This document shows, one piece after another, positions 1 through 64,000 of a DNA stretch of 64,000 nucleotides. The stretch is from positions 21,106 to 85,105 of the IMG/VR virus record IMGVR_UViG_3300028197_001229. One strand, given 5' to 3'. The stretch comes from a virus. How positions within the stretch are numbered: position 1 is the first letter of the stretch; each line of letters begins with the position of its first letter. The position numbers were made by a program, and so were the translations under genes. The notes beneath the pieces were generated by a model that was not told where the DNA came from, made no database searches, and was given only the letters and a program-made list of their open reading frames with translations.

Positions 1-306
1 TTTGTTACAGCTAATTCTAATACTGGTTGTTTGCGATCCAGGATATTTAGTACTGCAAAGTTAGAACCTAACGGAGATGTTGTAGATTCAAAAATAACAT
101 TTTTCTTTAGAGTTACATCTGACAATGAATTAGAAGGAACATTTTTTCCAGAAAGTTCTAAGATTTATTATTTAGGACTTGCCGCAGCTAGAACAGTAAG
201 TGACCCATCACAGGATCTAATGATGTCATTACTTTTAGCGGATGGTTTGGAAATTCCTACAAATGGGCAGCTGGCTATAGACTACACGCTTAAGTTAGGA
301 GTATAA
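1..306 (+). CDS. C-terminal part of an unknown, possibly structural protein (cut by window edge)
   Basis: The frame is open from base 1 and ends at TAA 304-306, so the real start lies outside the window; 101 residues are visible. I do not recognise the family. The visible part has alternating hydrophobic residues suggesting beta strands and an Ala/Leu-rich stretch in the middle. The stop codon directly abuts the ATG of the next gene, so the two are probably translated from one transcript. A virion role is inferred only from the neighbouring large beta-rich protein. Confidence 0.75.
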   Translation, partial: FVTANSNTGCLRSRIFSTAKLEPNGDVVDSKITFFFRVTSDNELEGTFFPESSKIYYLGLAAARTVSDPSQDLMMSLLLADGLEIPTNGQLAIDYTLKLGV

Positions 307-2415
307 ATGAGTAAACAACCAATACGTCACGTACAACCACTAGATGCACTGTCTAGTGATATAGTATCTACCCCAACTAAAGAACTTGAGGAGCGACTTA
401 GATTACTAGAAAACTCAGTAGCAAATTTGGCAACCAAAGGGACGCTGACAAATGTAATAATAAAGAATAAAAAAATACACAGTTCGGTAGAGTTGTATAA
501 TACTGTCTATTACAACAATAACTCAGGACTTTATGAACAAACTTTAGCACGTGTTGAGTTTACAGGTAACACTTACAATACTTTACCCACAGCTATGGTT
601 GTTGGTATAGTAGTTAAAATTTTAGGTAATACAGCAGATATCTTAGTAGATGGTAGTTGGCCTTCCGCAGTATTTCAATCGAGTAACAAACTTTTAGAAC
701 CGGGTGAGAATTATCAGGCAGGTAAGCCGTACTACATAAGCTCTGAATATTATGGTAGGATAACCGCAAGACCCCCTGCACTAGCTGTACAAGCTATACT
801 AGCTACAGGTGACACTATACTTATGAACAAAGTGTACGGTACACCTGAAGGGTTTGAGAAAACAGCAAAGTTTGAAATGAGCATGCGCCCGGTTGGTAGT
901 ACACGCACTGTCGGTAATGAAAGTAGGATAGTAGGATTTGATGGTCTAGAATCAAGTTCACTTACAGGTGAATGGACATCGACTAAAGATAGTTCTACAT
1001 TTTCACAATCAGGATTCATGGTAGCTGAGGGTCAAGCTTTAGGGTTACCTCCCAGTTCATTGTGGGTGGAGTTTATAATCGGAACAGACGGTCACTTAGT
1101 TGTAAACACCGCTAGTAGCTTAGCCCAGTTAGGTGAGCCTGACATTAAGAGTGAAACGTTTACGTCAGGAGTTTACGAAGCTGAAGATAGGCCGTTTGCG
1201 GTTACACTAGATAACCACGAAGACTTAAGAAGTTATGTAGTTAGCGACCAGAACAATGTAGCCATACAGCGGATTTACTTTAAATTTATTTGCAACGAAG
1301 GTGAAACATTTAACTTAGACAAATACAGATCTGTAATATTTAAAGTACCTGACTCACTAAAGGGTTGGAAAGAATTAGATGCATCGAATATTGAGCCAGG
1401 TGCAGCAGGTTCCAAATACCAAATACAACCTTATTATTCAGAAGGTCTAAACAGTGATTACCCTGAGTATGAACATGTTCCTAATGATGTTAAAAAGTAT
1501 TACGATACAAAGTCAGACTTTGGATTTGTTCAAAATTGGCCAGCCGAACCATTAAACAAAGCAATAGTAATGGTTAATGGTACTGAAACTAATTTGTCTG
1601 AAATGAGCGAGTTAGGTCTAACATCAAATTTCGGTGATGAGTACTATGATATGGGTATCTCTATAAAAACTCTATACTGGGGTACATCTTATGTAGAGAC
1701 GCAACCATGGGACATAAGTTACGATAGGGTTATAGAATCCGGGGAGGATACACACAACTCAAACGCAAAGGTAGCGCATAGGGGTGCAAGCTCAGGTTCT
1801 AGTTGGTACTGGCAAGAAAGTCTATACAGTTTTGAGCCACTACTGAATCGTGGTTGGGTTTACACAAACAAACTGAGTGTATATCACAAGTCATCTAGGG
1901 TATTAGGTGTGGGAGTATTATCACCACTTAAGATAAAAGATTCTATAACTGGATTAGAACCCTCTTATGAAGGTGAACCTATTTCAGGGAATTTATTACT
2001 TTGGTCGGAGGATCAGGAGAATGTATCACATACGACACAAGACATACATTTAGGTAGGTTTAGTACTACACCTATATACACTAACAACACTAAGTTTAAT
2101 GTAGTTTTACGAGAGTTGATATTTATAGTACGTTCACAAAATAATTCAGAACTAAGCAACCAAGAGCTGGGTCAAACATTTGATGAATCAGACTACGCGC
2201 AAGTTGATGTCGGTACCGGAACAGAAGGGCATAGTGTGTATAACATACTACAAAGAGCACCCGTAAAGGTACTGGAATATAATACATCTTGTGTATTAAC
2301 TTTAAATGAAACAGCCGCAATAATTCCACCTAATGGAGTAGTTCGTATAAATGTCTGGAGACCATTTGATGTAGAACAACGGGTGTCAGTAATAGTTACT
2401 GGTAAGGTATTCTAA
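307..2415 (+). CDS. Large beta-rich protein, probable virion appendage or structural protein
   Basis: A 702-residue protein of unknown family. Residues about 27-45 (ELEERLRLLENSVANLAT) look like a short coiled coil, of the kind that often trimerises phage fibres and head decorations. The remainder is rich in Gly, Ser, Thr, Asn and Tyr, with alternating hydrophobics typical of beta-rich phage appendages. No enzymatic motif is visible. It starts one base after the preceding stop, and its TAA overlaps the ATG of the next gene (TAATG), so the three genes form a tightly packed set. A structural role is inference from composition and packing. Confidence 0.6.
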   Translation: MSKQPIRHVQPLDALSSDIVSTPTKELEERLRLLENSVANLATKGTLTNVIIKNKKIHSSVELYNTVYYNNNSGLYEQTLARVEFTGNTYNTLPTAMVVGIVVKILGNTADILVDGSWPSAVFQSSNKLLEPGENYQAGKPYYISSEYYGRITARPPALAVQAILATGDTILMNKVYGTPEGFEKTAKFEMSMRPVGSTRTVGNESRIVGFDGLESSSLTGEWTSTKDSSTFSQSGFMVAEGQALGLPPSSLWVEFIIGTDGHLVVNTASSLAQLGEPDIKSETFTSGVYEAEDRPFAVTLDNHEDLRSYVVSDQNNVAIQRIYFKFICNEGETFNLDKYRSVIFKVPDSLKGWKELDASNIEPGAAGSKYQIQPYYSEGLNSDYPEYEHVPNDVKKYYDTKSDFGFVQNWPAEPLNKAIVMVNGTETNLSEMSELGLTSNFGDEYYDMGISIKTLYWGTSYVETQPWDISYDRVIESGEDTHNSNAKVAHRGASSGSSWYWQESLYSFEPLLNRGWVYTNKLSVYHKSSRVLGVGVLSPLKIKDSITGLEPSYEGEPISGNLLLWSEDQENVSHTTQDIHLGRFSTTPIYTNNTKFNVVLRELIFIVRSQNNSELSNQELGQTFDESDYAQVDVGTGTEGHSVYNILQRAPVKVLEYNTSCVLTLNETAAIIPPNGVVRINVWRPFDVEQRVSVIVTGKVF

Positions 2416-3293
2416 TGAAAGCTGCAGTTACACTAGAAAAGTTTACAGCTGAGTACAATTTCGATCCAGACCAAAGAAAAGGTTGGGCACTTATGGTGCG
2501 TGCAACAAATGCAGTTAATATGGACCCGGAAATATTTGTGTATCACAGGATGTTAAATACAGATGCCTATACAGGTGACTTGTTTGAAGCTGTAGCGTCT
2601 GTAAATCAATATTACGAAATACCAAAAAATGCTCCTAAGATCATAAATGAAGATGAATTGATTCCGTACTATAAAAGAAATCAATTAGAGGTATTTGCAA
2701 GAACCCCCAGCGAATTAGAAGAAATTTGGGAGTATATAAAAATAGATGTAAGTAGGTTGGTAGCAGATATAAATTCTACAGATATACTTACTGCATTCCA
2801 AGGAGCTAACATAGCTGACGATGGTGGTTTAGAAACTTACGAAATATCGGAAAATAGAGTGTCCCTGGCTTTAAATTTTATGCCGGCTGGAAACTGGGAC
2901 GGAGAGACAATAACCGATCCCAGCCACGATAAACAAGGTTGGTTACCAGTTACTGAGTTTGAAAATGGAATAGCCGAGCCTATAGACGCTATTCCGGAAC
3001 ATGCTTTGTTCTACTATAACATAGATGCTGACAAAGACTTTAAATTATTTTTTAAAAAATATATCAATAAACCATACAACAATAACATACTGGAACTGAA
3101 TGGGATGATGCTGTTATATGGTAGTGCAGGTGCATACAGCGTGACTAAAGATACAGTGTTCTGGTTAGAAAATAAAAACTGGACAATAGAGGGTACACAA
3201 CAAAATCCTTGGCCGGATGATTATATAGATGGTCTACCGTTATCTTACCTACCACAGTTGCGCCTAATCATGCCTGATTCTCAAAAGACTTAA
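2415..3293 (+). CDS. Unknown protein at the end of the structural-like cassette
   Basis: 292 residues, unrecognised. The sequence is acidic and aromatic-rich, with no signal peptide, membrane segment or catalytic motif. It is coupled to the preceding 702-residue gene by a TAATG overlap. Its last 26 bases overlap the end of the converging reverse-strand gene, so there is no room for a spacer terminator between the two transcripts. A virion-associated function is likely only by neighbourhood. Confidence 0.6.
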   Translation: MKAAVTLEKFTAEYNFDPDQRKGWALMVRATNAVNMDPEIFVYHRMLNTDAYTGDLFEAVASVNQYYEIPKNAPKIINEDELIPYYKRNQLEVFARTPSELEEIWEYIKIDVSRLVADINSTDILTAFQGANIADDGGLETYEISENRVSLALNFMPAGNWDGETITDPSHDKQGWLPVTEFENGIAEPIDAIPEHALFYYNIDADKDFKLFFKKYINKPYNNNILELNGMMLLYGSAGAYSVTKDTVFWLENKNWTIEGTQQNPWPDDYIDGLPLSYLPQLRLIMPDSQKT

Positions 3294-5514
3294 TATCTAA
3301 GTCGGAAACCTCAATGGGCCCACTACGGCTCTCGTATGTAAACGCTTTTAAATCTAGAGCCAGCCTAATAAATTGAGCTCCAGAATAAGCTAAGTTTTCC
3401 ACATTATTTTCGGTTATTGTAAAGTCAGTACACTCTGTACGTATTATGTGATTTATAATCTTAGGTAGTAGTACTTTGAAGTATATAACATAGTCGTAGT
3501 TTAAACTAAAGTTACTAACGTCTAAACCTTCATCACAAAATATAAAAACTCCATGTTTGTAAAAATCGTGACAGTTGTCCTCACTAAAACAAACTACTGG
3601 GTAACCTTCTATCTCTTCTATTTTAGTACCCTTAGATCGAGTATTAGTATTTAATTCTAATACAGAAGTTTGTCCGAAAACTTCGAACAACTGTATTAGT
3701 AACTTTCTAGATTTTGTACTATCTACCAACCTTACAGTTGGAATATCCCACTTCATATAGGACCGACACAACATACCTACTAATAAGGACAATATAAGAT
3801 TTAATTTTGAATCAAACTTTAGCTTATTAGACTTAGGTAGCATACTGTAATCATAGTTACTAAAAAAAGAACGCTCCGGATGTGGCGTAGCAGTTCGTTC
3901 GGTTACAGTAAAACCAGAAGCTTCCCAAGCAAAACTACGAAAACTAGATCTATCGTCAGACCAACCCAACCTAGCTAGTCCGAATTCTGCTTTGGCAGAA
4001 TTAGCTTCCTGCAGTAATATGTTGTTTAAATATTTGGCGTACCTTGTATCGTAAATTGTGGGTAGTTTAATATTCTCGTTAGTGTCACTAGTAAGTGCTT
4101 TCGTTAAAACTTTTATGACTTCGTAAGGCTGCTGTAAAGTTCTCTTAGAAAACACTACATCTTTAGCGACATCAGATATGTAGGCCGTGCCTTTATAAAA
4201 AACATCTGAACTATTTTTAAACACTAATGTCCTCTTAAGTATTATTGTGAAATTAGTAATAGGTATAGACTCACCATTAAGATCTACATGGTAACCATCC
4301 ACAGTACTCCCCACTTGTTTACCTAATGCTCTGAAGTTTTTATTACTCCGTATAATCTCCTGCCCTGCTAACTCGAGAACTTGTTGTCGTCCAGATTGTT
4401 TTAATTTTTCTATAATCTCAGATCTTATAAGTGCATCTGTAAAAGCGTGACCCATAAATTTAGTTATAGATTCCGTATCTTCTGATTTTTTAGTCAATAG
4501 ACTAAAGAAACTATTAACAACTTTTGCCCTACAACACTTACTTAGCTTAAATGGTTCTAAATAAATATCGTTAGTAATACGTACTCTACTGGCATACTTA
4601 AAATAAACCATCATGCTAGCCAATACTTTACAGTTTTCTGCCGAAACAAGTAATGTCGGTAGTCTGTCGGGCTGTAGTGAGTAACTAAAACTTTTACCCT
4701 TCCTTACACTATTCTTCCTAGACAGTAAAGTGCCGTACCCATTTCGGCTATGTTTCACCATATTATGCCTAGCGTGAGCGAGTTGTGTTATATCATCACA
4801 TATTACGCATATTTGATTATCAGGAGGCATAGTGTGGTAACCTAAGTACCCATGTGCAAATTCTGATTCATAAACTAGTATAAATTTACCAGATACAATA
4901 TCTTCTACAACTACAGAAGCTAAGGTGTGATAACTTGTGTGGTATGTATAAACTAGATAATCACTGCTCGTTGCTACTTTACAAATTTCTTTGGTAAAAT
5001 CTTTAGACTCCCATAAACTTATAAGCTTTTTAAGAGAATCCCCAGACATATAAAACAAAAATTGAGGAATGTTCCCCTGTAACATGTTCTTATTAATTAA
5101 ACTCTCTTTTACAGTTGTAGGTATTTTGATACTTTTCGAACACTTAGCGAACACTCTATTAGCCAAACTAAGGTCTTTCAGATATAGTGCTATATCGTTT
5201 TTCCACCACAATAACGTAGAAGCAACAGTAGGATCAGCACTATCAGAGCTTGCATCTAAGATAGACTCTACAGACTCTAAGTAACTTAGACCCTTTACAT
5301 AAACAATTAGATCAACTATATTGCCATACTGAAACTCAGGATTATAAAACTGTGAAACCAATTCCTTACTTAATACATAAAACGAATTACCAGGATTCTT
5401 TGGATCTTGGAAAACTGGTATGTGGTTTACACTGTTTAGTTCTACTAAACCCAACTCCTTACACACAGCATAGGGCGACCGAAGATCAAAAAGCATATTG
5501 ACTTTAGTGCGCAT
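3268..5514 (-). CDS. Large unknown protein, possibly a degenerate primase/helicase-like protein
   Basis: 748 residues on the reverse strand between two forward cassettes. The middle-to-C-terminal part contains an LGW motif followed by a strand-rich stretch and then LILSLLVGML...PTVRLVDSTKSRKLLIQLFEVFG. That order resembles the DUF927/superfamily-3-like helicase layout (LGW region, then the ATPase core). However, the expected P-loop (GxxGxGKS/T) is replaced by DSTKSRK, so if the relationship is real the ATPase is probably inactive. I see no zinc finger or clear TOPRIM. It has no recognisable promoter in the short upstream gap. The 26-base overlap with the converging gene is tail to tail. The functional guess is weak; the open reading frame itself is convincing by length. 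Confidence 0.55.
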   Translation of the reverse strand: MRTKVNMLFDLRSPYAVCKELGLVELNSVNHIPVFQDPKNPGNSFYVLSKELVSQFYNPEFQYGNIVDLIVYVKGLSYLESVESILDASSDSADPTVASTLLWWKNDIALYLKDLSLANRVFAKCSKSIKIPTTVKESLINKNMLQGNIPQFLFYMSGDSLKKLISLWESKDFTKEICKVATSSDYLVYTYHTSYHTLASVVVEDIVSGKFILVYESEFAHGYLGYHTMPPDNQICVICDDITQLAHARHNMVKHSRNGYGTLLSRKNSVRKGKSFSYSLQPDRLPTLLVSAENCKVLASMMVYFKYASRVRITNDIYLEPFKLSKCCRAKVVNSFFSLLTKKSEDTESITKFMGHAFTDALIRSEIIEKLKQSGRQQVLELAGQEIIRSNKNFRALGKQVGSTVDGYHVDLNGESIPITNFTIILKRTLVFKNSSDVFYKGTAYISDVAKDVVFSKRTLQQPYEVIKVLTKALTSDTNENIKLPTIYDTRYAKYLNNILLQEANSAKAEFGLARLGWSDDRSSFRSFAWEASGFTVTERTATPHPERSFFSNYDYSMLPKSNKLKFDSKLNLILSLLVGMLCRSYMKWDIPTVRLVDSTKSRKLLIQLFEVFGQTSVLELNTNTRSKGTKIEEIEGYPVVCFSEDNCHDFYKHGVFIFCDEGLDVSNFSLNYDYVIYFKVLLPKIINHIIRTECTDFTITENNVENLAYSGAQFIRLALDLKAFTYESRSGPIEVSDLDIKSFENQA

Positions 5515-5542
5515 CTAATTAAGAATTGAAAGATCAAACATC

Positions 5543-6595
5543 ATGGACTTTGTAAAAGATAATAACCCTAAGCATTTGTTGCAAGTTTCTGCTATGATCG
5601 GGAATTTCCCGGCATATGTCAAGGAAGCTTCAGCTAATGAGCGACAAGAAGAAGTAAAGAATTTAGTGAAATCAGCATTTGCTGATCAACGCACTAAAGA
5701 GTTCCCGCTTAACACTAAGGAGAACACTTACTTAAGTTATGCTTACTACAAGTCAGCAAACTGTGAAGATGTTAATATTCTAAAAAATATAGAGACTGCG
5801 GTAGGGTTACATGGTATAGGCGAAGACGTGGAGCCTATAGACAGCGTCTTTAATGATTTAGATAAGCAAGCTTCGACTGATGTGTTATCTGAAAATTTTG
5901 CATTATCTATAAATTACGGAGATTCTGTAGGTGTAAAGTACTACTACCCTGTCAATGATCAGCAAACCATAACTAAGTCAGCTAGAGATTTGTCAAATGA
6001 TTTTGCAAAGATGCCTATAGAAGCATTTAGACATGCATCTAAAAACTTAGTAAAAGCTGCAAGAAAAATAAATTTAGAAGTATCAAGTTTGCCCGACCGA
6101 ATAAGGCGTAACGGTATAGATCGGGAGTTTAACTATTCAGGTGCCAAAGTTGCATGCAAACAACGTTCAGAACTTTTAGGAGAGGGTGCTGGAAATGTAT
6201 ATGAAGAAATTTTAAAGTCAGCGAGTATTGATGTTGAGAACATTGAAGATTACATAAACTTGTTCACAGATATGGATCGTATGAATGGTGTAAAGTATAG
6301 CTCAACACTACTAAACCCTTACGAATCATTCTTTTCTGGAATTGACAAATTAGCATTAGAAAAGGTTGCTAACGCATACGTAGTAGTTTCTGATGCTCCA
6401 ATTCCACTAGATGATTTCACTAAAGCTGCTAGGAAAGCTATTGAAGAAAATTTCTGTAGTGAAGATCAAGAAAAGCTATTAGGAATAGTTAAAGCAGCTG
6501 AAGACCTTGGCGGGTTATCAGCTAGCGAAAAACTAATACAGTTTCCAGAAGAATTACAAAAACAATTCCTAGGTAGCTTGTTGGATAGAAAATGA
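5543..6595 (+). CDS. Unknown 350-residue protein, possible virion protein
   Basis: Mostly alpha-helical looking and rich in Lys, Glu and Ala, with repeated K/SA-rich helices; no enzymatic motif seen. It opens a four-gene forward cassette. Its TGA overlaps the ATG of the following gene (ATGA), and the cassette ends in a terminator at 8347-8387. The downstream partner is a glycine-zipper membrane-type protein, similar in style to the genes after the portal, so a role in the virion or in DNA delivery is plausible but not shown. Confidence 0.6.
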   Translation: MDFVKDNNPKHLLQVSAMIGNFPAYVKEASANERQEEVKNLVKSAFADQRTKEFPLNTKENTYLSYAYYKSANCEDVNILKNIETAVGLHGIGEDVEPIDSVFNDLDKQASTDVLSENFALSINYGDSVGVKYYYPVNDQQTITKSARDLSNDFAKMPIEAFRHASKNLVKAARKINLEVSSLPDRIRRNGIDREFNYSGAKVACKQRSELLGEGAGNVYEEILKSASIDVENIEDYINLFTDMDRMNGVKYSSTLLNPYESFFSGIDKLALEKVANAYVVVSDAPIPLDDFTKAARKAIEENFCSEDQEKLLGIVKAAEDLGGLSASEKLIQFPEELQKQFLGSLLDRK

Positions 6596-6894
6596 ATAAC
6601 AAAGAAAAATTGTTACTAGTTAAATTGGCAGAAACTGTAGTACAAGACAGTATGCCTACACCTAGTGGTGACGGTGAAATGAATATGGAGCAACCAGCAA
6701 ACATGTTCCAAAACAATTCATTTAATCTATTTCCACAAAATAAAAACTTTGGACCAAAGATATTACCAAATGCTGGAGGTGTTCAGCCTAACTTAATGTT
6801 GGGAGGAGATCCGCAAAATATGGGAGCGCCTAGCACAATGAGTATGACAGCTCCCGGAGGCGGGAAAGGGACTACTCCGAATATAGGTGTATGA
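6592..6894 (+). CDS. Small Asn/Pro/Gly/Met-rich unknown protein
   Basis: 100 residues. An N-terminal helix of about 20 residues is followed by a low-complexity tail rich in Asn, Met, Pro and Gly, which is probably disordered. It starts in a 4-base ATGA overlap with the previous gene and ends in a similar overlap with the next one, so it is translationally coupled on both sides. No family is recognised. Confidence 0.6.
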   Translation: MNNKEKLLLVKLAETVVQDSMPTPSGDGEMNMEQPANMFQNNSFNLFPQNKNFGPKILPNAGGVQPNLMLGGDPQNMGAPSTMSMTAPGGGKGTTPNIGV

Positions 6895-7757
6895 AACTGC
6901 CTGTAATAGGCGCTAGCTTAGGTGGACTTATAGGTTACCTAAAGTCTAAAAAGAATAAAAAAGACGAAAGAGAAAATCCCCTAGAAGATTCGCTACGTGG
7001 TAGTGCAGTGGGAGGTTTGACCGGATTAGGTGCTACGCTAGGAGATACGTATGGTTTAAAAGGTGGTTACGCATTAGGGGAGATGGTAAGTGATGACTTA
7101 CAAACTAAATCAAACTACGCAAACATAGCCCGTATAATCGGCTTACTAAGCGGTGGAACTTTAGGTTATATGGGTGGTAAAAAACTTGTAGATAAAGAAG
7201 AAGGGCCTGAAGAGGAGAAGTCTGCAATGCTAGGAACTACATTAGGTGCAGTCTATGGTTCAAATGCCGCAACTGAGAGTGAAGTTTACAAAAGAAAAAC
7301 TAACCCCGATGTAGCAGAAAGATCTGGAGCTTTGCGAGGAGCAGGGATTGGTGCTATAGCAGACATATTTGCTGCATTGGGTTTAACCGGCGGAAAATCT
7401 CTAGGTACTGAAACTGCTAGGCAATTAGAATTTTCAAACCTTGGTCCGATGCGTGGACTGGGAGGACTTCTTGGGGCTGTAGGTGGTGGTGTAGCAGGTT
7501 ACGGTCTAGGTAAGAAGTTACTATGGCCAGAAGAGTGGTCTGCTGATAATACTGCTTCTGAAATAGAAGTTATAGAAAAAGATATGGGCAGGTTACTAAA
7601 TAGACCGTGGTCAGAATCAACTGAAAATGAATATTTTGCTTTGGAAGGAGAGTTAAAAGACTTGAAAGAAGAGTTGAGCGAATATGAAATGCCCAAGGCA
7701 GCAAGTCAAGAAGCACCGTATAAGGACACTTTGAGTGTATTAGGCTATGGGGACTAA
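6891..7757 (+). CDS. Glycine-zipper membrane-type protein
   Basis: 288 residues. Several stretches have small residues spaced as in glycine zippers: residues about 5-15 (GASLGGLIGYL), 38-60, 83-105, 143-165 and 187-207. They alternate with charged loops, and the C-terminal 70 residues are acidic and helical. Such repeated GxxxG segments usually insert into or cross membranes. In phages, proteins of this type are often internal virion proteins released into the cell envelope, but that is family-level knowledge applied by analogy. The gene overlaps both neighbours. Confidence 0.6.
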   Translation: MKLPVIGASLGGLIGYLKSKKNKKDERENPLEDSLRGSAVGGLTGLGATLGDTYGLKGGYALGEMVSDDLQTKSNYANIARIIGLLSGGTLGYMGGKKLVDKEEGPEEEKSAMLGTTLGAVYGSNAATESEVYKRKTNPDVAERSGALRGAGIGAIADIFAALGLTGGKSLGTETARQLEFSNLGPMRGLGGLLGAVGGGVAGYGLGKKLLWPEEWSADNTASEIEVIEKDMGRLLNRPWSESTENEYFALEGELKDLKEELSEYEMPKAASQEAPYKDTLSVLGYGD

Positions 7758-8310
7758 ACTAGACAAGAAAGAGGTTTTTAAGGCCCTGTCTGACGACGCA
7801 ACGTTTGGTACTACAGCACATGTAATTGCAATTGCTACGTTTGGTGAGGAAGTTTACCAGATGGACCCACTAGAATTATTTATGAATCTAGAGGATGAGT
7901 ACAAGATGGAAATTTCAGATGAAGTTTGTGAAAAGTTACAAGCTATACTACTGGCAACTACAACAGACGCATTCTATGAAGATGCTACGGCTTTCCGCGC
8001 AATAGCTAATACGCTAATTGAAGGTAACCCAGGATTCGAAGGTTTCGACAATTTAACTGTACCAGAGATATTGTGGTCAATATATGAGGTAGAACTAAAT
8101 CACGAACCAATAGAGTTTTCAGCTAGTGTTAACAAATTGATAGCAACAGAGCTTGAAGAAGAAGTAGAAGACATGGATGAGATAAGCGAAGCCATGGAAG
8201 TACCTTATTACCAGCGTGCTGTTAGAGATTTACGAGGTGAATTAGCCGAACAGCTTGTGGCTATAGGCTTCGAGCAACATAACTTACCATCTGTAGACAG
8301 TCTGCAATAA
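7747..8310 (+). CDS. Acidic unknown protein, last gene of the cassette
   Basis: 187 residues, strongly acidic and predicted helical, with no recognised motif. It overlaps the preceding glycine-zipper gene by 11 bases and is followed by a terminator-bearing gap. Its acidity and small size would fit a chaperone or assembly partner for the basic and hydrophobic neighbours, but this is speculative. Confidence 0.6.
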   Translation: MGTKLDKKEVFKALSDDATFGTTAHVIAIATFGEEVYQMDPLELFMNLEDEYKMEISDEVCEKLQAILLATTTDAFYEDATAFRAIANTLIEGNPGFEGFDNLTVPEILWSIYEVELNHEPIEFSASVNKLIATELEEEVEDMDEISEAMEVPYYQRAVRDLRGELAEQLVAIGFEQHNLPSVDSLQ

Positions 8311-8346
8311 CGACACGTATTGTGTCATATATTATTGGTAATCCAG

Positions 8347-8387
8347 AAACTATCGTAAGATAGTTTAAAACGAAAAACTATTTTTTT
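8347..8387 (+). terminator. Intrinsic terminator with three alternating complementary arms
   Basis: AAACTATC (8347-8354), GATAGTTT (8359-8366) and AAACTAT (8375-8381) follow one another. The middle arm can pair with either flank. Pairing with the right-hand arm places a hairpin directly before the T-run at 8381-8387, a standard forward-strand terminator; pairing with the left arm gives an alternative hairpin with a GTAA loop. It lies between converging genes. Confidence 0.65.
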
Positions 8388-8396
8388 CCCTATTGG

Positions 8397-10247
8397 TCAC
8401 ATACTAAATGAAGTACCAACGTTTCCTATAATCTCTTCTCGGGCAATGAGGTTTCCAGCATTGGATGTCATTGACAATTTCATTCTGTTTAGTAGCGCAG
8501 TATCTTCAACTAGATTTTCTTGTAAAAATACACGCCCAGTAATGTAAGCAAAGTTTAAAGCGTGTAAGAAGTCATCAGACCGAGCGCCATGCTTCCTATA
8601 CAGAAACCCGGTACCACCGCCTGAGGTCTCCTGTGGTATACGTATTAGGTTTAGACATTCGGAAAGATAATCACCCATACGCTCCCAGTGTAACGATCGT
8701 ATTCTTAAATTCTTCATACCGTAATATAATGCTGTAATACTTTCCGTACGATTAAGAGAAAACATATTAAACATAGTTTTACTCTCTTGTATAACTTGTG
8801 AATTAGGTCCGGAATACTTATATATAAAATGATTTTCAGGCGCCATCTGTTCCCTCAATAACATATTGTAGGCATAACCAACACCGTAATCAGACCCTAG
8901 TGCCATTCCGTGAAACTCGTTGTGTCTAGCAAGTATATCAGAAGCTATCGCTCTATAAGACATGCCCTCGTAACGCTTACCATGTATCAAATCAAATGTA
9001 CCATCCCTGTTTAAACCTATAATTGCGTGAGTAGTATATGAAAGTTTTGTTTTGTTAGACACATCATAGTCCGAGCCGCCCCAGTCGCATCCTGAAAATA
9101 CTGCATAGTACTCACCGCTTTGAGCCTTAGCTAAGTAAGGTGCGTTAGATTCTCCTAAAATACACATTCTACGTAAATCGCCTTCTGTGATTTCACGCTC
9201 ACCTTCTTGTGTTGGTATTCCTAAATTTTCCTGCAAAAATTTTCTAGGATCTTGGTGTAGTTTTTTTCTATATATTTCGTCCCACCGTATGTGGTTATTA
9301 ACAACTGCAGGTACAATAATCTGAGGAATGTGAAAACCGAATCTACCAATCTTAAACTTATCTTCGTCTAAATGTACGAATCTACCTTTAGTAACATCTA
9401 GCCTAGCACCACACTTACAACAACAAACTCCCTTGGGTTGTATCATATCCAAAACGCCATCTTCGGGTGTAGGAACATTTTCGTGATTACAACTATCACA
9501 TTTCATAATCCATACGCCTTGAGAAGAATCTGCGTACTTACCTTCTAACGCAGTATCTGTGGTCAATGACGTACCTGCATATATAGTAACAGGCATATGC
9601 GACGCTCGTTGGATTTCGTCAATTTCAGGTTCAAAACTTGGGTCAAAGTTTTGATACTCATCGTATAGCAGTTCATCGGTAGACATACCACGTGCACTAG
9701 AAACCTGCGTATCAACATTAATTAGCTGTATACTAGACCCGTTAGGATACTCCTTATACTGTAGGTTCTGCCTATATTTGTGACTGGTAGTCGGGAAACG
9801 AAATGCAGTTTCCAAATCTCGCAACCTATTAGCATATGTCTTAACTTGATCAGCCTTAGGTGCTATGTACAAACTTTTTAATTTGGGTATCATGTGCGCG
9901 TTCAACCTTTGTCTCGCTGCAAAAGTTGTAGACTTTGCTATTTGTCTACTACCACGAATAACCATAAACCCACCAATGTTTATAGGTAATAAATGATAGG
10001 CAAACGGAAAGTCCCTAAGACTCATTGGCTTGTTTTTAGGATACTGCGGGTAATAGTACGGAAGTAAAAACGCAGGATTGTATTTGCAAAACCTAAGTAT
10101 CTCTCTCAGTATTTCCTGAGCGAGTTGAGTGTGGTATCCACTACTTTCAGCTTTATGAGTTAATACTTGTAACTCATTTGTCAATTTAGTAAGCTTGTCT
10201 CTAAATTGACCATTAGTCCTAACAGTATATTCTAAATCAAAATACAT
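8397..10247 (-). CDS. terL: Terminase large subunit (GpA-like, DNA packaging ATPase/nuclease)
   Basis: 616 residues. The protein pumps DNA into the prohead through the portal using ATP and cuts the concatemer. Visible domains: an adenine/P-loop ATPase with Walker A-like RGSRQIAKST (about 98-107), and a Walker B-like ELLYDEYQ (about 192-199). A zinc-binding insert follows, with CDSC near 250-253 and a Cys cluster CCCKC near 275-279. The RNase H-fold nuclease has conserved acidic residues in GCDWGGSD (about D388), GSDYGVG (about D453) and ARSDDFLHAL (about D558/D559). The zinc insert resembles the lambda GpA type rather than the T4 gp17 type. It is reverse-oriented and about 25 kb from the portal gene. 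No small subunit was recognised nearby. Confidence 0.9.
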   Translation of the reverse strand: MYFDLEYTVRTNGQFRDKLTKLTNELQVLTHKAESSGYHTQLAQEILREILRFCKYNPAFLLPYYYPQYPKNKPMSLRDFPFAYHLLPINIGGFMVIRGSRQIAKSTTFAARQRLNAHMIPKLKSLYIAPKADQVKTYANRLRDLETAFRFPTTSHKYRQNLQYKEYPNGSSIQLINVDTQVSSARGMSTDELLYDEYQNFDPSFEPEIDEIQRASHMPVTIYAGTSLTTDTALEGKYADSSQGVWIMKCDSCNHENVPTPEDGVLDMIQPKGVCCCKCGARLDVTKGRFVHLDEDKFKIGRFGFHIPQIIVPAVVNNHIRWDEIYRKKLHQDPRKFLQENLGIPTQEGEREITEGDLRRMCILGESNAPYLAKAQSGEYYAVFSGCDWGGSDYDVSNKTKLSYTTHAIIGLNRDGTFDLIHGKRYEGMSYRAIASDILARHNEFHGMALGSDYGVGYAYNMLLREQMAPENHFIYKYSGPNSQVIQESKTMFNMFSLNRTESITALYYGMKNLRIRSLHWERMGDYLSECLNLIRIPQETSGGGTGFLYRKHGARSDDFLHALNFAYITGRVFLQENLVEDTALLNRMKLSMTSNAGNLIAREEIIGNVGTSFSM

Positions 10248-10256
10248 AATAAAAAT

Positions 10257-10619
10257 ATGGATGAATTAAACATTTCGGGATCTGGATCTGGTTCATTAAC
10301 TGACCCAGACATACATAACCCAGACCACAAAATAAGTAAAGCAAAACCAACTATAAACAAATCACCGGTATTGTATTTACGGAGAAGGAGAAATAACGAC
10401 TTCCCCAGAGCAGGTGATAGTGGAAGATCAGTAGACAGTAGTATTTGGTACACGGGTAAAGATGGAGACCCGCGTAACGTACAACGTGTAGATGATGGAA
10501 GTATATACCCTAACCACAGCAGTGTTGGTAGAGTAGGTGAGCAAGAGTGGGTAAAGTTTAGAGATTACAAACGACAATTACCAAAATGGGTAAAACAGTT
10601 AGAGTTAAGGATTGACTGA
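10257..10619 (+). CDS. Unknown basic protein next to terminase
   Basis: 120 residues, divergent from terminase with only 9 bases between the two starts. The N-terminus is low-complexity (Gly/Ser/Asp), then a polar, positively charged middle with an RRRR patch near residue 42, and a helical C-terminus. No family recognised. The extremely short divergent gap leaves no room for a promoter outside the genes themselves. Confidence 0.5.
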   Translation: MDELNISGSGSGSLTDPDIHNPDHKISKAKPTINKSPVLYLRRRRNNDFPRAGDSGRSVDSSIWYTGKDGDPRNVQRVDDGSIYPNHSSVGRVGEQEWVKFRDYKRQLPKWVKQLELRID

Positions 10620-10648
10620 ACATAAGCCCAAAGTTTATAAATTTTAAA

Positions 10649-11008
10649 ATGTCCGAAGAAGAAAATAAAGATCCCCAGGAAGAAAATAAAGATCCTCAGG
10701 AAGAAAATGACGAGAGAACATATAGACTCTTGGTTAAACTTTCATTAAAACCTGAAGGGGAAAACGTAAAACCATTTTCTATGGTAGAAACAGAAATGCC
10801 TATACCATTTTTATTAGATAAAGATCAGTTGTTGTTAGCAGAGCCTAGATTTAGGCAGTTACTAGATTCTGTAGTAGAATCTTTTACACTTAAGACTAGT
10901 ATTGAAATTAACAAACTAATTGAACTTAATAAAGATGAGGATGACCAACCGGTTCAAAACCAAGGTCTAGGTATGTCAGATATAGATGAATTAGAAATAG
11001 ATGAGTAA
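10649..11008 (+). CDS. Acidic protein with an N-terminal tandem repeat
   Basis: 119 residues, very acidic. It begins with two perfect copies of the heptapeptide EENKDPQ plus a partial third (residues 4-20), followed by a compact strand/helix domain and an acidic tail. No known family. It sits 5 bases upstream of the SbcD-like gene and is probably co-transcribed with the recombination genes. The repeat is likely a flexible, expandable linker. Confidence 0.55.
   Translation: MSEEENKDPQEENKDPQEENDERTYRLLVKLSLKPEGENVKPFSMVETEMPIPFLLDKDQLLLAEPRFRQLLDSVVESFTLKTSIEINKLIELNKDEDDQPVQNQGLGMSDIDELEIDE
10658..10708 (+). repeat. 21-bp tandem repeat inside a coding region
   Basis: Two 21-base units (10658-10678 and 10679-10699) differing at one position, plus a partial third, encode the EENKDPQ repeats. 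The period is a multiple of three, so copy-number change would keep the frame. Confidence 0.8.
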
Positions 11009-11013
11009 ACAAA

Positions 11014-12126
11014 ATGAAAATTTTATCAACCGCCGACAACCATCTAGGGTTTCGGCAATATGGTTTAATCCAGCGAGAACTGGATATAGAGGATAGTTTT
11101 AGAGCTATTTTAGAATTAGGCGTAAAAGAAAAAGTAGATGCGATAACAGTAAGTGGAGACATACTACATAGTGTACGTCCTACATCACATACAATACAAT
11201 TCCTGAAGAATTGTCAGGAATACTTAAAATACAATAAGTTACTGTGCCTGGTTAGTATAGGTAATCACGATAACTCCAAGCCACACTGGATACGGAATTT
11301 ATCTGAATCTAGTATAGACTACGGGTTTAAGGTTCTTAACGACGAGACTTATGTAGTTGAGAACGTAAGTCAAAAGATAACTGTATACGGTAAAACGTTT
11401 TGTAGTAGAGAAGAGTTTGATACGGGTAACTGTTTGCCGAAGTCGGTGGACATGTTACTAATGCATCAATCATTCAATGAAATAACTACTTTCCCAAATG
11501 AAAAAAGTTTTGGGGTAAGTGATTTTGAAAACGTAACAGCTAAGTTAGTTGTAGTGGGTGATACACACATTCACCGTAAAGGATTGTACACTTTGGATAA
11601 CGGGGGCGAAATAGAAATATGCTCTCCCGGATCTTCAGAACTAATGAGCGAATCAGAAGAGGTGGAGAAGTTTGTCTTCATACACACTTTTTGCGAAGGA
11701 GAACTCAATACAGAATCAGTAGCAATTGATACTAGAAAAGTAGTAAAATTTGAGGTACGAACAGAAGAAGAAGCTGAAAATGCTTTGATTGTTCTGGAAG
11801 AAGTTAAAAAATTAAAGCCACTGGTCTTCTTAAAGTTTGATACTGATATTAAGGATATACTACACAGGTGTAGAAAACAAGTAGACGCGGGAGAGGTTAT
11901 AATCCGACCCAAGCCTATAATGAAAAATATAGACGGTTCTGTAGATCAAGAAAGTAAACAAGATCTTACGTTTTCTGATATATTGAAATCACTTATCCCA
12001 GATAAACCGTCTCAATTTGAACTTGTATCTCAGCTCTTGAATCCCGAGGCTGATGTTAACTCATTAATAGATAACTATGTCGAAACAAGGTTAAAGTATT
12101 TTGACACAACTGAGGAACAGTCATGA
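11014..12126 (+). CDS. SbcD/Mre11-like (T4 gp47-like) recombination nuclease subunit
   Basis: 370 residues of the calcineurin-like metallophosphoesterase fold. Metal-binding motifs are visible in order: DNH (D8, H10), SGDILH (D49), GNHD (83-86), and GDTHIH (about 181-186). With its partner ATPase encoded 640 bases downstream it would form the MR-type complex that opens and resects DNA ends for recombination-dependent replication, as T4 gp46/gp47 do. The C-terminal 100 residues carry the ATPase-binding region by analogy. The gene is joined by a 4-base overlap to a small gene that separates the two subunits. Confidence 0.88.
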   Translation: MKILSTADNHLGFRQYGLIQRELDIEDSFRAILELGVKEKVDAITVSGDILHSVRPTSHTIQFLKNCQEYLKYNKLLCLVSIGNHDNSKPHWIRNLSESSIDYGFKVLNDETYVVENVSQKITVYGKTFCSREEFDTGNCLPKSVDMLLMHQSFNEITTFPNEKSFGVSDFENVTAKLVVVGDTHIHRKGLYTLDNGGEIEICSPGSSELMSESEEVEKFVFIHTFCEGELNTESVAIDTRKVVKFEVRTEEEAENALIVLEEVKKLKPLVFLKFDTDIKDILHRCRKQVDAGEVIIRPKPIMKNIDGSVDQESKQDLTFSDILKSLIPDKPSQFELVSQLLNPEADVNSLIDNYVETRLKYFDTTEEQS

Positions 12127-12767
12127 GCGTTCAAGAACCTGTAACCCCCATAAGGATTTATCAAAAAATACCAAACGACGTACTGACAAGACAAAGAACG
12201 TACGCCCGTTACCACCCGTATGGTGGACATAGAGCATTCACAGACTCAAAGTATGGTGACCTAGAAGAAGCTAATGGTCTAAGGATTTTGGGAGAGTGTA
12301 TTAACGCTAACGGTCAAACATTCAATTATTTGTATGACGCACTTAGTGGACATTACCAACAAATTTATGATCCTAGGTTTATACTTACAGTACAGCCCTG
12401 TGAGGGGTGGTTTGATCTTTTTACTCCAGCGTATTTTGGTTTTTATATTGAGTACGAAGACTTAATGACGGAATCTGTAGTAAACATTATATATAGGATA
12501 TACAAAAAAATTATATCGAAATCTAAAAAAACAATTGAGTTTAAAAAACTAAAAAAAGCTGTCACAACAAGTGGTGTGGGTGTCGCAGGTGCTTTAATCG
12601 ATATGTTTAATGTTCGCGTGTTAGAGTATACTGCTACAGACACAGATCGTCTACGGCATGAAAAAGTAAAAGCGTATGAAGTTCATAGTGATTCAACTGA
12701 AGTGCTACGAGAAGCAGCAAACATTCTTGCTATGATGAAGTATGGAGTAGATCCAGTTAAGATATGA
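12123..12767 (+). CDS. Unknown protein inserted between the two MR-complex genes
   Basis: 214 residues, unrecognised. The N-terminal half contains aromatic and polar strands; the second half is basic and helical (many Lys around residues 122-145). It overlaps both the SbcD-like gene upstream and the SbcC-like gene downstream by 4 bases, so the three proteins are probably made in step. The position suggests an accessory factor of the nuclease complex or a replication protein, but nothing in the sequence proves that. Confidence 0.55.
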   Translation: MSVQEPVTPIRIYQKIPNDVLTRQRTYARYHPYGGHRAFTDSKYGDLEEANGLRILGECINANGQTFNYLYDALSGHYQQIYDPRFILTVQPCEGWFDLFTPAYFGFYIEYEDLMTESVVNIIYRIYKKIISKSKKTIEFKKLKKAVTTSGVGVAGALIDMFNVRVLEYTATDTDRLRHEKVKAYEVHSDSTEVLREAANILAMMKYGVDPVKI

Positions 12768-14992
12768 AAATTAAAAAAATAACACTTAATAATTTCGGTA
12801 TACATCGAAATTTATCATTTGAGATTGGAGATGCTCCAGTTGTTGGTTTACTCGGCAAGAACGGATCTGGTAAAAGTACAATACTAGATTCTGTAAAGTA
12901 TGCACTTACAGGTGAGATCGAGGGAAAAATAGAAGATTCAGTAACAATAGGTGAGAAGAAAGGTTTTGTTGAATTACTAATAGAAAAAGACGGAGCTAGT
13001 ATACGCATAAAGCGAGAGGTAGGTAAAACACCCAAAAAAGAATTCGAGAAAGACGGTAAAGTAGTAACTAGCTCAAAAGAAATTGAGAGCGAAATACAAG
13101 GAATGTTATCTGTTGATAAAAAAGCATTGTCCAATGCCTGTTTTCTAAAACAAGGTAGTTTAAATGACTTGTTGTTTGGTACAGAATCCTCGCGTGAACA
13201 GTTGTTTATAAAGCTAGTCAATCTCTCGTTCTGCGAGAGATATGCAGCAGTAGTAGATACAAAGCTAAAGTCATTACAGGCAGGTGTTGAAGATTTACAA
13301 GGCTTGACTGACGAAATAAACATTCAGCGTATGGACTCTATTGTAGAGAAAGAACTGCTTGAAAAACAACTAGCTAGAGTAACTGACTACAAACCTATAA
13401 CATCTGTCGTTTACGAACAGATCAGGCTTTCGGATGAAAACGAAAGACTATCTAGAGAGATAACACTGATAGGGTCCGATGATAAACTTACTAAAACTAC
13501 AATCGGTACTATTAACCTTAGGTGGAATACTGTGGACAGAATACAACTTGAAGATAAGTTAAAAGAATCCAGAAATAGTTCAACAGAGTTATTGCAGAAA
13601 AAATCTAATGTAATTAGTGAAAAAAATGCAAAAATACGGTATGAAAATACCCTACAAAAAATAACAGAAACTAAAAATGAAATCGAAGACCTAGAAAAGT
13701 TAATTACTAGTAACGATACTAGTCTAGAGCAGTTAGTTATACCAGATACTAATATAGAAGTTTATAAAAAAGAACTAGACGATGCTAAAGACTCAATAAA
13801 AAAACTAGGTATGTTACTATCAATATATCATACGTGTGACAGTGAGTCTGCAACGTGCCCTACATGTGGGTCAGATATATCCAGTAAATTAAATTCTGGA
13901 GATGTCGAAACTTGGAATAAAGAACTAAAAATAGCAGTTGCAGATAAAGGATCAGTAGAAGTTAAAATAGCAAAAGATACCGAACGGTTCAGTAACTATG
14001 AACTCACCAAACACAACCTGATGTCGGAAAACCAAATAAATAAAATACGTTTGGAACATATGACTAAGGATTTTCACCGATACACCGAAAGTATGGTGAG
14101 CTTAATGGATGGTGCCAACATAGGTAGTAAAGAAAAAGAATTAGAAACTATAAACCAAGCTATAAATGAACAAGATGCTACTGTAAAACTATTGGAGCAA
14201 GATCTGTATAGAGTTATCGAGGCCGAGACAAAGCTTGCAAACAACAGCAGCTTTGTAGTTAGTAAGAAAGCTATGCTAGACTCAAATCACACAAAAAGTG
14301 TAACAAACTCAAAAAACATACCTGAGTTTTTAGAGTCTCTAAACCTTAGTGATTTTATAGGACTAGATAATGAAAAATTAATAAAAGAATTAGAATGCTT
14401 ACAGTTACAACGGTCGGAGGCTGAGGGTAGGTTAAAACAAGCTAGTGAATCATTTGATAAGATAAATAACAGGTATGCTGAGGTACAAGACAGAATGACT
14501 AAAAATAAAAGTCGACTGGCTGTTGCTGAAGAGTTACGTGAAATAAAAGAAATTTTATCAAAAAAAGGACTACCTAGCGCTTACATAGCTCACAAGTTTA
14601 CGATACTAGCAAAACTCACATCAGAAAACCTGACGATTCTAAATGCTGATTTTACAGTAGATATAGATCCAGACGCTTTTCTTTCATTCGTTTTTGAAAG
14701 ATTTGACGGAAAAGATATGGTGCGGTTGCCTATGAACAGACTGTCAGGTGGACAAAAAGTACGATTGTGTATTGCATTCTTACTGTCCGTACAACAAGAG
14801 CTCGTACCAGATATAGGTTTCCAGACATTTGACGAACCGTCTACGCATTTAGACGAAGATGGCGTCGAAAGACTATGTTCTATGTTTAAGAGTTTACAAG
14901 ACTTGTTAAGGTGTATAGACCATCAAGTGTGGGTGTGTGATCATAATCCTTTACTTGAAGAATCTTTTAGTACAACCTTAAATCTGCAGTGA
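12764..14992 (+). CDS. SbcC/Rad50-like (T4 gp46-like) ATPase subunit
   Basis: 742 residues. Walker A GLLGKNGSGKST lies at about 28-39. Two long coiled-coil arms flank a zinc-hook CPTC at about 365-368. The ABC signature LSGGQKVR is near 660, and Walker B plus D-loop (FDEPSTHLD) near 690. This is the full Rad50 architecture in a short, phage-sized form. It would hold DNA ends and drive the SbcD-like nuclease encoded upstream. Start ATG overlaps the previous stop; the stop overlaps the next start. Confidence 0.92.
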   Translation: MKIKKITLNNFGIHRNLSFEIGDAPVVGLLGKNGSGKSTILDSVKYALTGEIEGKIEDSVTIGEKKGFVELLIEKDGASIRIKREVGKTPKKEFEKDGKVVTSSKEIESEIQGMLSVDKKALSNACFLKQGSLNDLLFGTESSREQLFIKLVNLSFCERYAAVVDTKLKSLQAGVEDLQGLTDEINIQRMDSIVEKELLEKQLARVTDYKPITSVVYEQIRLSDENERLSREITLIGSDDKLTKTTIGTINLRWNTVDRIQLEDKLKESRNSSTELLQKKSNVISEKNAKIRYENTLQKITETKNEIEDLEKLITSNDTSLEQLVIPDTNIEVYKKELDDAKDSIKKLGMLLSIYHTCDSESATCPTCGSDISSKLNSGDVETWNKELKIAVADKGSVEVKIAKDTERFSNYELTKHNLMSENQINKIRLEHMTKDFHRYTESMVSLMDGANIGSKEKELETINQAINEQDATVKLLEQDLYRVIEAETKLANNSSFVVSKKAMLDSNHTKSVTNSKNIPEFLESLNLSDFIGLDNEKLIKELECLQLQRSEAEGRLKQASESFDKINNRYAEVQDRMTKNKSRLAVAEELREIKEILSKKGLPSAYIAHKFTILAKLTSENLTILNADFTVDIDPDAFLSFVFERFDGKDMVRLPMNRLSGGQKVRLCIAFLLSVQQELVPDIGFQTFDEPSTHLDEDGVERLCSMFKSLQDLLRCIDHQVWVCDHNPLLEESFSTTLNLQ

Positions 14993-15474
14993 TACTTGAA
15001 GTTAAAATAATTTTAACAACAAACTACTTAGGTGGTGGACCCCGGGTAAATGGGGTCCGCCAGTTAAGACGTACTCACGACAACAGACTTGCTGTTAACG
15101 AAAAAGAATGGAAAGAAGATATGGCGGCAGCAGCAGCAGATTTAAAGTTAGACTTTAATAAGAACAGTGTAAGTTTAGAGCCGGGTATAGACTTCCCAGA
15201 AGTTAATGTACTAAAACGAGTATATAATAAAACAAATGTAGATCTGTTTGAAGGTGTATCAGCGGGTAATGAATTAGTATTCTCTGTGCGAATTAATGAA
15301 AATTTAGACAACTCACCAACAAAAGAAGATTTAATAAAAATATTTACCGTAGTTGGTAAGTTTATAGGTATATCCCAATTCGGTAAAAAGTTCCATTGCG
15401 GGAGGTTCACAGTTAAAACAATAATCATTTTAGGAGAAAAAGATTTTAATGTTGATAAAGATATTCTGGTTTAG
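14989..15474 (+). CDS. Unknown protein coupled to the recombination genes
   Basis: 161 residues. The N-terminus is strand-rich; the C-terminus carries a pattern GISQFGKKFHCGRFTV that resembles a motif seen at the end of several uncharacterised phage proteins of similar size. No catalytic motif. It overlaps the SbcC-like gene by 4 bases, which implies the same transcript as end-processing and helicase genes. Function unknown. Confidence 0.55.
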   Translation: MILEVKIILTTNYLGGGPRVNGVRQLRRTHDNRLAVNEKEWKEDMAAAAADLKLDFNKNSVSLEPGIDFPEVNVLKRVYNKTNVDLFEGVSAGNELVFSVRINENLDNSPTKEDLIKIFTVVGKFIGISQFGKKFHCGRFTVKTIIILGEKDFNVDKDILV

Positions 15475-15490
15475 CGGAAGCTTAACAGTA

Positions 15491-16897
15491 ATGGGGTCTT
15501 TCAAAGAATTAGAAAAAGCCCTGACGTATACGAAAAAATCTTTAGATTGGAACCCAGCTAAAGGTAGAAGAGAAACAAAAAGAACAGTTGAAAAGCTGTA
15601 CAGCATAGTACATCCAGGCCCTGAGAACAGGACTATTATGACTATGCAGGGTTTTAAAAACAAAGTTTTAGAAATATGTAGAAAACATAATAAAGCTATT
15701 GAGTTTTATGATCATCGACGAGTAATGCCGGATCCTAAGCTTAATTTAGCTGGAAGCTTTAGATTCAGTCAAAAAGAATTGTTTAATGAACTAATGTCTA
15801 AGGGAGAGTCAGGATTACTAAAAGCACCTACTCGTTACGGGAAGACTGTTATGATAGCAAATGCAGCTAGAGTATTTCCTAGAACTAAGACAGTTGTAGC
15901 AGCCCCGGGAGTTGATTTACTTAACCAGCTAGTAGTACAGTTAAGAGAATGGTTACCAAACAGAGAAGTTAAAGGAATATTTACCGGATCTAGAAATAAA
16001 ATACCATCAAATGATATTACTGTTTGTTCTTTTGATAGTTTGCAAAAACTAAACGCTGAAGATGTACATTTACTACTTATAGACGAGCCACACGCAGCGG
16101 TGTCAGAAAGTAGGGCTCCGTTACTAGCTAGGTTTAGGAATGCTAGGATTTACGGATTCGGAGCAACACTAGAAGGTAGGTACGATGGTGGTGATAAGCT
16201 AATAACCGGTTTGATAGGACCTATACATGCTAGTAGATCATTTACAGAAGCTGTAGAAGAAGGTGCTATTTGTCCTATCAAAGTTTATTTCTTAAAAGTA
16301 CCATTCGAAGCTTGGCCTTGTTCTACTAGAGACGCTGCTTACAGGAAACTTGTATGGAAAAATACTTATCTGTTTGAGTTAGTAAGAGAATTAACTCGAT
16401 CTGTAATACCAACTGAGTGGCAAACCTTGATATTTATAGATCAAAAGAAACAAGCCGATATGTTATCAGAGTTTGTGGACGATAGTGAAGTAGCAATAGC
16501 TGGTCGTATGAAAGCTAAAGATCGTAAAGCTTTGTTTGAAAACATGGCGGCTGGTCATATAAAGCGCTGCATAGCGACTAGCATATACGCCCAGGGAGTT
16601 ACATTTCCAGATCTTAGGGTCATGGTTAACGCATCGGGAGGTGGTGGATCGATATCATCTATACAAAAGCCCGGTCGTCTAGCTCAAGTCATAGATGGGA
16701 AGTCTAAGGGTTACCTTATAGATTTCAAGCTAGAGTGTGTGAATGACCCAAGAGAAAATAGTAACGAAGCTATATCCGAAAACTCTGTTATGTGGCAGCA
16801 GGTGGTTACAGATTGTGACAACAGAATGCGTACTTACAGAAAAATGGGTTACGAAGTTGAAATAGTAGAATCTATAAATGATTTAGAATTAGTTTAA
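15491..16897 (+). CDS. Superfamily 2 DNA helicase, UvsW-like
   Basis: About 468 residues from the ATG at 15491; an upstream in-frame ATG at 15449 would overlap the preceding gene by 26 bases, so I prefer the later one. Using numbering from 15449, the helicase motifs are a Q-motif-like FRFSQKELF (about 105), Walker A APTRYGKT (126-133), Walker B DEPH (212-215), GFGATLEG as motif III, and QKPGRLAQ as motif VI. The DEPH box replaces DEAH. T4 UvsW unwinds branched DNA in recombination and origin control; a similar role fits the neighbouring MR complex and DnaB helicase. Confidence 0.8.
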   Translation: MGSFKELEKALTYTKKSLDWNPAKGRRETKRTVEKLYSIVHPGPENRTIMTMQGFKNKVLEICRKHNKAIEFYDHRRVMPDPKLNLAGSFRFSQKELFNELMSKGESGLLKAPTRYGKTVMIANAARVFPRTKTVVAAPGVDLLNQLVVQLREWLPNREVKGIFTGSRNKIPSNDITVCSFDSLQKLNAEDVHLLLIDEPHAAVSESRAPLLARFRNARIYGFGATLEGRYDGGDKLITGLIGPIHASRSFTEAVEEGAICPIKVYFLKVPFEAWPCSTRDAAYRKLVWKNTYLFELVRELTRSVIPTEWQTLIFIDQKKQADMLSEFVDDSEVAIAGRMKAKDRKALFENMAAGHIKRCIATSIYAQGVTFPDLRVMVNASGGGGSISSIQKPGRLAQVIDGKSKGYLIDFKLECVNDPRENSNEAISENSVMWQQVVTDCDNRMRTYRKMGYEVEIVESINDLELV

Positions 16898-16898
16898 T

Positions 16899-17483
16899 AT
16901 GATAGATTATGACCTGTTAGAAATTGAAAACACAGCAACAAAATTAAGAACGTTATTCATTGATAAAAAAACAAAGCAACTAGGTCGTAGTTATAGACCT
17001 AGCAGAAAAATTGATACAAAAGAAAATTGGAATAAAGCAGCTATAAAGTGTGAAGCATTAGACGCGCGCCCGGAAGATTTTATAAACTCAGTATTTGCAT
17101 CTGAAGTTGGTAAAAAACATGGAGGACCCTACGTTAACCACCTACACGGTATCATGTGTGAAAAAGCATATGAGAAGTATGAGTTAGCAGGTGGTCACTT
17201 AATAGAAGAAAATAAATTGTTGTCAGAACTAAAATCTGCAACAAATCAGTGTTTTTCTGCACTTAAATATCAAGGTATTACCGCAGAAGAATATTTGTTA
17301 AAAGACACAGTACCAATAAGTTCTTGGATACGTTTGTACTTTTGTCAGGGTTCTAAGCGAATATGGCGTAAGTATGTAAGCTCTACTAAAAAAGAAATGA
17401 TTGTAAATAGCGGTATTGAAAAACTGCTACGTAAGTTTAAATTTAAAATAGAAAAGATTTATGAGTTTGATAAGTACGGTTAA
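16899..17483 (+). CDS. Unknown protein upstream of the replicative helicase
   Basis: 194 residues, basic, largely helical by pattern, with conserved-looking Trp and His (GGPYVNHLHG). It overlaps the DnaB-like helicase gene by 23 bases. That position is where helicase loaders are often found, but I see neither a P-loop nor similarity to known loaders, so the role is open. Confidence 0.5.
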   Translation: MIDYDLLEIENTATKLRTLFIDKKTKQLGRSYRPSRKIDTKENWNKAAIKCEALDARPEDFINSVFASEVGKKHGGPYVNHLHGIMCEKAYEKYELAGGHLIEENKLLSELKSATNQCFSALKYQGITAEEYLLKDTVPISSWIRLYFCQGSKRIWRKYVSSTKKEMIVNSGIEKLLRKFKFKIEKIYEFDKYG

Positions 17484-18855
17484 AGAAAACCCAACTATTG
17501 TTGAAAACCAGATTATAGCAGCGTTTATAGGATCCAAAAAGTTCTTTTATGACTATGGAGAAAGTATACGAAACCTATCATCTGAGTTAGGACCCAGGCA
17601 CAGTAAATTTGATAGTTATATCAATAAGATAATCTTTGAAGCAATATGTGAATTCAGAGATAAAGCAAAAGCCGAACTCGTGCCTATGGAGTTTATTACA
17701 GACTACATTGACGGTTGTAAGGTAGGAGGCAGGTTATTACCCGAAGAAGCGGAAAATATAAGTACATACCTTTCGGGTATATATACTAGGGCTAATACAG
17801 ACACAGCCAGTTTCATACGTGGCGATTTATTTGACGCTTGGTTCGATGCTGGAATGGTAGATAGTATAATGCAGTTATCTCAATCCGCAGATACAGCTGT
17901 AACTATAGATGACTTAGAAGTTAAGTTACGTAGAATAAAAATTGCCAAATCAAGACAAGAGAAGAAATCTTTGTCGTTTATTGAGGGTATGCAGACTGAG
18001 CATGACGATGGCTTTGTAATACCAACAGGTATACATACGTTAGACGACAAGTTAGCTGGTGGCTTTAGACGTGGAGAATCCACAGTCTGTGCAGCTACCA
18101 CTGGTGGTGGTAAAACTGTACTAGCTTGTCAGTTTGCAGCTCAATGTGCAACTATGGGTCGTAAGGTAATATTTGTTACTACAGAGCAGCCTCCATCCGA
18201 GCTAACACCTAGGTTTTTAGCAAATCAATGTGCTATACCTTTTAATATGTTTACACAAAACCCAAATCCGGGAAACTCGGTTATACCACCGGAAGTATCT
18301 AATGTTAGGAAATATAGTTTAAAAATTATAAGTACAATTTCTGCTATGAATGCTAACATTAAATTTCTAGATTGGTCACAAGGTGGCGGACAATCAATAG
18401 AAAATGATTTAGATGCAGCTATAGAGGCAATAATGGAAGATCCAGAAGATGAGTTTCCGGCGGAGGTTATAATATTTGACTGGTTAGGTGGCGCACTAAA
18501 AAAAGATAGTAATAAAGATTTGCGTATTATGTACTTAGAAGGTGCCGAACACTTGCATGCTATGGCTAAACGAATGCGTTTGTCTGTAATATTGTTTGCT
18601 CAGCTTAATAAAGTAAAAGCTTACAATAAATGGAGATGTGATTCATCAATGCTAGCAGAGTGTACATCCATCCCGGATAAAGCCTCTAATGCTATATATG
18701 TAAGTACAAAATTAAATGATGACCTATCGGGACCAAACATAGCGCAAAAGTTTAACGTAGATAAAGCACGTAAGGGAACTGGGGGTATGATAGATATGCT
18801 CCGAGACTTTGGTTACCAGCGTTTTATGGTACCATCTGGAACTAACAGTGTTTAA
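17461..18855 (+). CDS. DnaB-family replicative helicase
   Basis: 464 residues. The N-terminal 140 residues are helical, as in DnaB N-domains. A RecA-like motor follows, with Walker A TTGGGKT near 213-219, a following VIFVTTEQPP strand (the motif 1a-type glutamate), Walker B VIIFDW near 335, and a FAQLN sensor near 378. The C-terminal region carries DKARKGTGG, comparable to the arginine-finger motif of the family. It would unwind duplex DNA at the fork together with the primase encoded 1.7 kb downstream. The start overlaps the preceding gene. Confidence 0.85.
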   Translation: MSLISTVKENPTIVENQIIAAFIGSKKFFYDYGESIRNLSSELGPRHSKFDSYINKIIFEAICEFRDKAKAELVPMEFITDYIDGCKVGGRLLPEEAENISTYLSGIYTRANTDTASFIRGDLFDAWFDAGMVDSIMQLSQSADTAVTIDDLEVKLRRIKIAKSRQEKKSLSFIEGMQTEHDDGFVIPTGIHTLDDKLAGGFRRGESTVCAATTGGGKTVLACQFAAQCATMGRKVIFVTTEQPPSELTPRFLANQCAIPFNMFTQNPNPGNSVIPPEVSNVRKYSLKIISTISAMNANIKFLDWSQGGGQSIENDLDAAIEAIMEDPEDEFPAEVIIFDWLGGALKKDSNKDLRIMYLEGAEHLHAMAKRMRLSVILFAQLNKVKAYNKWRCDSSMLAECTSIPDKASNAIYVSTKLNDDLSGPNIAQKFNVDKARKGTGGMIDMLRDFGYQRFMVPSGTNSV

Positions 18856-18857
18856 CT

Positions 18858-19865
18858 ATGGAAACTAATAATACGGAAATGGAACTTTGTGTTATAATGA
18901 ATAAATTTTTTAAAAGAGGAGATTGGATACCTGATGCTTTTAAGAAAATATTTAAACTAAGATCCGGGACAGATTTACCAACATGTGTGGTATTTAGTAA
19001 AATAGTATATTGGTTATCTCCTAAAAAAAATGGTAAGAAACGATACTATGGTAAACAGTTAAAATTAAGTGTATCCAATATTTCCGAGCAGACCTACTTG
19101 TCAAAAAAACAAGTTAGTCATGCTATGGAAAAGTTAGAAAAAAAATATAAGTTTATTAACAGAACAGTAAACGGTACGACAGTTTATGTTAGTCTAAATG
19201 TAGAGATAATAGAAAAAGTTTTAGAAAATAGCTTTCCAAATATGTTTAGCAAAAACGAAGTAGCTATACAAATTTGTAACACTCATATACATAAAGAACA
19301 GCATAGACCATTTCTTTCTAAGTTTCCGAAGGGAGTAACTGAACTTAATTATTGTGACAAAGATCAAATTATCGAAGAGGTTGAAAAATTAGAAATTGCT
19401 TTGAATACGAAGCAAAATGAAAAGTCTATGTACTCAATGTCCGAAGATAAATTTTATTCAATATGTAGAACTACAAAATACGCTTTAAGAGAAAAGCTAA
19501 ACTATATGTCTGAAGCTGAATTAATAGAGGCTTTTATAGTTGATGACGAATCGTCTTATCCAGCTTTCTCTAGATTTGTGTTTTTGTACAATAGTTTGTA
19601 TGAGCATTACGTAGGTTATCTTACAAGTAATGACGCTGAGTTTAAAAACTTGTTACAAACTGTGTCAGTAGAGTGCATATCAAATTTAGATGTGTACAGT
19701 AATTTATTAGTAGCATGTAGGGGTTTGGACGTAAAGTTGTTATCCGTTACTAGTGTAGCCGATTTAAAGTTAAAAAATAATTTAAAATTAACTACGCTAG
19801 AATCAGAGATAAAAACTTACGAACAAACCCTGTGCTCATTACGACAACATTTAACGTCGATTTAA
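18858..19865 (+). CDS. Winged-helix protein, possible replication initiator or loader
   Basis: 335 residues. The N-terminal 110 residues show a winged-helix pattern (KIVYWLSP, then LSKKQVSHAMEKLEKKYKFI as recognition helix, then a beta wing TVNGTTVYVSL). This layout is typical of DnaD/DnaT- or RepA-like proteins that precede or follow helicase genes. The C-terminal part is helical and acidic. Lying two bases after the DnaB-like gene, it is a candidate origin-binding or helicase-loading protein; this is inference. Confidence 0.55.
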   Translation: METNNTEMELCVIMNKFFKRGDWIPDAFKKIFKLRSGTDLPTCVVFSKIVYWLSPKKNGKKRYYGKQLKLSVSNISEQTYLSKKQVSHAMEKLEKKYKFINRTVNGTTVYVSLNVEIIEKVLENSFPNMFSKNEVAIQICNTHIHKEQHRPFLSKFPKGVTELNYCDKDQIIEEVEKLEIALNTKQNEKSMYSMSEDKFYSICRTTKYALREKLNYMSEAELIEAFIVDDESSYPAFSRFVFLYNSLYEHYVGYLTSNDAEFKNLLQTVSVECISNLDVYSNLLVACRGLDVKLLSVTSVADLKLKNNLKLTTLESEIKTYEQTLCSLRQHLTSI

Positions 19866-19869
19866 AAAA

Positions 19870-20259
19870 ATGGGATTCTTTTCATGGAATTGTGTGGCCT
19901 GCAATAAGGCCTTTATAAGTGCGTGTAACTTTGATGAAAAAACAAAGTGGGCAGCAGAAGTAACAGTAGCTCTCTACTGTAAAGCTTACAGATCAACACC
20001 AGCTACTATTATACATGGTATATATGACGGTTACGGTGACGTTGGTTCTGGTGAATTTAACTTCCTTGATTGGGATACATCTCAGTATCCTGACTACAGA
20101 GCATTTCATACTACTTGCTGGGAGTTACTAGATGAGCCTGAGTTAGTAAAAGACTTGTCTTTTTACAAACCCAATCAATCGGCAGATAACCAAGGTTATT
20201 TTTTATCCGAAAGTGAGTGGGTAGACTTAGAAGACCAGCCACGACTAATACTTCACTAA
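19870..20259 (+). CDS. Conserved phage-type small protein of unknown function
   Basis: 129 residues beginning MGFFSWNCVACNK, an N-terminal pattern I know from uncharacterised phage and bacterial proteins. A CxxC pair lies at residues 8-11, and later a DGYGDVGSG loop and a CW near residue 77. The protein may bind zinc, but the second Cys pair is not clear. Unknown role. Confidence 0.6.
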   Translation: MGFFSWNCVACNKAFISACNFDEKTKWAAEVTVALYCKAYRSTPATIIHGIYDGYGDVGSGEFNFLDWDTSQYPDYRAFHTTCWELLDEPELVKDLSFYKPNQSADNQGYFLSESEWVDLEDQPRLILH

Positions 20260-20260
20260 G

Positions 20261-20515
20261 ATGTCTGCAAATATACTACCAAACCGGAGATCACGACCTG
20301 GTTGCTTCAGATTCTTCTTTCACTACAACAAGCATAAACAATGCATGACTGTACACTGGAAGGGTAGTTGTCTGTTAGTTGATGAGTTAGTGTGTAATGT
20401 TCCTGTAGAAACAAAAACTTCTCAAAAACAACCACATTACGTCCTGCAAGGTTGGGCCGAGGGTGTAGAACTAGAGTTAATAAAAAATGGAAAAACAATG
20501 GCATTAATAACATGA
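20261..20515 (+). CDS. Small conserved phage-type protein
   Basis: 84 residues. The pattern FFHYNKHK...MTVHWKGSCLLVDELVC...QPHYVLQGWAEGVEL resembles a widespread uncharacterised phage family. It appears to be a small beta-rich domain. It overlaps the primase gene by 4 bases (ATGA). Confidence 0.6.
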   Translation: MSANILPNRRSRPGCFRFFFHYNKHKQCMTVHWKGSCLLVDELVCNVPVETKTSQKQPHYVLQGWAEGVELELIKNGKTMALIT

Positions 20516-21696
20516 GTCAAAGTGTAATAACTTATAGCCCATCACTAGATGAGGCTACACGAGCTGGTATCAGTAGAGATGCACTGAGGTTAGCTAGAGA
20601 GCTATCTATACGACATGGTAACATCCGTATAACTAAGGAGGCGAGTGGGATTCATTTTTATATGGCTTCGCCTGTTTGCTTACAACAATACGGTCCTAGT
20701 GAACTGTATAAAATGCATCTAGCAGTAAACGTCGATAAATATGAATCTGGCGTAGATTTGTGCGGTATGTGTATGAAAACAAATACACCATATTCGGTAG
20801 ACGATTTACGTACTATGACAAACTTAAAGCGTAGGGGTTTTACCGATGCCCAACACACTATAACTATTAAACGTAATGATAACTACTTAGAAAAAGATAA
20901 AAATGGAAACTCTATACCAAAGCCTCCGGGAGATGTTACTCCTGTTATAGACTTACCTGATGGGCATCCTGTAGTGGCTTATATAAAATCACGTGATTAC
21001 GACCCACAGAAACTATATGATCAGTTCAAAGCAGCCTACTGTACTACTGCACGCGCTGATTACCCTACTAAAAGGTTATCAGGCGGTTTTTCTATTACAC
21101 CCCAGTGTAGGCTTATATTTTATATATACGTAGATGGTGTTCGTTTAGGTTGGCAGGGTCGTATCCTTGATTTCTCGGAAGATGGTACTAAACATTATTA
21201 CCACCCTACTTACGAAAAATGGGTTCCTATGGAATCAAAAAATGCTAGTGGTAAATGGGTACCACTACAAAATGTCGCAGATGGTTGGAATCCGGCTAAG
21301 TATATTCATGCCCCTGGCACTAATACTACTTTAGCCTTAATGGGATTTGATGCAGCCGTTGAATTTAACAAAGATAGAAATGTCAAAGTCATAGGTTTGA
21401 CCGAGGGCCCGCTGGATTCAGCGCGTCTTGGTATTCCTTTTTGCGCAGTTATGGGTAAACATTTTAGCCCAGATAAAGCAAAATTGTTGAGAAGGTTTGA
21501 CAAAGTAGTACTAGCTATACAAAATGACGATGCTAGTAAAACGTTACTAGATGAAGTAACTTCGGTGTTGTCAATCTACGGAGTTTCTTTGAAAGTTATC
21601 AAACCACCAAAGCAATACAATGACTACGGAGATATGCCACAGCATATTGTTGACTCCGTTGTAAAACCTGAGATAAACGAATACTTAAGCTTATGA
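20512..21696 (+). CDS. DNA primase (TOPRIM type)
   Basis: About 394 residues from the ATG at 20512, chosen because it overlaps the previous stop as ATGA; an upstream GTG-like start in the same frame would overlap by 64 bases. A possible zinc-binding LCGMCMK region lies near 81-87. The C-terminal TOPRIM core is IGLTEGPLDSARLG (about 294-307) with the conserved Glu, followed by KVVLAIQNDDASK in place of the usual DxDxxG motif. It would make RNA primers for the fork with the DnaB-like helicase. The DxD motif is atypical (QNDDASK). Confidence 0.75.
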   Translation: MSQSVITYSPSLDEATRAGISRDALRLARELSIRHGNIRITKEASGIHFYMASPVCLQQYGPSELYKMHLAVNVDKYESGVDLCGMCMKTNTPYSVDDLRTMTNLKRRGFTDAQHTITIKRNDNYLEKDKNGNSIPKPPGDVTPVIDLPDGHPVVAYIKSRDYDPQKLYDQFKAAYCTTARADYPTKRLSGGFSITPQCRLIFYIYVDGVRLGWQGRILDFSEDGTKHYYHPTYEKWVPMESKNASGKWVPLQNVADGWNPAKYIHAPGTNTTLALMGFDAAVEFNKDRNVKVIGLTEGPLDSARLGIPFCAVMGKHFSPDKAKLLRRFDKVVLAIQNDDASKTLLDEVTSVLSIYGVSLKVIKPPKQYNDYGDMPQHIVDSVVKPEINEYLSL

Positions 21697-21917
21697 ATAA
21701 ATTGGAAGACGAAATAGTTAAATTGAGCTACACAGCTAACATGTTGCAATCAATAATCGATAGATTAAATAAATGCTCTATAAACCTAGATTCGGATCCC
21801 GATCTTTCCTTAAGACTAAAAAGTATTCTTTATTACCAAGGTTGTGGTGATTACAATCGTACTTTGTTTGAAACTATTGATCTAGATAAAAATATTACAA
21901 AAAAGTGTCAGAAATAA
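21693..21917 (+). CDS. Small unknown protein between primase and polymerase
   Basis: 74 residues, helical, no motif. It overlaps the primase by 4 bases and the polymerase start (GTG at 21905) by 13, so it is part of the replication transcript. Unknown function. Confidence 0.5.
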   Translation: MNKLEDEIVKLSYTANMLQSIIDRLNKCSINLDSDPDLSLRLKSILYYQGCGDYNRTLFETIDLDKNITKKCQK

Positions 21918-24900
21918 AACGTCAGCTGGCAAAAGGCGAGTACCCTGAGTGGTGCAAGTCTAGCCCGCCAAATTCGTTAAATAAAAATAGAACTATAGAT
22001 GGTGTACTTCACTTTGCAGGTGTGGGTAAAAAACCTGCAGATGTTATGTTTGTTGCCCCATGTGTATTATTCGAGGAGGCTAATGATCGGACATCTCCGG
22101 CAAGACTATTAAAAGGTCCAGCATCTAATCTGTTTTTACGGAATCTAAAAAGAGTTGGTTTTAACACCGACGAAATATATTATACAACATTATGTAAATA
22201 CACACTTCCAATGGGTCGTAACATGCGCCCAAAGATGGAAGATTTACGTTGGAGTCAAACAATAATTGAAAAAGAGATTGAAGAAGTATCTCCTAAAATA
22301 ATTGTTTGCTTGGGGAAACAAGTTTTTGATTTCTTTGTTGATTTCAAAGCTACATTTAAAGACGTACACGGTGGGTTTTTCCACAGTACTTATTATGACT
22401 GTTTGGTTTATGTTACGGATCAGCTTACTACTTCTTTCCTTAAGCCTGAATACATAAGTCGTTCCATAACCGATTTAGCTTGTGTAAAGCGACATCTAGA
22501 CGATGTAGCTGGAGTAGGTATACCCACACACCCAATAGACTATAAAACAGTCTCTACACGTACTGAGTTAGTTAAACTGTTTTCTGATATTGAAGCTCTT
22601 AAGCCCTCTGTACTAAGTGTAGACTGTGAGTGGGCAGGTGATACCTATATTAGTGGTACACTAAGATCTATTCAGCTATGTTGGGCACCGGGTAAAGCAG
22701 CTTACATAATGTTCAGGGACCAAGCCGGTTTATGGGTTTGGGATAAGCCGCAACCAGACATCTATAAACAAGTTGGTAACTTTCTTAACAAAGGTTATAA
22801 GTTTATAGGTCATAACTTGTGTGCTGACTTTATGTGGATGCATCATTGTTTAGGTGTTGATACTTATCAGAAATGTGCGTTTGACACTATGTATGCTGAG
22901 TTCTTGTTAGATGAGTATGCAGACTTAAAGTTAGAACGTTTATCACTTAAGTACACGGACCTCGGTCGTTACGACACAGAGTTATTCTTAACTAAGAAAA
23001 AATTAAAAATAACATCTGATGAAGGTTATGGTCGTATACCAGACGACGTACTTATACCTTACGCTTGTAAGGATGTGGATGTTGTAATGAGGGCTTATCC
23101 CATTTTACTACAAAAGCTTTATGCGGAAAAATTAAATTCATATTATTTCGATATAAACTTACCATATGTTGCCGACTCGTTTTTTGAAATGGCTCTTGCC
23201 GGGTTACCTATAAATAGATCTTATCTAGATGTAATGCGCTCGGTGTTCACAAATAATGAAACTCTGCTACTGCTCGAGCTTAGGATGAGTCTTAAAGAAG
23301 AAGCTAATCTCTTTCTAGCAGAAAAGCTCTACAAAGCATTCGGCCAAGCTGGTTACACTCTGTTTAGTGAATTGGTTCAACTAGACAATCGTAGATTTGA
23401 ACTTAGAGAACAACTGTATACTTACCCAGAGTTAGATACAACATATGTTCCTTGGGATTCTGCTAAATATTCTTCTGCAAAAATTATTGCGATGTATTCT
23501 GAACCACTTGAAATAAAAGAAAATTTATCTTCAAGTGAAAAATCTGAATGTATTAAAGAACTAACAGATGTACATAATAAATGTTTAACTAAACTTAAAA
23601 GCCTAGTAAATCCGGAATCGTTTCCTGAATTTCTACCTTTGTTTGAGCATTGGTGGGACGCAAATGAGTTTAAAATAAGAAGTGATGCTCATAAACGACG
23701 TTGGTTATTTTCTGTAAAAAAGTTTGAACCTGTAAAGACTACTAAGAAAGATGGTGTCCAAATGCCCTGGGAGTCTGTTTTGAAGTTGGATAAAGCTAGA
23801 CAATTAGAGCATTCACCATCTACTGATAAGGAAACTATACAAATACTATCTGAGAAATGTATTTTAGTTTCTCGGGTCTTGGAGTTAAACTCTGTAGGCA
23901 ACATTGTGAAGATGTTTCTTAAAGGTCCAGATGCTAATGGTAAAGAACAAGGTCTACATAAATGGATACAATCTGATGGTAGGCTTCACTGTAATTTTGC
24001 TACAACAGAAACTGGTCGTCCTCGTACTTGGAATCCTAACGTATTGAACTACCCAAAAGCTATTACACGTCCGATCGAAGCAGCTTTCAAGCGGTTAGGT
24101 CAGGACAAACCTTACAGCTTACGATCATGTGTAGAGGCTCCAGAAGGTTGGTGTCTTGTTGACGCTGATTTGGAAACTGCAGAGGTGCTTGGATTAGCTT
24201 ATATATCTGGGGATGATGAGATGATAGATGTCTGTTCTTCCGGAGATAAGAACTTCGTACAGATAAACTCGGATAAAGCAGAAGAATATTCCATACCGTG
24301 GATTCGCTTTAAAGGAATTGATTGTGCCAGGTTAGAAAATATAGCCGATCACGACGATTGCTTGATACTTGATAACTCTGGTGAGTACATACGACCGCTT
24401 AGGGATATGCACTGGGAGATGGCCGAGACAATGCACAGTAAATCTAGAGAAGAACTAGATGCGGATATAGATAGGCTTGCTGGTAAGATAGGTATGTTTT
24501 CTATACCATATGGTGCGTCACCTAAGTTACTCGAAAGAACCATTGAGAGTATCACAGGTATAAAGCCTGATCCGGATATTGGTGAAAAGTTAATAGATGC
24601 TTATGAAACTAAGTTTCCTGTAGCTGCAGCTTTTCTGAAAGCACAGGAAGCTTGCGTAGAGGAGCCCGGTTACTATAGATCGATATCAGGTAGGGTTCGT
24701 CATTTTCATACACATGGGTTATCTACAGAAGGTTTATCGGAACGAGCCCGAAAGTCTCTAATGGCTCCACTAGCTAGGGAAGCTAGGAACTATCCTATGC
24801 AAGAGATTGTTGCTGCTACTATGGCTAGAGCTGTTAATTCTTTAGTTGCTGAGTTTAAAGCACGCGGTATGAGTGCTAGACCTATGATACTACTACACGA

Positions 24901-25090
24901 CGCATTGACTGTACTTAGTCCTATAGAAGAAAGATGGGAAGTCCGAAAACTTTTGCAGAAATGTATGAGTGACGGTACAACCTGGGATGTTAATAGTAAA
25001 ACACTTCAGTTTGCTATAGATGTTGACTTTTCATTTAGGTGGGGTATGAAACCATCTAAAGAAGAATCATTATTACTAAACACACAATAG
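21905..25090 (+). CDS. Fused uracil-DNA-glycosylase-like domain and family A DNA polymerase
   Basis: 1061 residues from a GTG start. Residues about 1-200 match the outline of family 4/5 uracil-DNA glycosylases (ADVMFVAPC, then a TTLCKYTLP strand, then IIVCLGKQV), but the motif I GEAPG is changed to VAPC, so activity is uncertain. A DnaQ-type 3'-5' exonuclease follows with VDCEW (D240, E242), IGHNLCADF and YACKDVD. The polymerase domain has motif A DADLETAEV (about 752), motif B around KIGMFSIPYG (about 860) and motif C LLHDALTV (about 997). The catalytic Asp residues of A and C are retained, but the usual HDE of motif C is HDA. This is the phage's main replicase candidate. Confidence 0.87.
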   Translation: MSEIKRQLAKGEYPEWCKSSPPNSLNKNRTIDGVLHFAGVGKKPADVMFVAPCVLFEEANDRTSPARLLKGPASNLFLRNLKRVGFNTDEIYYTTLCKYTLPMGRNMRPKMEDLRWSQTIIEKEIEEVSPKIIVCLGKQVFDFFVDFKATFKDVHGGFFHSTYYDCLVYVTDQLTTSFLKPEYISRSITDLACVKRHLDDVAGVGIPTHPIDYKTVSTRTELVKLFSDIEALKPSVLSVDCEWAGDTYISGTLRSIQLCWAPGKAAYIMFRDQAGLWVWDKPQPDIYKQVGNFLNKGYKFIGHNLCADFMWMHHCLGVDTYQKCAFDTMYAEFLLDEYADLKLERLSLKYTDLGRYDTELFLTKKKLKITSDEGYGRIPDDVLIPYACKDVDVVMRAYPILLQKLYAEKLNSYYFDINLPYVADSFFEMALAGLPINRSYLDVMRSVFTNNETLLLLELRMSLKEEANLFLAEKLYKAFGQAGYTLFSELVQLDNRRFELREQLYTYPELDTTYVPWDSAKYSSAKIIAMYSEPLEIKENLSSSEKSECIKELTDVHNKCLTKLKSLVNPESFPEFLPLFEHWWDANEFKIRSDAHKRRWLFSVKKFEPVKTTKKDGVQMPWESVLKLDKARQLEHSPSTDKETIQILSEKCILVSRVLELNSVGNIVKMFLKGPDANGKEQGLHKWIQSDGRLHCNFATTETGRPRTWNPNVLNYPKAITRPIEAAFKRLGQDKPYSLRSCVEAPEGWCLVDADLETAEVLGLAYISGDDEMIDVCSSGDKNFVQINSDKAEEYSIPWIRFKGIDCARLENIADHDDCLILDNSGEYIRPLRDMHWEMAETMHSKSREELDADIDRLAGKIGMFSIPYGASPKLLERTIESITGIKPDPDIGEKLIDAYETKFPVAAAFLKAQEACVEEPGYYRSISGRVRHFHTHGLSTEGLSERARKSLMAPLAREARNYPMQEIVAATMARAVNSLVAEFKARGMSARPMILLHDALTVLSPIEERWEVRKLLQKCMSDGTTWDVNSKTLQFAIDVDFSFRWGMKPSKEESLLLNTQ

Positions 25091-25095
25091 AATTA

Positions 25096-25123
25096 TTGCT
25101 AATTTTACGTTATATATAATTGG
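25096..25123 (+). promoter_or_regulatory. Promoter for the single-strand-binding-protein candidate
   Basis: TTG at 25096-25098 is followed 16 bases later by TATAATTG (25115-25122), a one-mismatch version of the Bacteroidota -7 box TAnnTTTG, within the repeated phage motif ACGTTATATATAATTGG. An 8-bp hairpin (TGGTACCA-CACA-TGGTATCA, 25121-25140) overlaps the box end and probable start point. Confidence 0.7.
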
Positions 25124-25203
25124 TACCACACATGGTATCATTCCTTTTTGTTATGTATTCACAAGATACTGAATTAAACTAACCAAATAAAAAAATATAC
25201 ATT

Positions 25204-26487
25204 ATGTTAATAGGTGGATCCCAAGCAGATAGTTCCCGGAGTTTTACTCACGGGTTCTTTCACGATGGTGTTAAAAGCACCCAGTTTAAAGCGTCGTCTC
25301 AATATTTCTTGAGACTATTGCCGGCATTTGATCAGGACAAACAAGGTACTCCTGATTTTGAAAGTTCACACGTACCTTACCGGAATAAAGAGCTTCCGGA
25401 AGATTGGAAAACCAAAACTCCTGGCTTTAGTAGCTGGTTTTTTGTGGTTCAAGGTTATACGTTCTTTGGAAAAGGAAACGTATCGCTATTGTCTCCGTTG
25501 TCCGCTGTTCACGGTGGTCACAGTAAAGTTGGTAAGGATCCTATACTGGACATCCGTAACTTTGCTGAGAAATCTGACGATCCGTTGGTACGTCAGCTTA
25601 CAGAGGATAAAAGTTTCAAAGAGCGTGCAGCAGCACCAACTCCGCGTTACTTTGTTCTAACTAACGTACTGTTGATGACAGATCTTAATAGTAAGCGTAC
25701 TGAGAATCAAGTCGGGATTTTCACAAATGCTGCTTGGACAGATCTTAAGGGTAAGCTTGCTGGACGTGCTGGACGTAACGACGAAGTTATTTCCCGCGAC
25801 TGGGAAGATTTCTTGTATGGCGACGTCACGCATCCATCGGAGGGTCTTGCTGCAACAGTAAGGGAGACTTCTGCTGAAGCTAATGAATCTATACGATTTG
25901 CTGGCATTCATTTTGCAGACGCACCCGGTCGTCTTGATGGTCATCAGAAGTGGGATATTACAGATAACCCTGGTGCTTTGACTAATCGTTACAGTATATC
26001 TGATGACGAAAATGTTACTAGAATTTGGTCTTATGACGAGATACTAGAGTATCTTGTCCAGGATGGTATTGTTCCTTATGACATTATTGAGCGCGCTTGC
26101 TCTCAGTACGCTGAAAATGACATACCAAAGCAATCAGGCCAAGCAAAGGAAGCAACATACTCCATACCTAGTCAAACTACGGTAGAAAGTGATGTGGAAG
26201 AAAACGCTCAGGAAGCTAATACCTTAGGTACTAGTAGTACACCAACACCACCAGCCGAAAAGGTTGCTGAAGTTGCACCTACTCCACGTGTACCCGTAGA
26301 AGCATCCGTAGGTAATACCACTGAACCGGAAGTAGGAGCTGCTACTGAAGCAGATTCTAGTCCCGACGTAGCTCGTTACAATGACTTGGCTGCTAAGTTT
26401 AAGGATAATCCAAACAACTTAGCAGCGGAAGAACTTCCAGAGTTTTTTGACTTATGTGCAAAACTCGGAGTTTCTCCTAACAGCTAA
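25204..26487 (+). CDS. Probable single-stranded DNA-binding protein (gp32-like architecture)
   Basis: 427 residues. The N-terminal segment YFLRLLPAFDQD (about 36-47), the aromatic WFFVVQGYTFF stretch, and YFVLTNVLLMTDLNSKRTENQ-VGIF follow the order of the OB-fold strands in T4 gp32-type proteins. The last 100 residues are low-complexity and rich in Glu, Ala, Thr and Pro, like the disordered tails used by SSBs to recruit partners. It sits between DNA polymerase and RecA and is the only replication gene with its own promoter and terminator, as expected of a protein needed in large amounts. The Cys zinc cluster of T4 gp32 is absent. Assignment is by pattern and position. Confidence 0.55.
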   Translation: MLIGGSQADSSRSFTHGFFHDGVKSTQFKASSQYFLRLLPAFDQDKQGTPDFESSHVPYRNKELPEDWKTKTPGFSSWFFVVQGYTFFGKGNVSLLSPLSAVHGGHSKVGKDPILDIRNFAEKSDDPLVRQLTEDKSFKERAAAPTPRYFVLTNVLLMTDLNSKRTENQVGIFTNAAWTDLKGKLAGRAGRNDEVISRDWEDFLYGDVTHPSEGLAATVRETSAEANESIRFAGIHFADAPGRLDGHQKWDITDNPGALTNRYSISDDENVTRIWSYDEILEYLVQDGIVPYDIIERACSQYAENDIPKQSGQAKEATYSIPSQTTVESDVEENAQEANTLGTSSTPTPPAEKVAEVAPTPRVPVEASVGNTTEPEVGAATEADSSPDVARYNDLAAKFKDNPNNLAAEELPEFFDLCAKLGVSPNS

Positions 26488-26500
26488 AACTTGAATAATT

Positions 26501-26530
26501 AAGTCGGGGGTCATCTGGCCCCCGACTTTT
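26501..26530 (+). terminator. Strong intrinsic terminator
   Basis: A perfect 10-bp stem AAGTCGGGGG (26501-26510) / CCCCCGACTT (26519-26528), with an 8-base loop and a short T-run. It lies 14 bases after the upstream stop. Confidence 0.9.
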
Positions 26531-26546
26531 ATACCAACAAAATATA

Positions 26547-27821
26547 ATGCCAAGAAAGAAAAAAATAGTTGAAACTCCTAGTTGTGAGTTCAATCTTTTG
26601 GAAGACAATAGTTTTTCAGATCAAGTAAAAGAAACAATGTTGGCTATGGCCAGCAAACGAAAGTCAGCATCCTCTGTTACAGCTATGTCTGATCTACAAC
26701 GTGAGTATGTAACCTTAGACAGTTTTTACATGCAGGCAACCCTGGGTATGTGTGGTCTCCCGCATGGTACACTGTTAGAGATATTAGGACAAGACGGTGT
26801 GGGTAAGAGTTCTTTGATATTTACCATAGCAGGCAATGCTATGGCACAAGGTTCTCCATTTTTTTACGTGGAGACAGAAGGTAAGCCAATGAATGATGAA
26901 CGTGTTCGTAGGTGTCTACATCCCGACCCAACAGCTGCAGAAAACATTTTTTCTAAAATTACTATGCAGACTTGCGATGACATACCAAGTATGGTTGCAG
27001 CGTTAGAAGATTTTGTAGAAGTTTGTCGTAACCAGATTGGCGTGCCTAAAAGTACTCCACTTGTTTGCGCTGTAGATTCTTTTTCAAAGCTTATGTCTCC
27101 TAACGAAGCTATGGGTAGATCGTTCTATGCTGAGGATGCTAAAAAGAAAGAATTTGGTACTGACAAGGTCAATTTTGGACATAGTAAATTTGCTCATCAG
27201 TGGTGTAGAATACTTCCATCTTGGTTAAAGCAGAACAATGTTGTGTTAATGATTGTATCGCACCAGAATCAGCAAGTAAGTACAGGTTTCGGTGGTGGCA
27301 GTTTTATGTCACCTGAGGTTGCTGCAAGCTATAACCGTACAAAGATTGGTGGTAATGCTTTTAATCAAAACGCAGCATTGCAATTAATACTTACACGTAA
27401 GGGTGTGGCAAAACGTGGTACAGAAAAAGTGGGTTCTATAATAAAGGCAACTGTGGCAAAAAACTCTTACGGGCCGGAAGGCGGATTCTTTGAGTTTGAA
27501 GTAGTAGGTCGCCCATACCTCGATACTGAGACATGGAAACAACCTTCTCTTTATATGGGAAACACTACAGCAGCTTGGCTAGCTACTAACAAGCACTGTG
27601 GTGTAGTGGAAACCCGAAAACGTTATTCGTGTGAAGAGTTGAATATAGTTGGTGAAACAGCAGAAGACTTTTATCCAAAATTTATGGATAGTCATCTCAA
27701 GGACGAACTTGGTTCTCAACTTAACATTGTTGGTTACACTGTTACAGACACTGCTAACGACGAACTTGAAAAATTAGAAGATGAAACTGAGCAAGTACAA
27801 TCTGAAACTGACACTGAGTAA
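26547..27821 (+). CDS. RecA-type recombinase (UvsX-like)
   Basis: 424 residues. Walker A GQDGVGKSS lies at about 81-89. The following strand ends in YVETEGK, where the catalytic glutamate is placed as in RecA/UvsX. Walker B-like PLVCAVDS and the strand MIVSHQNQQ follow, then GGNAFNQNAALQL and later KNSYGPEGG. It would coat single-stranded DNA for strand invasion with the SbcC/D-like complex and UvsW-like helicase. The C-terminus is strongly acidic (the last 20 residues), as in many recombinases. The start is A-rich, with no Shine-Dalgarno. Confidence 0.87.
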   Translation: MPRKKKIVETPSCEFNLLEDNSFSDQVKETMLAMASKRKSASSVTAMSDLQREYVTLDSFYMQATLGMCGLPHGTLLEILGQDGVGKSSLIFTIAGNAMAQGSPFFYVETEGKPMNDERVRRCLHPDPTAAENIFSKITMQTCDDIPSMVAALEDFVEVCRNQIGVPKSTPLVCAVDSFSKLMSPNEAMGRSFYAEDAKKKEFGTDKVNFGHSKFAHQWCRILPSWLKQNNVVLMIVSHQNQQVSTGFGGGSFMSPEVAASYNRTKIGGNAFNQNAALQLILTRKGVAKRGTEKVGSIIKATVAKNSYGPEGGFFEFEVVGRPYLDTETWKQPSLYMGNTTAAWLATNKHCGVVETRKRYSCEELNIVGETAEDFYPKFMDSHLKDELGSQLNIVGYTVTDTANDELEKLEDETEQVQSETDTE

Positions 27822-28278
27822 ACTGAACATAGTCATAGATTCTGACTCGGATTGGGAAGCTATACTTGATACAATATACGAACGGATTGACGTAACAGTA
27901 GGTCCTTTTTATAGGGAAATAGCGAATAGAGATTTCCTTTTAGTTTACGAAGATAGATACCCCCTATATGCAGATATGCATAGGGGGGTTAAGTCTTCTT
28001 TTGTGTCGCGTATAGTAAACAATGATTTGGAATGTTTGGTACTAGTACATGACTCAGTTTTATCTGGGTTGGACGGGCTTTACATAGCATATGCTACTGA
28101 AGAAAGGAACAACATGGAGCTGTTATTTGCAGCAATTAAATTTGATTTAAACTTTTACTGCAAACAGTTAAAAGTTAAATCTAGTATAGGACATGGTGGG
28201 GATAATGATATAAACTTAGCAATAGTGCCTGTAGCATCCCTATTAAGTTCGGACAAAGAATATCAATACGAGCCGTAA
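27781..28278 (+). CDS. Unknown protein following the recombinase
   Basis: 165 residues if the ATG at 27781 is used, which overlaps the recombinase gene by 41 bases; a non-ATG start after 27821 is also possible. The protein is acidic and strand/helix mixed, with no known motif. Function unknown. Confidence 0.45.
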   Translation: MKLSKYNLKLTLSKLNIVIDSDSDWEAILDTIYERIDVTVGPFYREIANRDFLLVYEDRYPLYADMHRGVKSSFVSRIVNNDLECLVLVHDSVLSGLDGLYIAYATEERNNMELLFAAIKFDLNFYCKQLKVKSSIGHGGDNDINLAIVPVASLLSSDKEYQYEP

Positions 28279-28722
28279 GTGGATAATATACACTACCCTT
28301 TACAAGGAGTAGCTTATTATTTTCTTCGCCGCAGACGTAAGCCAGAAATTTGTTTCTGGCATTTAAATCATACTTCGTACGAAAAGGTCATAGGACCGCT
28401 ACCTACCAAGGAGTTTGACAGTGAAGGTTCAGTTATCTTCGAGGACATACACAGTTATTTAAATCAATTTAACAAACACATGTACGTAGATAGAGGAAAC
28501 CCTCCTCGTCTAGGTGATATGATACTGTATATTCCTGATGACACTGCAACTATCTATGACAAGATTATAGGAGCGTTCTTCGTTTCAAGAAGTTTGTTTG
28601 ACAGTTTTCAAGTCGAATGTAGTTTCGTAGATTTTACACCTGATGACAGATATGGATTTGTCTTAGTTGATCACAAATTTATGAACAAAAATATTATTCA
28701 CGAAATAACCCAATCACTATGA
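28279..28722 (+). CDS. Unknown protein, GTG start
   Basis: 147 residues starting at a GTG immediately after the upstream TAA. It has an RRRRK patch near residue 18 and is otherwise strand-rich with several Tyr and Phe. Its stop overlaps the next ATG (ATGA). No family recognised. Confidence 0.5.
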   Translation: MDNIHYPLQGVAYYFLRRRRKPEICFWHLNHTSYEKVIGPLPTKEFDSEGSVIFEDIHSYLNQFNKHMYVDRGNPPRLGDMILYIPDDTATIYDKIIGAFFVSRSLFDSFQVECSFVDFTPDDRYGFVLVDHKFMNKNIIHEITQSL

Positions 28723-29270
28723 CAACCAATCCCGGTACACCATCACCACCAGATCCGTTTTACAACAAACATGTTGTTTACGTTTATCCTGCAATAGATG
28801 CTTATACCAATATGCATCCACGGCATCCTGATACTCCTTGCACTCTTGTACTTGAGCACACCAAAGGCTCTGAAGTTTTAGATCATAAAGTTTACGAGTT
28901 ACATACAACACTAGTCTCGGCAAGAGATTGGGATCCTGTTATAGAAACTATAAACGTATACTATAATGTTTCTGGGCCTAGTACATACATGGTGAGTATA
29001 CACAACTTGTCTCTTATACAGAGGGCTGCCTGGTGGTGGTCTAGGCGTTGTATGCTACCCGATCCAACATGGAACAGTAATCATGTCCAGAAGGACATTG
29101 TGAATCATTATAATGGTCCTGCTATAATTACAGCAGAGGAGCGTTTTAATTTTAACGTAAACTTAGCTTGTTTGTCACTAGGTGAAGATGTTATGCAATC
29201 TAATGCATACAAATCTATTGACGATCAGTTTTTAAATTTTAAAAAATTATGGCAATTAGTGCGAAGTTAA
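28719..29270 (+). CDS. Unknown protein upstream of RecQ-like helicase
   Basis: 183 residues, with strand-rich first half, then a Trp-rich segment (AAWWWSRR near residue 102) and a helical end. It overlaps the preceding gene by 4 and the helicase by 22 bases. Unknown function. Confidence 0.5.
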   Translation: MTTNPGTPSPPDPFYNKHVVYVYPAIDAYTNMHPRHPDTPCTLVLEHTKGSEVLDHKVYELHTTLVSARDWDPVIETINVYYNVSGPSTYMVSIHNLSLIQRAAWWWSRRCMLPDPTWNSNHVQKDIVNHYNGPAIITAEERFNFNVNLACLSLGEDVMQSNAYKSIDDQFLNFKKLWQLVRS

Positions 29271-30895
29271 AACCTAGAGAAGTTAAATCCTGTGGAGACA
29301 GCTACTTAAAGGGGTGTCAGAAAATAGAAGAAGTTTTAAAAGAACTAAATTTTGGCTCATTACGAGAGGGTCAAGATCAAGCCGTTATGAACTTATTAAT
29401 GAAGCGGGATACACTTTGTGTATTACCCACAGGCTTCGGTAAGTCTGCTATATACATTGTACCTACTCGTGCACTAGAATGGAAAGCTCTTATATTTAGT
29501 CCCTTAGTATCACTTATGAAAGATCAAGTTGAGTCACTTTGGGATAAAGGTTATAAGGCTGGTCAAATATCCTCTGGACAAACTGCTTCTGAAAATAACG
29601 CAGTTATAGCTGATTGGGAGCGAGGTGATCTTCAATTTTTGCTTGTTGCACCCGAACGTTTGCAAAACGAGCAGTTCGTTGACATGATGCGTTGTTATAA
29701 ACCTAACATGGTTGTAGTAGATGAGGCTCACTGCGTTTCACAGTGGGCACATAGCTTTCGCCCAGACTATGTAAAGATAGGAGATTTTGTTTCTGACATT
29801 TCTCCGGAAGTTGTTTTAGCGTTAACTGCAACATTGACTCCAGACATGGAAACTGATGTAAGAGATACATTAACAATAACTGGGGCTGAGAGGATAACAT
29901 TTTATCCACAACGTAGGAATCTTACGTTTGAAAGATATCCTTACAGTATAGATGTGTTACGTTCTACACTTAACAGTATGAGTGGTAGCACTATTGTTTA
30001 CTGCTCTACACGTAAGAAAACACAGGAGTTATATACTACACTAAAGGGTCAGATAACAGGAGACTGTTTAGTCTACAACGGCGGTATGAGTTCTGACGAG
30101 CGAACAACTAGTCAAAACTTGTTTATGAGTAATGACGTTAGGGTTATGTTTGCTACGAATGCATTCGGACTAGGTGTTGATAAGGGTGACATACGTTGTG
30201 TCGTACATGTTGATATTCCAGGCTCGGTCGAGCAATATGTACAGGAAACTGGACGTGCTGGACGTGATGGTGGAGATTCTAGGTGTATACTATTAGAGGA
30301 CGTTAGATCTATATCTACACAACAGTGGTTCTTAGAAACTACATATCCTGACGAGCAAACTATCCGATCAGTGTACACTATATTCTCAAATGTTGCTGAC
30401 TCTAACGGAGTAGCCCGGTTAACTAATGTTGACGTTGCTAAAAAATTAAATCTCAATGCAGCATATGTTACTTCTGCTAAATCAGTGCTTATAGCAAATA
30501 ACGTTATAGAATCAAAACCCTCAAAAACAAAAATATGTAAAGTTAAAATTATTGACAAGGAATCTACCGAAGACTTACTAGAAAGTGTTCAAACATATGG
30601 TCATCCAGTTAATGATTTCTTTGAAGTAAATATTGAGTTTCTTTCTGAGCAGCTTGGTATAGCCCCGCCCACACTTAAGTCTAAACTTTCAAAGTTGGAT
30701 AAAGAAGGCGTAATCATTTACATAGCTCCATTTAGGGGGAATCCAGTTACACTGTTGGGTGACATAACTTTGGTGGATTTTAAATCCTGTGATTCTAAAA
30801 GAAAGATTGCTCAAAACAAACTTGTAGATTTACTAGAGTTTTTAAAACTCGAAAATAATGAGAAACATGAATATCTAACAGAATATTTTTCATGA
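29249..30895 (+). CDS. recQ-like: RecQ-family DNA helicase
   Basis: 548 residues. Motifs in order: LREGQDQAV (motif 0), Walker A LPTGFGKS (about 60-67), LIFSPLVSLMKDQVE (Ia), VVVDEAHCVSQWAHSFRPDY (II plus the aromatic-rich RecQ loop, about 155-174), LALTATLT (III), NAFGLGVDKGDIR (V) and QETGRAGRDGG (VI, about 331). The zinc-binding domain after motif VI that classical RecQ has is not evident; instead a winged-helix-like C-terminus follows (VDVAKKLN, APPTLKSKLSKLDKEGVI). It probably works on recombination intermediates or stalled forks. Confidence 0.88.
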   Translation: MAISAKLKPREVKSCGDSYLKGCQKIEEVLKELNFGSLREGQDQAVMNLLMKRDTLCVLPTGFGKSAIYIVPTRALEWKALIFSPLVSLMKDQVESLWDKGYKAGQISSGQTASENNAVIADWERGDLQFLLVAPERLQNEQFVDMMRCYKPNMVVVDEAHCVSQWAHSFRPDYVKIGDFVSDISPEVVLALTATLTPDMETDVRDTLTITGAERITFYPQRRNLTFERYPYSIDVLRSTLNSMSGSTIVYCSTRKKTQELYTTLKGQITGDCLVYNGGMSSDERTTSQNLFMSNDVRVMFATNAFGLGVDKGDIRCVVHVDIPGSVEQYVQETGRAGRDGGDSRCILLEDVRSISTQQWFLETTYPDEQTIRSVYTIFSNVADSNGVARLTNVDVAKKLNLNAAYVTSAKSVLIANNVIESKPSKTKICKVKIIDKESTEDLLESVQTYGHPVNDFFEVNIEFLSEQLGIAPPTLKSKLSKLDKEGVIIYIAPFRGNPVTLLGDITLVDFKSCDSKRKIAQNKLVDLLEFLKLENNEKHEYLTEYFS

Positions 30896-31380
30896 TACCA
30901 CAAGAACATCCAAAGTTTAAGAAACATGTAAGCTATTTAGTAGACATGATACAACGTACTAAGGGTATGACACCATACTTTACTCGTACTGAAGAGTTTG
31001 AAAACCCAGAAGATATAGCTGCATCTGAATGGGTTACATGTGGTAAATGTTCTAAGCGCGTCAGTGTTTCGGATGAATGTAAATGGTTAGATACTGGTTC
31101 CGTCAAGTTTTTAGAAAATGTAAAATATACAAAATGTTGTGGTAGAACGTTAGAACCGGAAATGTGTACATTTGTATGCGTTTGCTGTGAGCGTCCTGCT
31201 GTTTACATAACTCCGCACTCTAACGAAACTGGATTCGAATACAAGCCAGGTCAAATCTACCATATAGACGCATGTAGCGAATGCGACGGAACGGGTGGAA
31301 TGAAATCAATGATTATAGAACAAACTGTTCACAACAAGTTAAATAATACTAAATCACAAGATAGTACAACGTCACAATGA
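30892..31380 (+). CDS. Cys-rich, probable zinc-binding protein
   Basis: 162 residues. Cys pairs CGKC (about 44-47), CC (about 81), CVCC (about 99-102) and CSEC (about 129-132) suggest two zinc-ribbon-like sites. It overlaps the RecQ-like gene by 4 bases, so it may be a DNA-binding partner of that helicase and could supply the zinc module missing from it; this is speculation. Family unknown. Confidence 0.55.
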   Translation: MIPQEHPKFKKHVSYLVDMIQRTKGMTPYFTRTEEFENPEDIAASEWVTCGKCSKRVSVSDECKWLDTGSVKFLENVKYTKCCGRTLEPEMCTFVCVCCERPAVYITPHSNETGFEYKPGQIYHIDACSECDGTGGMKSMIIEQTVHNKLNNTKSQDSTTSQ

Positions 31381-31577
31381 TAGATCTAAACATAATAGCA
31401 TATATCCTGTTAGGCTTTTACCTCGGAGTTTATTGCTCTGAGAAAATGGAGCTGAAATTTAAAACAATAACATTCCCAATCACAGTATTTTGGGGATGGG
31501 TATCAAAACTAATAAATAAAACAAACAACAAAGATGAAGAAAACAACAAAGAAGAAAACATCAAAGGCAAACTTTGA
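31377..31577 (+). CDS. Small single-pass membrane protein
   Basis: 66 residues. A hydrophobic segment lies at about 5-19 (IIAYILLGFYLGVYC), a second weaker one at 28-45, and a Lys/Glu/Asn-rich cytoplasmic-type tail follows. It overlaps the upstream gene by 4 bases. No known function. Confidence 0.5.
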   Translation: MIDLNIIAYILLGFYLGVYCSEKMELKFKTITFPITVFWGWVSKLINKTNNKDEENNKEENIKGKL

Positions 31578-31884
31578 GACTTACAACTGCTCACGTATTA
31601 ACGAACCTTACCTCACAGATGAGGGACAAGCTTACATAGAGTTAATAACTAGTGATGGGGACTGTACTACTCTAGAGTGTACACTCGATCTTTACCGGGC
31701 TCTTATGAAAAATAATATAAACGCTAACAGCCGTGTAGATTTTTGTTTTTATAAAAGTAAAGATACAGATCTAGTTGAGTATGTTAGTAGTACACCTAAA
31801 AACGAGTACCGTGCTTATCAGGTAGAATATGAAGATTCTATAACTCTTCCTAAAGAAACTGTGTTTAAGAATCCGGAGGAATAG
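31534..31884 (+). CDS. Unknown small protein ending the replication operon
   Basis: 116 residues with a Lys/Thr-rich N-terminus and an acidic strand-rich body. It overlaps the preceding gene by 44 bases and ends at TAG shortly before a promoter motif. No family recognised. Confidence 0.5.
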   Translation: MKKTTKKKTSKANFETYNCSRINEPYLTDEGQAYIELITSDGDCTTLECTLDLYRALMKNNINANSRVDFCFYKSKDTDLVEYVSSTPKNEYRAYQVEYEDSITLPKETVFKNPEE

Positions 31885-31898
31885 CCGTATACTACGTG

Positions 31899-31912
31899 TT
31901 ATATATATTTGG
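31899..31912 (+). promoter_or_regulatory. Promoter of the recurring phage type
   Basis: TTATATATATTTGG; the -7 box TATATTTG (31904-31911) matches TAnnTTTG exactly, within ACGTGTTATATATATTTGG. No clear upstream TTG is present. It drives the next gene after a 33-base A-rich leader. Confidence 0.7.
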
Positions 31913-31943
31913 TACTCTTTTAATCTTATAATAAAAAACAAAA

Positions 31944-32849
31944 ATGACTAATAATAATAATCAAAAAGTTACAATTGAAAAGACACCTATGTATATGACT
32001 ACTTCGAAACTAAAGTTTATGGACAAAGTTGTACGTCCCGAGACATGGGTTCCGTTGGAGACTTCTAAACTGTATGTTGAGACTTATAACATACAGTTTA
32101 CATATGTTCGTTCTACAAAACAAGGCACATCAACAATAGGTCGACCGACCACAACCATTAATGAAAAGTTTGTTTTTAATCTGGCTACAGGTCCTAAGCT
32201 TACTATTGTGGTAGGTGCAACGCCAGCCGAGTTAGATGAAGCCTTTATACCAGGCGCTTGTCTGGATACATTGGACTCGTCTTCGGCAATAACCAGGAGT
32301 TGGATTTCTGCTAATGGTGGCGCCGGTATGGAACTTGGTTCTGTACAGGGCTGGGATAGGGCTGGATCGGATCACTTCCCAGTTAAAGTTTCAGACCTCA
32401 GACGTATGTTTACATCTAACAATGATAGATATTACTACAATGGTGAGTCTCGTGTTTTCACTTGCTTTGCTGATATAGACACTCCTACACAAAACAAGGA
32501 ACATCTATATTACAAAAGTGGAGAAAATGGTACAGCTAGGCTGCTTCCCTGTTTCTCATATTACACATTTGAGGAATACGTCTTCGGATCTGACATCTGG
32601 GAGGATCAACCTTCCTCTGTCGACATGGGCCCAGCCCCTTACATTCAGTGGAACCCACTTGATTACAGTCCATCCTGCAGATTCTCTCAAGATGAACTGA
32701 CACCGAGTGGTTCGTTACTTAACAATTCAGCTGCATTGTCAAAAATTCCTATAAATTTTTCTTTTCATACTAAAGAAACTCCGTGGGAGTTAGACTCAGA
32801 TGCACTGGCTTATTACAGCCCTGATCGTAAGTTCATAACAAAGCCTTAA
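31944..32849 (+). CDS. Unknown protein in its own promoter-terminator unit
   Basis: 301 residues starting MTNNNNQK after an A-rich leader. It is strand-rich, with many aromatic and Gly/Ser/Asp loops, two Cys, no enzymatic motif and no signal peptide. Isolation between a consensus promoter and a perfect 12-bp terminator suggests strong, separately controlled expression, as for an abundant structural or DNA-binding protein. I cannot assign it further; a capsid or decoration protein is possible but not supported by sequence. Confidence 0.55.
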   Translation: MTNNNNQKVTIEKTPMYMTTSKLKFMDKVVRPETWVPLETSKLYVETYNIQFTYVRSTKQGTSTIGRPTTTINEKFVFNLATGPKLTIVVGATPAELDEAFIPGACLDTLDSSSAITRSWISANGGAGMELGSVQGWDRAGSDHFPVKVSDLRRMFTSNNDRYYYNGESRVFTCFADIDTPTQNKEHLYYKSGENGTARLLPCFSYYTFEEYVFGSDIWEDQPSSVDMGPAPYIQWNPLDYSPSCRFSQDELTPSGSLLNNSAALSKIPINFSFHTKETPWELDSDALAYYSPDRKFITKP

Positions 32850-32860
32850 TTAACTACCTT

Positions 32861-32896
32861 AAAAAAAACACCTTGCAATGCGCTGGTGTTTTTTTT
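32861..32896 (+). terminator. Intrinsic terminator
   Basis: A perfect 12-bp stem AAAAAAAACACC (32861-32872) / GGTGTTTTTTTT (32885-32896), whose second arm is itself the T-run. Confidence 0.9.
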
Positions 32897-32907
32897 AACT
32901 CTCAACT

Positions 32908-33249
32908 ATGACTAAAGTAAAAACTATAGAAGATATAGAAGTTTTAGAAAAAAATACTAGCGTTATGCTAGCCGTTAGCTCAGAGCAAGGAGTTGTTTTT
33001 ATGTCACAAATTGGTGGCGACAATTTAGCTCGCTTGTTAAAAGAAGCCTCTAATATTCCAAACATTCCAATTCACAGTCAGGAAAATCAACTTGATATTA
33101 TAGGTCAGGAAATTTTAGTAACCTCGGACCGTTCTTACTTTAAACGTATAACAGGTTTGTTTACTTATTTAGATTGGTCAGATATGTCCACTGTTGAAAA
33201 ATTATTGTCTAGGGAGCAGTACACTTATTCTTTTGTATTGTCTTACTAA
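32908..33249 (+). CDS. Unknown small protein
   Basis: 113 residues, mixed strand/helix pattern, no motif recognised. It is isolated between a terminator upstream and an 80-base AT-rich gap downstream in which I see no clear promoter box. Confidence 0.5.
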   Translation: MTKVKTIEDIEVLEKNTSVMLAVSSEQGVVFMSQIGGDNLARLLKEASNIPNIPIHSQENQLDIIGQEILVTSDRSYFKRITGLFTYLDWSDMSTVEKLLSREQYTYSFVLSY

Positions 33250-33329
33250 TATTTTTTAATTGACTAAGTAACGTATTTACTTAATAATTTTATTTAACTT
33301 TCAAGACTAACTAACCTAGAATTATACTA

Positions 33330-33596
33330 ATGAGCAAAAATCAAGAACTTACTCAAGAAGAAGCACAGCTTCGTTTCAAAAAAGCAAATGCACAAGGATT
33401 CATCAATCAGATGATTTCTGGTTCTGGTGCAACTGCAGAACAAGCAGTTGAGCTTTTCAACAAAAGCGACGCTAAAGCAGACCGGATGATATCAAAACAA
33501 GCAAGCATAAGAGAATCTATTCTAGCTGAGGTTAATAACCAGGTTAGCCCAGATACTCAAAACTTGCCTGAGAATCTGAGACAAGCTGCTTCGTAA
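33330..33596 (+). CDS. Small helical protein
   Basis: 88 residues, Gln/Ala/Glu-rich and helical throughout; no family recognised. It is followed by a pair of hairpins including a strong terminator, so it is the end of a short transcript. Confidence 0.5.
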   Translation: MSKNQELTQEEAQLRFKKANAQGFINQMISGSGATAEQAVELFNKSDAKADRMISKQASIRESILAEVNNQVSPDTQNLPENLRQAAS

Positions 33597-33626
33597 CTTT
33601 ATTTCTCGCGCCACACGCTGACAAAA

Positions 33627-33677
33627 GACTGGAGCAATTCAGTCTAAAACCCACGGTTTTATCGCTGTGGGTTTTTT
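33627..33677 (+). terminator. Two-hairpin terminator
   Basis: A first hairpin AGACTG (33627-33632) / CAGTCT (33640-33645) is followed immediately by AAAACCCAC (33646-33654) / GTGGGTTTT (33667-33675) with a T-run to 33677. Confidence 0.88.
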
Positions 33678-33715
33678 GTCTTTACAATTAACTTTTAATC
33701 TATCATTTATATATC

Positions 33716-34315
33716 ATGGAACGATCATTACTCCAAGAAAAGTTGTCAGAACTTCTTGAATTCAAGCGTATAGAACACGGATTCAGCTGTCATGACATGG
33801 CTTCATTTTTAGGTGTCTCATACTTACAATACCACAGGTGGGTTACTAAAAAAACTTTACCTCGTATGAAGGCACTACAAGACGTATGCACTCGTTGCAG
33901 TGTAGACTATTTATCGTTTATAAACACTACAACTAACTGTCTAAGTCCGGTCACATTTGATTCTATATGTAGCATGTATACTAGATCGGATTTGGATGAC
34001 ACTACATTTAAAACGTTCTTAGTTGCTGTCAGTTTACTATTTAAAGAATTAGTTTCTGAGTACAGCATATCTCCAAGTATGGTTTTAGCTGACATTGCGG
34101 CACCTGACATTAGAAATTTAAGCCGTTTTTCTGTTCAAGCTTTTTACTCTTGTGGACCAGACTGGGGCAACCTAACAGTTATAGGTGGTAAGAAGACTAT
34201 TCTATTTCGTGCATCTAAGTTAGAAACTCCTACTTCGCAGTATGGCTTTGAAGCTCTGAGCGCGGCATCTCTGAGTCGTGTTATAGAATTAACTAAACTG
34301 AAACATAACCTTTAA
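33716..34315 (+). CDS. Helix-turn-helix (Cro/CI-type) transcription regulator
   Basis: 199 residues. Residues about 12-65 fit the XRE fold: KRIEHGFSCHDMASFLGVSYLQYHRWVTKKTLPRMKALQDVC. The rest is a helical domain of unknown function ending in a strand-rich part. It sits between a terminator and the portal cluster, with an AT-rich TTTATATATC stretch upstream that could be a promoter but lacks the full consensus. It may control the structural genes, which is inference. Confidence 0.65.
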   Translation: MERSLLQEKLSELLEFKRIEHGFSCHDMASFLGVSYLQYHRWVTKKTLPRMKALQDVCTRCSVDYLSFINTTTNCLSPVTFDSICSMYTRSDLDDTTFKTFLVAVSLLFKELVSEYSISPSMVLADIAAPDIRNLSRFSVQAFYSCGPDWGNLTVIGGKKTILFRASKLETPTSQYGFEALSAASLSRVIELTKLKHNL

Positions 34316-34316
34316 A

Positions 34317-34739
34317 ATGTCTAAAACAAATATTGATACAGGTATACCACCTAGTGAGGTAACAAAAAGAAAACGTATACAAGATTTAATACTATCTGGT
34401 GAAGATCCAGGAGGTATTGATAATACTGAAGTAAAGACACCTCCGGAAGTAGCACCCAGGGTTGATAACATATCATACATTCGAGTCAAGATAAGGCACG
34501 ATCTTTATACGCTTCATCTTCCAGCTCTTGACGTTTCTGTTGCAGAACACCAGGTGGCTATACGGCTACCCAACAATGGTGTTAAATTTGAGCCTAGTGA
34601 ACTAAATGGAGATTTTGTAATAACGCACATGAACAGTGATTATAAAGTAGCTTACCTAGGTGGAATATTCGAGTTCCCGGGAGACAACTCTTGGGTTATA
34701 GCATTTATTAGGGACAAACGTGATGAGGAGGAAGATTAA
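34317..34739 (+). CDS. Unknown protein
   Basis: 140 residues. A charged, probably disordered N-terminus of about 50 residues precedes a compact strand-rich domain (ISYIRVKIRHDLYTLHLP... to WVIAFIRD). The body may be a small beta-fold. It starts one base after the regulator's stop codon. No family recognised. Confidence 0.5.
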   Translation: MSKTNIDTGIPPSEVTKRKRIQDLILSGEDPGGIDNTEVKTPPEVAPRVDNISYIRVKIRHDLYTLHLPALDVSVAEHQVAIRLPNNGVKFEPSELNGDFVITHMNSDYKVAYLGGIFEFPGDNSWVIAFIRDKRDEEED

Positions 34740-34741
34740 TA

Positions 34742-34969
34742 ATGATTAAAAATTCTAAAATTGAAGTTGGTAAAACTCCGGCTGAAAACTCAAACGGTTC
34801 TAAGTGCGACGATATTGTAAACGGAAACCCGGTCAAAAAATCTGCTAGTTCAAATAATTGTTTTGATAAAGTATCTTCAATAGTCTTTAATATAGAAGAT
34901 CAAAATGATGAATCAAATACAGAGATACAAGATGGTAAAACTAGCGGGGTTAGACCCAAAAGTTCTTGA
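34742..34969 (+). CDS. Small low-complexity protein
   Basis: 75 residues, Asn/Ser/Lys-rich and probably disordered. It overlaps the next gene by 65 bases in another frame, which makes one of the two starts doubtful. No function visible. Confidence 0.35.
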   Translation: MIKNSKIEVGKTPAENSNGSKCDDIVNGNPVKKSASSNNCFDKVSSIVFNIEDQNDESNTEIQDGKTSGVRPKSS

Positions 34970-35240
34970 AGCCTTGGTAAGTGCGGCAGCTGGTGCTACA
35001 GCCGGTGGTGTTATAGGTTCTACATCCGCTATGCTGATACCTCATAAGTATGATCCGAACAACCCTGAGTTTTTGGCTAGTAAGGATAATGACGATAAGT
35101 ACGTCAGAGATCCCGTAGGTCAGGGTTTGCGTAGTGCCCTTGTTGGTGCCTTAATAGGTGGTTCTAAGCCTTGGGTGGAAGATCCTATGCGTGATTGGAT
35201 GAAGGATCAAGACTGGTACAGTAATTTAACAAAGAAATAA
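34905..35240 (+). CDS. Small glycine-zipper protein before portal
   Basis: 111 residues. The segment LVSAAAGATAGGVIGSTSAM (about 24-43) and a second one, RSALVGALIGG (about 83-93), are glycine-zipper membrane-type helices. An internal ATG at 34932 is an alternative start with less overlap. It ends 4 bases before the portal ATG and belongs with the other glycine-zipper proteins of this region. Confidence 0.55.
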   Translation: MMNQIQRYKMVKLAGLDPKVLEALVSAAAGATAGGVIGSTSAMLIPHKYDPNNPEFLASKDNDDKYVRDPVGQGLRSALVGALIGGSKPWVEDPMRDWMKDQDWYSNLTKK

Positions 35241-35244
35241 TATT

Positions 35245-37044
35245 ATGGATGACTTGAAATTTCATTTCACAACAGATCAAGCTAAGAAATTTGATGATCC
35301 GTTCTTACTACCCTCTAGTGAGTATATACCAGACAACCTTGAATCTGCCTTAGATTTTTGTCTGTTTTTGTATTACCTAAACCCACAGTACAGACGAGCT
35401 TCTATGCGTGTTGTTAGGCACTTCATAACAGATTTTGAATTCCCTGGGGATGGTTCAGCTACTGAGAAAGACGAGGCAGATGAATATTTTACCCACACAC
35501 TTCGACTACCACAGGCAATGGCTGAAATGGGTGACGAGTGGGCTTGCTTCGGCAATTCTTTCTATAGGATTCATTTTCCTTTTGATCGCGTACTCATTGA
35601 TGATAGGTTTGACGCTGAGTATTCTCTTAATATGTTTTCTGAAAGTTCGATTAAGTTTAATATTAAAAAAATGAAATATGAGGTTCCAGACCCTAAGGAG
35701 CCAAAAAAGAAAATTGAACTTTGTTTTCGCGACATTCCCGTAAAAGACAAAGGTAGAATTAGATTAAGGAAACTTGATCCTAAAAATGTTTCTATTAGGC
35801 ATAACCCTATATCAGGAACTAATTCTTACATTTATAGTTTCGAGAAAGAATTAATAAAGGACTGTAAGGATGGTAAACCATACGTAGTTAACGAGGTCCC
35901 AATGGACATGCTCAAAGCTATATCTGATAGTAAAGATTTTTTATTTTACGAAGATGAGATTTTTCATTTTAAATCTCCAACTATTTCAGGGATAAGTAAT
36001 AGGGGTTGGGGTCTTCCAGAAACAATAGCTAACTACAGGTCTCTCCATATTTTGCAGGTTTATCGTAAAATAGATGAAGCTATTGGTTTAGACTATATGG
36101 TTCCGTTTAGAATATTTACCCCGGAACCAGGTACTAATGAAACTGGTATTGTTAAAAATTTAATACTTAGTCAGTGGCGTGGTCAGGTTGAGAACATAAT
36201 TAAGAACCGTAGGAAAGATAAATTTGCAATGCATGCTTTTCCTTTTCCTTTAAAATATGAAGAGTTTGGTGCTAGTGGTAAGAATTTGGCGCCAAAAGAT
36301 TTAATTGAGTATCAAACTAATAGTATGCTTGATGCCATGGGCTACCCTGCTGAATTGTTTAAAGGTTCCCTTGCTGTTCAGCAGGTTCCAACTGCAGTTC
36401 GTCTTTTTGAGAATAGTTTTATGTTTGTACATTTGGGCTTTAATGATTTTGCCCAGTGGGTGTCTAAAAAGGTTTCTAAATTTATGGGTGAGCCTTACAT
36501 GCACCTTAAGTTGGAACGTCCTAGTTTGGCTGATAATATTGATAAACAAAATGTTATCATGCAGCTTTCTTCTGCTGGTGAGATTTCACGTAAGAAAGCT
36601 TACAGCTGGCTTGGAATTACCGATGCTGTTGATGAGCGGAAAGAACGTCTTGAGGAAGATGCTGAAATTCAAAAAGTTCAGATGCAGAAAGAAGAAGAAC
36701 TTCGCAGGGAGATGGAGCAAGGTTCTATTGACAAACAACTTGACGCACAAGCTCAGGCACAACAGCAACAGGGTGGCGGAGGAACACCTCCAGGTGGCCC
36801 ACCACAACAGGGTGGAGGCGGTGCAGGTGGTGGAGTTACACCAATGGATGTGCAAGGTCAGGCTCAAGAGTTAGCCCAGCAATGGGCATCAATGCCTGAA
36901 GGTGATCGTAGGAAAAATATGCAACAAATAAAAGCTAGTGATCAAACTTTGTATTCTTTAGCTAAACAGTTTTTAGAAGATATGCGTAGCAGCGCTAAGT
37001 CACAAGGTGTACAGCAAATGTACGATCAAGCTGGTGGTCAATAA
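35245..37044 (+). CDS. Portal protein
   Basis: 599 residues. The portal ring sits at the capsid vertex and is the channel for terminase-driven packaging. The layout is typical: N-terminal helical wing, ACFGNSFYRIHFPFDRVLI and RLRKLDPKNVSI strands, DEIFHFKSPTISGISNRGWGLPE (recurring portal-type motif), long helices, then GEISRKKAYSWLGI near 450 in the stem/crown region, and a Gln/Gly/Pro-rich C-terminus from about 500. The length is within the usual range. It pairs functionally with the terminase gene encoded about 25 kb away on the other strand. Confidence 0.82.
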   Translation: MDDLKFHFTTDQAKKFDDPFLLPSSEYIPDNLESALDFCLFLYYLNPQYRRASMRVVRHFITDFEFPGDGSATEKDEADEYFTHTLRLPQAMAEMGDEWACFGNSFYRIHFPFDRVLIDDRFDAEYSLNMFSESSIKFNIKKMKYEVPDPKEPKKKIELCFRDIPVKDKGRIRLRKLDPKNVSIRHNPISGTNSYIYSFEKELIKDCKDGKPYVVNEVPMDMLKAISDSKDFLFYEDEIFHFKSPTISGISNRGWGLPETIANYRSLHILQVYRKIDEAIGLDYMVPFRIFTPEPGTNETGIVKNLILSQWRGQVENIIKNRRKDKFAMHAFPFPLKYEEFGASGKNLAPKDLIEYQTNSMLDAMGYPAELFKGSLAVQQVPTAVRLFENSFMFVHLGFNDFAQWVSKKVSKFMGEPYMHLKLERPSLADNIDKQNVIMQLSSAGEISRKKAYSWLGITDAVDERKERLEEDAEIQKVQMQKEEELRREMEQGSIDKQLDAQAQAQQQQGGGGTPPGGPPQQGGGGAGGGVTPMDVQGQAQELAQQWASMPEGDRRKNMQQIKASDQTLYSLAKQFLEDMRSSAKSQGVQQMYDQAGGQ

Positions 37045-38548
37045 GAAACATATACCGCAACAACCTAAGGCACCCTTGATACGGTCTGCCTCAGATAACT
37101 ACAACCCAAAATATAAGGGTAAATCGGGCAAGCATGGCAAGCCCGAACATATGGGTAGTTCGTTGCCAAACAATAAATCAAAAAAAGAAATGAATGAACA
37201 AGATGCAAGCCATAACGACTCCGCAGAACGTAAAGAAAAAGCCGATTCTGCTTTTTCAGAAAACCCCAACACTGTTGTCAGTGCTTCCCCTAAAGATACT
37301 CCAAAAGATAAGGGATTCAGCGATGATGATAAGTATATGGAGTGGAAGGGCAAAAGAGTATTGCGTGACCAGTCATCCTACCAAGCAGATTCTGAAGAGA
37401 AAAAGCCTGAAGAGAAAAAGCCTGAAGAGAAAAAGCCTGAAGAGAAAAAGCCTGAAGAGAAAAAGCCTGAAGAGAAAAAGCCTGGTTCAGAGGATACGGC
37501 TAAGCTGACACGGGTTTTGGCACGAGAAGCTTTGGACACGTGGGTACAGACGAAGAAGCATCAAAAAAATACTACTAACTCAGTTGTTGGCTCGTTTTCT
37601 TACATATTAGGTATAAGTTCATTAGTCGTGGCTGGCTGTGCAGCTTTCTTTAGCGTAAAAGGTATAGCTCTGTTGTTTGCTGGATCATTTGTTGCTGTGA
37701 GTATAATGGCAGCAGGCTTAGAAGTAGCTAAGCTAGTGGCCGCAAGTTACTTATACCGGTACTGGCGTAGTACACCAACACTACTTCGGTGCTATATGTT
37801 TTCTGCTATAGGTATATTAATTGGCATAACATCTTTAGGTATATTCGGTTTTTTAAGCGATGCATTTGAGACCACAAAGACTAGGATAGATATTTACGAG
37901 ACTCAGATTGAAAACTTAGTTACTGAAAATCAAACTATAACTATTCAAATTGAAGAGCATCAATCGGCCGAAACCATTGCAAGCTCTAGATCTGAATCTG
38001 CAATTACTGACTACAAAGATATTTATGACTCTTTTGTATCGAGGAAGGGTACATCCAAAGGTCAGTATATAGATAGACTTTCAGCTTTAGACCAAGTAGT
38101 TTACGAGTTAGAAAATTCTCCTGGTGGGTTGTTTAGTAGTAAAAAGACTAAACTAAAAAACTTGAATATAGAACAAGCCGATGAAAGACAATCACTAGCT
38201 ATAGCTATAGCCAAGATTGATACAGACATAGAAACTGAATATAAATCTTTTCTAACTAAAGTTGAGAGTTACAAGGAGGAAAGTAGAAAGCTTGACTCTA
38301 GGGTAGACACGGCACCGCTATACGACGTTATAGCTAAGAACAATGACAGTATCTTAGTTTTAAAAGAACAAATAGCTAATACGGACATTGGTAGCTTTAA
38401 ATTTATTGCACGAGCTTTTGACACTGAATTAGACAGTGTTGTTAAGTATTTTATATTAATAATAGTTTTAGTATTTGATCCACTCGCTGTTACATTAGTT
38501 CTAGCTTATAACGTTACATTGGTTAACAAGCAGGATTCATCGGTATGA
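37007..38548 (+). CDS. Four-helix membrane protein with EEKKP repeats, probable virion-associated
   Basis: 513 residues from a GTG at 37007; a GTG at 37034 would reduce the overlap with portal. The N-terminus is basic and disordered, then six EEKKP repeats. Hydrophobic helices follow at about 197-215, 222-243, 264-283 and near the C-terminus (YFILIIVLVFDPLAVTLVLAYN). A coiled-coil region lies between. The terminal FDPLAV-type helix resembles one I know from uncharacterised membrane proteins of large tailed phages. It probably sits in the membrane during infection or is carried in the virion. Confidence 0.6.
   Translation: MYSKCTIKLVVNKKHIPQQPKAPLIRSASDNYNPKYKGKSGKHGKPEHMGSSLPNNKSKKEMNEQDASHNDSAERKEKADSAFSENPNTVVSASPKDTPKDKGFSDDDKYMEWKGKRVLRDQSSYQADSEEKKPEEKKPEEKKPEEKKPEEKKPEEKKPGSEDTAKLTRVLAREALDTWVQTKKHQKNTTNSVVGSFSYILGISSLVVAGCAAFFSVKGIALLFAGSFVAVSIMAAGLEVAKLVAASYLYRYWRSTPTLLRCYMFSAIGILIGITSLGIFGFLSDAFETTKTRIDIYETQIENLVTENQTITIQIEEHQSAETIASSRSESAITDYKDIYDSFVSRKGTSKGQYIDRLSALDQVVYELENSPGGLFSSKKTKLKNLNIEQADERQSLAIAIAKIDTDIETEYKSFLTKVESYKEESRKLDSRVDTAPLYDVIAKNNDSILVLKEQIANTDIGSFKFIARAFDTELDSVVKYFILIIVLVFDPLAVTLVLAYNVTLVNKQDSSV
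37394..37483 (+). repeat. Six perfect 15-bp tandem repeats
   Basis: The unit GAAGAGAAAAAGCCT repeats six times without change (EEKKP in the protein). Such perfect repeats are prone to slippage, and the period keeps the frame. Confidence 0.95.
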
Positions 38549-39036
38549 ATTTAAGTTTTAGGGAACTACTACAAAATAGTGAGATTTGGTCGGAGGCTAT
38601 ATCTCTTTTGCAGACAAAGTATGCTAATGAGGGTTTTTCTGGTGAAACTATTTCTAGTGATGAGATACAACACACTTACATAAAGGTTATTATGAAGCTG
38701 TTGTCCCTACCATGCAACATAGAGGATTACTCTATCTATCTAACATTTATACCAAAAGATAGTTTCAACGAAAGCGAGTACATAGATGTTTCGGTTGTAG
38801 ATGAAATCACTGGTATTAATGAAGATTTTAATTCTTTAAATTGGTCTCGCCTTGTTGACTTACCCATAACGCTAGATGAAAATATAGCACATTTGGATGA
38901 TTCAGAATTATTGTGTGAGCTACTATGGGAACTTACTGTATGGGGTTTTAGCGAAGACATGTCGGTCTTTTCAGAAAAAGATAAGTTTACTACATTTGTG
39001 TCTGGTTTTTTAAGAAAAGATTTAGATCGTAATTAA
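38545..39036 (+). CDS. Unknown acidic protein
   Basis: 163 residues, acidic and helical, no motif. It overlaps the upstream membrane-protein gene by 4 bases. Unknown function. Confidence 0.5.
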   Translation: MNLSFRELLQNSEIWSEAISLLQTKYANEGFSGETISSDEIQHTYIKVIMKLLSLPCNIEDYSIYLTFIPKDSFNESEYIDVSVVDEITGINEDFNSLNWSRLVDLPITLDENIAHLDDSELLCELLWELTVWGFSEDMSVFSEKDKFTTFVSGFLRKDLDRN

Positions 39037-39078
39037 TTATTGCTAGGTTTAAGTAAATTCTTTATAGTTCTAACCATT

Positions 39079-39429
39079 ATGAGTAGTAGTAACATTAAAG
39101 ACATCGCTAAATCAGTAGTTAAAAACTTAATAGAAAAACCGGCTGCTATCGATAAGCAAATCGGTGCAGAGTCTTCTACAGATCTGTTTGGTTCCGATGC
39201 AAAACCCGAACCAGCTTCTAAAGATTATTCAAACGTAGATTTATTTGGTAATGTTTCTGACCAAGCTGAAGAAGATCGTTCTGACTCGGCTTTACCTGAA
39301 AAAGTTGAAAATACTAATTCTGGTAACGAGGAATCCGAATCTAGTGCAGATTTAAACCAAGGTTATCAAGCATCTAGCGATAAGGCTGATAATATGTATA
39401 CTGGTAGTGGTAGTGGTCCCAAGATATAA
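39079..39429 (+). CDS. Acidic, probably disordered protein
   Basis: About 116 residues from the ATG at 39079; the frame is open from a TTG at 39040, but the ATG gives the better start. Ser/Glu/Asp/Asn-rich and low-complexity; two SxDLFG-type motifs (STDLFGS and NVDLFGN) at about 34 and 54 suggest a repeated short binding element. It overlaps the next gene by 1 base. Confidence 0.5.
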   Translation: MSSSNIKDIAKSVVKNLIEKPAAIDKQIGAESSTDLFGSDAKPEPASKDYSNVDLFGNVSDQAEEDRSDSALPEKVENTNSGNEESESSADLNQGYQASSDKADNMYTGSGSGPKI

Positions 39430-40199
39430 TGCCAAGTATAGAACAGACTGCAGCTAATCGCTTAACAGATAAAGGCGATGTGGCTAATTCTAAAGCTAAC
39501 CAGTTTGGTTATTGGCTCCGTGGTAAAGTATTACCTAACTTAAAGTTTTTACACGACTCAACCAACGACAACAAATACATGCCTGGATGGGCAAGTGCTG
39601 GTATTACTGGCAGCGTACTTGGAGCTGGACTGGGTGGTCTGGCTGGTATGTTTACGGGTAGTCCAGGCAGAGGTGCTCTACTAGGTGCTGGCATAGGTGG
39701 TTTGGGAATGGGTGCGTTAGGATTTATGCGTAACAATCCTGAATGGGCACAAGACATGGGCATGGCATTACGTAGAGGTGAGAAAGCCGAATCCTATGAC
39801 GCTAAGAATCCACTCAGTGACCTTACTCCTGAAGAACAGGCCGAGGATTTACTAACTTTAAACAAACAATCTATGCACAAGATTGCTTACGGTCTTAATA
39901 GCTCTGGTGACGATGTCATACGTAAACTATATAGAGACACAGAATTAACATTGAGACAGAAACAAGAGCTAACAAATCAAGTTGGAAACTTGAATGCTAA
40001 CGAGCTACAACGCTTGAATCAAATGATTAGAGGTGCTGTTGGTGGCGGTGTAGGTTTTGTTGTTGCTAAGTATCTATTAGGTTTAGGTAAGTTTGGTACT
40101 GTACTAACTACTATTGTGTCAGGACTTGCGAGTGCTAGGTTCGGTTCTCCCACACCATCCCGCCCTACTGATAGTCTGGGACGACCTTACTATATGTAA
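39429..40199 (+). CDS. Glycine-zipper membrane-type protein
   Basis: 256 residues. A long glycine-zipper block at about 56-99 (AGITGSVLGAGLGGLAGMF and GALLGAGIGGLGMGALGF) and a second hydrophobic part at about 201-237 bracket a charged helical middle. This is a typical profile of proteins that insert into envelopes. It lies in a run of similar genes downstream of portal, consistent with internal or ejected virion proteins (inference). Confidence 0.6.
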   Translation: MPSIEQTAANRLTDKGDVANSKANQFGYWLRGKVLPNLKFLHDSTNDNKYMPGWASAGITGSVLGAGLGGLAGMFTGSPGRGALLGAGIGGLGMGALGFMRNNPEWAQDMGMALRRGEKAESYDAKNPLSDLTPEEQAEDLLTLNKQSMHKIAYGLNSSGDDVIRKLYRDTELTLRQKQELTNQVGNLNANELQRLNQMIRGAVGGGVGFVVAKYLLGLGKFGTVLTTIVSGLASARFGSPTPSRPTDSLGRPYYM

Positions 40200-40201
40200 T
40201 T

Positions 40202-40795
40202 ATGTCAACTTCAGTTAAAAAGCAAAAAGGTGGTTCGGTCAAAGATGACAGTTCTTGGTTTGGTAGGTACATTGCACAGAAGACATTAAGGCAGGCTGCT
40301 AGGAACAATGCTCCAAACTCTGGATTAACTGCTGGTTTAGCCGCATTATCCGCACCCGCACTCGGCCCTGGTGCTTACGCTTTAAACGAAGTTACTCAGA
40401 ATAAAATGACATTACCTAACCCTAAGGAGGGTTACAAAAATCTGACAGATGCAGAGCGAGATATACTTGAACGTAGTTGGCCTGATCAATTGTTATCTGG
40501 TTTAAAACAGTCAGCAGGTTGGGGACTCGCATCTGGTTTGGCAGGAGGTCTGGCAAATGCTGGAATTTCAAAATTTAAAGGAGAGGATATAGATTTGTCT
40601 GATCTCGCTTTATGGGCAGCAGTTTCGGGAGGTGTAGGTGGTGCTGCTCCAATTGGATCAGCTGTTGTAAATAAATTCTTATTAGAAAAACTTACTACAA
40701 AATCCGATCGTAATACTGCAAAGAAAACAGTTTCTAATCACCCAGGAAAAACAGCACTTCCCTTTGGGGATGCAATAGGAGCAATTAATAGATGA
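40202..40795 (+). CDS. Glycine-zipper membrane-type protein
   Basis: 197 residues. Small-residue-rich hydrophobic segments lie at about 40-60, 100-121 (GWGLASGLAGGLANAGI) and 137-157. The N- and C-termini are basic. It is separated by 2 bases from the previous gene and overlaps the next by 4. Its architecture parallels its neighbours, so it is probably part of the same virion component set. Confidence 0.55.
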   Translation: MSTSVKKQKGGSVKDDSSWFGRYIAQKTLRQAARNNAPNSGLTAGLAALSAPALGPGAYALNEVTQNKMTLPNPKEGYKNLTDAERDILERSWPDQLLSGLKQSAGWGLASGLAGGLANAGISKFKGEDIDLSDLALWAAVSGGVGGAAPIGSAVVNKFLLEKLTTKSDRNTAKKTVSNHPGKTALPFGDAIGAINR

Positions 40796-41358
40796 ATATA
40801 GAAAAACAAATAGGAAAAGACTTAGGGATATTCTACGGTGCTAAAGAGGCTGGTGTACATCCAGAGCATGCATACAAATCAATTGGTGCAACTGATGCCC
40901 ATGAGTTAAGTTTTAGAAAAAGAGCACATAAAACTGTAATGACTTCTATTCATAGGCTAATGACTAACGAAGGTCATGGTCACACCAAAGCAGCTCAGTT
41001 TGTAGCAGCAATATCTAACGTTGAGTGGGATCATGATCCTTTCGTGGAAAAAGCTAGTAATTTGATGTATGATACTATACACCAATCTACCAACGATTTT
41101 ATAAGATCATGTGGTTCAAATGTTTTATCAAAAACAGCAAGTGCACCACTTCTTGCTTCTGGCAGCCAAGGTTTGTTGTGGCTTCTCGGAACTTTTTCAG
41201 CTTTGGGCGGAGCAGGAGCAGGAGCACTAACTTGGAAAGCTAACCGTGACATAGATGAGGATCGCGCTGACAATGAAGCAATGAAACGAAAGCGTGATTA
41301 CTATAAAAAACTAACTGGAGATATTCAGTCAAAACTTAATAAAAACTACGATGTCTGA
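40792..41358 (+). CDS. Protein with one C-terminal hydrophobic segment
   Basis: 188 residues. The first 110 residues are helical with several His (a HGHTK patch); a Gly/Ala-rich hydrophobic stretch at about 120-145 follows (GLLWLLGTFSALGGAGAGAL), then a charged tail. Overlaps the neighbours by 4 and 8 bases. Fits the same membrane-type series; no family recognised. Confidence 0.55.
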   Translation: MNIEKQIGKDLGIFYGAKEAGVHPEHAYKSIGATDAHELSFRKRAHKTVMTSIHRLMTNEGHGHTKAAQFVAAISNVEWDHDPFVEKASNLMYDTIHQSTNDFIRSCGSNVLSKTASAPLLASGSQGLLWLLGTFSALGGAGAGALTWKANRDIDEDRADNEAMKRKRDYYKKLTGDIQSKLNKNYDV

Positions 41359-41719
41359 GGTAAATTTAGAAGAAATTTTAGCAAAGTCTTTAGCTGAAAA
41401 CAACTTGATGTCTATGATGTCCACTAAAGAAGTTAACCTGGATGGTAAGTCTGTCTGGGACGAGCAAGCTTCTGTTGAAGGTCAGGCTAATAGGTCTGAT
41501 GCTTGGAAGATTGAAGATGTCACGACTCGTGTGTACGACATGTCTAACAGTAAAGATGCTAAAGCATATCAGCAACTACTTACAGACAGTTATAAAGAAG
41601 ATCCCCTTAGGGTAATTATAGAGCAAGAAAGAAAGTTTTGTTCTGAATTATCCAATTGGAAAATTTTTGTAATTAGTGCAAACTTATCTTATAAAAAATT
41701 AACTGGTGTTCCAAAATGA
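41351..41719 (+). CDS. Unknown acidic small protein
   Basis: 122 residues, acidic and helical, with Trp near residues 36 and 52. It overlaps both neighbours by 8 and 4 bases. A scaffold or chaperone role for the hydrophobic neighbours is possible only by analogy. Confidence 0.5.
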   Translation: MSEVNLEEILAKSLAENNLMSMMSTKEVNLDGKSVWDEQASVEGQANRSDAWKIEDVTTRVYDMSNSKDAKAYQQLLTDSYKEDPLRVIIEQERKFCSELSNWKIFVISANLSYKKLTGVPK

Positions 41720-43035
41720 ATAAAAAATCTAATTTAGATCTAGAATCTATCGCTAAGTGGGGATTGGGTGGTGCAGCTGGCGGAGCTGGTTTATCTGCAT
41801 TGTACCACTACATAAGGGATTACAAAAGATTACAAGAGGAAGAAACTGATAGTAGTTCAGACGATGATGTATTGTACATACAGGGTAAGAAACGAGAAGC
41901 TGGAGAGAAAGCTGCTAGTACACCTATAGACAATTCGGGTGTCGGTAAATTTTTAAAGCTAACAGCAGGAGCAGGTGGCCTTGTAGCAGGCTATAAAGGT
42001 GTTGCTAAGCTATATGACATTATTCGTGAAAAAAGCCTTCAAAAAGAATTAGATAATGCTCAATTCGCTTACGTTGACGCTCTTGAATCTAAACGCGAAA
42101 AAGAAAACAAGAAATATGCTTCTATAAATAAAGAGGCTATATTAAGTGACACCAAGGCAGGTATATATACATCCATGCTTTTGCTGGCTCTGGCTAGTGG
42201 TGTAGTATCTTACAAAACGCTTGATAAATCTTTCCCAGGACGTAAAGATTCAGATAAAGTTCGTGGTAAGAACAGACCTGTAGGTGGTAGGACTATTAAG
42301 AGTAGGAGATCAGAACATTTTCCAGAGGAAATAAAAGTTTTAGATGAACAAGGTCAAGTAACCGAAAGTATTGACACTACTTCTAACCCTGATGCTGACG
42401 CTATAGAGGGTATGATACGTACTACCAGTTCTGATCCAAAAATTAGTAAAGAGGCAGGATTTGACGATTTAATAGCGGCTGTAGCTGATGGTAGGACTAA
42501 TGAGATAAAAGAAAACTTACAGTATGGTATAAACCATACCTTTAATACTATAAAGGGTGCTTCTTATAAAAACCCATCTCCAGCAAAAGAATCATTTGCT
42601 ATAGGCTTGTTAGCTAGAGACCCAATGTTTAAAGAAGCTTTTCTTCCATTATTTGCATCTGAGTTTAGAGAGATGAGCCCGCATATATTTCACTCGGCTT
42701 CAGTTATGAATAAAGAAGCACAAGATGTTTTATGTAAGGTAGCTTCAAGTTATGCTCAAGCATTTAGATCCGAAAGAATATCTGCAGATAAAAAATTAGT
42801 ATCAATACTAAAGAACGCATCTACTCAAGAGAAACAAGCTGCAGCATTTCTCGGTGGCCCTTTAGCTCTAGAAGAAGTTCTTGATGAAGGTACTAGTTTC
42901 TTTTCACAAGGCGAGGACTCTGATGATGATGAAGAAGAATCTGAAGAAGAACCTGAAGAGGCTGTAGAGGAAGATGAACTAGATAGTTTCTTTGAATCAT
43001 CTATCACCGGAGACTACAAAAAAGAAAAGCAATAA
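41716..43035 (+). CDS. Large protein with glycine-zipper segments and an acidic tail
   Basis: 439 residues. Glycine-rich hydrophobic segments at about 15-27 (WGLGGAAGGAGLSALY), 80-96 and 151-170 are followed by a helical domain. The last 55 residues are almost wholly Asp, Glu and Ser until a short basic end. It closes the post-portal cluster, immediately before a terminator-free promoter region. The acidic tail may interact with basic virion proteins or DNA-mimic partners; this is speculation. Confidence 0.55.
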   Translation: MNKKSNLDLESIAKWGLGGAAGGAGLSALYHYIRDYKRLQEEETDSSSDDDVLYIQGKKREAGEKAASTPIDNSGVGKFLKLTAGAGGLVAGYKGVAKLYDIIREKSLQKELDNAQFAYVDALESKREKENKKYASINKEAILSDTKAGIYTSMLLLALASGVVSYKTLDKSFPGRKDSDKVRGKNRPVGGRTIKSRRSEHFPEEIKVLDEQGQVTESIDTTSNPDADAIEGMIRTTSSDPKISKEAGFDDLIAAVADGRTNEIKENLQYGINHTFNTIKGASYKNPSPAKESFAIGLLARDPMFKEAFLPLFASEFREMSPHIFHSASVMNKEAQDVLCKVASSYAQAFRSERISADKKLVSILKNASTQEKQAAAFLGGPLALEEVLDEGTSFFSQGEDSDDDEEESEEEPEEAVEEDELDSFFESSITGDYKKEKQ

Positions 43036-43062
43036 CACTTAAGTGTGTGTTATATATAATTG
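43035..43062 (+). promoter_or_regulatory. Promoter with an adjacent perfect palindrome
   Basis: TATAATTG (43055-43062) lies within GTGTTATATATAATTG. Directly upstream is the perfect palindrome ACACTTAAGTGT (43035-43046), a plausible operator. The next gene begins at 43122. Confidence 0.6.
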
Positions 43063-43121
43063 AGAGTCGTACTTAATTATTTTGTAGACACTCACGTGTT
43101 TACCCTCTTTATATATATTCA

Positions 43122-43517
43122 ATGAGAGGTTTTAACAAATACAACGTGAGTCCAAAAAAGGACCGTACCGTTTACGGTATTGTTTTCGATTCAAAATGGG
43201 AGATGCAGGCATATCTTATACTTAAAGATAGCTTACCCTCAAATGCTCGTATGGAGTTAAGTCCTAAATATGAATTGCAACCAAAATTCCGGGACTTAAA
43301 TGGAAAGGCTGTTCGTGCAATACACTACATTGGCGACTTCCTGGTTACCCACAGGGGTAAAGTCTATCTCATAGACACAAAAGGTTTTGAAACAGATGTG
43401 TTTAAAATGAAAGAAAAAATGTTTAAGTTTAAAAACCAAGACATGGAAATAATTAAAATTAAATCTAAAAAGAGATTGAACGAATTAATCTCTATTATTA
43501 AATCTTATGAAAGTTAA
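43122..43517 (+). CDS. DUF1064-type PD-(D/E)XK nuclease, possible Holliday-junction resolvase
   Basis: 131 residues. Catalytic pattern: E27 in FDSKWEMQAY, D72 in YIGDF, and D85-T-K87 in LIDTKG. The repeated spacing matches the DUF1064/RecU-like family, often annotated as phage endonuclease. Size agrees with the family. It may process recombination or packaging intermediates made by the SbcC/D, RecA and RecQ homologues. An A/T-rich leader precedes it. Confidence 0.75.
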   Translation: MRGFNKYNVSPKKDRTVYGIVFDSKWEMQAYLILKDSLPSNARMELSPKYELQPKFRDLNGKAVRAIHYIGDFLVTHRGKVYLIDTKGFETDVFKMKEKMFKFKNQDMEIIKIKSKKRLNELISIIKSYES

Positions 43518-43722
43518 ATATAAATTAACTGTTGACGTAACTTTTGAGGTTTCTAACGAGGATCAATTTCCGATCCTCGAAAAGAATCTTGAATTGTTGC
43601 CGGAAATGGCTAAAGACCTTGGCCTACTTGTAGATGGTTTAGAAGAAGATTGTGAATTAGAAAGCATAAGTTCTTCGGTTAAAAAAGGCTCCAATAGGGG
43701 TCGTAAACGAAAAACTGCTTAA
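43507..43722 (+). CDS. Small unknown protein
   Basis: 71 residues, acidic body with a basic Ser/Lys/Arg end (KKGSNRGRKRKTA) that could bind nucleic acid. It overlaps the nuclease by 11 bases and is followed by a terminator. Function unknown. Confidence 0.5.
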   Translation: MKVKYKLTVDVTFEVSNEDQFPILEKNLELLPEMAKDLGLLVDGLEEDCELESISSSVKKGSNRGRKRKTA

Positions 43723-43748
43723 TTAACAAATAACAACTTATTACACAG

Positions 43749-43772
43749 AGCGTCCTATATGGGCGCTTTTTT
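43749..43772 (+). terminator. Intrinsic terminator
   Basis: Stem AGCGTCC (43749-43755) / GGGCGCT (43761-43767) with loop TATAT and one T-G pair, followed by a T-run. Confidence 0.88.
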
Positions 43773-43775
43773 ATT

Positions 43776-44498
43776 ATGAAAGACTTAGAAAAATTAAATA
43801 CTCTAGTTAGCGAGTATGTTACAGCTGGTCCTAGACGAGAACACTTACTTAGTTTTATCGAGACTATTGGTGAAAAACTTGAACAGGCTCCAGCTTCTAG
43901 TAAGGTATCATTTCATCATGCTTACGACGGTGGTTTGTTACTGCATATTGTAGAAACGTTTCACATTGCAAAAGATATGGTAACGCCTGTATCGGAATCG
44001 CTTAATGACACGTTTTCTATTGGAGAAGATGAGTACCATACTAGTGCATGTGTAGATGCTGAGAGTTTACTGATAGTTTCTATATTACATGATTGTCACA
44101 AAGCTTGTGATGCTTTGGGTAGCCCTCAGTATGAACCCAACATGTTAAAAAGTGGGTCACAATCTACAGCTATTCCATATAAGGTAAACAAAGAATGTTT
44201 TTCTTTTACGTTTCCTTATGACGGTCCAGATTCTCACGTGTCCTCTTTATCTTGGTTACTAGAAAACAATAAGATGAAAATAAGCAATGGTGGCGTAAAA
44301 TCTTTAGCATTAATTGCTGGCCTATCCCCGGTTTTGTTTAGTTTACTAACACCTTATGAGAAGGACGCCATTGAATTTCATGGTGGTGCTTACGAAACCA
44401 GCAAGTATGAGCTCTCTGGTACAGAGAATCCTCTTACAATAATATTCCACTGTGCGGACATGCTTTCGTCGCGTCACGGTAAAACAACAAAAAAATAA
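43776..44498 (+). CDS. HD-domain phosphohydrolase-like protein
   Basis: 240 residues. The metal-binding pattern is visible: HHAYDGGLLLH (about 47-57), the HD pair ILHDCHKA (H105, D106), a later HGG (about 204) and ADM in HCADMLSSR (about 229). This matches phage HD-superfamily proteins of nucleotide-phosphate or cyclic-nucleotide phosphohydrolase type. The natural substrate cannot be read from sequence. It starts directly after the terminator and is followed 2 bases later by the next gene. Confidence 0.75.
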   Translation: MKDLEKLNTLVSEYVTAGPRREHLLSFIETIGEKLEQAPASSKVSFHHAYDGGLLLHIVETFHIAKDMVTPVSESLNDTFSIGEDEYHTSACVDAESLLIVSILHDCHKACDALGSPQYEPNMLKSGSQSTAIPYKVNKECFSFTFPYDGPDSHVSSLSWLLENNKMKISNGGVKSLALIAGLSPVLFSLLTPYEKDAIEFHGGAYETSKYELSGTENPLTIIFHCADMLSSRHGKTTKK

Positions 44499-44500
44499 TA

Positions 44501-45532
44501 ATGAGCCGATCAGACAGTTATACAAAATACAGTTGGTATAAACAAAAAATGGTAAAAGCAGTTACGGAACATGTAGCTGATGCACATATAGAATTAACCA
44601 CAGCCGGAACAAGACACGAAACATTTGTATTTGTGGACGCTCACGGTGGTTTGGGGTTATGGGTAGATTCTAACGGTAACCGATGCCTAGGTAGTCCTGT
44701 GTTGATACATCGTACCCTTGAGTCCAAGGGTGTACAATACCAGGGATTCGTGTTCGAAAAGCACGCTGGAAGGTTTGACTTAGTACGTGCTCACACGTCT
44801 TTCTCTCAGTGGCCTGTAAAGTGTTATAATTTGGACAATGCAAATGCTCCACAGATTGTAAGCGATTTCTTTGGGTGTAACTCATCAGCTTACGTACAGC
44901 AGCATGATCCTTATACAAATCAAAGTACTGCTCATGAGTTGGGTGGGTTGATTTACTATGACAACAAAGGTGTGGGTAGGGCTTCAGAAGTTGATGCCTT
45001 AACCAGAGATAACAGGATGGACGTACTATTACACTTCTCGGCGGGAAAACGTAATCGATACGCACATTGTAGGCATCCCGATAGTCATAGTTATGACCCA
45101 GATAGAGATATAGTGGGTAACATAGCTAGGTACAATCGTCCCTACTGGTATATATCTGACTGCGGCGCGGGTGATGGTAATAAGTGGAACTTCGTATTTT
45201 TATACGGATCTCACAGGGAATTAAATACAACAGTACAAGTGGATCCACTGCTAGGACGATTAGAGCCTATTGGTTCTCCATTAGGAATACAGCGACAGCA
45301 CAAAGTATTCTACAGTGAGGTAGACATGGCTTGTTACAGCTATGCAGAACAGTCTATGGATCCATCTTATAGAGAAACTATGATTAATAAACTTCCGTTC
45401 ACACCAGTGTTATCAGGAGTTGAAAGAGAATTGGTTTCTGAAGGAGAATATAGAACTAACGGAGATGACTCGCGAGCATTTATCGGAACTAACGATAATG
45501 ATGAAGATCGAGAAAATAATCCGTATATGTAA
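44501..45532 (+). CDS. Possible SAM-methyltransferase-fold protein (TcmP-like)
   Basis: 343 residues. The segment FVFVDAHGGLGLWVDSNGNRCLGSPVL (about 47-73) followed by a strand ending in GFVFEKHAG resembles the motif I and GSP loop of the three-Cys-motif partner (TcmP) family, which has a class I methyltransferase fold. Later strands (WYISDCGAGDGNKWNFVFLYG) could be the fold's C-terminal half. The Asp/Glu SAM-binding position is plausible but other classes are possible. Substrate unknown. Confidence 0.45.
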   Translation: MSRSDSYTKYSWYKQKMVKAVTEHVADAHIELTTAGTRHETFVFVDAHGGLGLWVDSNGNRCLGSPVLIHRTLESKGVQYQGFVFEKHAGRFDLVRAHTSFSQWPVKCYNLDNANAPQIVSDFFGCNSSAYVQQHDPYTNQSTAHELGGLIYYDNKGVGRASEVDALTRDNRMDVLLHFSAGKRNRYAHCRHPDSHSYDPDRDIVGNIARYNRPYWYISDCGAGDGNKWNFVFLYGSHRELNTTVQVDPLLGRLEPIGSPLGIQRQHKVFYSEVDMACYSYAEQSMDPSYRETMINKLPFTPVLSGVERELVSEGEYRTNGDDSRAFIGTNDNDEDRENNPYM

Positions 45533-45558
45533 GTAAAACTAAAAAAATATAAAAAACT

Positions 45559-46533
45559 ATGAACGAAAATACGCAAGCCGAAGAGGCCGTTGAATTATCA
45601 CAAGATCACACTCAAACTCTTTACTGGTCTGGTAAACCCATACGGGTTACTAGGACCATGAGTGGTATACTAGCATTCTATGCACAAGACATTGTTGATG
45701 CGCTTGAAATATCTAGAGAAGACTATGGTAAAATTATGGAACTACGCCCGGAACTTGAATTTGCATTCCCAGAAAATGGGAGTCTTATCTTGGAACCTGG
45801 CATATACTTCTTAATGTTTACATCTGAAACTGAAGCAAGTAGGGAATTTGTTGTTTGGGTGACCAACAACGTACTCCCCGAGATTCGGAAGTTCGGGTCT
45901 TATGTAGAGAAGAAAGAAGATTCTCCAAGTGTTCTGTTAGAGCTTCGCAATGAAGCTGCTATGTCTAGAGAGTTACAAGAGTCACGCTATCAAGAAATGA
46001 GTGATCACCTTAGTGCAGTTACTCAGAAGTTGACTGACATGGCTACTATTATACATACATCGTCGTTTCCAATAGACGAGAATGTACAGTCTAGTAAAAT
46101 TAGGAAAAAACGTGTAGAGAAACCGTTTACAGATGAGCAGAATATTCTTTATAAGATACTGCACGAACAAGCAGCACAAACAATCGGCTCCCGGCGTAAT
46201 GCTGGTGCTAGTTTTGCTGCTAGTTTTTCAGCTCTGTTTTATGACCCTAACAAGCACCAAGACAAAAAAGTTGCAGGTGGTATACTAGGTAAATTAGGTA
46301 CTATACATAGGAACGGATTAGAGTCTGCTGGCGTTGAGGAATACCTAGACTGTTGTAGAAACGTTATAGGCATGTTTGGGCTAACCCCGGTAACCATTGA
46401 TATATGGGATGAGGGTTTGTCTATTGATTCTGATGACGATCGACTAGCTTTTATAGAGCTCCACAGTATAGGTAAGCCTGAGTTTAAATTTACACCGGTT
46501 GATGACATTGTACTCAAGGATATAAAAAAGTAA
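45559..46533 (+). CDS. Bro-N-domain protein (antirepressor-like)
   Basis: 324 residues. Residues about 18-115 fit the BRO family N-terminal domain: WSGKPIRVTRTMSGILAFYAQDIVDALEI ... LEPGIYFLMFTSETEASREFVVWVTNNVLPEIRKFGSY. The VLPEIRK-G-Y end is the most characteristic. The C-terminal domain is not one I recognise. Bro-N proteins bind DNA and commonly act as antirepressors or regulators in phages. Start after an A-rich leader; its stop overlaps the next start. Confidence 0.78.
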   Translation: MNENTQAEEAVELSQDHTQTLYWSGKPIRVTRTMSGILAFYAQDIVDALEISREDYGKIMELRPELEFAFPENGSLILEPGIYFLMFTSETEASREFVVWVTNNVLPEIRKFGSYVEKKEDSPSVLLELRNEAAMSRELQESRYQEMSDHLSAVTQKLTDMATIIHTSSFPIDENVQSSKIRKKRVEKPFTDEQNILYKILHEQAAQTIGSRRNAGASFAASFSALFYDPNKHQDKKVAGGILGKLGTIHRNGLESAGVEEYLDCCRNVIGMFGLTPVTIDIWDEGLSIDSDDDRLAFIELHSIGKPEFKFTPVDDIVLKDIKK

Positions 46534-46943
46534 TGGATTTAGTAAAACGAAAGATATTACATTTTCTTAATAGTAGTCGTAATGCTGATAAAGTTTATAT
46601 TATCGAAGTTTTTCGATTTAAAGAAACTTGCGGCTATGTTGAGTCAGTAGTAGTAACTTGGGGACGTAGAACTAGTCAGCGACTTACCTCTCAAACAAGA
46701 CTACATAAAGTAAGTAGTCCGAGATCTGTCTTGAAAGAGTATAACGCTTTAATTAGAGAAAAGGAAAAGAAAGGTTATGCACAGGTCCCACTGTGTCGTG
46801 TACTGGATGGTAGTACAGAAATACCTGGGTACTACAGGCAACTTAGGAGTGATACTAACGACCAAGTCGCTTTTTCCACAGCAAACATTCCAGTTAGAGA
46901 AGCTATACACGTTGAACAAAATCTAACAAGAAACATAACATGA
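46533..46943 (+). CDS. WGR-domain protein
   Basis: 136 residues. Residues about 20-86 match the WGR fold: VYIIEVF, then VVTWGRRTS (W43, G44, R45), a long helix LKEYNALIREKEKKGY ending in the conserved GY. WGR domains bind nucleic acid and are best known from PARP-type proteins; here it is alone with no catalytic domain. It overlaps the Bro-N gene by one base, so the two are probably co-expressed. Confidence 0.6.
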   Translation: MDLVKRKILHFLNSSRNADKVYIIEVFRFKETCGYVESVVVTWGRRTSQRLTSQTRLHKVSSPRSVLKEYNALIREKEKKGYAQVPLCRVLDGSTEIPGYYRQLRSDTNDQVAFSTANIPVREAIHVEQNLTRNIT

Positions 46944-47248
46944 GCTATAAATATAGTATAAAAGACAACGAGTATTGTGGTATACTTGACAAAGACGGTT
47001 TGGTGTCTCTTGCTGTAAGGTCAGTTGCATCTGCAGCTGACTTGTACAAAGATGCTGAAAAACAAGGAGCATGTTACTTCGAAATAACTCTTAATGAGAA
47101 CGAAGCTGACATATTTACATCCTTACAAAAACAAAACGATGCACGGGGAGCGGCAAAAGCAGTAGTTCAGTTCGATCAAGGAACACTATCTGTGCCCGAG
47201 CATAAATCTGAAAACTGGGATGAGTTACTAAAAAAGTTAAATATATGA
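46940..47248 (+). CDS. Unknown small protein
   Basis: 102 residues, mixed fold, no motif. It overlaps both neighbours by 4 bases (ATGA), so it is part of the same transcript as the WGR gene. Confidence 0.5.
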   Translation: MSYKYSIKDNEYCGILDKDGLVSLAVRSVASAADLYKDAEKQGACYFEITLNENEADIFTSLQKQNDARGAAKAVVQFDQGTLSVPEHKSENWDELLKKLNI

Positions 47249-47505
47249 CAAATCAAATACCAAAAAGCTTTACCAAGCAAACCATTGGCTCTGTAGAAAA
47301 ACAATTCGATTCAAAAGATACTGTTTTTATACAAGCAATTGAACGTTGTCGTGAAGGACAGGATATACTTCACAGGGGTGCAGTAGAGACCCATAAAACT
47401 ATTGAGAAACTACTAGACGAAGTAATAGACTTACGCAATGATGTTGATGATGTTAAGAAAACTAATCAACAAATACTTGCAGCTATTAAAGATCTAAATA
47501 AATAA
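47245..47505 (+). CDS. Small coiled-coil protein
   Basis: 86 residues. The C-terminal half has a heptad pattern (LLDEVIDLRNDVDDVKKTNQ), so it probably dimerises. It lies directly before tRNA-Arg. Function unknown. Confidence 0.5.
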   Translation: MTNQIPKSFTKQTIGSVEKQFDSKDTVFIQAIERCREGQDILHRGAVETHKTIEKLLDEVIDLRNDVDDVKKTNQQILAAIKDLNK

Positions 47506-47511
47506 AACCAA

Positions 47512-47588
47512 GCGGGAGTAGCTCAGCTGGATAGAGCAACGGCCTTCTAAGCCGTAGGTCCTGGGTTCGACTCCCAGCTCCCGTACCA
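47512..47588 (+). tRNA. tRNA-Arg (anticodon TCT)
   Basis: Full cloverleaf. The acceptor GCGGGAG pairs with CTCCCGT, the D arm GCTC/GAGC, anticodon stem ACGGC/GCCGT with loop CTTCTAA (anticodon TCT), and T arm CTGGG/CCCAG; the 3' CCA is encoded. It would read AGA codons, which are frequent in these AT-rich genes. Confidence 0.95.
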
Positions 47589-47595
47589 TACAATT

Positions 47596-47850
47596 ATGAC
47601 ACAAGAAAATACAGAAAAAGTATATGAGCTTCGGGGTAAAACCAAAGTTCAAGAGTTAAATATTCGTGATCAATTTATTATAAGCCAAGCTTTGTGCATT
47701 GCATCAAAAGCGATGGCTGATGAAAAATATCCCGAAGATAGTAATATTGCTGACATGGAAGAACTTATTACTAATAAGTTTCCATTGTATCGGTCTATTG
47801 AAGAAGCCTCTAAAATGATGAATACTGGATGTGGAACAACAGAATCTTAA
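47596..47850 (+). CDS. Unknown small protein
   Basis: 84 residues, helical and acidic; no motif. It begins 7 bases after the tRNA. Overlaps the next gene by 22 bases. Confidence 0.5.
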   Translation: MTQENTEKVYELRGKTKVQELNIRDQFIISQALCIASKAMADEKYPEDSNIADMEELITNKFPLYRSIEEASKMMNTGCGTTES

Positions 47851-48179
47851 AAGATACTGACGTAAACGGAACTACGTTATATAGCTTGTATGAAGTCTTT
47901 TATAATGAAGCTGGAGAAATTGCTGCACATAGTGAAGAGCCTGTAGGTATATCTCATTACGAAGACATAGATGGTCTTCTAGAGAGTTTACTTTTGATGG
48001 TTAGTGATGTGGAACAGCATATATCCGGTGAAAAAGATATACTGACTTTGAATAATATTGAATTTAAAAATTTTGAAGATGATGATGACAAAAATAATGG
48101 AAAAGAAAAAAGTGAAAACTGTGATGAAGAAAAACGAGACACTCCCACAGATAAAGGTTGTGGATGTAAAAAATGCTAA
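47829..48179 (+). CDS. Unknown protein with an acidic-basic Cys-ending tail
   Basis: 116 residues. A strand-helix N-terminal domain is followed by an acidic tail (EDDDDKNNGKEKSE...) ending in GCGCKKC, a Cys cluster that may bind metal. ATG at 47829 is the first start. Unknown family. Confidence 0.5.
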   Translation: MWNNRILKDTDVNGTTLYSLYEVFYNEAGEIAAHSEEPVGISHYEDIDGLLESLLLMVSDVEQHISGEKDILTLNNIEFKNFEDDDDKNNGKEKSENCDEEKRDTPTDKGCGCKKC

Positions 48180-48324
48180 CGATTTAGTTCACCTGGACTT
48201 AGACTGTGAAGACGAAGCTTTCGAGCGAATGGTTGAACTTGGACAAGATAACGCTACAGAAGATGATTACTTCAAGATAGGTATGGATCATTTCTTCAAA
48301 GAGCTTGCTAATGAAAACCCCTGA
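48079..48324 (+). CDS. Small unknown protein, start uncertain
   Basis: The frame is open from 48058 with TTG; candidate ATG starts lie at 48079, 48082, 48085, 48097 and 48124, all inside the previous gene. The C-terminal 65 residues (starting around KVVDVKNANDLVHLDLD) resemble the small helical phage proteins that follow the LDLD-EEF pattern. Only the C-terminal region is secure. Confidence 0.4.
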   Translation: MMMTKIMEKKKVKTVMKKNETLPQIKVVDVKNANDLVHLDLDCEDEAFERMVELGQDNATEDDYFKIGMDHFFKELANENP

Positions 48325-48571
48325 AACAAAAGACAAAGATCATCAAGCAAAGATGTATAATGATCTTTTGGGACGTTTGGAATCTTTTCAGGAATTACTA
48401 GCTGAAAAAGGTCCAGAACTGATAGACTTAGTAATATCTGAAATGAGAGAGATGGTCATACTGGGCGACTACAGTCGCGTAGGACTTGACGTAGACGAAG
48501 ATTACACAGTTGTTGATGTGGAAGATTTGCTAGATTCTGGTGTATGGACTCGGGTGCCAAAGAAAGAATAA
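48311..48571 (+). CDS. Small helical protein
   Basis: 86 residues from ATG 48311, chosen because it overlaps the previous stop by 14 bases (the TTG at 48305 is less likely). Helical and acidic; last gene before tRNA-Met. No family. Confidence 0.5.
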   Translation: MKTPETKDKDHQAKMYNDLLGRLESFQELLAEKGPELIDLVISEMREMVILGDYSRVGLDVDEDYTVVDVEDLLDSGVWTRVPKKE

Positions 48572-48580
48572 TAACACGGA

Positions 48581-48656
<76 letters not shown>

Positions 48657-48667
48657 ACTTAATTAAC

Positions 48668-48690
48668 AATCTTTTTAATAAAGATTTTTT
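48668..48690 (+). terminator. Intrinsic terminator after tRNA-Met
   Basis: AATCTTT (48668-48674) / AAAGATT (48680-48686) with 5-base loop and following T-run. AT-rich stem; moderate strength. Confidence 0.75.
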
Positions 48691-48807
48691 CTTTTTGACA
48701 ATACGAGGACTAGGGAATCTACCCCAGTTCCCCATGCCATCGTAATCCATCGTGTCATGTTTATTGGTCATATAAATATAACGAATTATAACAACTACAG
48801 GTTCACT

Positions 48808-49041
48808 ATGAAAATATTAAAAGTAACAAGTGTTAGATACTTTGAGACTAATAGAGGGTTGGGGTATCAAGCAAAAACTAATGTACCAACTGTTGAGATA
48901 TTGAATGATGGCCACGGTGGCTGTACGTATCTCGAAGGTTCGGCAACTAATATAGCTCCTTACAAACAACTAGACTGGGATAATGAAGACCAACTGGAAG
49001 AGTTGATTAATCATTACGAAGGGATTAATTATGAAATCTAA
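48808..49041 (+). CDS. Unknown small protein
   Basis: 77 residues from ATG 48808; an in-frame ATG at 48757 would add 17 residues but I prefer the later start by neighbouring leader pattern. The 150 bases upstream hold the tRNA terminator and otherwise no gene. Overlaps the next gene by 11 bases. Confidence 0.5.
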   Translation: MKILKVTSVRYFETNRGLGYQAKTNVPTVEILNDGHGGCTYLEGSATNIAPYKQLDWDNEDQLEELINHYEGINYEI

Positions 49042-49222
49042 AATAAAAAGCAACGATGTAGGCTACCAGTACATTAAGCTAGACGATACCGCAAAAACAG
49101 CTTTACGGTTACTCATACGCTGTGCTGAAGAAAAATTTGAACAGGCTAGAGTCGTACAGAAAGAAGATATAGCATGTCTCACTGCAGCCCAATACATAAA
49201 GGAACATATAAAAGATGAGTAA
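49031..49222 (+). CDS. Small basic protein
   Basis: 63 residues, helical, positively charged near the N-terminus, no motif. Overlaps both neighbours. Confidence 0.45.
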   Translation: MKSKIKSNDVGYQYIKLDDTAKTALRLLIRCAEEKFEQARVVQKEDIACLTAAQYIKEHIKDE

Positions 49223-49550
49223 ATTTAAACCTTACCAGGACATACTCCCGGTAGATGATGAGAGTCCTACTATTGAACTACCTAGTGGTAAAAGAATTTA
49301 TTACATAGAATATGTTAAAAATTATTACGTTACTGGTAATCTACGTGTTATTGCAGAATCTGACGAAGAAGCAGCTAGATATGCTCAAGATGAGTTACTT
49401 GTAGATTCAAATGGGCATATAACACATGATCGGGCTGATCTATGTGAAGACGATGATGAGCCATACATAGATACATGTAGAGAAGAAGATCCTACAAGAT
49501 TTAGTAAATCAGATTTCGAACACATGCATTACATGCTAACCGACCATTGA
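49215..49550 (+). CDS. Unknown acidic protein
   Basis: 111 residues. A YYVTGNLRVIAESDEEAARYAQDE segment (about 36-59) resembles the small DEAA-type domain found in many short phage proteins; the rest is acidic and includes two Cys near 77 and 89. Function unknown. Overlaps the upstream gene by 8 bases. Confidence 0.5.
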   Translation: MSKFKPYQDILPVDDESPTIELPSGKRIYYIEYVKNYYVTGNLRVIAESDEEAARYAQDELLVDSNGHITHDRADLCEDDDEPYIDTCREEDPTRFSKSDFEHMHYMLTDH

Positions 49551-49551
49551 G

Positions 49552-49779
49552 ATGTCTGTATTTAGATATAAAAATATTGTGTTAGTATTACCCCACATTT
49601 CGGCTATAGAAAGTCATACAATGACTCAGTCTGGTTGTAGGAAGCCTTACAGGATTCTTATATACTCTGGGGCTAAAGTAATCTCCGCTTTTACTTTTGA
49701 AAATGAAGGTGAACGAGATGAAGACTTTACTTTTCTGACAAATCGACTTACAAAATACTACTGTAATGGCACAGTATAA
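49552..49779 (+). CDS. Unknown small protein
   Basis: 75 residues, strand-rich with an FTFENEGERDEDF region; no family recognised. Overlaps the next (lipoprotein) gene by 14 bases. Confidence 0.5.
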   Translation: MSVFRYKNIVLVLPHISAIESHTMTQSGCRKPYRILIYSGAKVISAFTFENEGERDEDFTFLTNRLTKYYCNGTV

Positions 49780-49990
49780 TTATTTAGCACTGTTATTATT
49801 GTTAACAGGCTGTCACACCAAACCACAAAACTTAGAACAAGTTAGTAGACCTCCACCATTCTGGCCACCCCACGAGCATATTGGTCCTGGTATAAATGTT
49901 AGATTTGGTGAAGATCCATTTAATGTAAACGGAACTCGTTTACGCTTTTTAAATGAAAACAACAAAAACATAACCGTAGACAATGAATAA
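49766..49990 (+). CDS. Small proline-rich lipoprotein, possible outer-membrane spanin or exclusion factor
   Basis: 74 residues. A short N-region and hydrophobic core LALLLLLTGC end in a lipobox with Cys16, so the mature protein is an envelope-anchored lipoprotein of about 59 residues. The mature part begins with Pro-rich segments (RPPPFWPPHEH), reminiscent of phage Rz1-type spanins, but no Rz partner is evident next to it. Superinfection exclusion is an alternative. No endolysin recognised nearby. Confidence 0.55.
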   Translation: MAQYNYLALLLLLTGCHTKPQNLEQVSRPPPFWPPHEHIGPGINVRFGEDPFNVNGTRLRFLNENNKNITVDNE

Positions 49991-50336
49991 GTATTACTTA
50001 CTGAATATTCTTAACGTATTGAATTTTAAATGGAACTGTTGGATTGGTTGGATCCATGATGTATCTGCTAGATGGGGTGTAGGACACACTACTGTTTGGT
50101 TTTACGATACGTTTACATGGTATTTACCTACCAGCTATAAACTTATAGGAGACAAGCCTTACAACGAATATTTGCTACAGTGTGAGTTGGACACAGCGAA
50201 TCATCAAATACGGTATTACTCAAACTTAGCATTTGAATATCAATTAGCTTACTTAGAAACCTTAATTTCAGATGAAAACTCTGAACTAATATACGAAAAT
50301 AAAACAACAATAAAAAATGAACACAAAATCAAATGA
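49983..50336 (+). CDS. Unknown aromatic protein
   Basis: 117 residues with many Trp and Tyr in the first half (FKWNCWIGWIHDVSARWG) and helical, acidic second half. No membrane segment is convincing. Overlaps the lipoprotein gene by 8 bases and the next small gene by 20. Confidence 0.5.
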   Translation: MNKYYLLNILNVLNFKWNCWIGWIHDVSARWGVGHTTVWFYDTFTWYLPTSYKLIGDKPYNEYLLQCELDTANHQIRYYSNLAFEYQLAYLETLISDENSELIYENKTTIKNEHKIK

Positions 50337-50463
50337 CCCATTTGCTGCGAAGATTCGTAAAGCAAACCGTTTAGCTTCCAAAAATAAAACCGGAGGCGGA
50401 AAAGCAATTTTGAGGAAATTGCATAATAAAATGAAACTAGAAAGGAAACGAACAAGTGTATAA
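50317..50463 (+). CDS. Small basic protein
   Basis: 48 residues from ATG 50317 to TAA 50461-50463, rich in Lys and Arg (MNTKSNDPFAAKIRKANRLA and a basic tail). It overlaps the previous gene by 20 and the next by 8 bases, like its neighbours, and the strong positive charge suggests nucleic-acid binding. Confidence 0.5.
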   Translation: MNTKSNDPFAAKIRKANRLASKNKTGGGKAILRKLHNKMKLERKRTSV

Positions 50464-50800
50464 TCCAGAAGAAGATGACGAAAATAACGAAGAAACTGAT
50501 ACTCCAATTCTAAAACGATGTGTTGTTGAATATGAGTTTCCTGAAAAGGGAGTGACTATTCGTGAAGAAATGACAATCACGCAGACAGGAGGTATTTTCG
50601 GGGAGAAAATTGCTGAGATCAAAGTTACCGAAGGTGACCAATCTGAGCCTAATGTATTTTGCAAAATGCCTGTACCTCAATGGGTGGGTAGGCTACTAGC
50701 TGTAGTTAGTAAAACATGTAACGCATCATCTCCAGAAAATATGAATTCAAAATCTTTGGAAGAAATTAAACCTATTCACAAATATATATTTAAACGATGA
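50456..50800 (+). CDS. Unknown acidic protein, GTG start
   Basis: 114 residues from GTG 50456. An acidic first 20 residues precede a strand-rich domain (CVVEYEFPEKGVTIREEMTI) and a final helix. Overlaps the next gene by 4 bases (ATGA). Confidence 0.5.
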   Translation: MYNPEEDDENNEETDTPILKRCVVEYEFPEKGVTIREEMTITQTGGIFGEKIAEIKVTEGDQSEPNVFCKMPVPQWVGRLLAVVSKTCNASSPENMNSKSLEEIKPIHKYIFKR

Positions 50801-51174
50801 AAAATACATATCCACAAGCCATACCTAACGATCCTCTACCTGACAACTTTTTACATCATATCGGGGGAGCTGTTCGTGGTAAAATGAAAACAGTTTATCA
50901 AGGCCGTGAAGCCGAGCACTATCCATACTACATTCATGATGTACGTATGCTGGTCCAGGGTACTAAGAACGTAGATAACCTTAGAAAGTTTATTGAAAAT
51001 CATAAACGTATCTATGGTTACGCTGACGGTCCGTTTCTTGGTATTTATAATTTAGAACAATACGAGATTACCGAGAACACTATTGGTATAGTTAATGACA
51101 AAGATCTGCGAAAGCATGTTAAGCAGAAAATGGCCGAAGGTGCCATGTCTGATATACCTAGAAATATTGTATAA
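50797..51174 (+). CDS. Unknown protein upstream of the RNA region
   Basis: 125 residues, basic with several His and Tyr; no motif. Last protein gene before the gene-less stretch containing the large RNA. Confidence 0.5.
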   Translation: MKNTYPQAIPNDPLPDNFLHHIGGAVRGKMKTVYQGREAEHYPYYIHDVRMLVQGTKNVDNLRKFIENHKRIYGYADGPFLGIYNLEQYEITENTIGIVNDKDLRKHVKQKMAEGAMSDIPRNIV

Positions 51175-51194
51175 CAACGTGTTATATATATTTG
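51167..51194 (+). promoter_or_regulatory. Promoter of the large non-coding RNA
   Basis: TTG at 51167-51169 and, 17 bases later, TATATTTG (51187-51194), an exact match to the Bacteroidota TAnnTTTG box within GTGTTATATATATTTGAG. The transcript would begin near 51200, shortly after the upstream stop. Confidence 0.72.
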
Positions 51195-51197
51195 AGT

Positions 51198-51755
51198 GAC
51201 ATCGTTCCCGGGGTTCTCTTTAGATATTATTTCCTACGTTGGTTCGTCTAATGACAAGACACGCTTATGGTTATTAGGTAAGAGCTATACTGAATGTGAT
51301 ATCGTTGACTACTAGAAAGGTAAAATAGTAGCTTACTTTATTGCACCATCTATACGAAATGAGATAAGGGTTGCACGGACTACAAATAAACTGGAGCCGG
51401 ACTTAAGCAATCAGGTTAACCGTAGTTCAACCCAGATTATATTCTACGGAATATAGTCAGGTGATAATGCAAGTAAGTCCATCCCTGTTCGACAATATCA
51501 ACAATCCTTCTGCACGCACAGAAGAACGTTGTGCGTTCGAGCATAATGTAAACTAGGCAACTAATCCCTCACCGACGTAAAGGGTGCTATCATACTTAGC
51601 TCGAACGCAAGACCAATCAGCGCGTGCGCGGTTTGTTTTGATTGTAGCACATAGTGTGTATAGCACCCTAAAATTTAAACAAAACTGATTTCTCATCCCC
51701 GAGAATACCTCGCGGGGTAGTAGGTCCTCATTATGCCTGCTACCCCGTTTTTTTT
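51198..51755 (+). ncRNA. Large structured non-coding RNA of about 555 nt, unknown class
   Basis: The 683-base stretch 51175-51857 holds no protein gene that I can support. It has its own promoter and ends in a strong terminator. Perfect inverted segments read directly: 51309-51314/51326-51331 (CTACTA), 51399-51405/51474-51480 (GGACTTA), a 10-bp hairpin capped by the UNCG loop UACG at 51435-51458, 51507-51512/51519-51524 extended by 51501-51504/51529-51532, 51533-51542/51599-51608 (GCGTTCGAGC) and 51581-51590/51660-51669 (AGGGTGCTAT). The last two cross each other, forming a pseudoknot of two perfect 10-bp helices. Size, structure and tRNA-rich surroundings recall the phage GOLLD and ROOL RNA classes, but I have not matched a known consensus. 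Confidence 0.72.
51713..51755 (+). terminator. Terminator of the large RNA
   Basis: CGGGGTAGTAGG (51713-51724) / CCTGCTACCCCG (51736-51747), 12 pairs with one T-G, followed by an 8-T run. An upstream segment CCCCGAG (51697-51703) can pair instead with CTCG and GGGG inside its 5' part, a possible competing fold. Confidence 0.92.
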
Positions 51756-51857
51756 AAATTTTTATATATTAGAAAAATTGTACATATGTACATGGTACTG
51801 ACAGTTAAATAAAAAGCTTGTCAGGATGTAAAAAATCGAACAATTATTAAAATAACT

Positions 51858-52517
51858 ATGTTAAATGAAAAAATAAAATTACCGTGTTATACTGCCACGT
51901 TTAAAATTCCATATAAAACTTACATGGCTACCTTACAATTGGGTATGTACGAAACTACATCCCGGCTAGTTAATAGCAATTTTGTATATAGGACTCAAGA
52001 ATGTGCTGGTGGTCGTAGGAAAGCATTGGATAAAGTGTGTAATTGGTACTGGGATAAGTACAAAGGAGCTTGGGGACAGGCTCACGAGATAATGGTTTTA
52101 AACGACCCTTATATGGAAGTTATGTACAATGACGATTTTAATTGTGCAGATAAACTCAATCGTTACTTAGATGATGAAACCATTGATAAGTTATTATCTG
52201 ACTGTAACGAAGAGCTAGTACGTGAGGACAACGATACGTTTGGTAAACACCACCCTCGTAATTCGGTAAAACGTAAAAAAAGGCGTAGAGTATATCTCGA
52301 ACATATTGGCGATGGTTTATACCAGCATCCCAATACTAAAGTTATGTACTTTAGGGACACTGTAATTCCGCAGATTACACATAATGGTTCTAAGGGTCAT
52401 CCTGGTGAATACATTCAAAAACGAAAAGTCAAAGACTTCAAGCTTATGTCTAAGAACATAGAAAAAGCTATAAACGAAGTACAAACAAGGTTTGGTCATG
52501 CAATTAGTTTGGGATAG
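51858..52517 (+). CDS. Unknown basic protein
   Basis: 219 residues. A basic cluster (VKRKKRRRVYL near 136) and helical N-terminal region suggest nucleic-acid contact; no known family. The 100 bases upstream, after the RNA terminator, are AT-rich with no clear promoter box. Overlaps the next gene by 20 bases. Confidence 0.5.
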   Translation: MLNEKIKLPCYTATFKIPYKTYMATLQLGMYETTSRLVNSNFVYRTQECAGGRRKALDKVCNWYWDKYKGAWGQAHEIMVLNDPYMEVMYNDDFNCADKLNRYLDDETIDKLLSDCNEELVREDNDTFGKHHPRNSVKRKKRRRVYLEHIGDGLYQHPNTKVMYFRDTVIPQITHNGSKGHPGEYIQKRKVKDFKLMSKNIEKAINEVQTRFGHAISLG

Positions 52518-52830
52518 TATACTAGGCGAATCTCGACCTTACGGTTCTCCCTCTACTAGTTATTCATACGTAGAGAATATAATTGCAAACGTAGTTGAAA
52601 TGAATCCTGACTCCTTGTTAATAGGAACTCCTGAGGATAGAGAAAGATATTACCCTGCCATATGCGGACACACTACAGACTGTAGATTCGTTTATTCGGT
52701 AGATAGGTTGTTAGAAATTTTATCTGAAGATATGCCTAGAGAAGAAGCACAAGAATTCTTTGACTATAACATAGAGGGTGCATTTGTAGGAGACAATGGC
52801 CCCATATTTATTTACACAGAATTTATTTAA
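52498..52830 (+). CDS. Unknown conserved-looking small protein
   Basis: 110 residues from ATG 52498 (a TTG at 52492 is an alternative). The C-terminus EEAQEFFDYNIEGAFVGDNGPIFI resembles the end of a widespread uncharacterised phage protein type. Overlaps the upstream gene by 20 bases. Confidence 0.5.
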   Translation: MQLVWDSILGESRPYGSPSTSYSYVENIIANVVEMNPDSLLIGTPEDRERYYPAICGHTTDCRFVYSVDRLLEILSEDMPREEAQEFFDYNIEGAFVGDNGPIFIYTEFI

Positions 52831-52845
52831 AAACTAAAAAAAATA

Positions 52846-53139
52846 ATGAGCAAAAAAACATACAAAGTAGCAATCTGGGAAGAAATTTCCGGATACATAA
52901 TGGTAGAGTCTGATAATGAATCAGAAGCAGAAGATAAAGCTGAAGAATTAATTAATCAATACGGAGTTGAGCAACTGTTATTTCCTAATCCTCAGTTAAA
53001 AGATGATTGGGAAGAAGACATAACTGCTTACTGCGGAGATCACACACATGGTGGTAGAGAGGTATTAAGTTGTGAGTACACCGGTGAGTCTGACTCTAAA
53101 CTAGACGAGTACAAACAAGGAGGTACAGAAGATGAGTGA
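52846..53139 (+). CDS. Small acidic protein of the common phage type
   Basis: 97 residues; TYKVAIWEEISGYIMVESDNESEAEDKAEELI follows the strand-then-DEAE-helix pattern of many short phage proteins. Overlaps the next gene by 8 bases. Confidence 0.55.
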   Translation: MSKKTYKVAIWEEISGYIMVESDNESEAEDKAEELINQYGVEQLLFPNPQLKDDWEEDITAYCGDHTHGGREVLSCEYTGESDSKLDEYKQGGTEDE

Positions 53140-53335
53140 ACTTGAATACAAATCAATAATTAAGCAAAATGCTGTTATTGTGTTGGAAACTAAACTGTCA
53201 AACATTGACATGGATATGGGAATTGTTAAAACTAGGATGGAGAAGCTATTAAAAGAGCAGACTCGTTTACGTGAAAGACGAATCCAAATACTAACAGAAT
53301 TAAAACAACATAAAGAAGTAATAGAGAATATATGA
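53132..53335 (+). CDS. Short coiled-coil protein
   Basis: 67 residues, almost entirely helical with heptads ([20 protein letters not shown]). A GGAGG lies at a suitable distance before the ATG, one of the few Shine-Dalgarno-like sites outside the 56.8-58.8 kb cassette. Overlaps the following gene by 4. Confidence 0.5.
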
Positions 53336-54297
53336 AAACTATATTGATAACAGGCGGTGCCGGCTTTCTAGGAAGTCATCTATGTGACAAGTTACTAACC
53401 TCATCCGGAGATATTCATATTATATGTATGGATAATTTATTTACGGGTTCAAAGGATAACATCAATCATTTACTTGGTCATCCTAGGTTTGAGTTCATGA
53501 GACATGACGTAATTGATCCATTTAGACTTGAAGTGGATGAAATATATAACTTGGCATGTCCAGCATCTCCTGTTCATTACCAGTACAATCCATTGAAGAC
53601 TGTACAGACTTCGGTAATGGGTATGATTAACGCTCTTGATGTTGCTAGTGAGACTGGTGCTAAGATACTTCAGGCAAGTACATCTGAGGTCTATGGTGAT
53701 CCTGATGTTCACCCACAACATGAATCATATAATGGTAACGTAAATCCTATTGGACCACGTGCATGCTATGACGAGGGCAAGAGGTGTGCTGAAACGCTTT
53801 GTTATGATTATTTTAGGGAGTATGAGGTAGATATACGTGTAATGCGTATATTCAACACGTACGGGCCTAGAATGGACCCTGATGACGGGAGAGTAGTATC
53901 AAACTTTATAGTTCAAGCTTTGAAGGGAGAAGAATTAACTATATATGGGGATGGTTCTCAAACGAGATCATTCTGCTATGTAGATGATTTACTGGAAGGT
54001 ATGGTAAGACTAATGAACTGTACCAGAGATGAACTACGTGAACATGCTAACAGTGGACCAGTTAACATTGGTAACCCTGATGAGTTTACTATAAAGCAAC
54101 TAGCTGAACTAATAACGGATAAGATCAACCCGGGTGCAATGGTAAAAGAACTACCGTTACCTGAGGATGATCCTACTCAACGACGACCAGACATCACACG
54201 TGCTAAAGACATGTTAGACTGGAAGCCAACTATCAATTTGAATGATGGCTTAGATAAAACAATAGCGTACTTTGAAAAACTATTAAGTAACGAGTGA
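53332..54297 (+). CDS. UDP-glucuronate decarboxylase (UDP-xylose synthase) family protein
   Basis: 321 residues, extended short-chain dehydrogenase. The NAD-binding GGAGFLG is at 8-14, the family-specific [11 protein letters not shown] and [11 protein letters not shown] follow, then [29 protein letters not shown], the catalytic YDEGK (Y146, K150), and [22 protein letters not shown]. These motifs are specific to UXS rather than to general epimerases. It converts UDP-glucuronate to UDP-xylose by known family activity. The gene is phage-borne and lies among small unknown genes, so it is an auxiliary metabolic gene probably linked to surface or virion sugars. Confidence 0.88.
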
Positions 54298-54368
54298 GCT
54301 CTGACACACTGTTTTTGTGTGCAATAGTACTCTTACTTGTATTGTACGCTATAGATGTAATAAGGTAA
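54294..54368 (+). CDS. Possible 24-residue membrane microprotein
   Basis: From GTG 54294 (overlapping the previous TGA by the usual 4 bases) to TAA 54366-54368: [20 protein letters not shown] and four more residues, a single membrane-spanning helix. Short frames can be chance, so this is tentative. Confidence 0.3.
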
Positions 54369-54370
54369 GC

Positions 54371-54388
54371 GTACTACTTAAGTAGTAC
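54371..54388. promoter_or_regulatory. Perfect 18-base palindrome
   Basis: GTACTACTTAAGTAGTAC. Centre CTTAAG is shared with the palindrome before the 43.05 kb promoter. It may be a dimeric protein binding site or, as RNA, a 7-bp hairpin with loop TTAA. Confidence 0.75.
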
Positions 54389-54396
54389 TTTGCTTT

Positions 54397-54528
54397 GATA
54401 TGTATTGATATATCATTGTAGCTGTCTGTAATGATATGCTACAATGGTATGTTAGTATTATGATATTAAATGATATCTGTTATGATAGTATTGAGATATA
54501 CTATGATACTAATGATATGTTATGATAT
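54397..54528. repeat. AT-rich region with at least eight GATAT copies
   Basis: GATAT occurs at 54397, 54407, 54433, 54462, 54472, 54495, 54514 and 54524, plus GATAG and GATAC variants, in a gene-free 132-base span. Clustered short repeats in AT-rich DNA fit an iteron-like or protein-array site, but no regular spacing is evident. Confidence 0.6.
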
Positions 54529-54546
54529 AGAAATTAACTAAATACT

Positions 54547-54795
54547 ATGAATAAAGGAAATAAAGGAATTACTATTAGTGAGTCTAGGTATTACGACCAG
54601 GGTGTTATAGACGCCAAGGATGCTATCGTTAGAAACCTAGATGATAAGATACGTAGGGAGATGGCTACCGCTGCTGATAAAAGTGGAAGTTCGGATTCAA
54701 GGTTGCTGGCCCCTGTAAGACTAAACTTGTTACTTAGTTTACAAGATGAACTAAATACTGTGTGTATTGACATATATAAGCCGAACAATGTATGA
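54547..54795 (+). CDS. Unknown small protein
   Basis: 82 residues, polar, helical; no motif. First gene after the GATAT region; overlaps the next by 8 bases. Confidence 0.5.
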   Translation: MNKGNKGITISESRYYDQGVIDAKDAIVRNLDDKIRREMATAADKSGSSDSRLLAPVRLNLLLSLQDELNTVCIDIYKPNNV

Positions 54796-55090
54796 CTTAG
54801 AACGAATACAGTTAAACATGCTACGTTTAGGTTTACCCGATCCTCCCATCAACTTTGGTGTAGAAATTGAAGACATAAACTTTGTACACCATGTACCTTC
54901 TATGTGCATGGACTGTGGTGAAGAAAAACTCACACAGGAAGAAGGTGCCATAAGTAAAGTGTTTGATGACGGGGATGTTATAACAATAGATCCAGCTACT
55001 AGTTTCGTATGTGATTACTGTGGTTTTCGATATGTTCCTCACGAATACGATTCTGTATTCTTAAAAAAATATTCATTAACTAAATTTTAA
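54788..55090 (+). CDS. Zinc-ribbon-type small protein
   Basis: 100 residues from ATG 54788. Two CxxC pairs (CMDC at about 41-44 and CDYC at about 78-81) are spaced as in a zinc ribbon. It may bind nucleic acid; family unknown. Confidence 0.55.
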   Translation: MYDLERIQLNMLRLGLPDPPINFGVEIEDINFVHHVPSMCMDCGEEKLTQEEGAISKVFDDGDVITIDPATSFVCDYCGFRYVPHEYDSVFLKKYSLTKF

Positions 55091-55091
55091 A

Positions 55092-55310
55092 ATGAAAGAT
55101 GCAAAAAACTTTCGTTCTTGGACTAAGAACCCTAATACTCCAGAGAGCGATAAAGAAGATAAAGTAATGCACATAGTTCGGTTTGAAGTACCGATTAATG
55201 TGACTGAAAATGACGGAAAGTCCGGTAATGAACTTATGCCTGTAGAGTATGAGGTTATGGCTAGCTGCCCGGTTGATGCAATTGAACATGTTAGAGAAAA
55301 CTGGTTATGA
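55092..55310 (+). CDS. Unknown small protein
   Basis: 72 residues. The C-terminal half (strand, then a CPVDAIEHVRENW helix) resembles other short phage domains with a D-A-x-x-H-V helix. Overlaps the next gene by 4. Confidence 0.5.
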   Translation: MKDAKNFRSWTKNPNTPESDKEDKVMHIVRFEVPINVTENDGKSGNELMPVEYEVMASCPVDAIEHVRENWL

Positions 55311-55600
55311 CAGATAAAAAGAAAACAATGAAAGATGTAGTGTTAGCATTTTGCTTACAGGTTGCCCAAAAACTAGGTAAAGATCCATTAGAAGCAGAAC
55401 TAGATGTACGAAACTATGTATTTCCTGCCATGAAAGATTTAGATAAAGAAATTAGTGAAGAACAATATCTAGTTGCTTTAAAGGATATGAAATTAGATTC
55501 TAATGCTGCTGTTAAGTGGGCAATGGAAAGTATTACTCTTCCTGATAACGATACTGACTCTGCTTTTAAAGATTTCCTTGAACGACCCAGTAGAAACTAA
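55307..55600 (+). CDS. Small helical protein
   Basis: 97 residues, helical and acidic; no motif. It directly precedes the sigma-4-like gene with a one-base overlap, so the two are co-translated. Confidence 0.5.
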   Translation: MTDKKKTMKDVVLAFCLQVAQKLGKDPLEAELDVRNYVFPAMKDLDKEISEEQYLVALKDMKLDSNAAVKWAMESITLPDNDTDSAFKDFLERPSRN

Positions 55601-55842
55601 TGGACGACTTAGACTTAAGACTAGCAGTATTAAAATCAAAGAATCCTCCACCACTTACGTTGGAGGAGATAGCTGATTTTTGTGACATTACCAAACAAGG
55701 TGTGCAGCAGATACAACAACGTGCACTGCGTAAGCTTGCTAATGAGTTTTGGGACGATAGAAAAGTATTATTGTCTGAATTTAAAAATTCTGACTTCAAT
55801 ATGTTCTACGGTGATTGTTATGATTCGCCTAAGAATGTTTAA
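55600..55842 (+). CDS. Stand-alone sigma-70 region 4-like protein
   Basis: 80 residues. PPLTLEEIADFCDITKQGVQQIQQRALRKLANEF (about 17-50) is the region 4 helix-turn-helix that contacts the -35 element or an activator; no region 2 is present. Such proteins in phages can be co-activators or anti-sigma-type regulators of late transcription. No partner gene is visible in this window. Family knowledge and motif match; role is inferred. Confidence 0.7.
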   Translation: MDDLDLRLAVLKSKNPPPLTLEEIADFCDITKQGVQQIQQRALRKLANEFWDDRKVLLSEFKNSDFNMFYGDCYDSPKNV

Positions 55843-55844
55843 AC

Positions 55845-56273
55845 ATGCAAACGTTCCTACCTAAACCTACGTATACTGAATCTTTTGCTTGTCTGGACAA
55901 CAAAAGACTAGGCAACCAAGTTTACCGAGAAGGCAAAACGCTACTAGGTGGCGGTTGGCCAAACCACCCAGCCTCAAAGATGTGGCGGGGCTACGAACAT
56001 CACTTGGCGCTTTATTGTTTTAGAGGGGCTCAAGAAATGGTACGTAGACGTACATGGAAGGAAGAAGTATGCATTAGATGGTTACATTACTTCCAAGATA
56101 AGATAACAGAACATGAAGATACTGGATACCCTCCATGGGTTGGTTTTCCACCACTTCATGCTTCCCATCGTAGTAATTTACTACGCAAGGACCCGGAATA
56201 CTATGGTCAGTTCGGTTGGGAAGAACCAGATGACTGGGCATATGTATGGCCCACAAACAATAACACACTATGA
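55845..56273 (+). CDS. Possible DNA-glycosylase-like or MSMEG_6728-type protein
   Basis: 142 residues. It opens MQTFLPKPTYTESFACLDNKRLGNQVYREGKTLL, then NHPASKMWRGYEHHLALY, and ends HASHRSNLLRKDPEYYGQFGW and a WP. This set is familiar from small bacterial and phage proteins annotated either as pyrimidine-dimer glycosylase-like or as an uncharacterised MSMEG_6728-type family; I cannot separate the two by eye. A DNA repair role is plausible. Confidence 0.5.
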   Translation: MQTFLPKPTYTESFACLDNKRLGNQVYREGKTLLGGGWPNHPASKMWRGYEHHLALYCFRGAQEMVRRRTWKEEVCIRWLHYFQDKITEHEDTGYPPWVGFPPLHASHRSNLLRKDPEYYGQFGWEEPDDWAYVWPTNNNTL

Positions 56274-56467
56274 CTAAACCAAATAAAGATTATGTTACTC
56301 GGGAACAGTTCGACGAAGTTGTTGATCTGTTGGACGAGTTGTTTCAACAAGCTGACGAAGACACTCCTGGTGATTGTCGGACTGAACACTTTCGTTCTGC
56401 AATGTACGATGTTGAGGAAACTCTGATACAGCTCAAACGTCGTCATCGCATTGAGACAGAAGACTAA
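56270..56467 (+). CDS. Small acidic protein
   Basis: 65 residues, helical, no motif. Overlaps the preceding gene by 4. Confidence 0.45.
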   Translation: MTKPNKDYVTREQFDEVVDLLDELFQQADEDTPGDCRTEHFRSAMYDVEETLIQLKRRHRIETED

Positions 56468-56470
56468 TAT

Positions 56471-56578
56471 GTGAAAATTCGAAGTACAGTCAAAGCTAAG
56501 CCTACGTCGATACACCGGCGTCTAAATAAGACGCTTCCGCGCAAGGCAAAGCATAAAAAACCTCCTCCTAGTGAGTGA
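56471..56578 (+). CDS. Possible 35-residue basic peptide
   Basis: GTG 56471 to TGA 56576-56578, rich in Lys, Arg and Pro (MKIRSTVKAKPTSIHRRLNK and a basic end). It starts 3 bases after the previous stop and ends inside a terminator stem. Tentative. Confidence 0.35.
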   Translation: MKIRSTVKAKPTSIHRRLNKTLPRKAKHKKPPPSE

Positions 56579-56588
56579 GGTTTTTTTT
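56555..56588 (+). terminator. Intrinsic terminator
   Basis: AAAAAACCTC (56555-56564) / GAGGTTTTTT (56577-56586), 10 pairs, then further T residues. Confidence 0.85.
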
Positions 56589-56604
56589 AGCTATCTGTGT
56601 TATA

Positions 56605-56612
56605 TATATTTG
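56605..56612 (+). promoter_or_regulatory. Promoter of the NUDIX cassette
   Basis: TATATTTG (56605-56612) within GTGTTATATATATTTGG. Exact match to TAnnTTTG. The first gene starts at 56664 after an A-rich leader of the phage type. Confidence 0.7.
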
Positions 56613-56663
56613 GATAACCAAGTGTATTATTGCAATAAAACCACAAAAAACAAAAAAATAACA

Positions 56664-56834
56664 ATGAATAAAGCAATAGAATTATTAAAAGAGGCTGTTA
56701 GCCTCTTAAGGGAGATCAAACATCTCCTGGGAGCTGTACGTACAGCAACTGTACGAAAGTTACCAACTTCGTATTCTAGCCCGGGTTCCGGTTACAGAGT
56801 CATCATCGAAATGCCGGAGGTTGACAATGAGTAA
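56664..56834 (+). CDS. Small protein at the head of the NUDIX cassette
   Basis: 56 residues from ATG 56664; upstream in-frame starts lie before the promoter and are rejected. The leader is A-rich and lacks a Shine-Dalgarno, unlike the following genes. Helical N-terminus and a Ser/Gly/Pro middle. Overlaps the next gene by 8 bases. Confidence 0.5.
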   Translation: MNKAIELLKEAVSLLREIKHLLGAVRTATVRKLPTSYSSPGSGYRVIIEMPEVDNE

Positions 56835-57852
56835 GTCAGGAAGAGTTTCAGCGTTTTACGATCGTTCAGTTGTGTACGGTGAAAACTATATGAACGGAGC
56901 GATCCAATACTGTAAGTGGGGAGAAACCCTCGGTATAGGTGTAGGACACTTACCTCCTGAGGATCGTGCTGATGTTAGTCAGGACATGTTTACTCATTCC
57001 AACATTCTGGATAATCCCAATCCTGCCGTTACCATAGACAGCATTCGCCCCTCCTCGGGCTTTTTCGCAATGGCCAACTTCCATCCCATGCAAATCCTGG
57101 AGAACGATTACTCCAACCTGACAATCCTCATGATAGAACAATACAATGAGGGTCAGTGGGGATTTCCTATGGGTGGAGTGGAAGAGGAGGATGCAAATCT
57201 TCTCGACACCGCCATTAGAGAGTGGGACGAGGAAACTGGTAGACAGCTACCACTCGAATCATCCCTCTGTAGCTACTCAAGAGAGTACAGCGATACAATC
57301 CATATGGAACCATTCCGGAGATTCAAAAATCAGGTCAGTAAGCCATATCAGGCTGTGGCTTTAGGAAAGTCGCTCCTGGATAACTTGTATAGGTGGACAT
57401 ACTACAGGAATACTGTAGCTGGTCCCAAGAAAATGAAATGTGTAAATCTCATTCCACTTATTACAGATTATCCTTCGGATATGGATTGCATGGAAGCACT
57501 CAAGAATCCTTCCACTCACAGTCCGGAAATACTGCAGAGTGCCTGGGTTCCTTACTACGAAGTCTTAGAGAGAGTTTGTGATGTAGACCGAGCGGTATTA
57601 CGTCACGGCATGAATGACTTAGCGTACGGACTTAAGGTTGCTTATCATAAAAGTGCTCGTGACTATCTTAAACCATTCCGCAAACGCCCGGATCAAACCA
57701 CAACTAATGGACGTATACGAAACATGTTCGAAAAGTTTGGTATGGCTCCAGAGTCATCGAATCTGTCGGCTTTGGCTGATAAGATTTATGAGGCTGATCA
57801 GAAAAGCGAGAATGACCGGATCGAAGACTGTCTTACTGAGGAAGAGTCATGA
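56827..57852 (+). CDS. NUDIX hydrolase domain protein
   Basis: 341 residues from ATG 56827 (GGAGG 6 bases upstream). The Nudix box lies at about 116-138: WGFPMGGVEEEDANLLDTAI then REWDEETG. The REWDEETG core is intact; the usual Glu six residues after the Gly is Ala. The long N- and C-terminal extensions are unusual for NUDIX proteins of about 150-200 residues. NUDIX enzymes hydrolyse nucleoside-diphosphate-linked compounds; the substrate is not predictable here. Base composition looks richer in G and C than the neighbours. Confidence 0.7.
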   Translation: MSKSGRVSAFYDRSVVYGENYMNGAIQYCKWGETLGIGVGHLPPEDRADVSQDMFTHSNILDNPNPAVTIDSIRPSSGFFAMANFHPMQILENDYSNLTILMIEQYNEGQWGFPMGGVEEEDANLLDTAIREWDEETGRQLPLESSLCSYSREYSDTIHMEPFRRFKNQVSKPYQAVALGKSLLDNLYRWTYYRNTVAGPKKMKCVNLIPLITDYPSDMDCMEALKNPSTHSPEILQSAWVPYYEVLERVCDVDRAVLRHGMNDLAYGLKVAYHKSARDYLKPFRKRPDQTTTNGRIRNMFEKFGMAPESSNLSALADKIYEADQKSENDRIEDCLTEEES

Positions 57853-58109
57853 GAAAATCCAGAAGATATATACCTGAGGATCATGCCCGTCAGTATTGGT
57901 TGAATAATCATACCCGGGCAAAGGAGGCCAATCTATCCAGTGAATTCATTACCGCCTACAAACATAGGCGTCGTAATTATAATGACTCAATCATGGAAGC
58001 AAGCAGCCAAGCTCTGAACGATATAGGTTATTGGGATACACTTGACCCGTACAAGGCCAAGGATCCTTACACATATATTATGAGTACGTTAAAGGAGGGA
58101 TCATCATGA
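57849..58109 (+). CDS. Small unknown protein of the cassette
   Basis: 86 residues, basic N-terminus and helical, ends in KEGSS. Shine-Dalgarno GAGGA precedes the ATG by 6 bases, and the ATG overlaps the previous stop. No family. Confidence 0.5.
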   Translation: MRKSRRYIPEDHARQYWLNNHTRAKEANLSSEFITAYKHRRRNYNDSIMEASSQALNDIGYWDTLDPYKAKDPYTYIMSTLKEGSS

Positions 58110-58360
58110 GTGAGGTAACCTATCCGTTGCTCAAGACGTCTGCAGGCGAAGACTGGGAGTACTTTGTTATAATTGATGGTAAGAAAGATACTGGAATGGA
58201 GAGGAGGATTCCTATCCGTACTATCAACGATGGCAATGATACTATCTACTTATCTAAGGGTAAGCTCATAACGCTCCCCGCAGATGGCCGGTGGCAGACC
58301 TTGTCAAACGGAGAGCCACGATCAAAATGGCAACAACTACGAATGGAGGGATCATCATGA
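58106..58360 (+). CDS. Small unknown protein of the cassette
   Basis: 84 residues, strand-rich; ends in MEGSS. AAAGGAGG lies 7 bases upstream of the ATG, a full Shine-Dalgarno. ATG overlaps the previous stop. Confidence 0.5.
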   Translation: MSEVTYPLLKTSAGEDWEYFVIIDGKKDTGMERRIPIRTINDGNDTIYLSKGKLITLPADGRWQTLSNGEPRSKWQQLRMEGSS

Positions 58361-58722
58361 TTCTGTTCCACGAACATATCGAGTCGATATTCCGAGCTCA
58401 CAAGCTCAGCGTATCTGGCTTATGCGAAAAGATCGGATGCAGTCGTGCTTATATCTACAGTATCTGGAGACGGGAACATGTACCGACGATGCGTTTCTTG
58501 ATGAAGCTGTTCAAAAATCTAGAAATCTCAGAAGATTGGAAAGCTGAAATCTTCGAAGCCTTCAAAACTGCTGAAGCGGAGAAGCCCAAGAACCAAGGTC
58601 AGAGCCATTTAAAAGATCTCAAAGATATGGTGGCCCGCTTGGAGGAAAGAGTAAATATGTTGCACGACAAATTTAACATCGTTGTGCAACATATTAACAC
58701 CCAAGACAAGAAAGGAGGATAA
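58357..58722 (+). CDS. Helix-turn-helix regulator of the cassette
   Basis: 121 residues from ATG 58357, overlapping the previous stop; GGAGG lies 7 bases upstream. Residues about 5-55 fit the XRE fold (HKLSVSGLCEKIGCSRAYIYSIW), followed by a heptad-rich region at about 85-115 (LKDMVARLEERVNMLHDKF) that would dimerise it. It probably controls this cassette or competes with other phage regulators. This is inference. Confidence 0.65.
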   Translation: MILFHEHIESIFRAHKLSVSGLCEKIGCSRAYIYSIWRREHVPTMRFLMKLFKNLEISEDWKAEIFEAFKTAEAEKPKNQGQSHLKDLKDMVARLEERVNMLHDKFNIVVQHINTQDKKGG

Positions 58723-58726
58723 TAAC

Positions 58727-58837
58727 ATGCTGGATACTATATTCACTGCTGTCTTGTTACTACCAACTATGGCTATCCCGATCGTTCTCATTATTGATTT
58801 GTTTATGAGCGATCCGGACGAGTTGTTTAAAAAGTAG
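58727..58837 (+). CDS. 36-residue membrane microprotein
   Basis: From ATG 58727 to TAG 58835-58837, with AAAGGAGG 8 bases upstream. One hydrophobic helix (TAVLLLPTMAIPIVLIIDLF) and a charged end. The strong Shine-Dalgarno and tight spacing make it more credible than most frames this short. Confidence 0.5.
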   Translation: MLDTIFTAVLLLPTMAIPIVLIIDLFMSDPDELFKK

Positions 58838-58850
58838 TACCAGATAAAAT

Positions 58851-58880
58851 AAACCCCTAGTGACAGTAGGGGTTTTTTTT
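58851..58880 (+). terminator. Intrinsic terminator, usable on both strands
   Basis: AAACCCCTA (58851-58859) / TAGGGGTTT (58867-58875), 9 perfect pairs with loop GTGACAG, T-run on the forward strand and A-run on the other side. It separates the cassette from a convergent gene. Confidence 0.88.
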
Positions 58881-59121
58881 ACTTATAGCTCATAGTTTCT
58901 ATTTGTAATCTTTTAAGCCTTATTCTTTCTTTTAACAGCTCTACTGTAAAGAAGTTCCATGCGTCCTTATCTTCATTAGCTACAGCCGTCATTATTTCCC
59001 TTTCGTAAACCTTTATCCAATTTATTTCGGATTGTTTATGAGTTTTCTTATTTATTTGTTTTGCTTTTATATTACAACCATGGGTCAGCATACTTATTAT
59101 TATAATTATTACATATTTCAT
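58879..59121 (-). CDS. Small lipoprotein, reverse strand
   Basis: 80 residues on the reverse strand. An N-terminal hydrophobic segment IIIIISMLTHGC has a lipobox with Cys16; the mature part is basic and helical (LLKERIRLKRLQ). It resembles the other lipoprotein in this window only in size and lipobox position. Function unknown; envelope-located exclusion or lysis-accessory are options. Confidence 0.5.
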   Translation of the reverse strand: MKYVIIIIISMLTHGCNIKAKQINKKTHKQSEINWIKVYEREIMTAVANEDKDAWNFFTVELLKERIRLKRLQIETMSYK

Positions 59122-59237
59122 ATTTGTGGTATGTTATAATATAGCTGAGGTATCAAATGCTGGCAATCATGCAATTCTAGGGGTTTTTGTGTTATTAATA
59201 TTTAGTCCACACTAATAACAATTAAAACAAACTTATT

Positions 59238-59582
59238 ATGAAAACTCACAACATAACAATCGTAGTGTGCTTGATCGCTTTATGCTACATCGGTATAAGT
59301 CGGGTAACTGGACCTCAATACGTAGGTTACAAGATCCAGCCACTTTATAAGGAAACTGCCTGTTCATACATGACCAGAGCAAATTCTATTATAATGAACA
59401 ATTTAGATCTGGAAACTGAGGACAAAACTATTCTCAGAGAAAGATATGAAATAGTTAAAAAGGTAAAGAAACTGGTCGGGATATATTCGCCCAGTAACCT
59501 TGGTATAAGTCAGAAACTTCCAATTGATGAAGTAACTGAACTACACCGAAAATCAATACTAATAAAAGAGAGGATAAAATAA
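59238..59582 (+). CDS. Exported or single-pass membrane protein
   Basis: 114 residues. Residues about 6-20 (ITIVVCLIALCYIGI) form a signal or anchor helix, followed by a basic, helical, probably periplasmic part with a Cys. No family. Its stop codon overlaps the next start (TAATG). Confidence 0.5.
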   Translation: MKTHNITIVVCLIALCYIGISRVTGPQYVGYKIQPLYKETACSYMTRANSIIMNNLDLETEDKTILRERYEIVKKVKKLVGIYSPSNLGISQKLPIDEVTELHRKSILIKERIK

Positions 59583-59734
59583 TGTTCCATAACATCCCAT
59601 ATAAACTTGAAAATTACATACCACAAATGGCGGATGTGCAGTTTTGCACGTGTTCGACATTTCAGTTAGAGCGGAGAAGGCAATTGACTACCAATAACGG
59701 TTTACCCGATGCTCTACTAGGCATGTGCTTATAA
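59582..59734 (+). CDS. Small Cys-containing protein
   Basis: 50 residues from ATG 59582 to TAA 59732-59734, coupled to the previous gene by a one-base overlap. Contains FCTCSTF and a C-terminal Cys. No family; ends 9 bases before a terminator hairpin. Confidence 0.45.
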   Translation: MFHNIPYKLENYIPQMADVQFCTCSTFQLERRRQLTTNNGLPDALLGMCL

Positions 59735-59743
59735 CAGTACAAA

Positions 59744-59773
59744 AAAGAAATCTCATATTTGAGGTTTCTTTTA
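59744..59773 (+). terminator. Intrinsic terminator
   Basis: AAAGAAATCTC (59744-59754) / GAGGTTTCTTT (59761-59771), 11 pairs with one T-G, then T-rich sequence. Confidence 0.8.
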
Positions 59774-59799
59774 TATATGGGATGTCTATACTTACACAC

Positions 59800-60030
59800 A
59801 TGAACCACCAAGATAGAATTTTTTTAGGTTGTATTGCAACAGCCATAAGTGAGAAGACTTACTTAGAATTTGTTAAGATGTTATCAACTAACAATTTAGA
59901 ACACCTCATACACCCAAAAGATGTACAGTTCATGAATGATGCATGCGAGTTGTATGTTAACAGGAAAGCGACTAAGACGTTGCATGAGTTAGGTTCTATG
60001 TTACAGAATCACACTGATATCGCTGACTAG
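59800..60030 (+). CDS. Small unknown protein
   Basis: 76 residues from ATG 59800; an in-frame ATG at 59782 is possible. The longer frame upstream is rejected because it would cross the terminator. Helical, no motif. Confidence 0.45.
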   Translation: MNHQDRIFLGCIATAISEKTYLEFVKMLSTNNLEHLIHPKDVQFMNDACELYVNRKATKTLHELGSMLQNHTDIAD

Positions 60031-60075
60031 ATTTATTAGTTGACGCATACGGTTACTAACCTTAGAAACAAGCTT

Positions 60076-60252
60076 ATGAGTAATAACCAATTAGCAAAAT
60101 TATCGCTAACAGTATTGATAACAATGTTCAGTATAGGTTTCTATTCTGGGTTTACACAGACAAACTTGTCAGGATTAATAACTATAGGTAGTTTAATATC
60201 CTGTATAGTACAAGTATTCTGTATTACTAGATTGTGGAAGTCTAAAGAATAA
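60076..60252 (+). CDS. Small two-helix membrane protein
   Basis: 58 residues from ATG 60076. Hydrophobic helices at about 8-24 (SLTVLITMFSIGFYSGF) and 31-50 (LITIGSLISCIVQVFCITRL). Unknown function; holin-like size, but no endolysin is recognised nearby. Confidence 0.45.
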   Translation: MSNNQLAKLSLTVLITMFSIGFYSGFTQTNLSGLITIGSLISCIVQVFCITRLWKSKE

Positions 60253-60302
60253 ATTTATTAAATAACATGGGCCACTATTGCCCGGTTGTTTGAGTTGGAA
60301 AG

Positions 60303-60338
60303 AAAGCTCATCTCGCATCTGAGGTGAGCTTTTTTTTA
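60303..60338 (+). terminator. Intrinsic terminator
   Basis: AAAGCTCATCTC (60303-60314) / GAGGTGAGCTTT (60321-60332), 12 pairs, T-run to 60338. Confidence 0.9.
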
Positions 60339-60367
60339 CTTATGAGCTCCTGTGTGACTGACTTTTA

Positions 60368-60393
60368 TTGTTTGACGAAAATCTATATATTTG
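60368..60393 (+). promoter_or_regulatory. Promoter of the protease unit
   Basis: TATATTTG (60386-60393), exact TAnnTTTG, with TTG at 60368-60370 upstream. Gene start follows about 100 bases later behind an A-rich leader; the gap 60394-60492 shows no other feature. Confidence 0.65.
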
Positions 60394-60492
60394 GCACAAT
60401 TAGTGTTATGACGGTGGATTGACCGTTAATGTTACTACATAAGAATAGCGTACTTATGTCGCAGAAAAAATAACAATATAAAAATAAAGAAT

Positions 60493-61302
60493 ATGGCTAC
60501 AATAAAACTAATGCAACGCCCTGGTAAGGGTTTATTAAAAGCAAGAGGTACAACTACAGGCATGTATATTACCTCCAATATAAAACAAGATGGTAAAAAC
60601 TGGGGTCAAACGACTAATCAAACTAATTGGTTTGCCGGTGTTCCACGTGAATATATGAAAGGTTATCGTCTAGTATATAGGGCTATTACAATACCAACAG
60701 CTAATGTTAGCGCTCACTATACTAACCATATGGGTTCAGCCGGTGGAATGAAAGCTAATGCCGCAGATATGGTATTTACAACGCCACACTTTATAACCAG
60801 GAAAGAAAGTTATACTTTGTCTCCTAATGGTTCAGTTAGTCGAACTGGTAGTTACACTTACGGTTTTAAACAGGGAACCAGTAGTATTGCTTCTAGTAGT
60901 GGTTTTGACTACGGATTAAGCGATGGACAAAATGGATATAATACATGGGATGATTCTTCCAATGGTTTAGACGATGGAGCACTAAGTGCACCACAAGCAC
61001 CTAGTAGGCTTGATATGTCAGGAGACAGTCGCAAATTACAACGTGTTGTTGAGATTTGGACTAATGACCTATTTCACGGAGGTTACTTGAGTGACGTTAT
61101 GTGTGATTCAGCTGAACAAGACTGGAAATTCGGGCGATACAGTACTACTAATACATCACAAAACTGGCACCTAAAAGGTTCCTATATATTCAATACATCT
61201 CGTAGAACTGGTAGAAAAGTTACCTATGAAGATGGTAGTACAGTCAACAATACATTCGATGGAACTGCTGAAGATGGAACTGGTTCAGTAAATCCTGGTT
61301 AA
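60493..61302 (+). CDS. Unknown Gly/Ser/Thr-rich protein, first of a related pair
   Basis: 269 residues, strand-rich, no signal peptide. The segment RLDMSGDS...VVEIWTNDLFHGGYLSDVMCDS (about 175-206) has a counterpart in the next gene. Composition and strong promoter fit an abundant structural protein, but no family is recognised. Confidence 0.55.
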   Translation: MATIKLMQRPGKGLLKARGTTTGMYITSNIKQDGKNWGQTTNQTNWFAGVPREYMKGYRLVYRAITIPTANVSAHYTNHMGSAGGMKANAADMVFTTPHFITRKESYTLSPNGSVSRTGSYTYGFKQGTSSIASSSGFDYGLSDGQNGYNTWDDSSNGLDDGALSAPQAPSRLDMSGDSRKLQRVVEIWTNDLFHGGYLSDVMCDSAEQDWKFGRYSTTNTSQNWHLKGSYIFNTSRRTGRKVTYEDGSTVNNTFDGTAEDGTGSVNPG

Positions 61303-61338
61303 TATATCATACACACTAAACTATTTAAAAAATAAATT

Positions 61339-62295
61339 ATGGCACATACAAAAATTATACATAAGAGAGTAACAAGTAATGGAAATGGTACAACTCAGTA
61401 CGCTGTTAAAGAATTAACTGAAGCTCCTAACGGAGATTCTGGAAGATGGTGGAAGAACATGGGTGCTGGTGGACTTACTTGGTCTAGTAACTTTCCAGAT
61501 GCTGCTTTGGCAGAAAATTTAACTAATTACAGGTTGAAGAAACGCGTAGTTGTTAAAACAAATGTAACGGCAGGTAACTACAGAGCTACTAAAACATGTA
61601 CCTTTGGTTATACAGCCGGTGGTACTGGTACTGAAGCTAAGGCTTATAAGTCCTTAGACATGACTGCTGAAGCACCTAGACCGGACATGGGTAACGTTAC
61701 TAACGACCAAACCTGGGAAGACTATTCTGGAAACTTAGTAAATGTAAAAGAGGTATGGGAAAAGCTTTACCAAGGTGACCCACATGGTAGTGGAGCTAAG
61801 GATTTAAACGATGTTCTTAGGACAGATATGTGTTTAGATTCTGACGCAGAGTTTTATCATGGTAACGATACTGTGTTCACACCACCTGCTAATTCATCCA
61901 CTTATAATTTTGCCGAAGTGGAGGCTATGATGCTTACCGCGATGCGTCAGATCTACTCTCCAGTTCCCGGGTTCCCAGAGGATGGTGACGACAGTATTAC
62001 AGTGCAAGGTAATAATAATGGTTACATTCCTGAACAGAACGGAAACGTTACATTTACAGGGTCATCCGGAGCTAATCTAACTGAAGAGATTTACGCCTTG
62101 ATATTTAGCGATACTCCTGGTTCGTCTTCGTATACAAGTAATAGTACTTACATGCTAAAGGTTCGTGAGGAAACATTTACTCATAACGGTACAACAGAAA
62201 CGAAAAAAGGGTTGTTTGCATATGATGCCAATTCTAGTCTAAGTGGACCAATATTTATCTTTGCCGAGCCTGGTGCTGATGGTACTTATCTTTGA
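61339..62295 (+). CDS. Unknown protein related to the preceding one
   Basis: 318 residues, Thr/Gly/Asn-rich. RPDMGN...VNVKEVWEKLYQG...LNDVLRTDMCLDSDAEF aligns by eye with the preceding gene's RLDMSG...VVEIW...LSDVMCDS, indicating tandem duplication and divergence or shared fold. Its C-terminus is Ala/Gly-rich. Probably virion-associated (inference). Confidence 0.5.
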   Translation: MAHTKIIHKRVTSNGNGTTQYAVKELTEAPNGDSGRWWKNMGAGGLTWSSNFPDAALAENLTNYRLKKRVVVKTNVTAGNYRATKTCTFGYTAGGTGTEAKAYKSLDMTAEAPRPDMGNVTNDQTWEDYSGNLVNVKEVWEKLYQGDPHGSGAKDLNDVLRTDMCLDSDAEFYHGNDTVFTPPANSSTYNFAEVEAMMLTAMRQIYSPVPGFPEDGDDSITVQGNNNGYIPEQNGNVTFTGSSGANLTEEIYALIFSDTPGSSSYTSNSTYMLKVREETFTHNGTTETKKGLFAYDANSSLSGPIFIFAEPGADGTYL

Positions 62296-62300
62296 TAATA

Positions 62301-63695
62301 ATGAAAAAAGAACCAGAACTTAGTTTACCAAAATACGAGGTTAACGAAACTGTTTCTTCCCTCAGTCAGAAAATTGACTGGGGGTTGAAGCAACTTAACG
62401 TACCCGATACTTGGAAAGTAACCAGGGGTGAAGGTATAACTGTTATGGTTATAGATACTGGACACCCGAATCATCCCGATTTAAATGATAACACTAAACC
62501 CGGTAGAAACTTTATTGATGGTGAATCTATGTTCGATGATAATGGTCATCAGACTCACTGTACTGGGATAATATGTGCACAGGACAATGCACACGGTATG
62601 GTTGGTGTAGCTCCTGAGTCTAACTGTTTATCTGTTAAGGCGTTATCACGTAGTGGTAGTGGTTCTTATGCAGGTTTGGCAGCAGCATTAGACTACGCGA
62701 TTGAAGTTCAGCCTGATTTAGTATCTATGAGTTTAGGTGGTTCAATGCCTAGTACTGAAATGGAGTCTAGGATTAAAAAACTATACGCTATGAACATACC
62801 CGTCATATGTGCTGCTGGTAACACAGGAGAAGGTGGTGTTAACTGGCCTGCTGCTTATGACGAGACTATTGCTGTCGCAGCTTACGACAAGTTTGGAGAA
62901 ATTGCTTATTTTTCATCTAGAGGAGACACTGTTGAATGGGCAGCCCCGGGAGTTGATATTTACAGTACTTATCTAAATGGTACTTATGCTTCATTGAGTG
63001 GCACATCTATGGCTTGTCCGTTCATAGCTGGTGTTATAGCACTAATGTTGTCTAAACATAAGAAACAAGAAGAAGCTACTGGTATGAACGACTGTAAGAC
63101 GGTTGAAGACATACGGAATCACCTGTTAAAGTATACTAAGGATAAGGGTGAGTCGGGTAAGGATAATTCTTGGGGATATGGTACCATAGACGTTAAAGGT
63201 CTTATACTAAATGATCCTGTTGAGGAAGAAGATCCTTTTACTCCACCACAGCCTGAACCAGAGCCTGAAGAAGATCCTGAAGAAGATCCTTTTACTCCAC
63301 CACAACCTGAACCAGAGCCTGAACCAGAGCCTGAACCAGATCCCAAATGCCCCTTACCTAATCCGTGCCCTGAAGCGCCTTGTCCAGATTACCCTAATTG
63401 TAAGCCTGAACCAGAGCCTGAAAAGCCTAATGAGGATTGTCCGTTTCAGGATCCATGCCCATGGCCTAATCCGTGTCCACCATGCCCTGAATATCCAGAA
63501 AAAATTGAACCTCCTAAAAAGGATAAGAATAAACTGTATATGATCCTGGGTATAGGTTTTGTAGTCGTCTCCGCTCTTATAATCTATATGTTTACTACTG
63601 AGGATTCATTTGAGATACCAAACCCGCCATACATTGATGAGAACGGAAATGTAAATTGGGACGATAAGTACGAACATGATAGATCCGGGAAATAA
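62301..63695 (+). CDS. Subtilisin-like serine protease with Pro-rich linker and membrane anchor
   Basis: 464 residues from ATG 62301. S8-family catalytic triad: Asp in VIDTGHP (D52), His in NGHQTHCTG (H83), Ser in SGTSMACP (about S236). After the protease domain come PEPEPE and DPFTPPQ repeats and a Cys/Pro-rich spacer (PCPxxPxC type). A single hydrophobic helix near 412-430 (MILGIGFVVVSALIIYMF) and a short charged tail follow. There is no N-terminal signal peptide, so membrane insertion would be C-terminal. Possible roles are virion maturation or exposure at the host surface; neither is proven. Confidence 0.85.
   Translation: MKKEPELSLPKYEVNETVSSLSQKIDWGLKQLNVPDTWKVTRGEGITVMVIDTGHPNHPDLNDNTKPGRNFIDGESMFDDNGHQTHCTGIICAQDNAHGMVGVAPESNCLSVKALSRSGSGSYAGLAAALDYAIEVQPDLVSMSLGGSMPSTEMESRIKKLYAMNIPVICAAGNTGEGGVNWPAAYDETIAVAAYDKFGEIAYFSSRGDTVEWAAPGVDIYSTYLNGTYASLSGTSMACPFIAGVIALMLSKHKKQEEATGMNDCKTVEDIRNHLLKYTKDKGESGKDNSWGYGTIDVKGLILNDPVEEEDPFTPPQPEPEPEEDPEEDPFTPPQPEPEPEPEPEPDPKCPLPNPCPEAPCPDYPNCKPEPEPEKPNEDCPFQDPCPWPNPCPPCPEYPEKIEPPKKDKNKLYMILGIGFVVVSALIIYMFTTEDSFEIPNPPYIDENGNVNWDDKYEHDRSGK
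63226..63345 (+). repeat. In-frame Pro/Glu repeat region of the protease gene
   Basis: Imperfect repeats encode DPFTPPQPEPEPE twice, then PEPEPEP stretches. The repeats are close at DNA level, so length variation by slippage is likely. Confidence 0.8.
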
Positions 63696-64000
63696 GTGTT
63701 TATTTGTACATGTACCTAAGTCAGCAGGTACTTTTATAGAGCATACCTTGATGGGTAACCGCTCATCTTACACTTTGGACCTTAAAGATACGTATACAAT
63801 GTACACATCCCGGGACAAGGGTTGTAACGCCATAGATTTTACGTGTAAGAAATCAGGTAAATATCATATGCCAGCTAAACACTGGTCTAATTCTGTATAC
63901 AAGCAATATATGCATCCTGGTATGTATAAAAACTTTTACAAGTTTACATTTGTAAGAAATCCATGGGTTAGGATGCATTCTTTGTATAATTACATGAAGT
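63676..64000 (+). CDS. Sulfotransferase family 2-like protein (N-terminal part, runs off the window)
   Basis: ATG 63676 overlaps the protease stop by 20 bases and the frame is open to the last base; 108 residues visible. CLFVHVPKSAGT (8-19) fits the 5'-phosphosulfate-binding loop and KFTFVRNPWVRMHSLYNYM (89-107) the 3'-phosphate-binding motif of PAPS-dependent sulfotransferases. It would transfer sulfate from PAPS to a sugar or other acceptor. The acceptor is unknown; co-location with a protease suggests surface modification (inference). Confidence 0.78.
   Translation, partial: MIDPGNKCLFVHVPKSAGTFIEHTLMGNRSSYTLDLKDTYTMYTSRDKGCNAIDFTCKKSGKYHMPAKHWSNSVYKQYMHPGMYKNFYKFTFVRNPWVRMHSLYNYMK

Follow-up and report, generated by a model that had tools for sequence, protein, structure and literature searches.

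The window analysed in this study, i.e. 64,000 nucleotides of an 85-kb virus record (IMGVR_UViG_3300028197_001229), contains a long gap between two genes of the plus strand (Table 1), and the question raised by this locus is what, if anything, the gap encodes. No near relatives were found among GenBank phages, the identity of the polymerase and terminase being less than 27% among the matches listed, and the virus is a phage of an undescribed lineage, probably with a host from the Bacteroidota. A previous inspection of the letters alone, referred to here as the sequence-only reading, proposed that a structured RNA of about 555 nt is encoded at this place, running from a promoter to a terminator. 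The locus has now been analysed with regard to its coding capacity, transcription signals, predicted fold and relationships to known RNA families and to the relatives of the phage.

Table 1 Features of the locus, the nearby tRNA genes and the conserved cores of family X
Feature	Position	Strand	Remarks
Upstream gene	50797..51174	+	125 aa, belongs to no known family; in G001 the orthologue is directly followed by this promoter motif and non-coding sequence
Non-coding gap	51175-51857		between plus-strand genes 50797-51174 and 51858-52517
Lineage promoter motif GTGTTATATATATTTG	51179..51194	+	4 exact matches in the window; recurs 5' of genes in related viruses
TATATTTG, 3' half of GTGTTATATATATTTG	51187-51194	+	fits the Bacteroidota -7 element
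Predicted non-coding RNA, ~557 nt	51199..51755	+	no ORF or codon signal, fold z, no Rfam match; putative transcript
Predicted closing helix	51204-51213/51697-51706	+	unites both ends of the RNA body; minimum-energy fold, prediction only
Predicted long-range helix, 9 bp	51235-51243/51571-51579	+	minimum-energy fold, prediction only
Predicted branched 5' domain	51332..51477	+	includes the C(UACG)G hairpin 51435-51458; minimum-energy fold
C(UACG)G hairpin	51435-51444/51449-51458	+	10 bp including one G-U pair
Helix A, 11 bp, perfect	51532-51542/51599-51609	+	competes with local hairpin 51526-51534/51541-51549
Helix B, 10 bp, perfect	51581-51590/51660-51669	+	crosses helix A; pair probability 0.92-1.0
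Intrinsic terminator	51712..51755	+	hairpin 51712-51725/51735-51748, then T8 at 51748-51755
tRNA-Arg (TCT)	47512..47588	+	tRNA search
tRNA-Met (CAT)	48581..48656	+	tRNA search
Family X core	L060 6915-7041	-
Family X core	L052 13020-13142	+
Family X core	L045 7121-7248	+
Family X core	L071 5451-5579	+
Family X core	L072 7542-7674	+

Coding capacity of the gap

The gap begins at the stop codon of the upstream gene, where the promoter motif is also located, and represents the longest stretch of the window without an ORF of 75 aa. Only one other stretch of at least 300 nt lacks such an ORF (60031-60492); it was dropped, since a short ORF similar to a membrane protein is found there along with a terminator. 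No ORF of at least 60 aa starts or ends in the gap on either strand, and the small ORFs lying wholly within it do not exceed 47 aa. Scored with a codon model trained on genes of the same phage, the gap reached 11.4, i.e. the level of shuffled sequences (mean 10.9, 95th percentile 15.6), versus 21-60 for five neighbouring genes. The claim of the sequence-only reading that no protein gene fits here is thus supported.

The codon score likewise reveals no coding remnant, which counts against the gap being idle or decayed DNA with a leftover promoter and terminator and only chance helices between them. Two further points stand against idle DNA: the promoter and terminator flank exactly this stretch, and more than 600 idle nucleotides would be unusual in a densely coding phage genome.

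Promoter and terminator

A consensus promoter had been claimed at the start of the gap. There is indeed a promoter, but it is a motif of the virus lineage ending in TATATTTG; the sigma-70 consensus was not found, the sigma-70 scan having yielded no promoter at the locus. The window contains four exact matches to GTGTTATATATANTTG, the expected number being 0.01; one is the motif of the gap, and the other three, at 31896, 43047 and 56597, are each situated before a gene. The lineage-wide motif GTGTTATATA(A/T)ANTTG is present in the window at 25111, 31900, 43051, 51183 and 56601 as well as in all the relatives fetched, where it is often found 20-60 nt 5' of a gene; it thus helps to find transcription units and to guess the host phylum. 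The Bacteroidota -7 element reads TAHHTTTG, the start point lying 4-5 nt downstream (PMC6847099), and since TATATTTG fits this element, transcription is predicted to start near 51199. The same fit suggests a host from the Bacteroidota.

The terminator with its run of eight T, also described in the sequence-only reading, is present and predicts the end of the transcript near 51755. With the above start this gives a length of ~557 nt, so that the locus has, as far as can be judged from sequence, a promoter and a terminator of its own, and the proposal of a structured RNA of about 555 nt running from one to the other is supported.

Predicted fold

According to the minimum-energy fold, the two ends of the RNA pair with each other and thereby close the body, and the 5' domain is branched; the 3' part would contain a pseudoknot if both long perfect helices form. 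The two helices, which had been claimed to be of 10 bp each and to cross, are exact and do cross, the first having 11 bp rather than 10. The 10-bp hairpin capped by UACG was also recovered, one of its pairs being G-U. Two perfect helices of at least 10 bp occur at the locus, compared with a mean of 0.105 in its dinucleotide shuffles, and none of the 200 shuffles contained a crossing pair of them. Real DNA of the same phage is a stricter control than shuffles; among 228 overlapping 558-nt windows of this phage a crossing pair was found in one, at this locus alone. Such rarity in both controls speaks against chance helices in idle DNA.

The energy of folding is less telling. For the region 51195-51752 the fold z is -6.3, to which the terminator contributes, the value being -4.8 when it is left out. 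Control windows of this phage (n = 55) average -1.5 (SD 1.8), and the three that fold better lie below -5. Due to this background, the energy alone is weak evidence, and it is here that idle DNA finds a part of its support; taken together with the lack of a homologue described below, idle DNA is nevertheless considered improbable.

Helix A has a rival in the nine-pair local hairpin 51526-51534/51541-51549, of almost equal energy. The nested optimum amounts to -170.7, versus -151.8 plus a duplex of -19.1 for the version with helix A, the latter being a sum without loop penalty that speaks of feasibility only; since the two are close, the RNA might form a pseudoknot or act as a switch. In addition, the strand 51541-51548 is perfectly complementary over 8 bp to the terminator loop 51729-51736. 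Both observations would suit a long regulatory 5' leader. It would control whether transcription passes the terminator and reaches the gene at 51858, and helix A and the local hairpin may serve as its two alternating states. A complementarity of 8 bp is, however, expected by chance in 557 nt, and ~100 nt separate the predicted terminator from that gene. With the comparative evidence from G001 given below also considered, a role as leader appears unlikely.

Comparison with known RNA families

Rfam scans, both at the gathering thresholds and permissive (51150-51860 against all 4227 families), returned just tRNAs and chance matches. The GOLLD model (RF02032, gathering 150 bits) did not match the locus at E<=10, its best score in the genome being 10.1 bits elsewhere. 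The ROOL model (RF03087, gathering 99.1 bits) had no match at E<=10 in G000-G010, nor in the permissive scan of the locus, where OLE and HEARO were also absent. The GOLLD and ROOL searches covered the eleven viruses of the group and were run without a positive-control genome with a known ROOL or GOLLD. The covariance-model check suggested by the sequence-only reading thus placed the RNA in none of the classes named there. BLASTN against phage and plasmid records gave nothing credible for the window RNA.

Two tRNA genes had been placed 3-4 kb upstream; both are present, at ~3.6 kb (Arg-TCT) and, closer than claimed, at 2.5 kb (Met-CAT). ROOL is often encoded near tRNA genes, contains pseudoknots and has an unknown function, and GOLLD is a large phage RNA near tRNA genes with a conserved 3' part and a variable 5' part (PMC12286853). 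The window RNA resembles ROOL in being large (the ROOL model has 574 positions), phage-encoded, close to tRNA genes and capable of a predicted pseudoknot, and differs in that the ROOL model finds no match in this virus. It resembles GOLLD as a large RNA of a virus with tRNA genes nearby and with the pseudoknot in its 3' half; it differs in the lack of a model match at the locus and of any sequence conservation seen.

A ROOL or GOLLD diverged beyond the recognition of covariance models would account for the phage origin, large size, pseudoknot and nearby tRNAs, both RNAs being often found near tRNA islands (PMC12286853). The likeness is, however, a general one with no shared motif, and neither the permissive scan nor the dedicated models—run, as mentioned, with no positive control—matched the locus, so that such a descent seems quite improbable. 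As regards the alternative left by the sequence-only reading, a new class or a distant member of a known one, the choice between the two is only half settled, no Rfam model having matched even in the permissive scan; the RNA is a candidate for a new class of large phage RNA, comparable in build to ROOL and GOLLD and probably not a member of either.

The possibility of a diverged tmRNA (RF00023) deserves a mention, because relatives of the phage encode a full tmRNA (G002) and a tmRNA tRNA-like domain (G001), and tmRNA is also structured and pseudoknotted. Contrary to tmRNA, the window RNA has no tRNA-like domain or ends, neither ARAGORN nor the tmRNA model matched the locus, and the sole weak match of the model in this genome is the tRNA-Arg; this origin, already contradicted, is therefore extremely improbable.

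Relatives of the phage and the corresponding stretch in G001

According to DNA polymerase identity, the IMG/VR relatives are G001 (72%), G002 (60%) and G003 (44%), and portal alignments yielded seven more, at ~50% identity. No alignable RNA was seen among the relatives from the portal and the 43122-gene alignments. The orthologue of the upstream gene is detectable in G001 alone among the relatives found, and searches of viral contigs with the flanking genes gave no relative beyond G001. Scanning viral contigs for the promoter pattern yielded, besides G001, three matches, all inside genes of unrelated viruses. Single-sequence covariance models were built for the pseudoknot domain and for the 5' domain; models of this sort have low power for distant homologues, and these two matched only the window itself in 0.79 Mb of relatives. 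With no alignable homologue found, the window RNA is an orphan.

In G001 the gene order is conserved from the polymerase through the 125-aa upstream gene, and the promoter motif stands right after the stop codon of the orthologue, being followed by ~1.1 kb without coding signal. This stretch has a fold z of -3.6 versus shuffles (-3.8 for the 5' half and just -1.4 for the 3' half), and contains a 9-bp hairpin whose loop pairs with a 9-bp strand. It shares no nucleotide similarity with the window RNA, nor is there a covariance-model match with filters off. It corresponds to the window RNA by position, homology being not proven. The contig of G002 appears to stop short of the corresponding position; both G001 and G002 have a tRNA-Met in the genome part that matches the place of the tRNA-Met in the window.

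The G001 stretch bears on two of the explanations above. Unrelated sequence at the same place, with no homologue elsewhere, is what idle DNA could present. The fact that the structured stretch of G001 has no clear terminator and reaches a gene start would fit a leader; the genes downstream are, however, unrelated, G001 having no homologue of the gene that follows the gap in the window.

Family X and other elements of the lineage

A scan of the ORF-poor stretches of the relatives revealed an RNA not described previously, designated here family X, with the lineage promoter upstream and a terminator. From promoter to terminator it measures 420-513 nt in four viruses; a search with a model of the core then brought the number of these distant relatives to five, and in the last one short ORFs may fill the first part of the transcript. 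In the core alignment 97.2% of cells are paired, a value that leans towards structure because the alignment was fitted to the model. Eleven pairs are changed on both sides; shuffles gave 4.5, none of the 500 reaching eleven, and sliding of the partners gave 0-2, again with the alignment fitted to the model. Neither an Rfam model nor a phage record matches family X, and an 18-base motif from it had eight matches in a contig search, approximately the chance level for 257 Gb. Its neighbours in G007 and G010 are a gene of 665 aa on one side and an SbcD nuclease-like gene on the other.

Family X and the window RNA share the promoter motif, a terminator hairpin, a similar promoter-to-terminator length and the virus lineage, and differ in sequence and in their place in the genome. 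Model R3, built from the conserved core of family X, gives 112-152 bits for its members and at best 7.3 bits for the window region with filters off, which rules out membership. As a conserved RNA class, family X is better supported than the window RNA.

Several other elements were observed in the relatives. G002 encodes a full-length tmRNA directly behind the lineage promoter (L015 3708-4110, plus strand; 84.4 bits), missed by ARAGORN. In G001 there is a 71-nt tmRNA tRNA-like domain alone (L013 11004-11074, minus strand, contig 105004-105074; 60.3 bits to RF00023), matching just the two ends of the tmRNA model: it has an acceptor stem with a G-U third pair, a T arm and a CCA end, and a short loop in place of the messenger/tag and pseudoknot part. 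One might guess that such a domain without a tag is a decoy in ribosome rescue or a tmRNA mimic. An ORF-poor region of ~440 nt in G003 (L020 17381-17880, plus strand; z -3.2), without an Rfam match, has at its end a fragment resembling a T arm and acceptor (GGGAC...GTGAGTTCAAATCTCACCGTCCC). At the contig end of G002 (L017 ~6270-6773, plus strand), non-coding DNA contains alternating short motifs (GAATGAATCA..., GATAGTAACA...) with irregular spacing, in which a tandem-repeat program found no repeats, and in G008 (L057 2884-3871, minus strand) imperfect repeats of 12 nt resembling AATTCTGTTCGT, together with linkers, extend over ~1 kb. G007 carries a group I intron (RF00028, 59.4 bits) near tRNA genes (L055 3061-3277, plus strand). 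The stretches 5' of tRNA-Arg in G004 and G007-G010, first taken for a second RNA, appear to contain short ORFs and a terminator and were dropped.

Interpretation and biological meaning

Based on the above results, the gap most probably represents an independent phage gene, with a promoter and terminator of its own, whose product is a large, folded non-coding RNA acting in trans; this explanation is held with reasonable though not high confidence. Its favour is increased by the structured RNAs that other viruses of the lineage carry after this promoter motif, and by the ~1.1 kb of structured non-coding sequence into which the upstream orthologue and the same motif lead in G001. Counted against it are the lack of any alignable homologue in the searches made, the absence of a clear terminator from the G001 stretch, the only moderately exceptional fold energy and the competition between helix A and the local hairpin. 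The recurrent phage promoter would start the transcript and the terminator would release it, the body would fold as predicted, and the finished RNA might then act in trans, for example as a scaffold, as a multimer or by binding a host factor. Action in trans is likelier than that of a leader, owing to the own promoter and terminator and to the unrelated downstream genes in the window and G001.

A more far-reaching and rather tentative idea is that of a new, fast-evolving class of large pseudoknotted RNA, which in a lineage of Bacteroidota phages would always sit at the same place close to the tRNA genes, behind a promoter, and would have a structural role or form an RNA-only assembly, the G001 stretch being its diverged counterpart.

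The lineage looks rich in large or structured RNAs, including the orphan of the window, the G001 stretch, family X and two tmRNAs, one complete and one of which only the tRNA-like domain is left. ROOL and GOLLD are large phage RNAs that form RNA-only assemblies of unknown function, in the case of GOLLD a homo-oligomeric nanocage. Large RNAs unrelated to them in other phage lineages would suggest that folded RNAs have evolved repeatedly near tRNA genes, and would supply independent systems for testing why.

What the first reader, a model, noticed from the sequence alone, without database searches (positions are those of the whole stretch)
56664..58880. NUDIX cassette with Shine-Dalgarno sites and different composition
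Five consecutive genes (56827, 57849, 58106, 58357, 58727) have clear GGAGG or GAGGA motifs 6-8 bases before ATG, while most other genes in the window have none. The DNA looks richer in G and C and uses more CTC/CTG/ATC. It is closed by a terminator but starts from the phage-type promoter. This looks like a module acquired from a Shine-Dalgarno-using organism and placed under local control.
Basis: seen in the sequence. Interest (0 to 1): 0.78.

Follow-up and report, generated by a model that had tools for sequence, protein, structure and literature searches.

The report
Foreign Shine-Dalgarno operon in SD-less phage
A large uncultured phage that almost never uses Shine-Dalgarno ribosome-binding sites carries one six-gene operon, around a NUDIX enzyme, that looks recently imported: its codon usage is foreign and five of its genes keep Shine-Dalgarno sites, while its promoter, terminator and first-gene start are the phage's own type.

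Summary
Window 56664-58837 is a six-gene operon. Genes 2-6 carry Shine-Dalgarno (SD) sites, four strong and one weak. Only 1 of 103 other genes in the 85-kb virus contig has a strong one (Fisher p=5e-6). Codon usage is 9.7 SD away from the rest of the contig, and each of the six genes is more atypical than all 97 scored native genes.

The control elements are local. The promoter (56597-56613) matches a motif conserved across four related phage contigs. The operon is bounded by terminators. The first gene (56664) has no SD, an 80%-A leader and no start-site structure.

Best reading: a recently acquired, moron-like accessory operon from an SD-using genome, entered through one native-type SD-less start, with downstream cistrons reached by stop-start overlaps and/or their SDs. 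A related phage has a similarly built unit.

No donor was found: the NUDIX protein has no full-length relative in any collection searched. The Bacteroidota host is inferred, not shown. The three strongest SDs of the contig are in the operon (-12.9, -12.9, -16.3 kcal/mol), near or inside the range that bS21-free ribosomes favour in Flavobacterium: a testable but unproven alternative.

The parts
56559..56592 (+). Upstream terminator-like hairpin (AAAAACCTCCTCCTAGTGAGTGAGGTTTTTTTTA) ending the preceding operon and abutting the promoter
   Evidence: read directly in the sequence; not listed by the consensus scanner. The same terminator|promoter joint style is seen in relative G001 at 116079 and 113484
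56597..56613 (+). Phage-lineage promoter motif GTGTTATATATATTTGG driving the cassette; its upstream GnAAT box is replaced by the end of the terminator
   Evidence: 8 copies in window at up to 3 mismatches against 0.41 expected; conserved in intergenic DNA of G001, G002, G018
56614..56663 (+). Native-type A-rich leader (22% GC) before the SD-less first start
   Evidence: 80% A in -20..-1, folding energy 0.0 (100th percentile of native starts for both)
56664..56834 (+). Gene 1, 56 aa, SD-less entry gene, foreign codons, no known family
56827..57852 (+). Gene 2, 341-aa NUDIX-domain hydrolase with about 95 aa before and about 200 aa after the matched stretch; SD GGAGGT
   Evidence: Pfam NUDIX 1.7e-8, 35 bits against cut-off 21.1; SD
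57849..58109 (+). Gene 3, 86 aa, orphan; weak SD GAGGA; 4-nt overlap with gene 2
58106..58360 (+). Gene 4, 84 aa, orphan; SD AAAGGAGG; 4-nt overlap with gene 3
58357..58722 (+). Gene 5, 121-aa Cro/C1-type helix-turn-helix protein with a coiled-coil-like tail; SD GGAGG; 4-nt overlap with gene 4
   Evidence: Pfam HTH_3 1.5e-4 (22.2 bits, just under cut-off 23), PHROG transcription regulators 3.5e-5
58727..58837 (+). Gene 6, 36-aa hydrophobic (membrane-like) peptide; extended SD AGAAAGGAGG, strongest of the contig
58091..58109 (+). Repeated translation-start element, copy 1 (AAAGGAGGGATCATCATGA)
   Evidence: D1
58342..58360 (+). Repeated translation-start element, copy 2 (AATGGAGGGATCATCATGA, 95% identical)
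   Evidence: D1
58651..58698 (+). Inverted repeat (18-nt arms, 16 matched, 12-nt loop) inside the 3' end of gene 5, just before the SD of gene 6: operator or RNA hairpin
   Evidence: only such stem in 64 kb; 0 of 100 synonymous shuffles reach it; RNA fold -21.1, z -3.4
58851..58875 (+). Terminator closing the operon (also read from the minus strand)

Best explanation
A recently acquired, moron-like accessory operon. A six-gene block with the codon usage and SD start sites of another genome was recombined into the accessory region of a phage that initiates translation without SDs, between a native terminator|promoter|leader and a native terminator. Transcription starts at the phage's own promoter (inferred from an exact match to a lineage-conserved motif). 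Ribosomes enter at gene 1 through a native-type, A-rich, unstructured, SD-less start. Genes 2-5 overlap the previous gene by 4-8 nt and gene 6 starts four nt after the previous stop, so they can be reached by termination-reinitiation even where the host ribosome ignores SDs; the SDs are relics or add to re-initiation. Products: a NUDIX pyrophosphohydrolase of unknown substrate, a Cro/C1-type regulator (a candidate for acting at the inverted repeat 58651-58698) and four small proteins. Shown: composition, SDs, promoter match, overlaps, absence of the NUDIX gene in relatives. Inferred: direction of transfer, donor type, mode of translation, function.
For: SD enrichment against 103 native genes. 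Codon usage z = -9.7, every gene outside the native range. GC3 0.41-0.52 against a median of 0.29. Promoter exact copy of 31896 and conserved in three other contigs. Entry gene has the most A-rich and least structured start; genes 2-5 have lower A content and more structured starts. NUDIX protein has no match in G001, G002, G003 or G018 although much of the core is syntenic. A related phage (G001:115256-116079) has the same plan: terminator|promoter|A-rich SD-less entry gene, then two SD genes (-11.9, -7.1), then terminator, with codon usage in the lowest 8-10% of G001 genes. Terminator|promoter joints recur at G001:113484 with a GC3 0.61 gene.
Against: No donor or homologue found, so transfer rests on composition alone. 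Gene 1 shares the foreign codons yet has a native-type start, so the 5' junction is not a clean seam. The flanking accessory genes are not conserved in relatives, so there is no empty site to compare. Gene calls and starts come from my own simple caller. One contig only; misassembly cannot be tested without reads. Relatives G001 and G002 use SDs somewhat more often than chance (7% and 17% of genes), so the lineage is not strictly SD-free.
Confidence: 0.68

Rival explanations
1. The SDs are functional control elements in the present host: the operon is translated mainly by a subset of ribosomes with an exposed anti-SD (for example bS21-free ribosomes of Bacteroidota), so it is expressed under particular conditions such as ribosome damage or turnover in infection.
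For: In Flavobacterium johnsoniae ribosomes lacking bS21 prefer mRNAs with very strong SDs (< -13 kcal/mol, typical of rpsU) (PMC9976891). With tail UCACCUCCUUUCU the three strongest SDs of the whole contig are in the operon: 58727 at -16.3 (10 consecutive pairs), 58106 and 58357 at -12.9; 0 of 103 native genes are as strong.
Against: Host not shown to be Bacteroidota. Tail sequence taken from memory, only consistent with the numbering in the paper. Two of three lie just under the threshold and pair through a bulge. The other two SDs are weaker (-10.8, -5.6). Foreign codon usage explains the SDs without any regulation. No bS21 or S1 gene found in the available contig.
Confidence: 0.12
2. Native operon whose SDs and GC reflect selection for high or coupled expression rather than transfer.
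For: Promoter, leader and terminators are native; SD-coupled overlapping genes are common in phages generally (general knowledge).
Against: 46 native overlapping starts in the same contig lack strong SDs in all but one case; codon usage differs in all six genes including the SD-less one; NUDIX gene absent from relatives.
Confidence: 0.1
3. Assembly chimera: a piece of another phage was joined into the contig.
For: Single metagenomic contig; cassette proteins are orphans; composition steps.
Against: Both ends carry native regulatory elements: exact copy of the phage promoter plus native leader at the 5' end, and terminator at the 3' end in the style of the lineage; a similarly built unit exists in an independent contig.
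Confidence: 0.07

Closest known systems
Phage morons (accessory units; definition in PMC4378225)
   Same: Accessory DNA with its own promoter and terminator and nucleotide composition unlike its neighbours; not found in relatives
   Different: Six genes instead of usually one; promoter is the phage's own lineage motif; foreignness extends to the translation-start mode (SD in an SD-less genome)
bS21-autoregulated rpsU of Bacteroidota (SD recognised by bS21-free ribosomes; PMC9976891)
   Same: Extended SD in an SD-less background; 58727 reaches -16.3 kcal/mol with 10 consecutive pairs
   Different: Not a ribosomal protein gene, five SDs in a row, host unproven, no expression data
NUDIX hydrolases of phages (PHROG 1185, 1198)
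   Same: NUDIX domain with the REWDEETG core
   Different: 341 aa with long unmatched N- and C-terminal parts; no full-length relative found
Vibrio phages D69/D148/D181 and Salmonella phage Arash (about 180-187 kb)
   Same: Closest named phages by large terminase
   Different: Only about 24% identity in TerL; not close kin

Membership tests
Phage moron | Transcription unit flanked by promoter and terminator | tested here: met
   promoter 56597-56613, terminator 58851-58875
Phage moron | Nucleotide composition different from adjacent genes | tested here: met
   codon usage z = -9.7
Phage moron | Inserted between two genes that are adjacent in related phages | tested here: inconclusive
   synteny with relatives ends at 51174; flanking genes are themselves accessory
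Phage moron | Usually a single coding region | tested here: not met
   six genes; hence 'moron-like' only
Phage moron | Expressed independently of the lytic programme or from the prophage | not testable with these tools
   no transcriptome; promoter is the lineage-wide phage motif
NUDIX hydrolase | Pfam NUDIX domain above curated cut-off | tested here: met
   35 bits against 21.1
NUDIX hydrolase | Nudix box GX5EX7REUXEEXGU | tested here: inconclusive
   read from sequence: G-VEEED-A-NLLDTAI-REWDEETGR; the REUXEEXG core is intact, the first E is A and the last U is R
Cro/C1-type HTH regulator | HTH_3 domain above curated cut-off | tested here: inconclusive
   22.2 bits against cut-off 23; several PHROG regulators at 3.5e-5 to 1e-4
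bS21-free-ribosome target (rpsU-like) | SD-anti-SD pairing stronger than -13 kcal/mol over 9-13 consecutive pairs | tested here: inconclusive
   one of five genes meets it (58727, -16.3, 10 pairs); two at -12.9 with a bulge
bS21-free-ribosome target (rpsU-like) | Host is a Bacteroidia with sequestered anti-SD | not testable with these tools
   only indirect signs: SD-less, A-rich starts, TATATTTG-like promoter

The most novel reading that the evidence does not exclude
A phage operon whose extended SD sites make it a target of specialised, anti-SD-exposed (bS21-free) host ribosomes, so that it is switched on translationally when such ribosomes appear during infection.
Probability: 0.1. Interest if true: 0.85.

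Novelty: new variant of a known kind. Interest (0 to 1): 0.48.

Why it matters
It is a natural experiment on gene transfer between genomes with different translation-start rules. If read correctly, a phage can adopt an SD-dependent operon by supplying one native SD-less entry gene and relying on stop-start overlaps for the rest, or its SDs may be read by specialised ribosomes. Both predictions can be tested with reporters in Flavobacterium johnsoniae strains described in the literature. The same terminator|promoter|A-rich-entry-gene plan in a related phage suggests a general way in which this lineage carries exchangeable cargo.

Tried and rejected
Donor search by NUDIX protein in phages, plasmids, IMG/VR, GTDB genome contigs and ~790 sampled genomes of two phyla: nothing full-length. 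Genes 3, 4 and 5 in the phage records, and genes 3 and 5 in IMG/VR: nothing. Genes 1 and 6 were not searched at protein level beyond family libraries. DNA-level search of the operon: only a 54-bp NUDIX-box match to an Erwinia phage.

Repeated start element GGAGGGATCATCATGA as a donor signature: 9 unrelated contigs, no shared context.

Structure prediction of the NUDIX protein from a single sequence failed (pLDDT 35), so no fold search was run.

Phage-encoded bS21 in relative G001: one 26.2-bit match, under the cut-off of 27, inside a 181-aa ORF; not claimed. S1-domain proteins: none.

Host inference from the epimerase gene 53332-54297: best relatives mixed across phyla, uninformative.

Idea that accessory genes in G001 are generally SD-rich: not significant (p = 0.17).

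GC segmentation as boundary finder: puts the left edge at 55.9 kb, contradicted by codon usage, so not used.

16S 3' tail pattern in three genomes: no match, uninformative.

Full report
What the window is. The window is bases 21106-85105 of an 85,105-base IMG/VR virus record. It carries a phage core (terminase, portal, DNA polymerase, primase, helicases, RecA-like protein). Its terminase finds G001 (167 kb) and G003 (16 kb) at 79% identity. Its promoter motif, used as a search pattern, found two more relatives confirmed by portal: G002 (47 kb, 76%) and G018 (204 kb, 54%). The core, about 7.7-51 kb in G001, is syntenic; beyond 51174 almost nothing is shared with any relative.

The observation. 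Genes were called on the whole contig with a codon-based caller that ignores SDs. Four of the five named starts have duplex energies of -9.8 to -12.1 kcal/mol with the anti-SD and one (57849) has -6.1. Of 103 native genes one reaches -8 (53132). Fisher p is 5e-6 at -8 and 7e-6 at -6; neither native overlapping starts (1 of 46) nor internal ATGs of the cassette (1 of 43) show it. The native level of SDs is close to that of random ATGs in G0 and G018; G001 (7%) and especially G002 (17%) are above random, but no run of five exists in any of them.

Composition. The six genes differ from 99 native segments of similar size by 9.7 SD in synonymous codon choice, and each gene alone is below the lowest of 97 native genes. 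Codon usage fits G001, G002 and G018 better than G0 but none well. This is what an unameliorated import looks like.

Local control. The promoter GTGTTATATATATTTGG at 56597 is an exact copy of the one at 31896. The motif occurs 8 times in the window at up to 3 mismatches (0.41 expected) and in intergenic DNA of the relatives, with an upstream GnAAT box (31 sites). At 56597, and at G001:116079 and 113484, the upstream box is replaced by the T-run of a terminator that directly abuts the promoter. The leader is 22% GC; gene 1 has the most A-rich (80%) and least structured start region of the contig and no SD, whereas genes 2-5 have lower A content and more structured starts. Genes 2-5 overlap their upstream gene by 4-8 nt. 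The likely mode of expression is therefore native entry at gene 1 followed by coupling. This is inference; no expression data exist.

A second case. In G001 the unit 116079-115256 has the same plan: terminator, promoter, A-rich SD-less entry gene (115618-116034), two SD genes (-11.9 and -7.1), terminator; codon usage is in the lowest 8-10% of G001 genes. The next units (113560-114498, 112264-113442) have GC3 of about 0.6 behind AT-rich leaders and first codons. So promoter-terminator cargo units of atypical composition seem to be a habit of this lineage.

Could the SDs be used? In Flavobacterium the anti-SD is sequestered by bS21, bS18 and bS6, and bS21-free ribosomes favour very strong SDs, < -13 kcal/mol, typical of rpsU (PMC9976891). 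With a 13-nt tail UCACCUCCUUUCU (sequence from memory, consistent with nt 1532-1544 in that paper) the three strongest SDs of the contig are in the cassette: 58727 -16.3 (ten consecutive pairs), 58106 and 58357 -12.9. This does not show use, but it keeps the reading open. Host identity rests on indirect signs: SD-less starts with A at -3 and a TATATTTG-like promoter, which resembles the Bacteroidetes consensus TAnnTTTG (own knowledge; papers holding that string are listed but were not read).

Hidden inverted repeat. Inside the end of the HTH gene, 58651-58698 has 18-nt arms with 16 matches. It is the only such stem in 64 kb, not reached in 100 synonymous shuffles, and folds at -21.1 kcal/mol (z -3.4). 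It lies about 14 nt before the SD of gene 6, and may be an operator for the HTH protein or an RNA element for gene 6; untested.

Proteins. NUDIX domain 35 bits; NCBIfam and PDB matches are essentially to the NUDIX box only. The HTH protein is a weak Cro/C1 type. The others have no family. No full-length relative of the NUDIX protein was found in any collection available; the IMG/VR and genome-contig scans find close relatives only. A single-sequence AlphaFold model failed.

Verdict. Real, clearly non-random, best read as a moron-like accessory operon recently imported from an SD-using genome and run from native signals. Donor, host, translation mode and function remain open.

Noticed in passing
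window 58651-58698: Unique long inverted repeat (18-nt arms, 12-nt loop) hidden in the 3' end of the HTH gene, just upstream of the strongest SD of the contig.
   Followed up: partly
window 8322, 25107, 31896, 43047, 51179, 56597, 59189; G001 14 sites; G002 5; G018 4: Lineage-wide bipartite promoter GnAAT-n13-TGTGTTATATATANTTGR in intergenic DNA; used as a search pattern it retrieved related phages that protein patterns had missed.
   Followed up: yes
G001 (IMGVR_UViG_3300009103_000004) 112264-116079, as L012:12264-16079: Series of short cargo units, each terminator|promoter|A-rich leader|AT-rich first codons|GC-rich body, with codon usage among the most atypical of that genome.
   Followed up: partly
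window 53132-53335: The only native-composition gene with a strong SD (AAGGAGGT, -12.7), directly before a UDP-sugar decarboxylase/epimerase-like gene (53332-54297).
   Followed up: no
window 55845-56273: Pyrimidine dimer DNA glycosylase family protein (Pfam Pyr_excise, 3.6e-11), two genes upstream of the cassette promoter.
   Followed up: no
G001:107341-107484: Ribosomal protein S21-like stretch (26.2 bits, cut-off 27) in the C-terminal part of a 181-aa ORF; probably chance.
   Followed up: partly
window 62292-63695: ORF resembling a subtilisin-like serine protease, followed by a proline/glutamate-rich tail and a hydrophobic segment (read from sequence).
   Followed up: no
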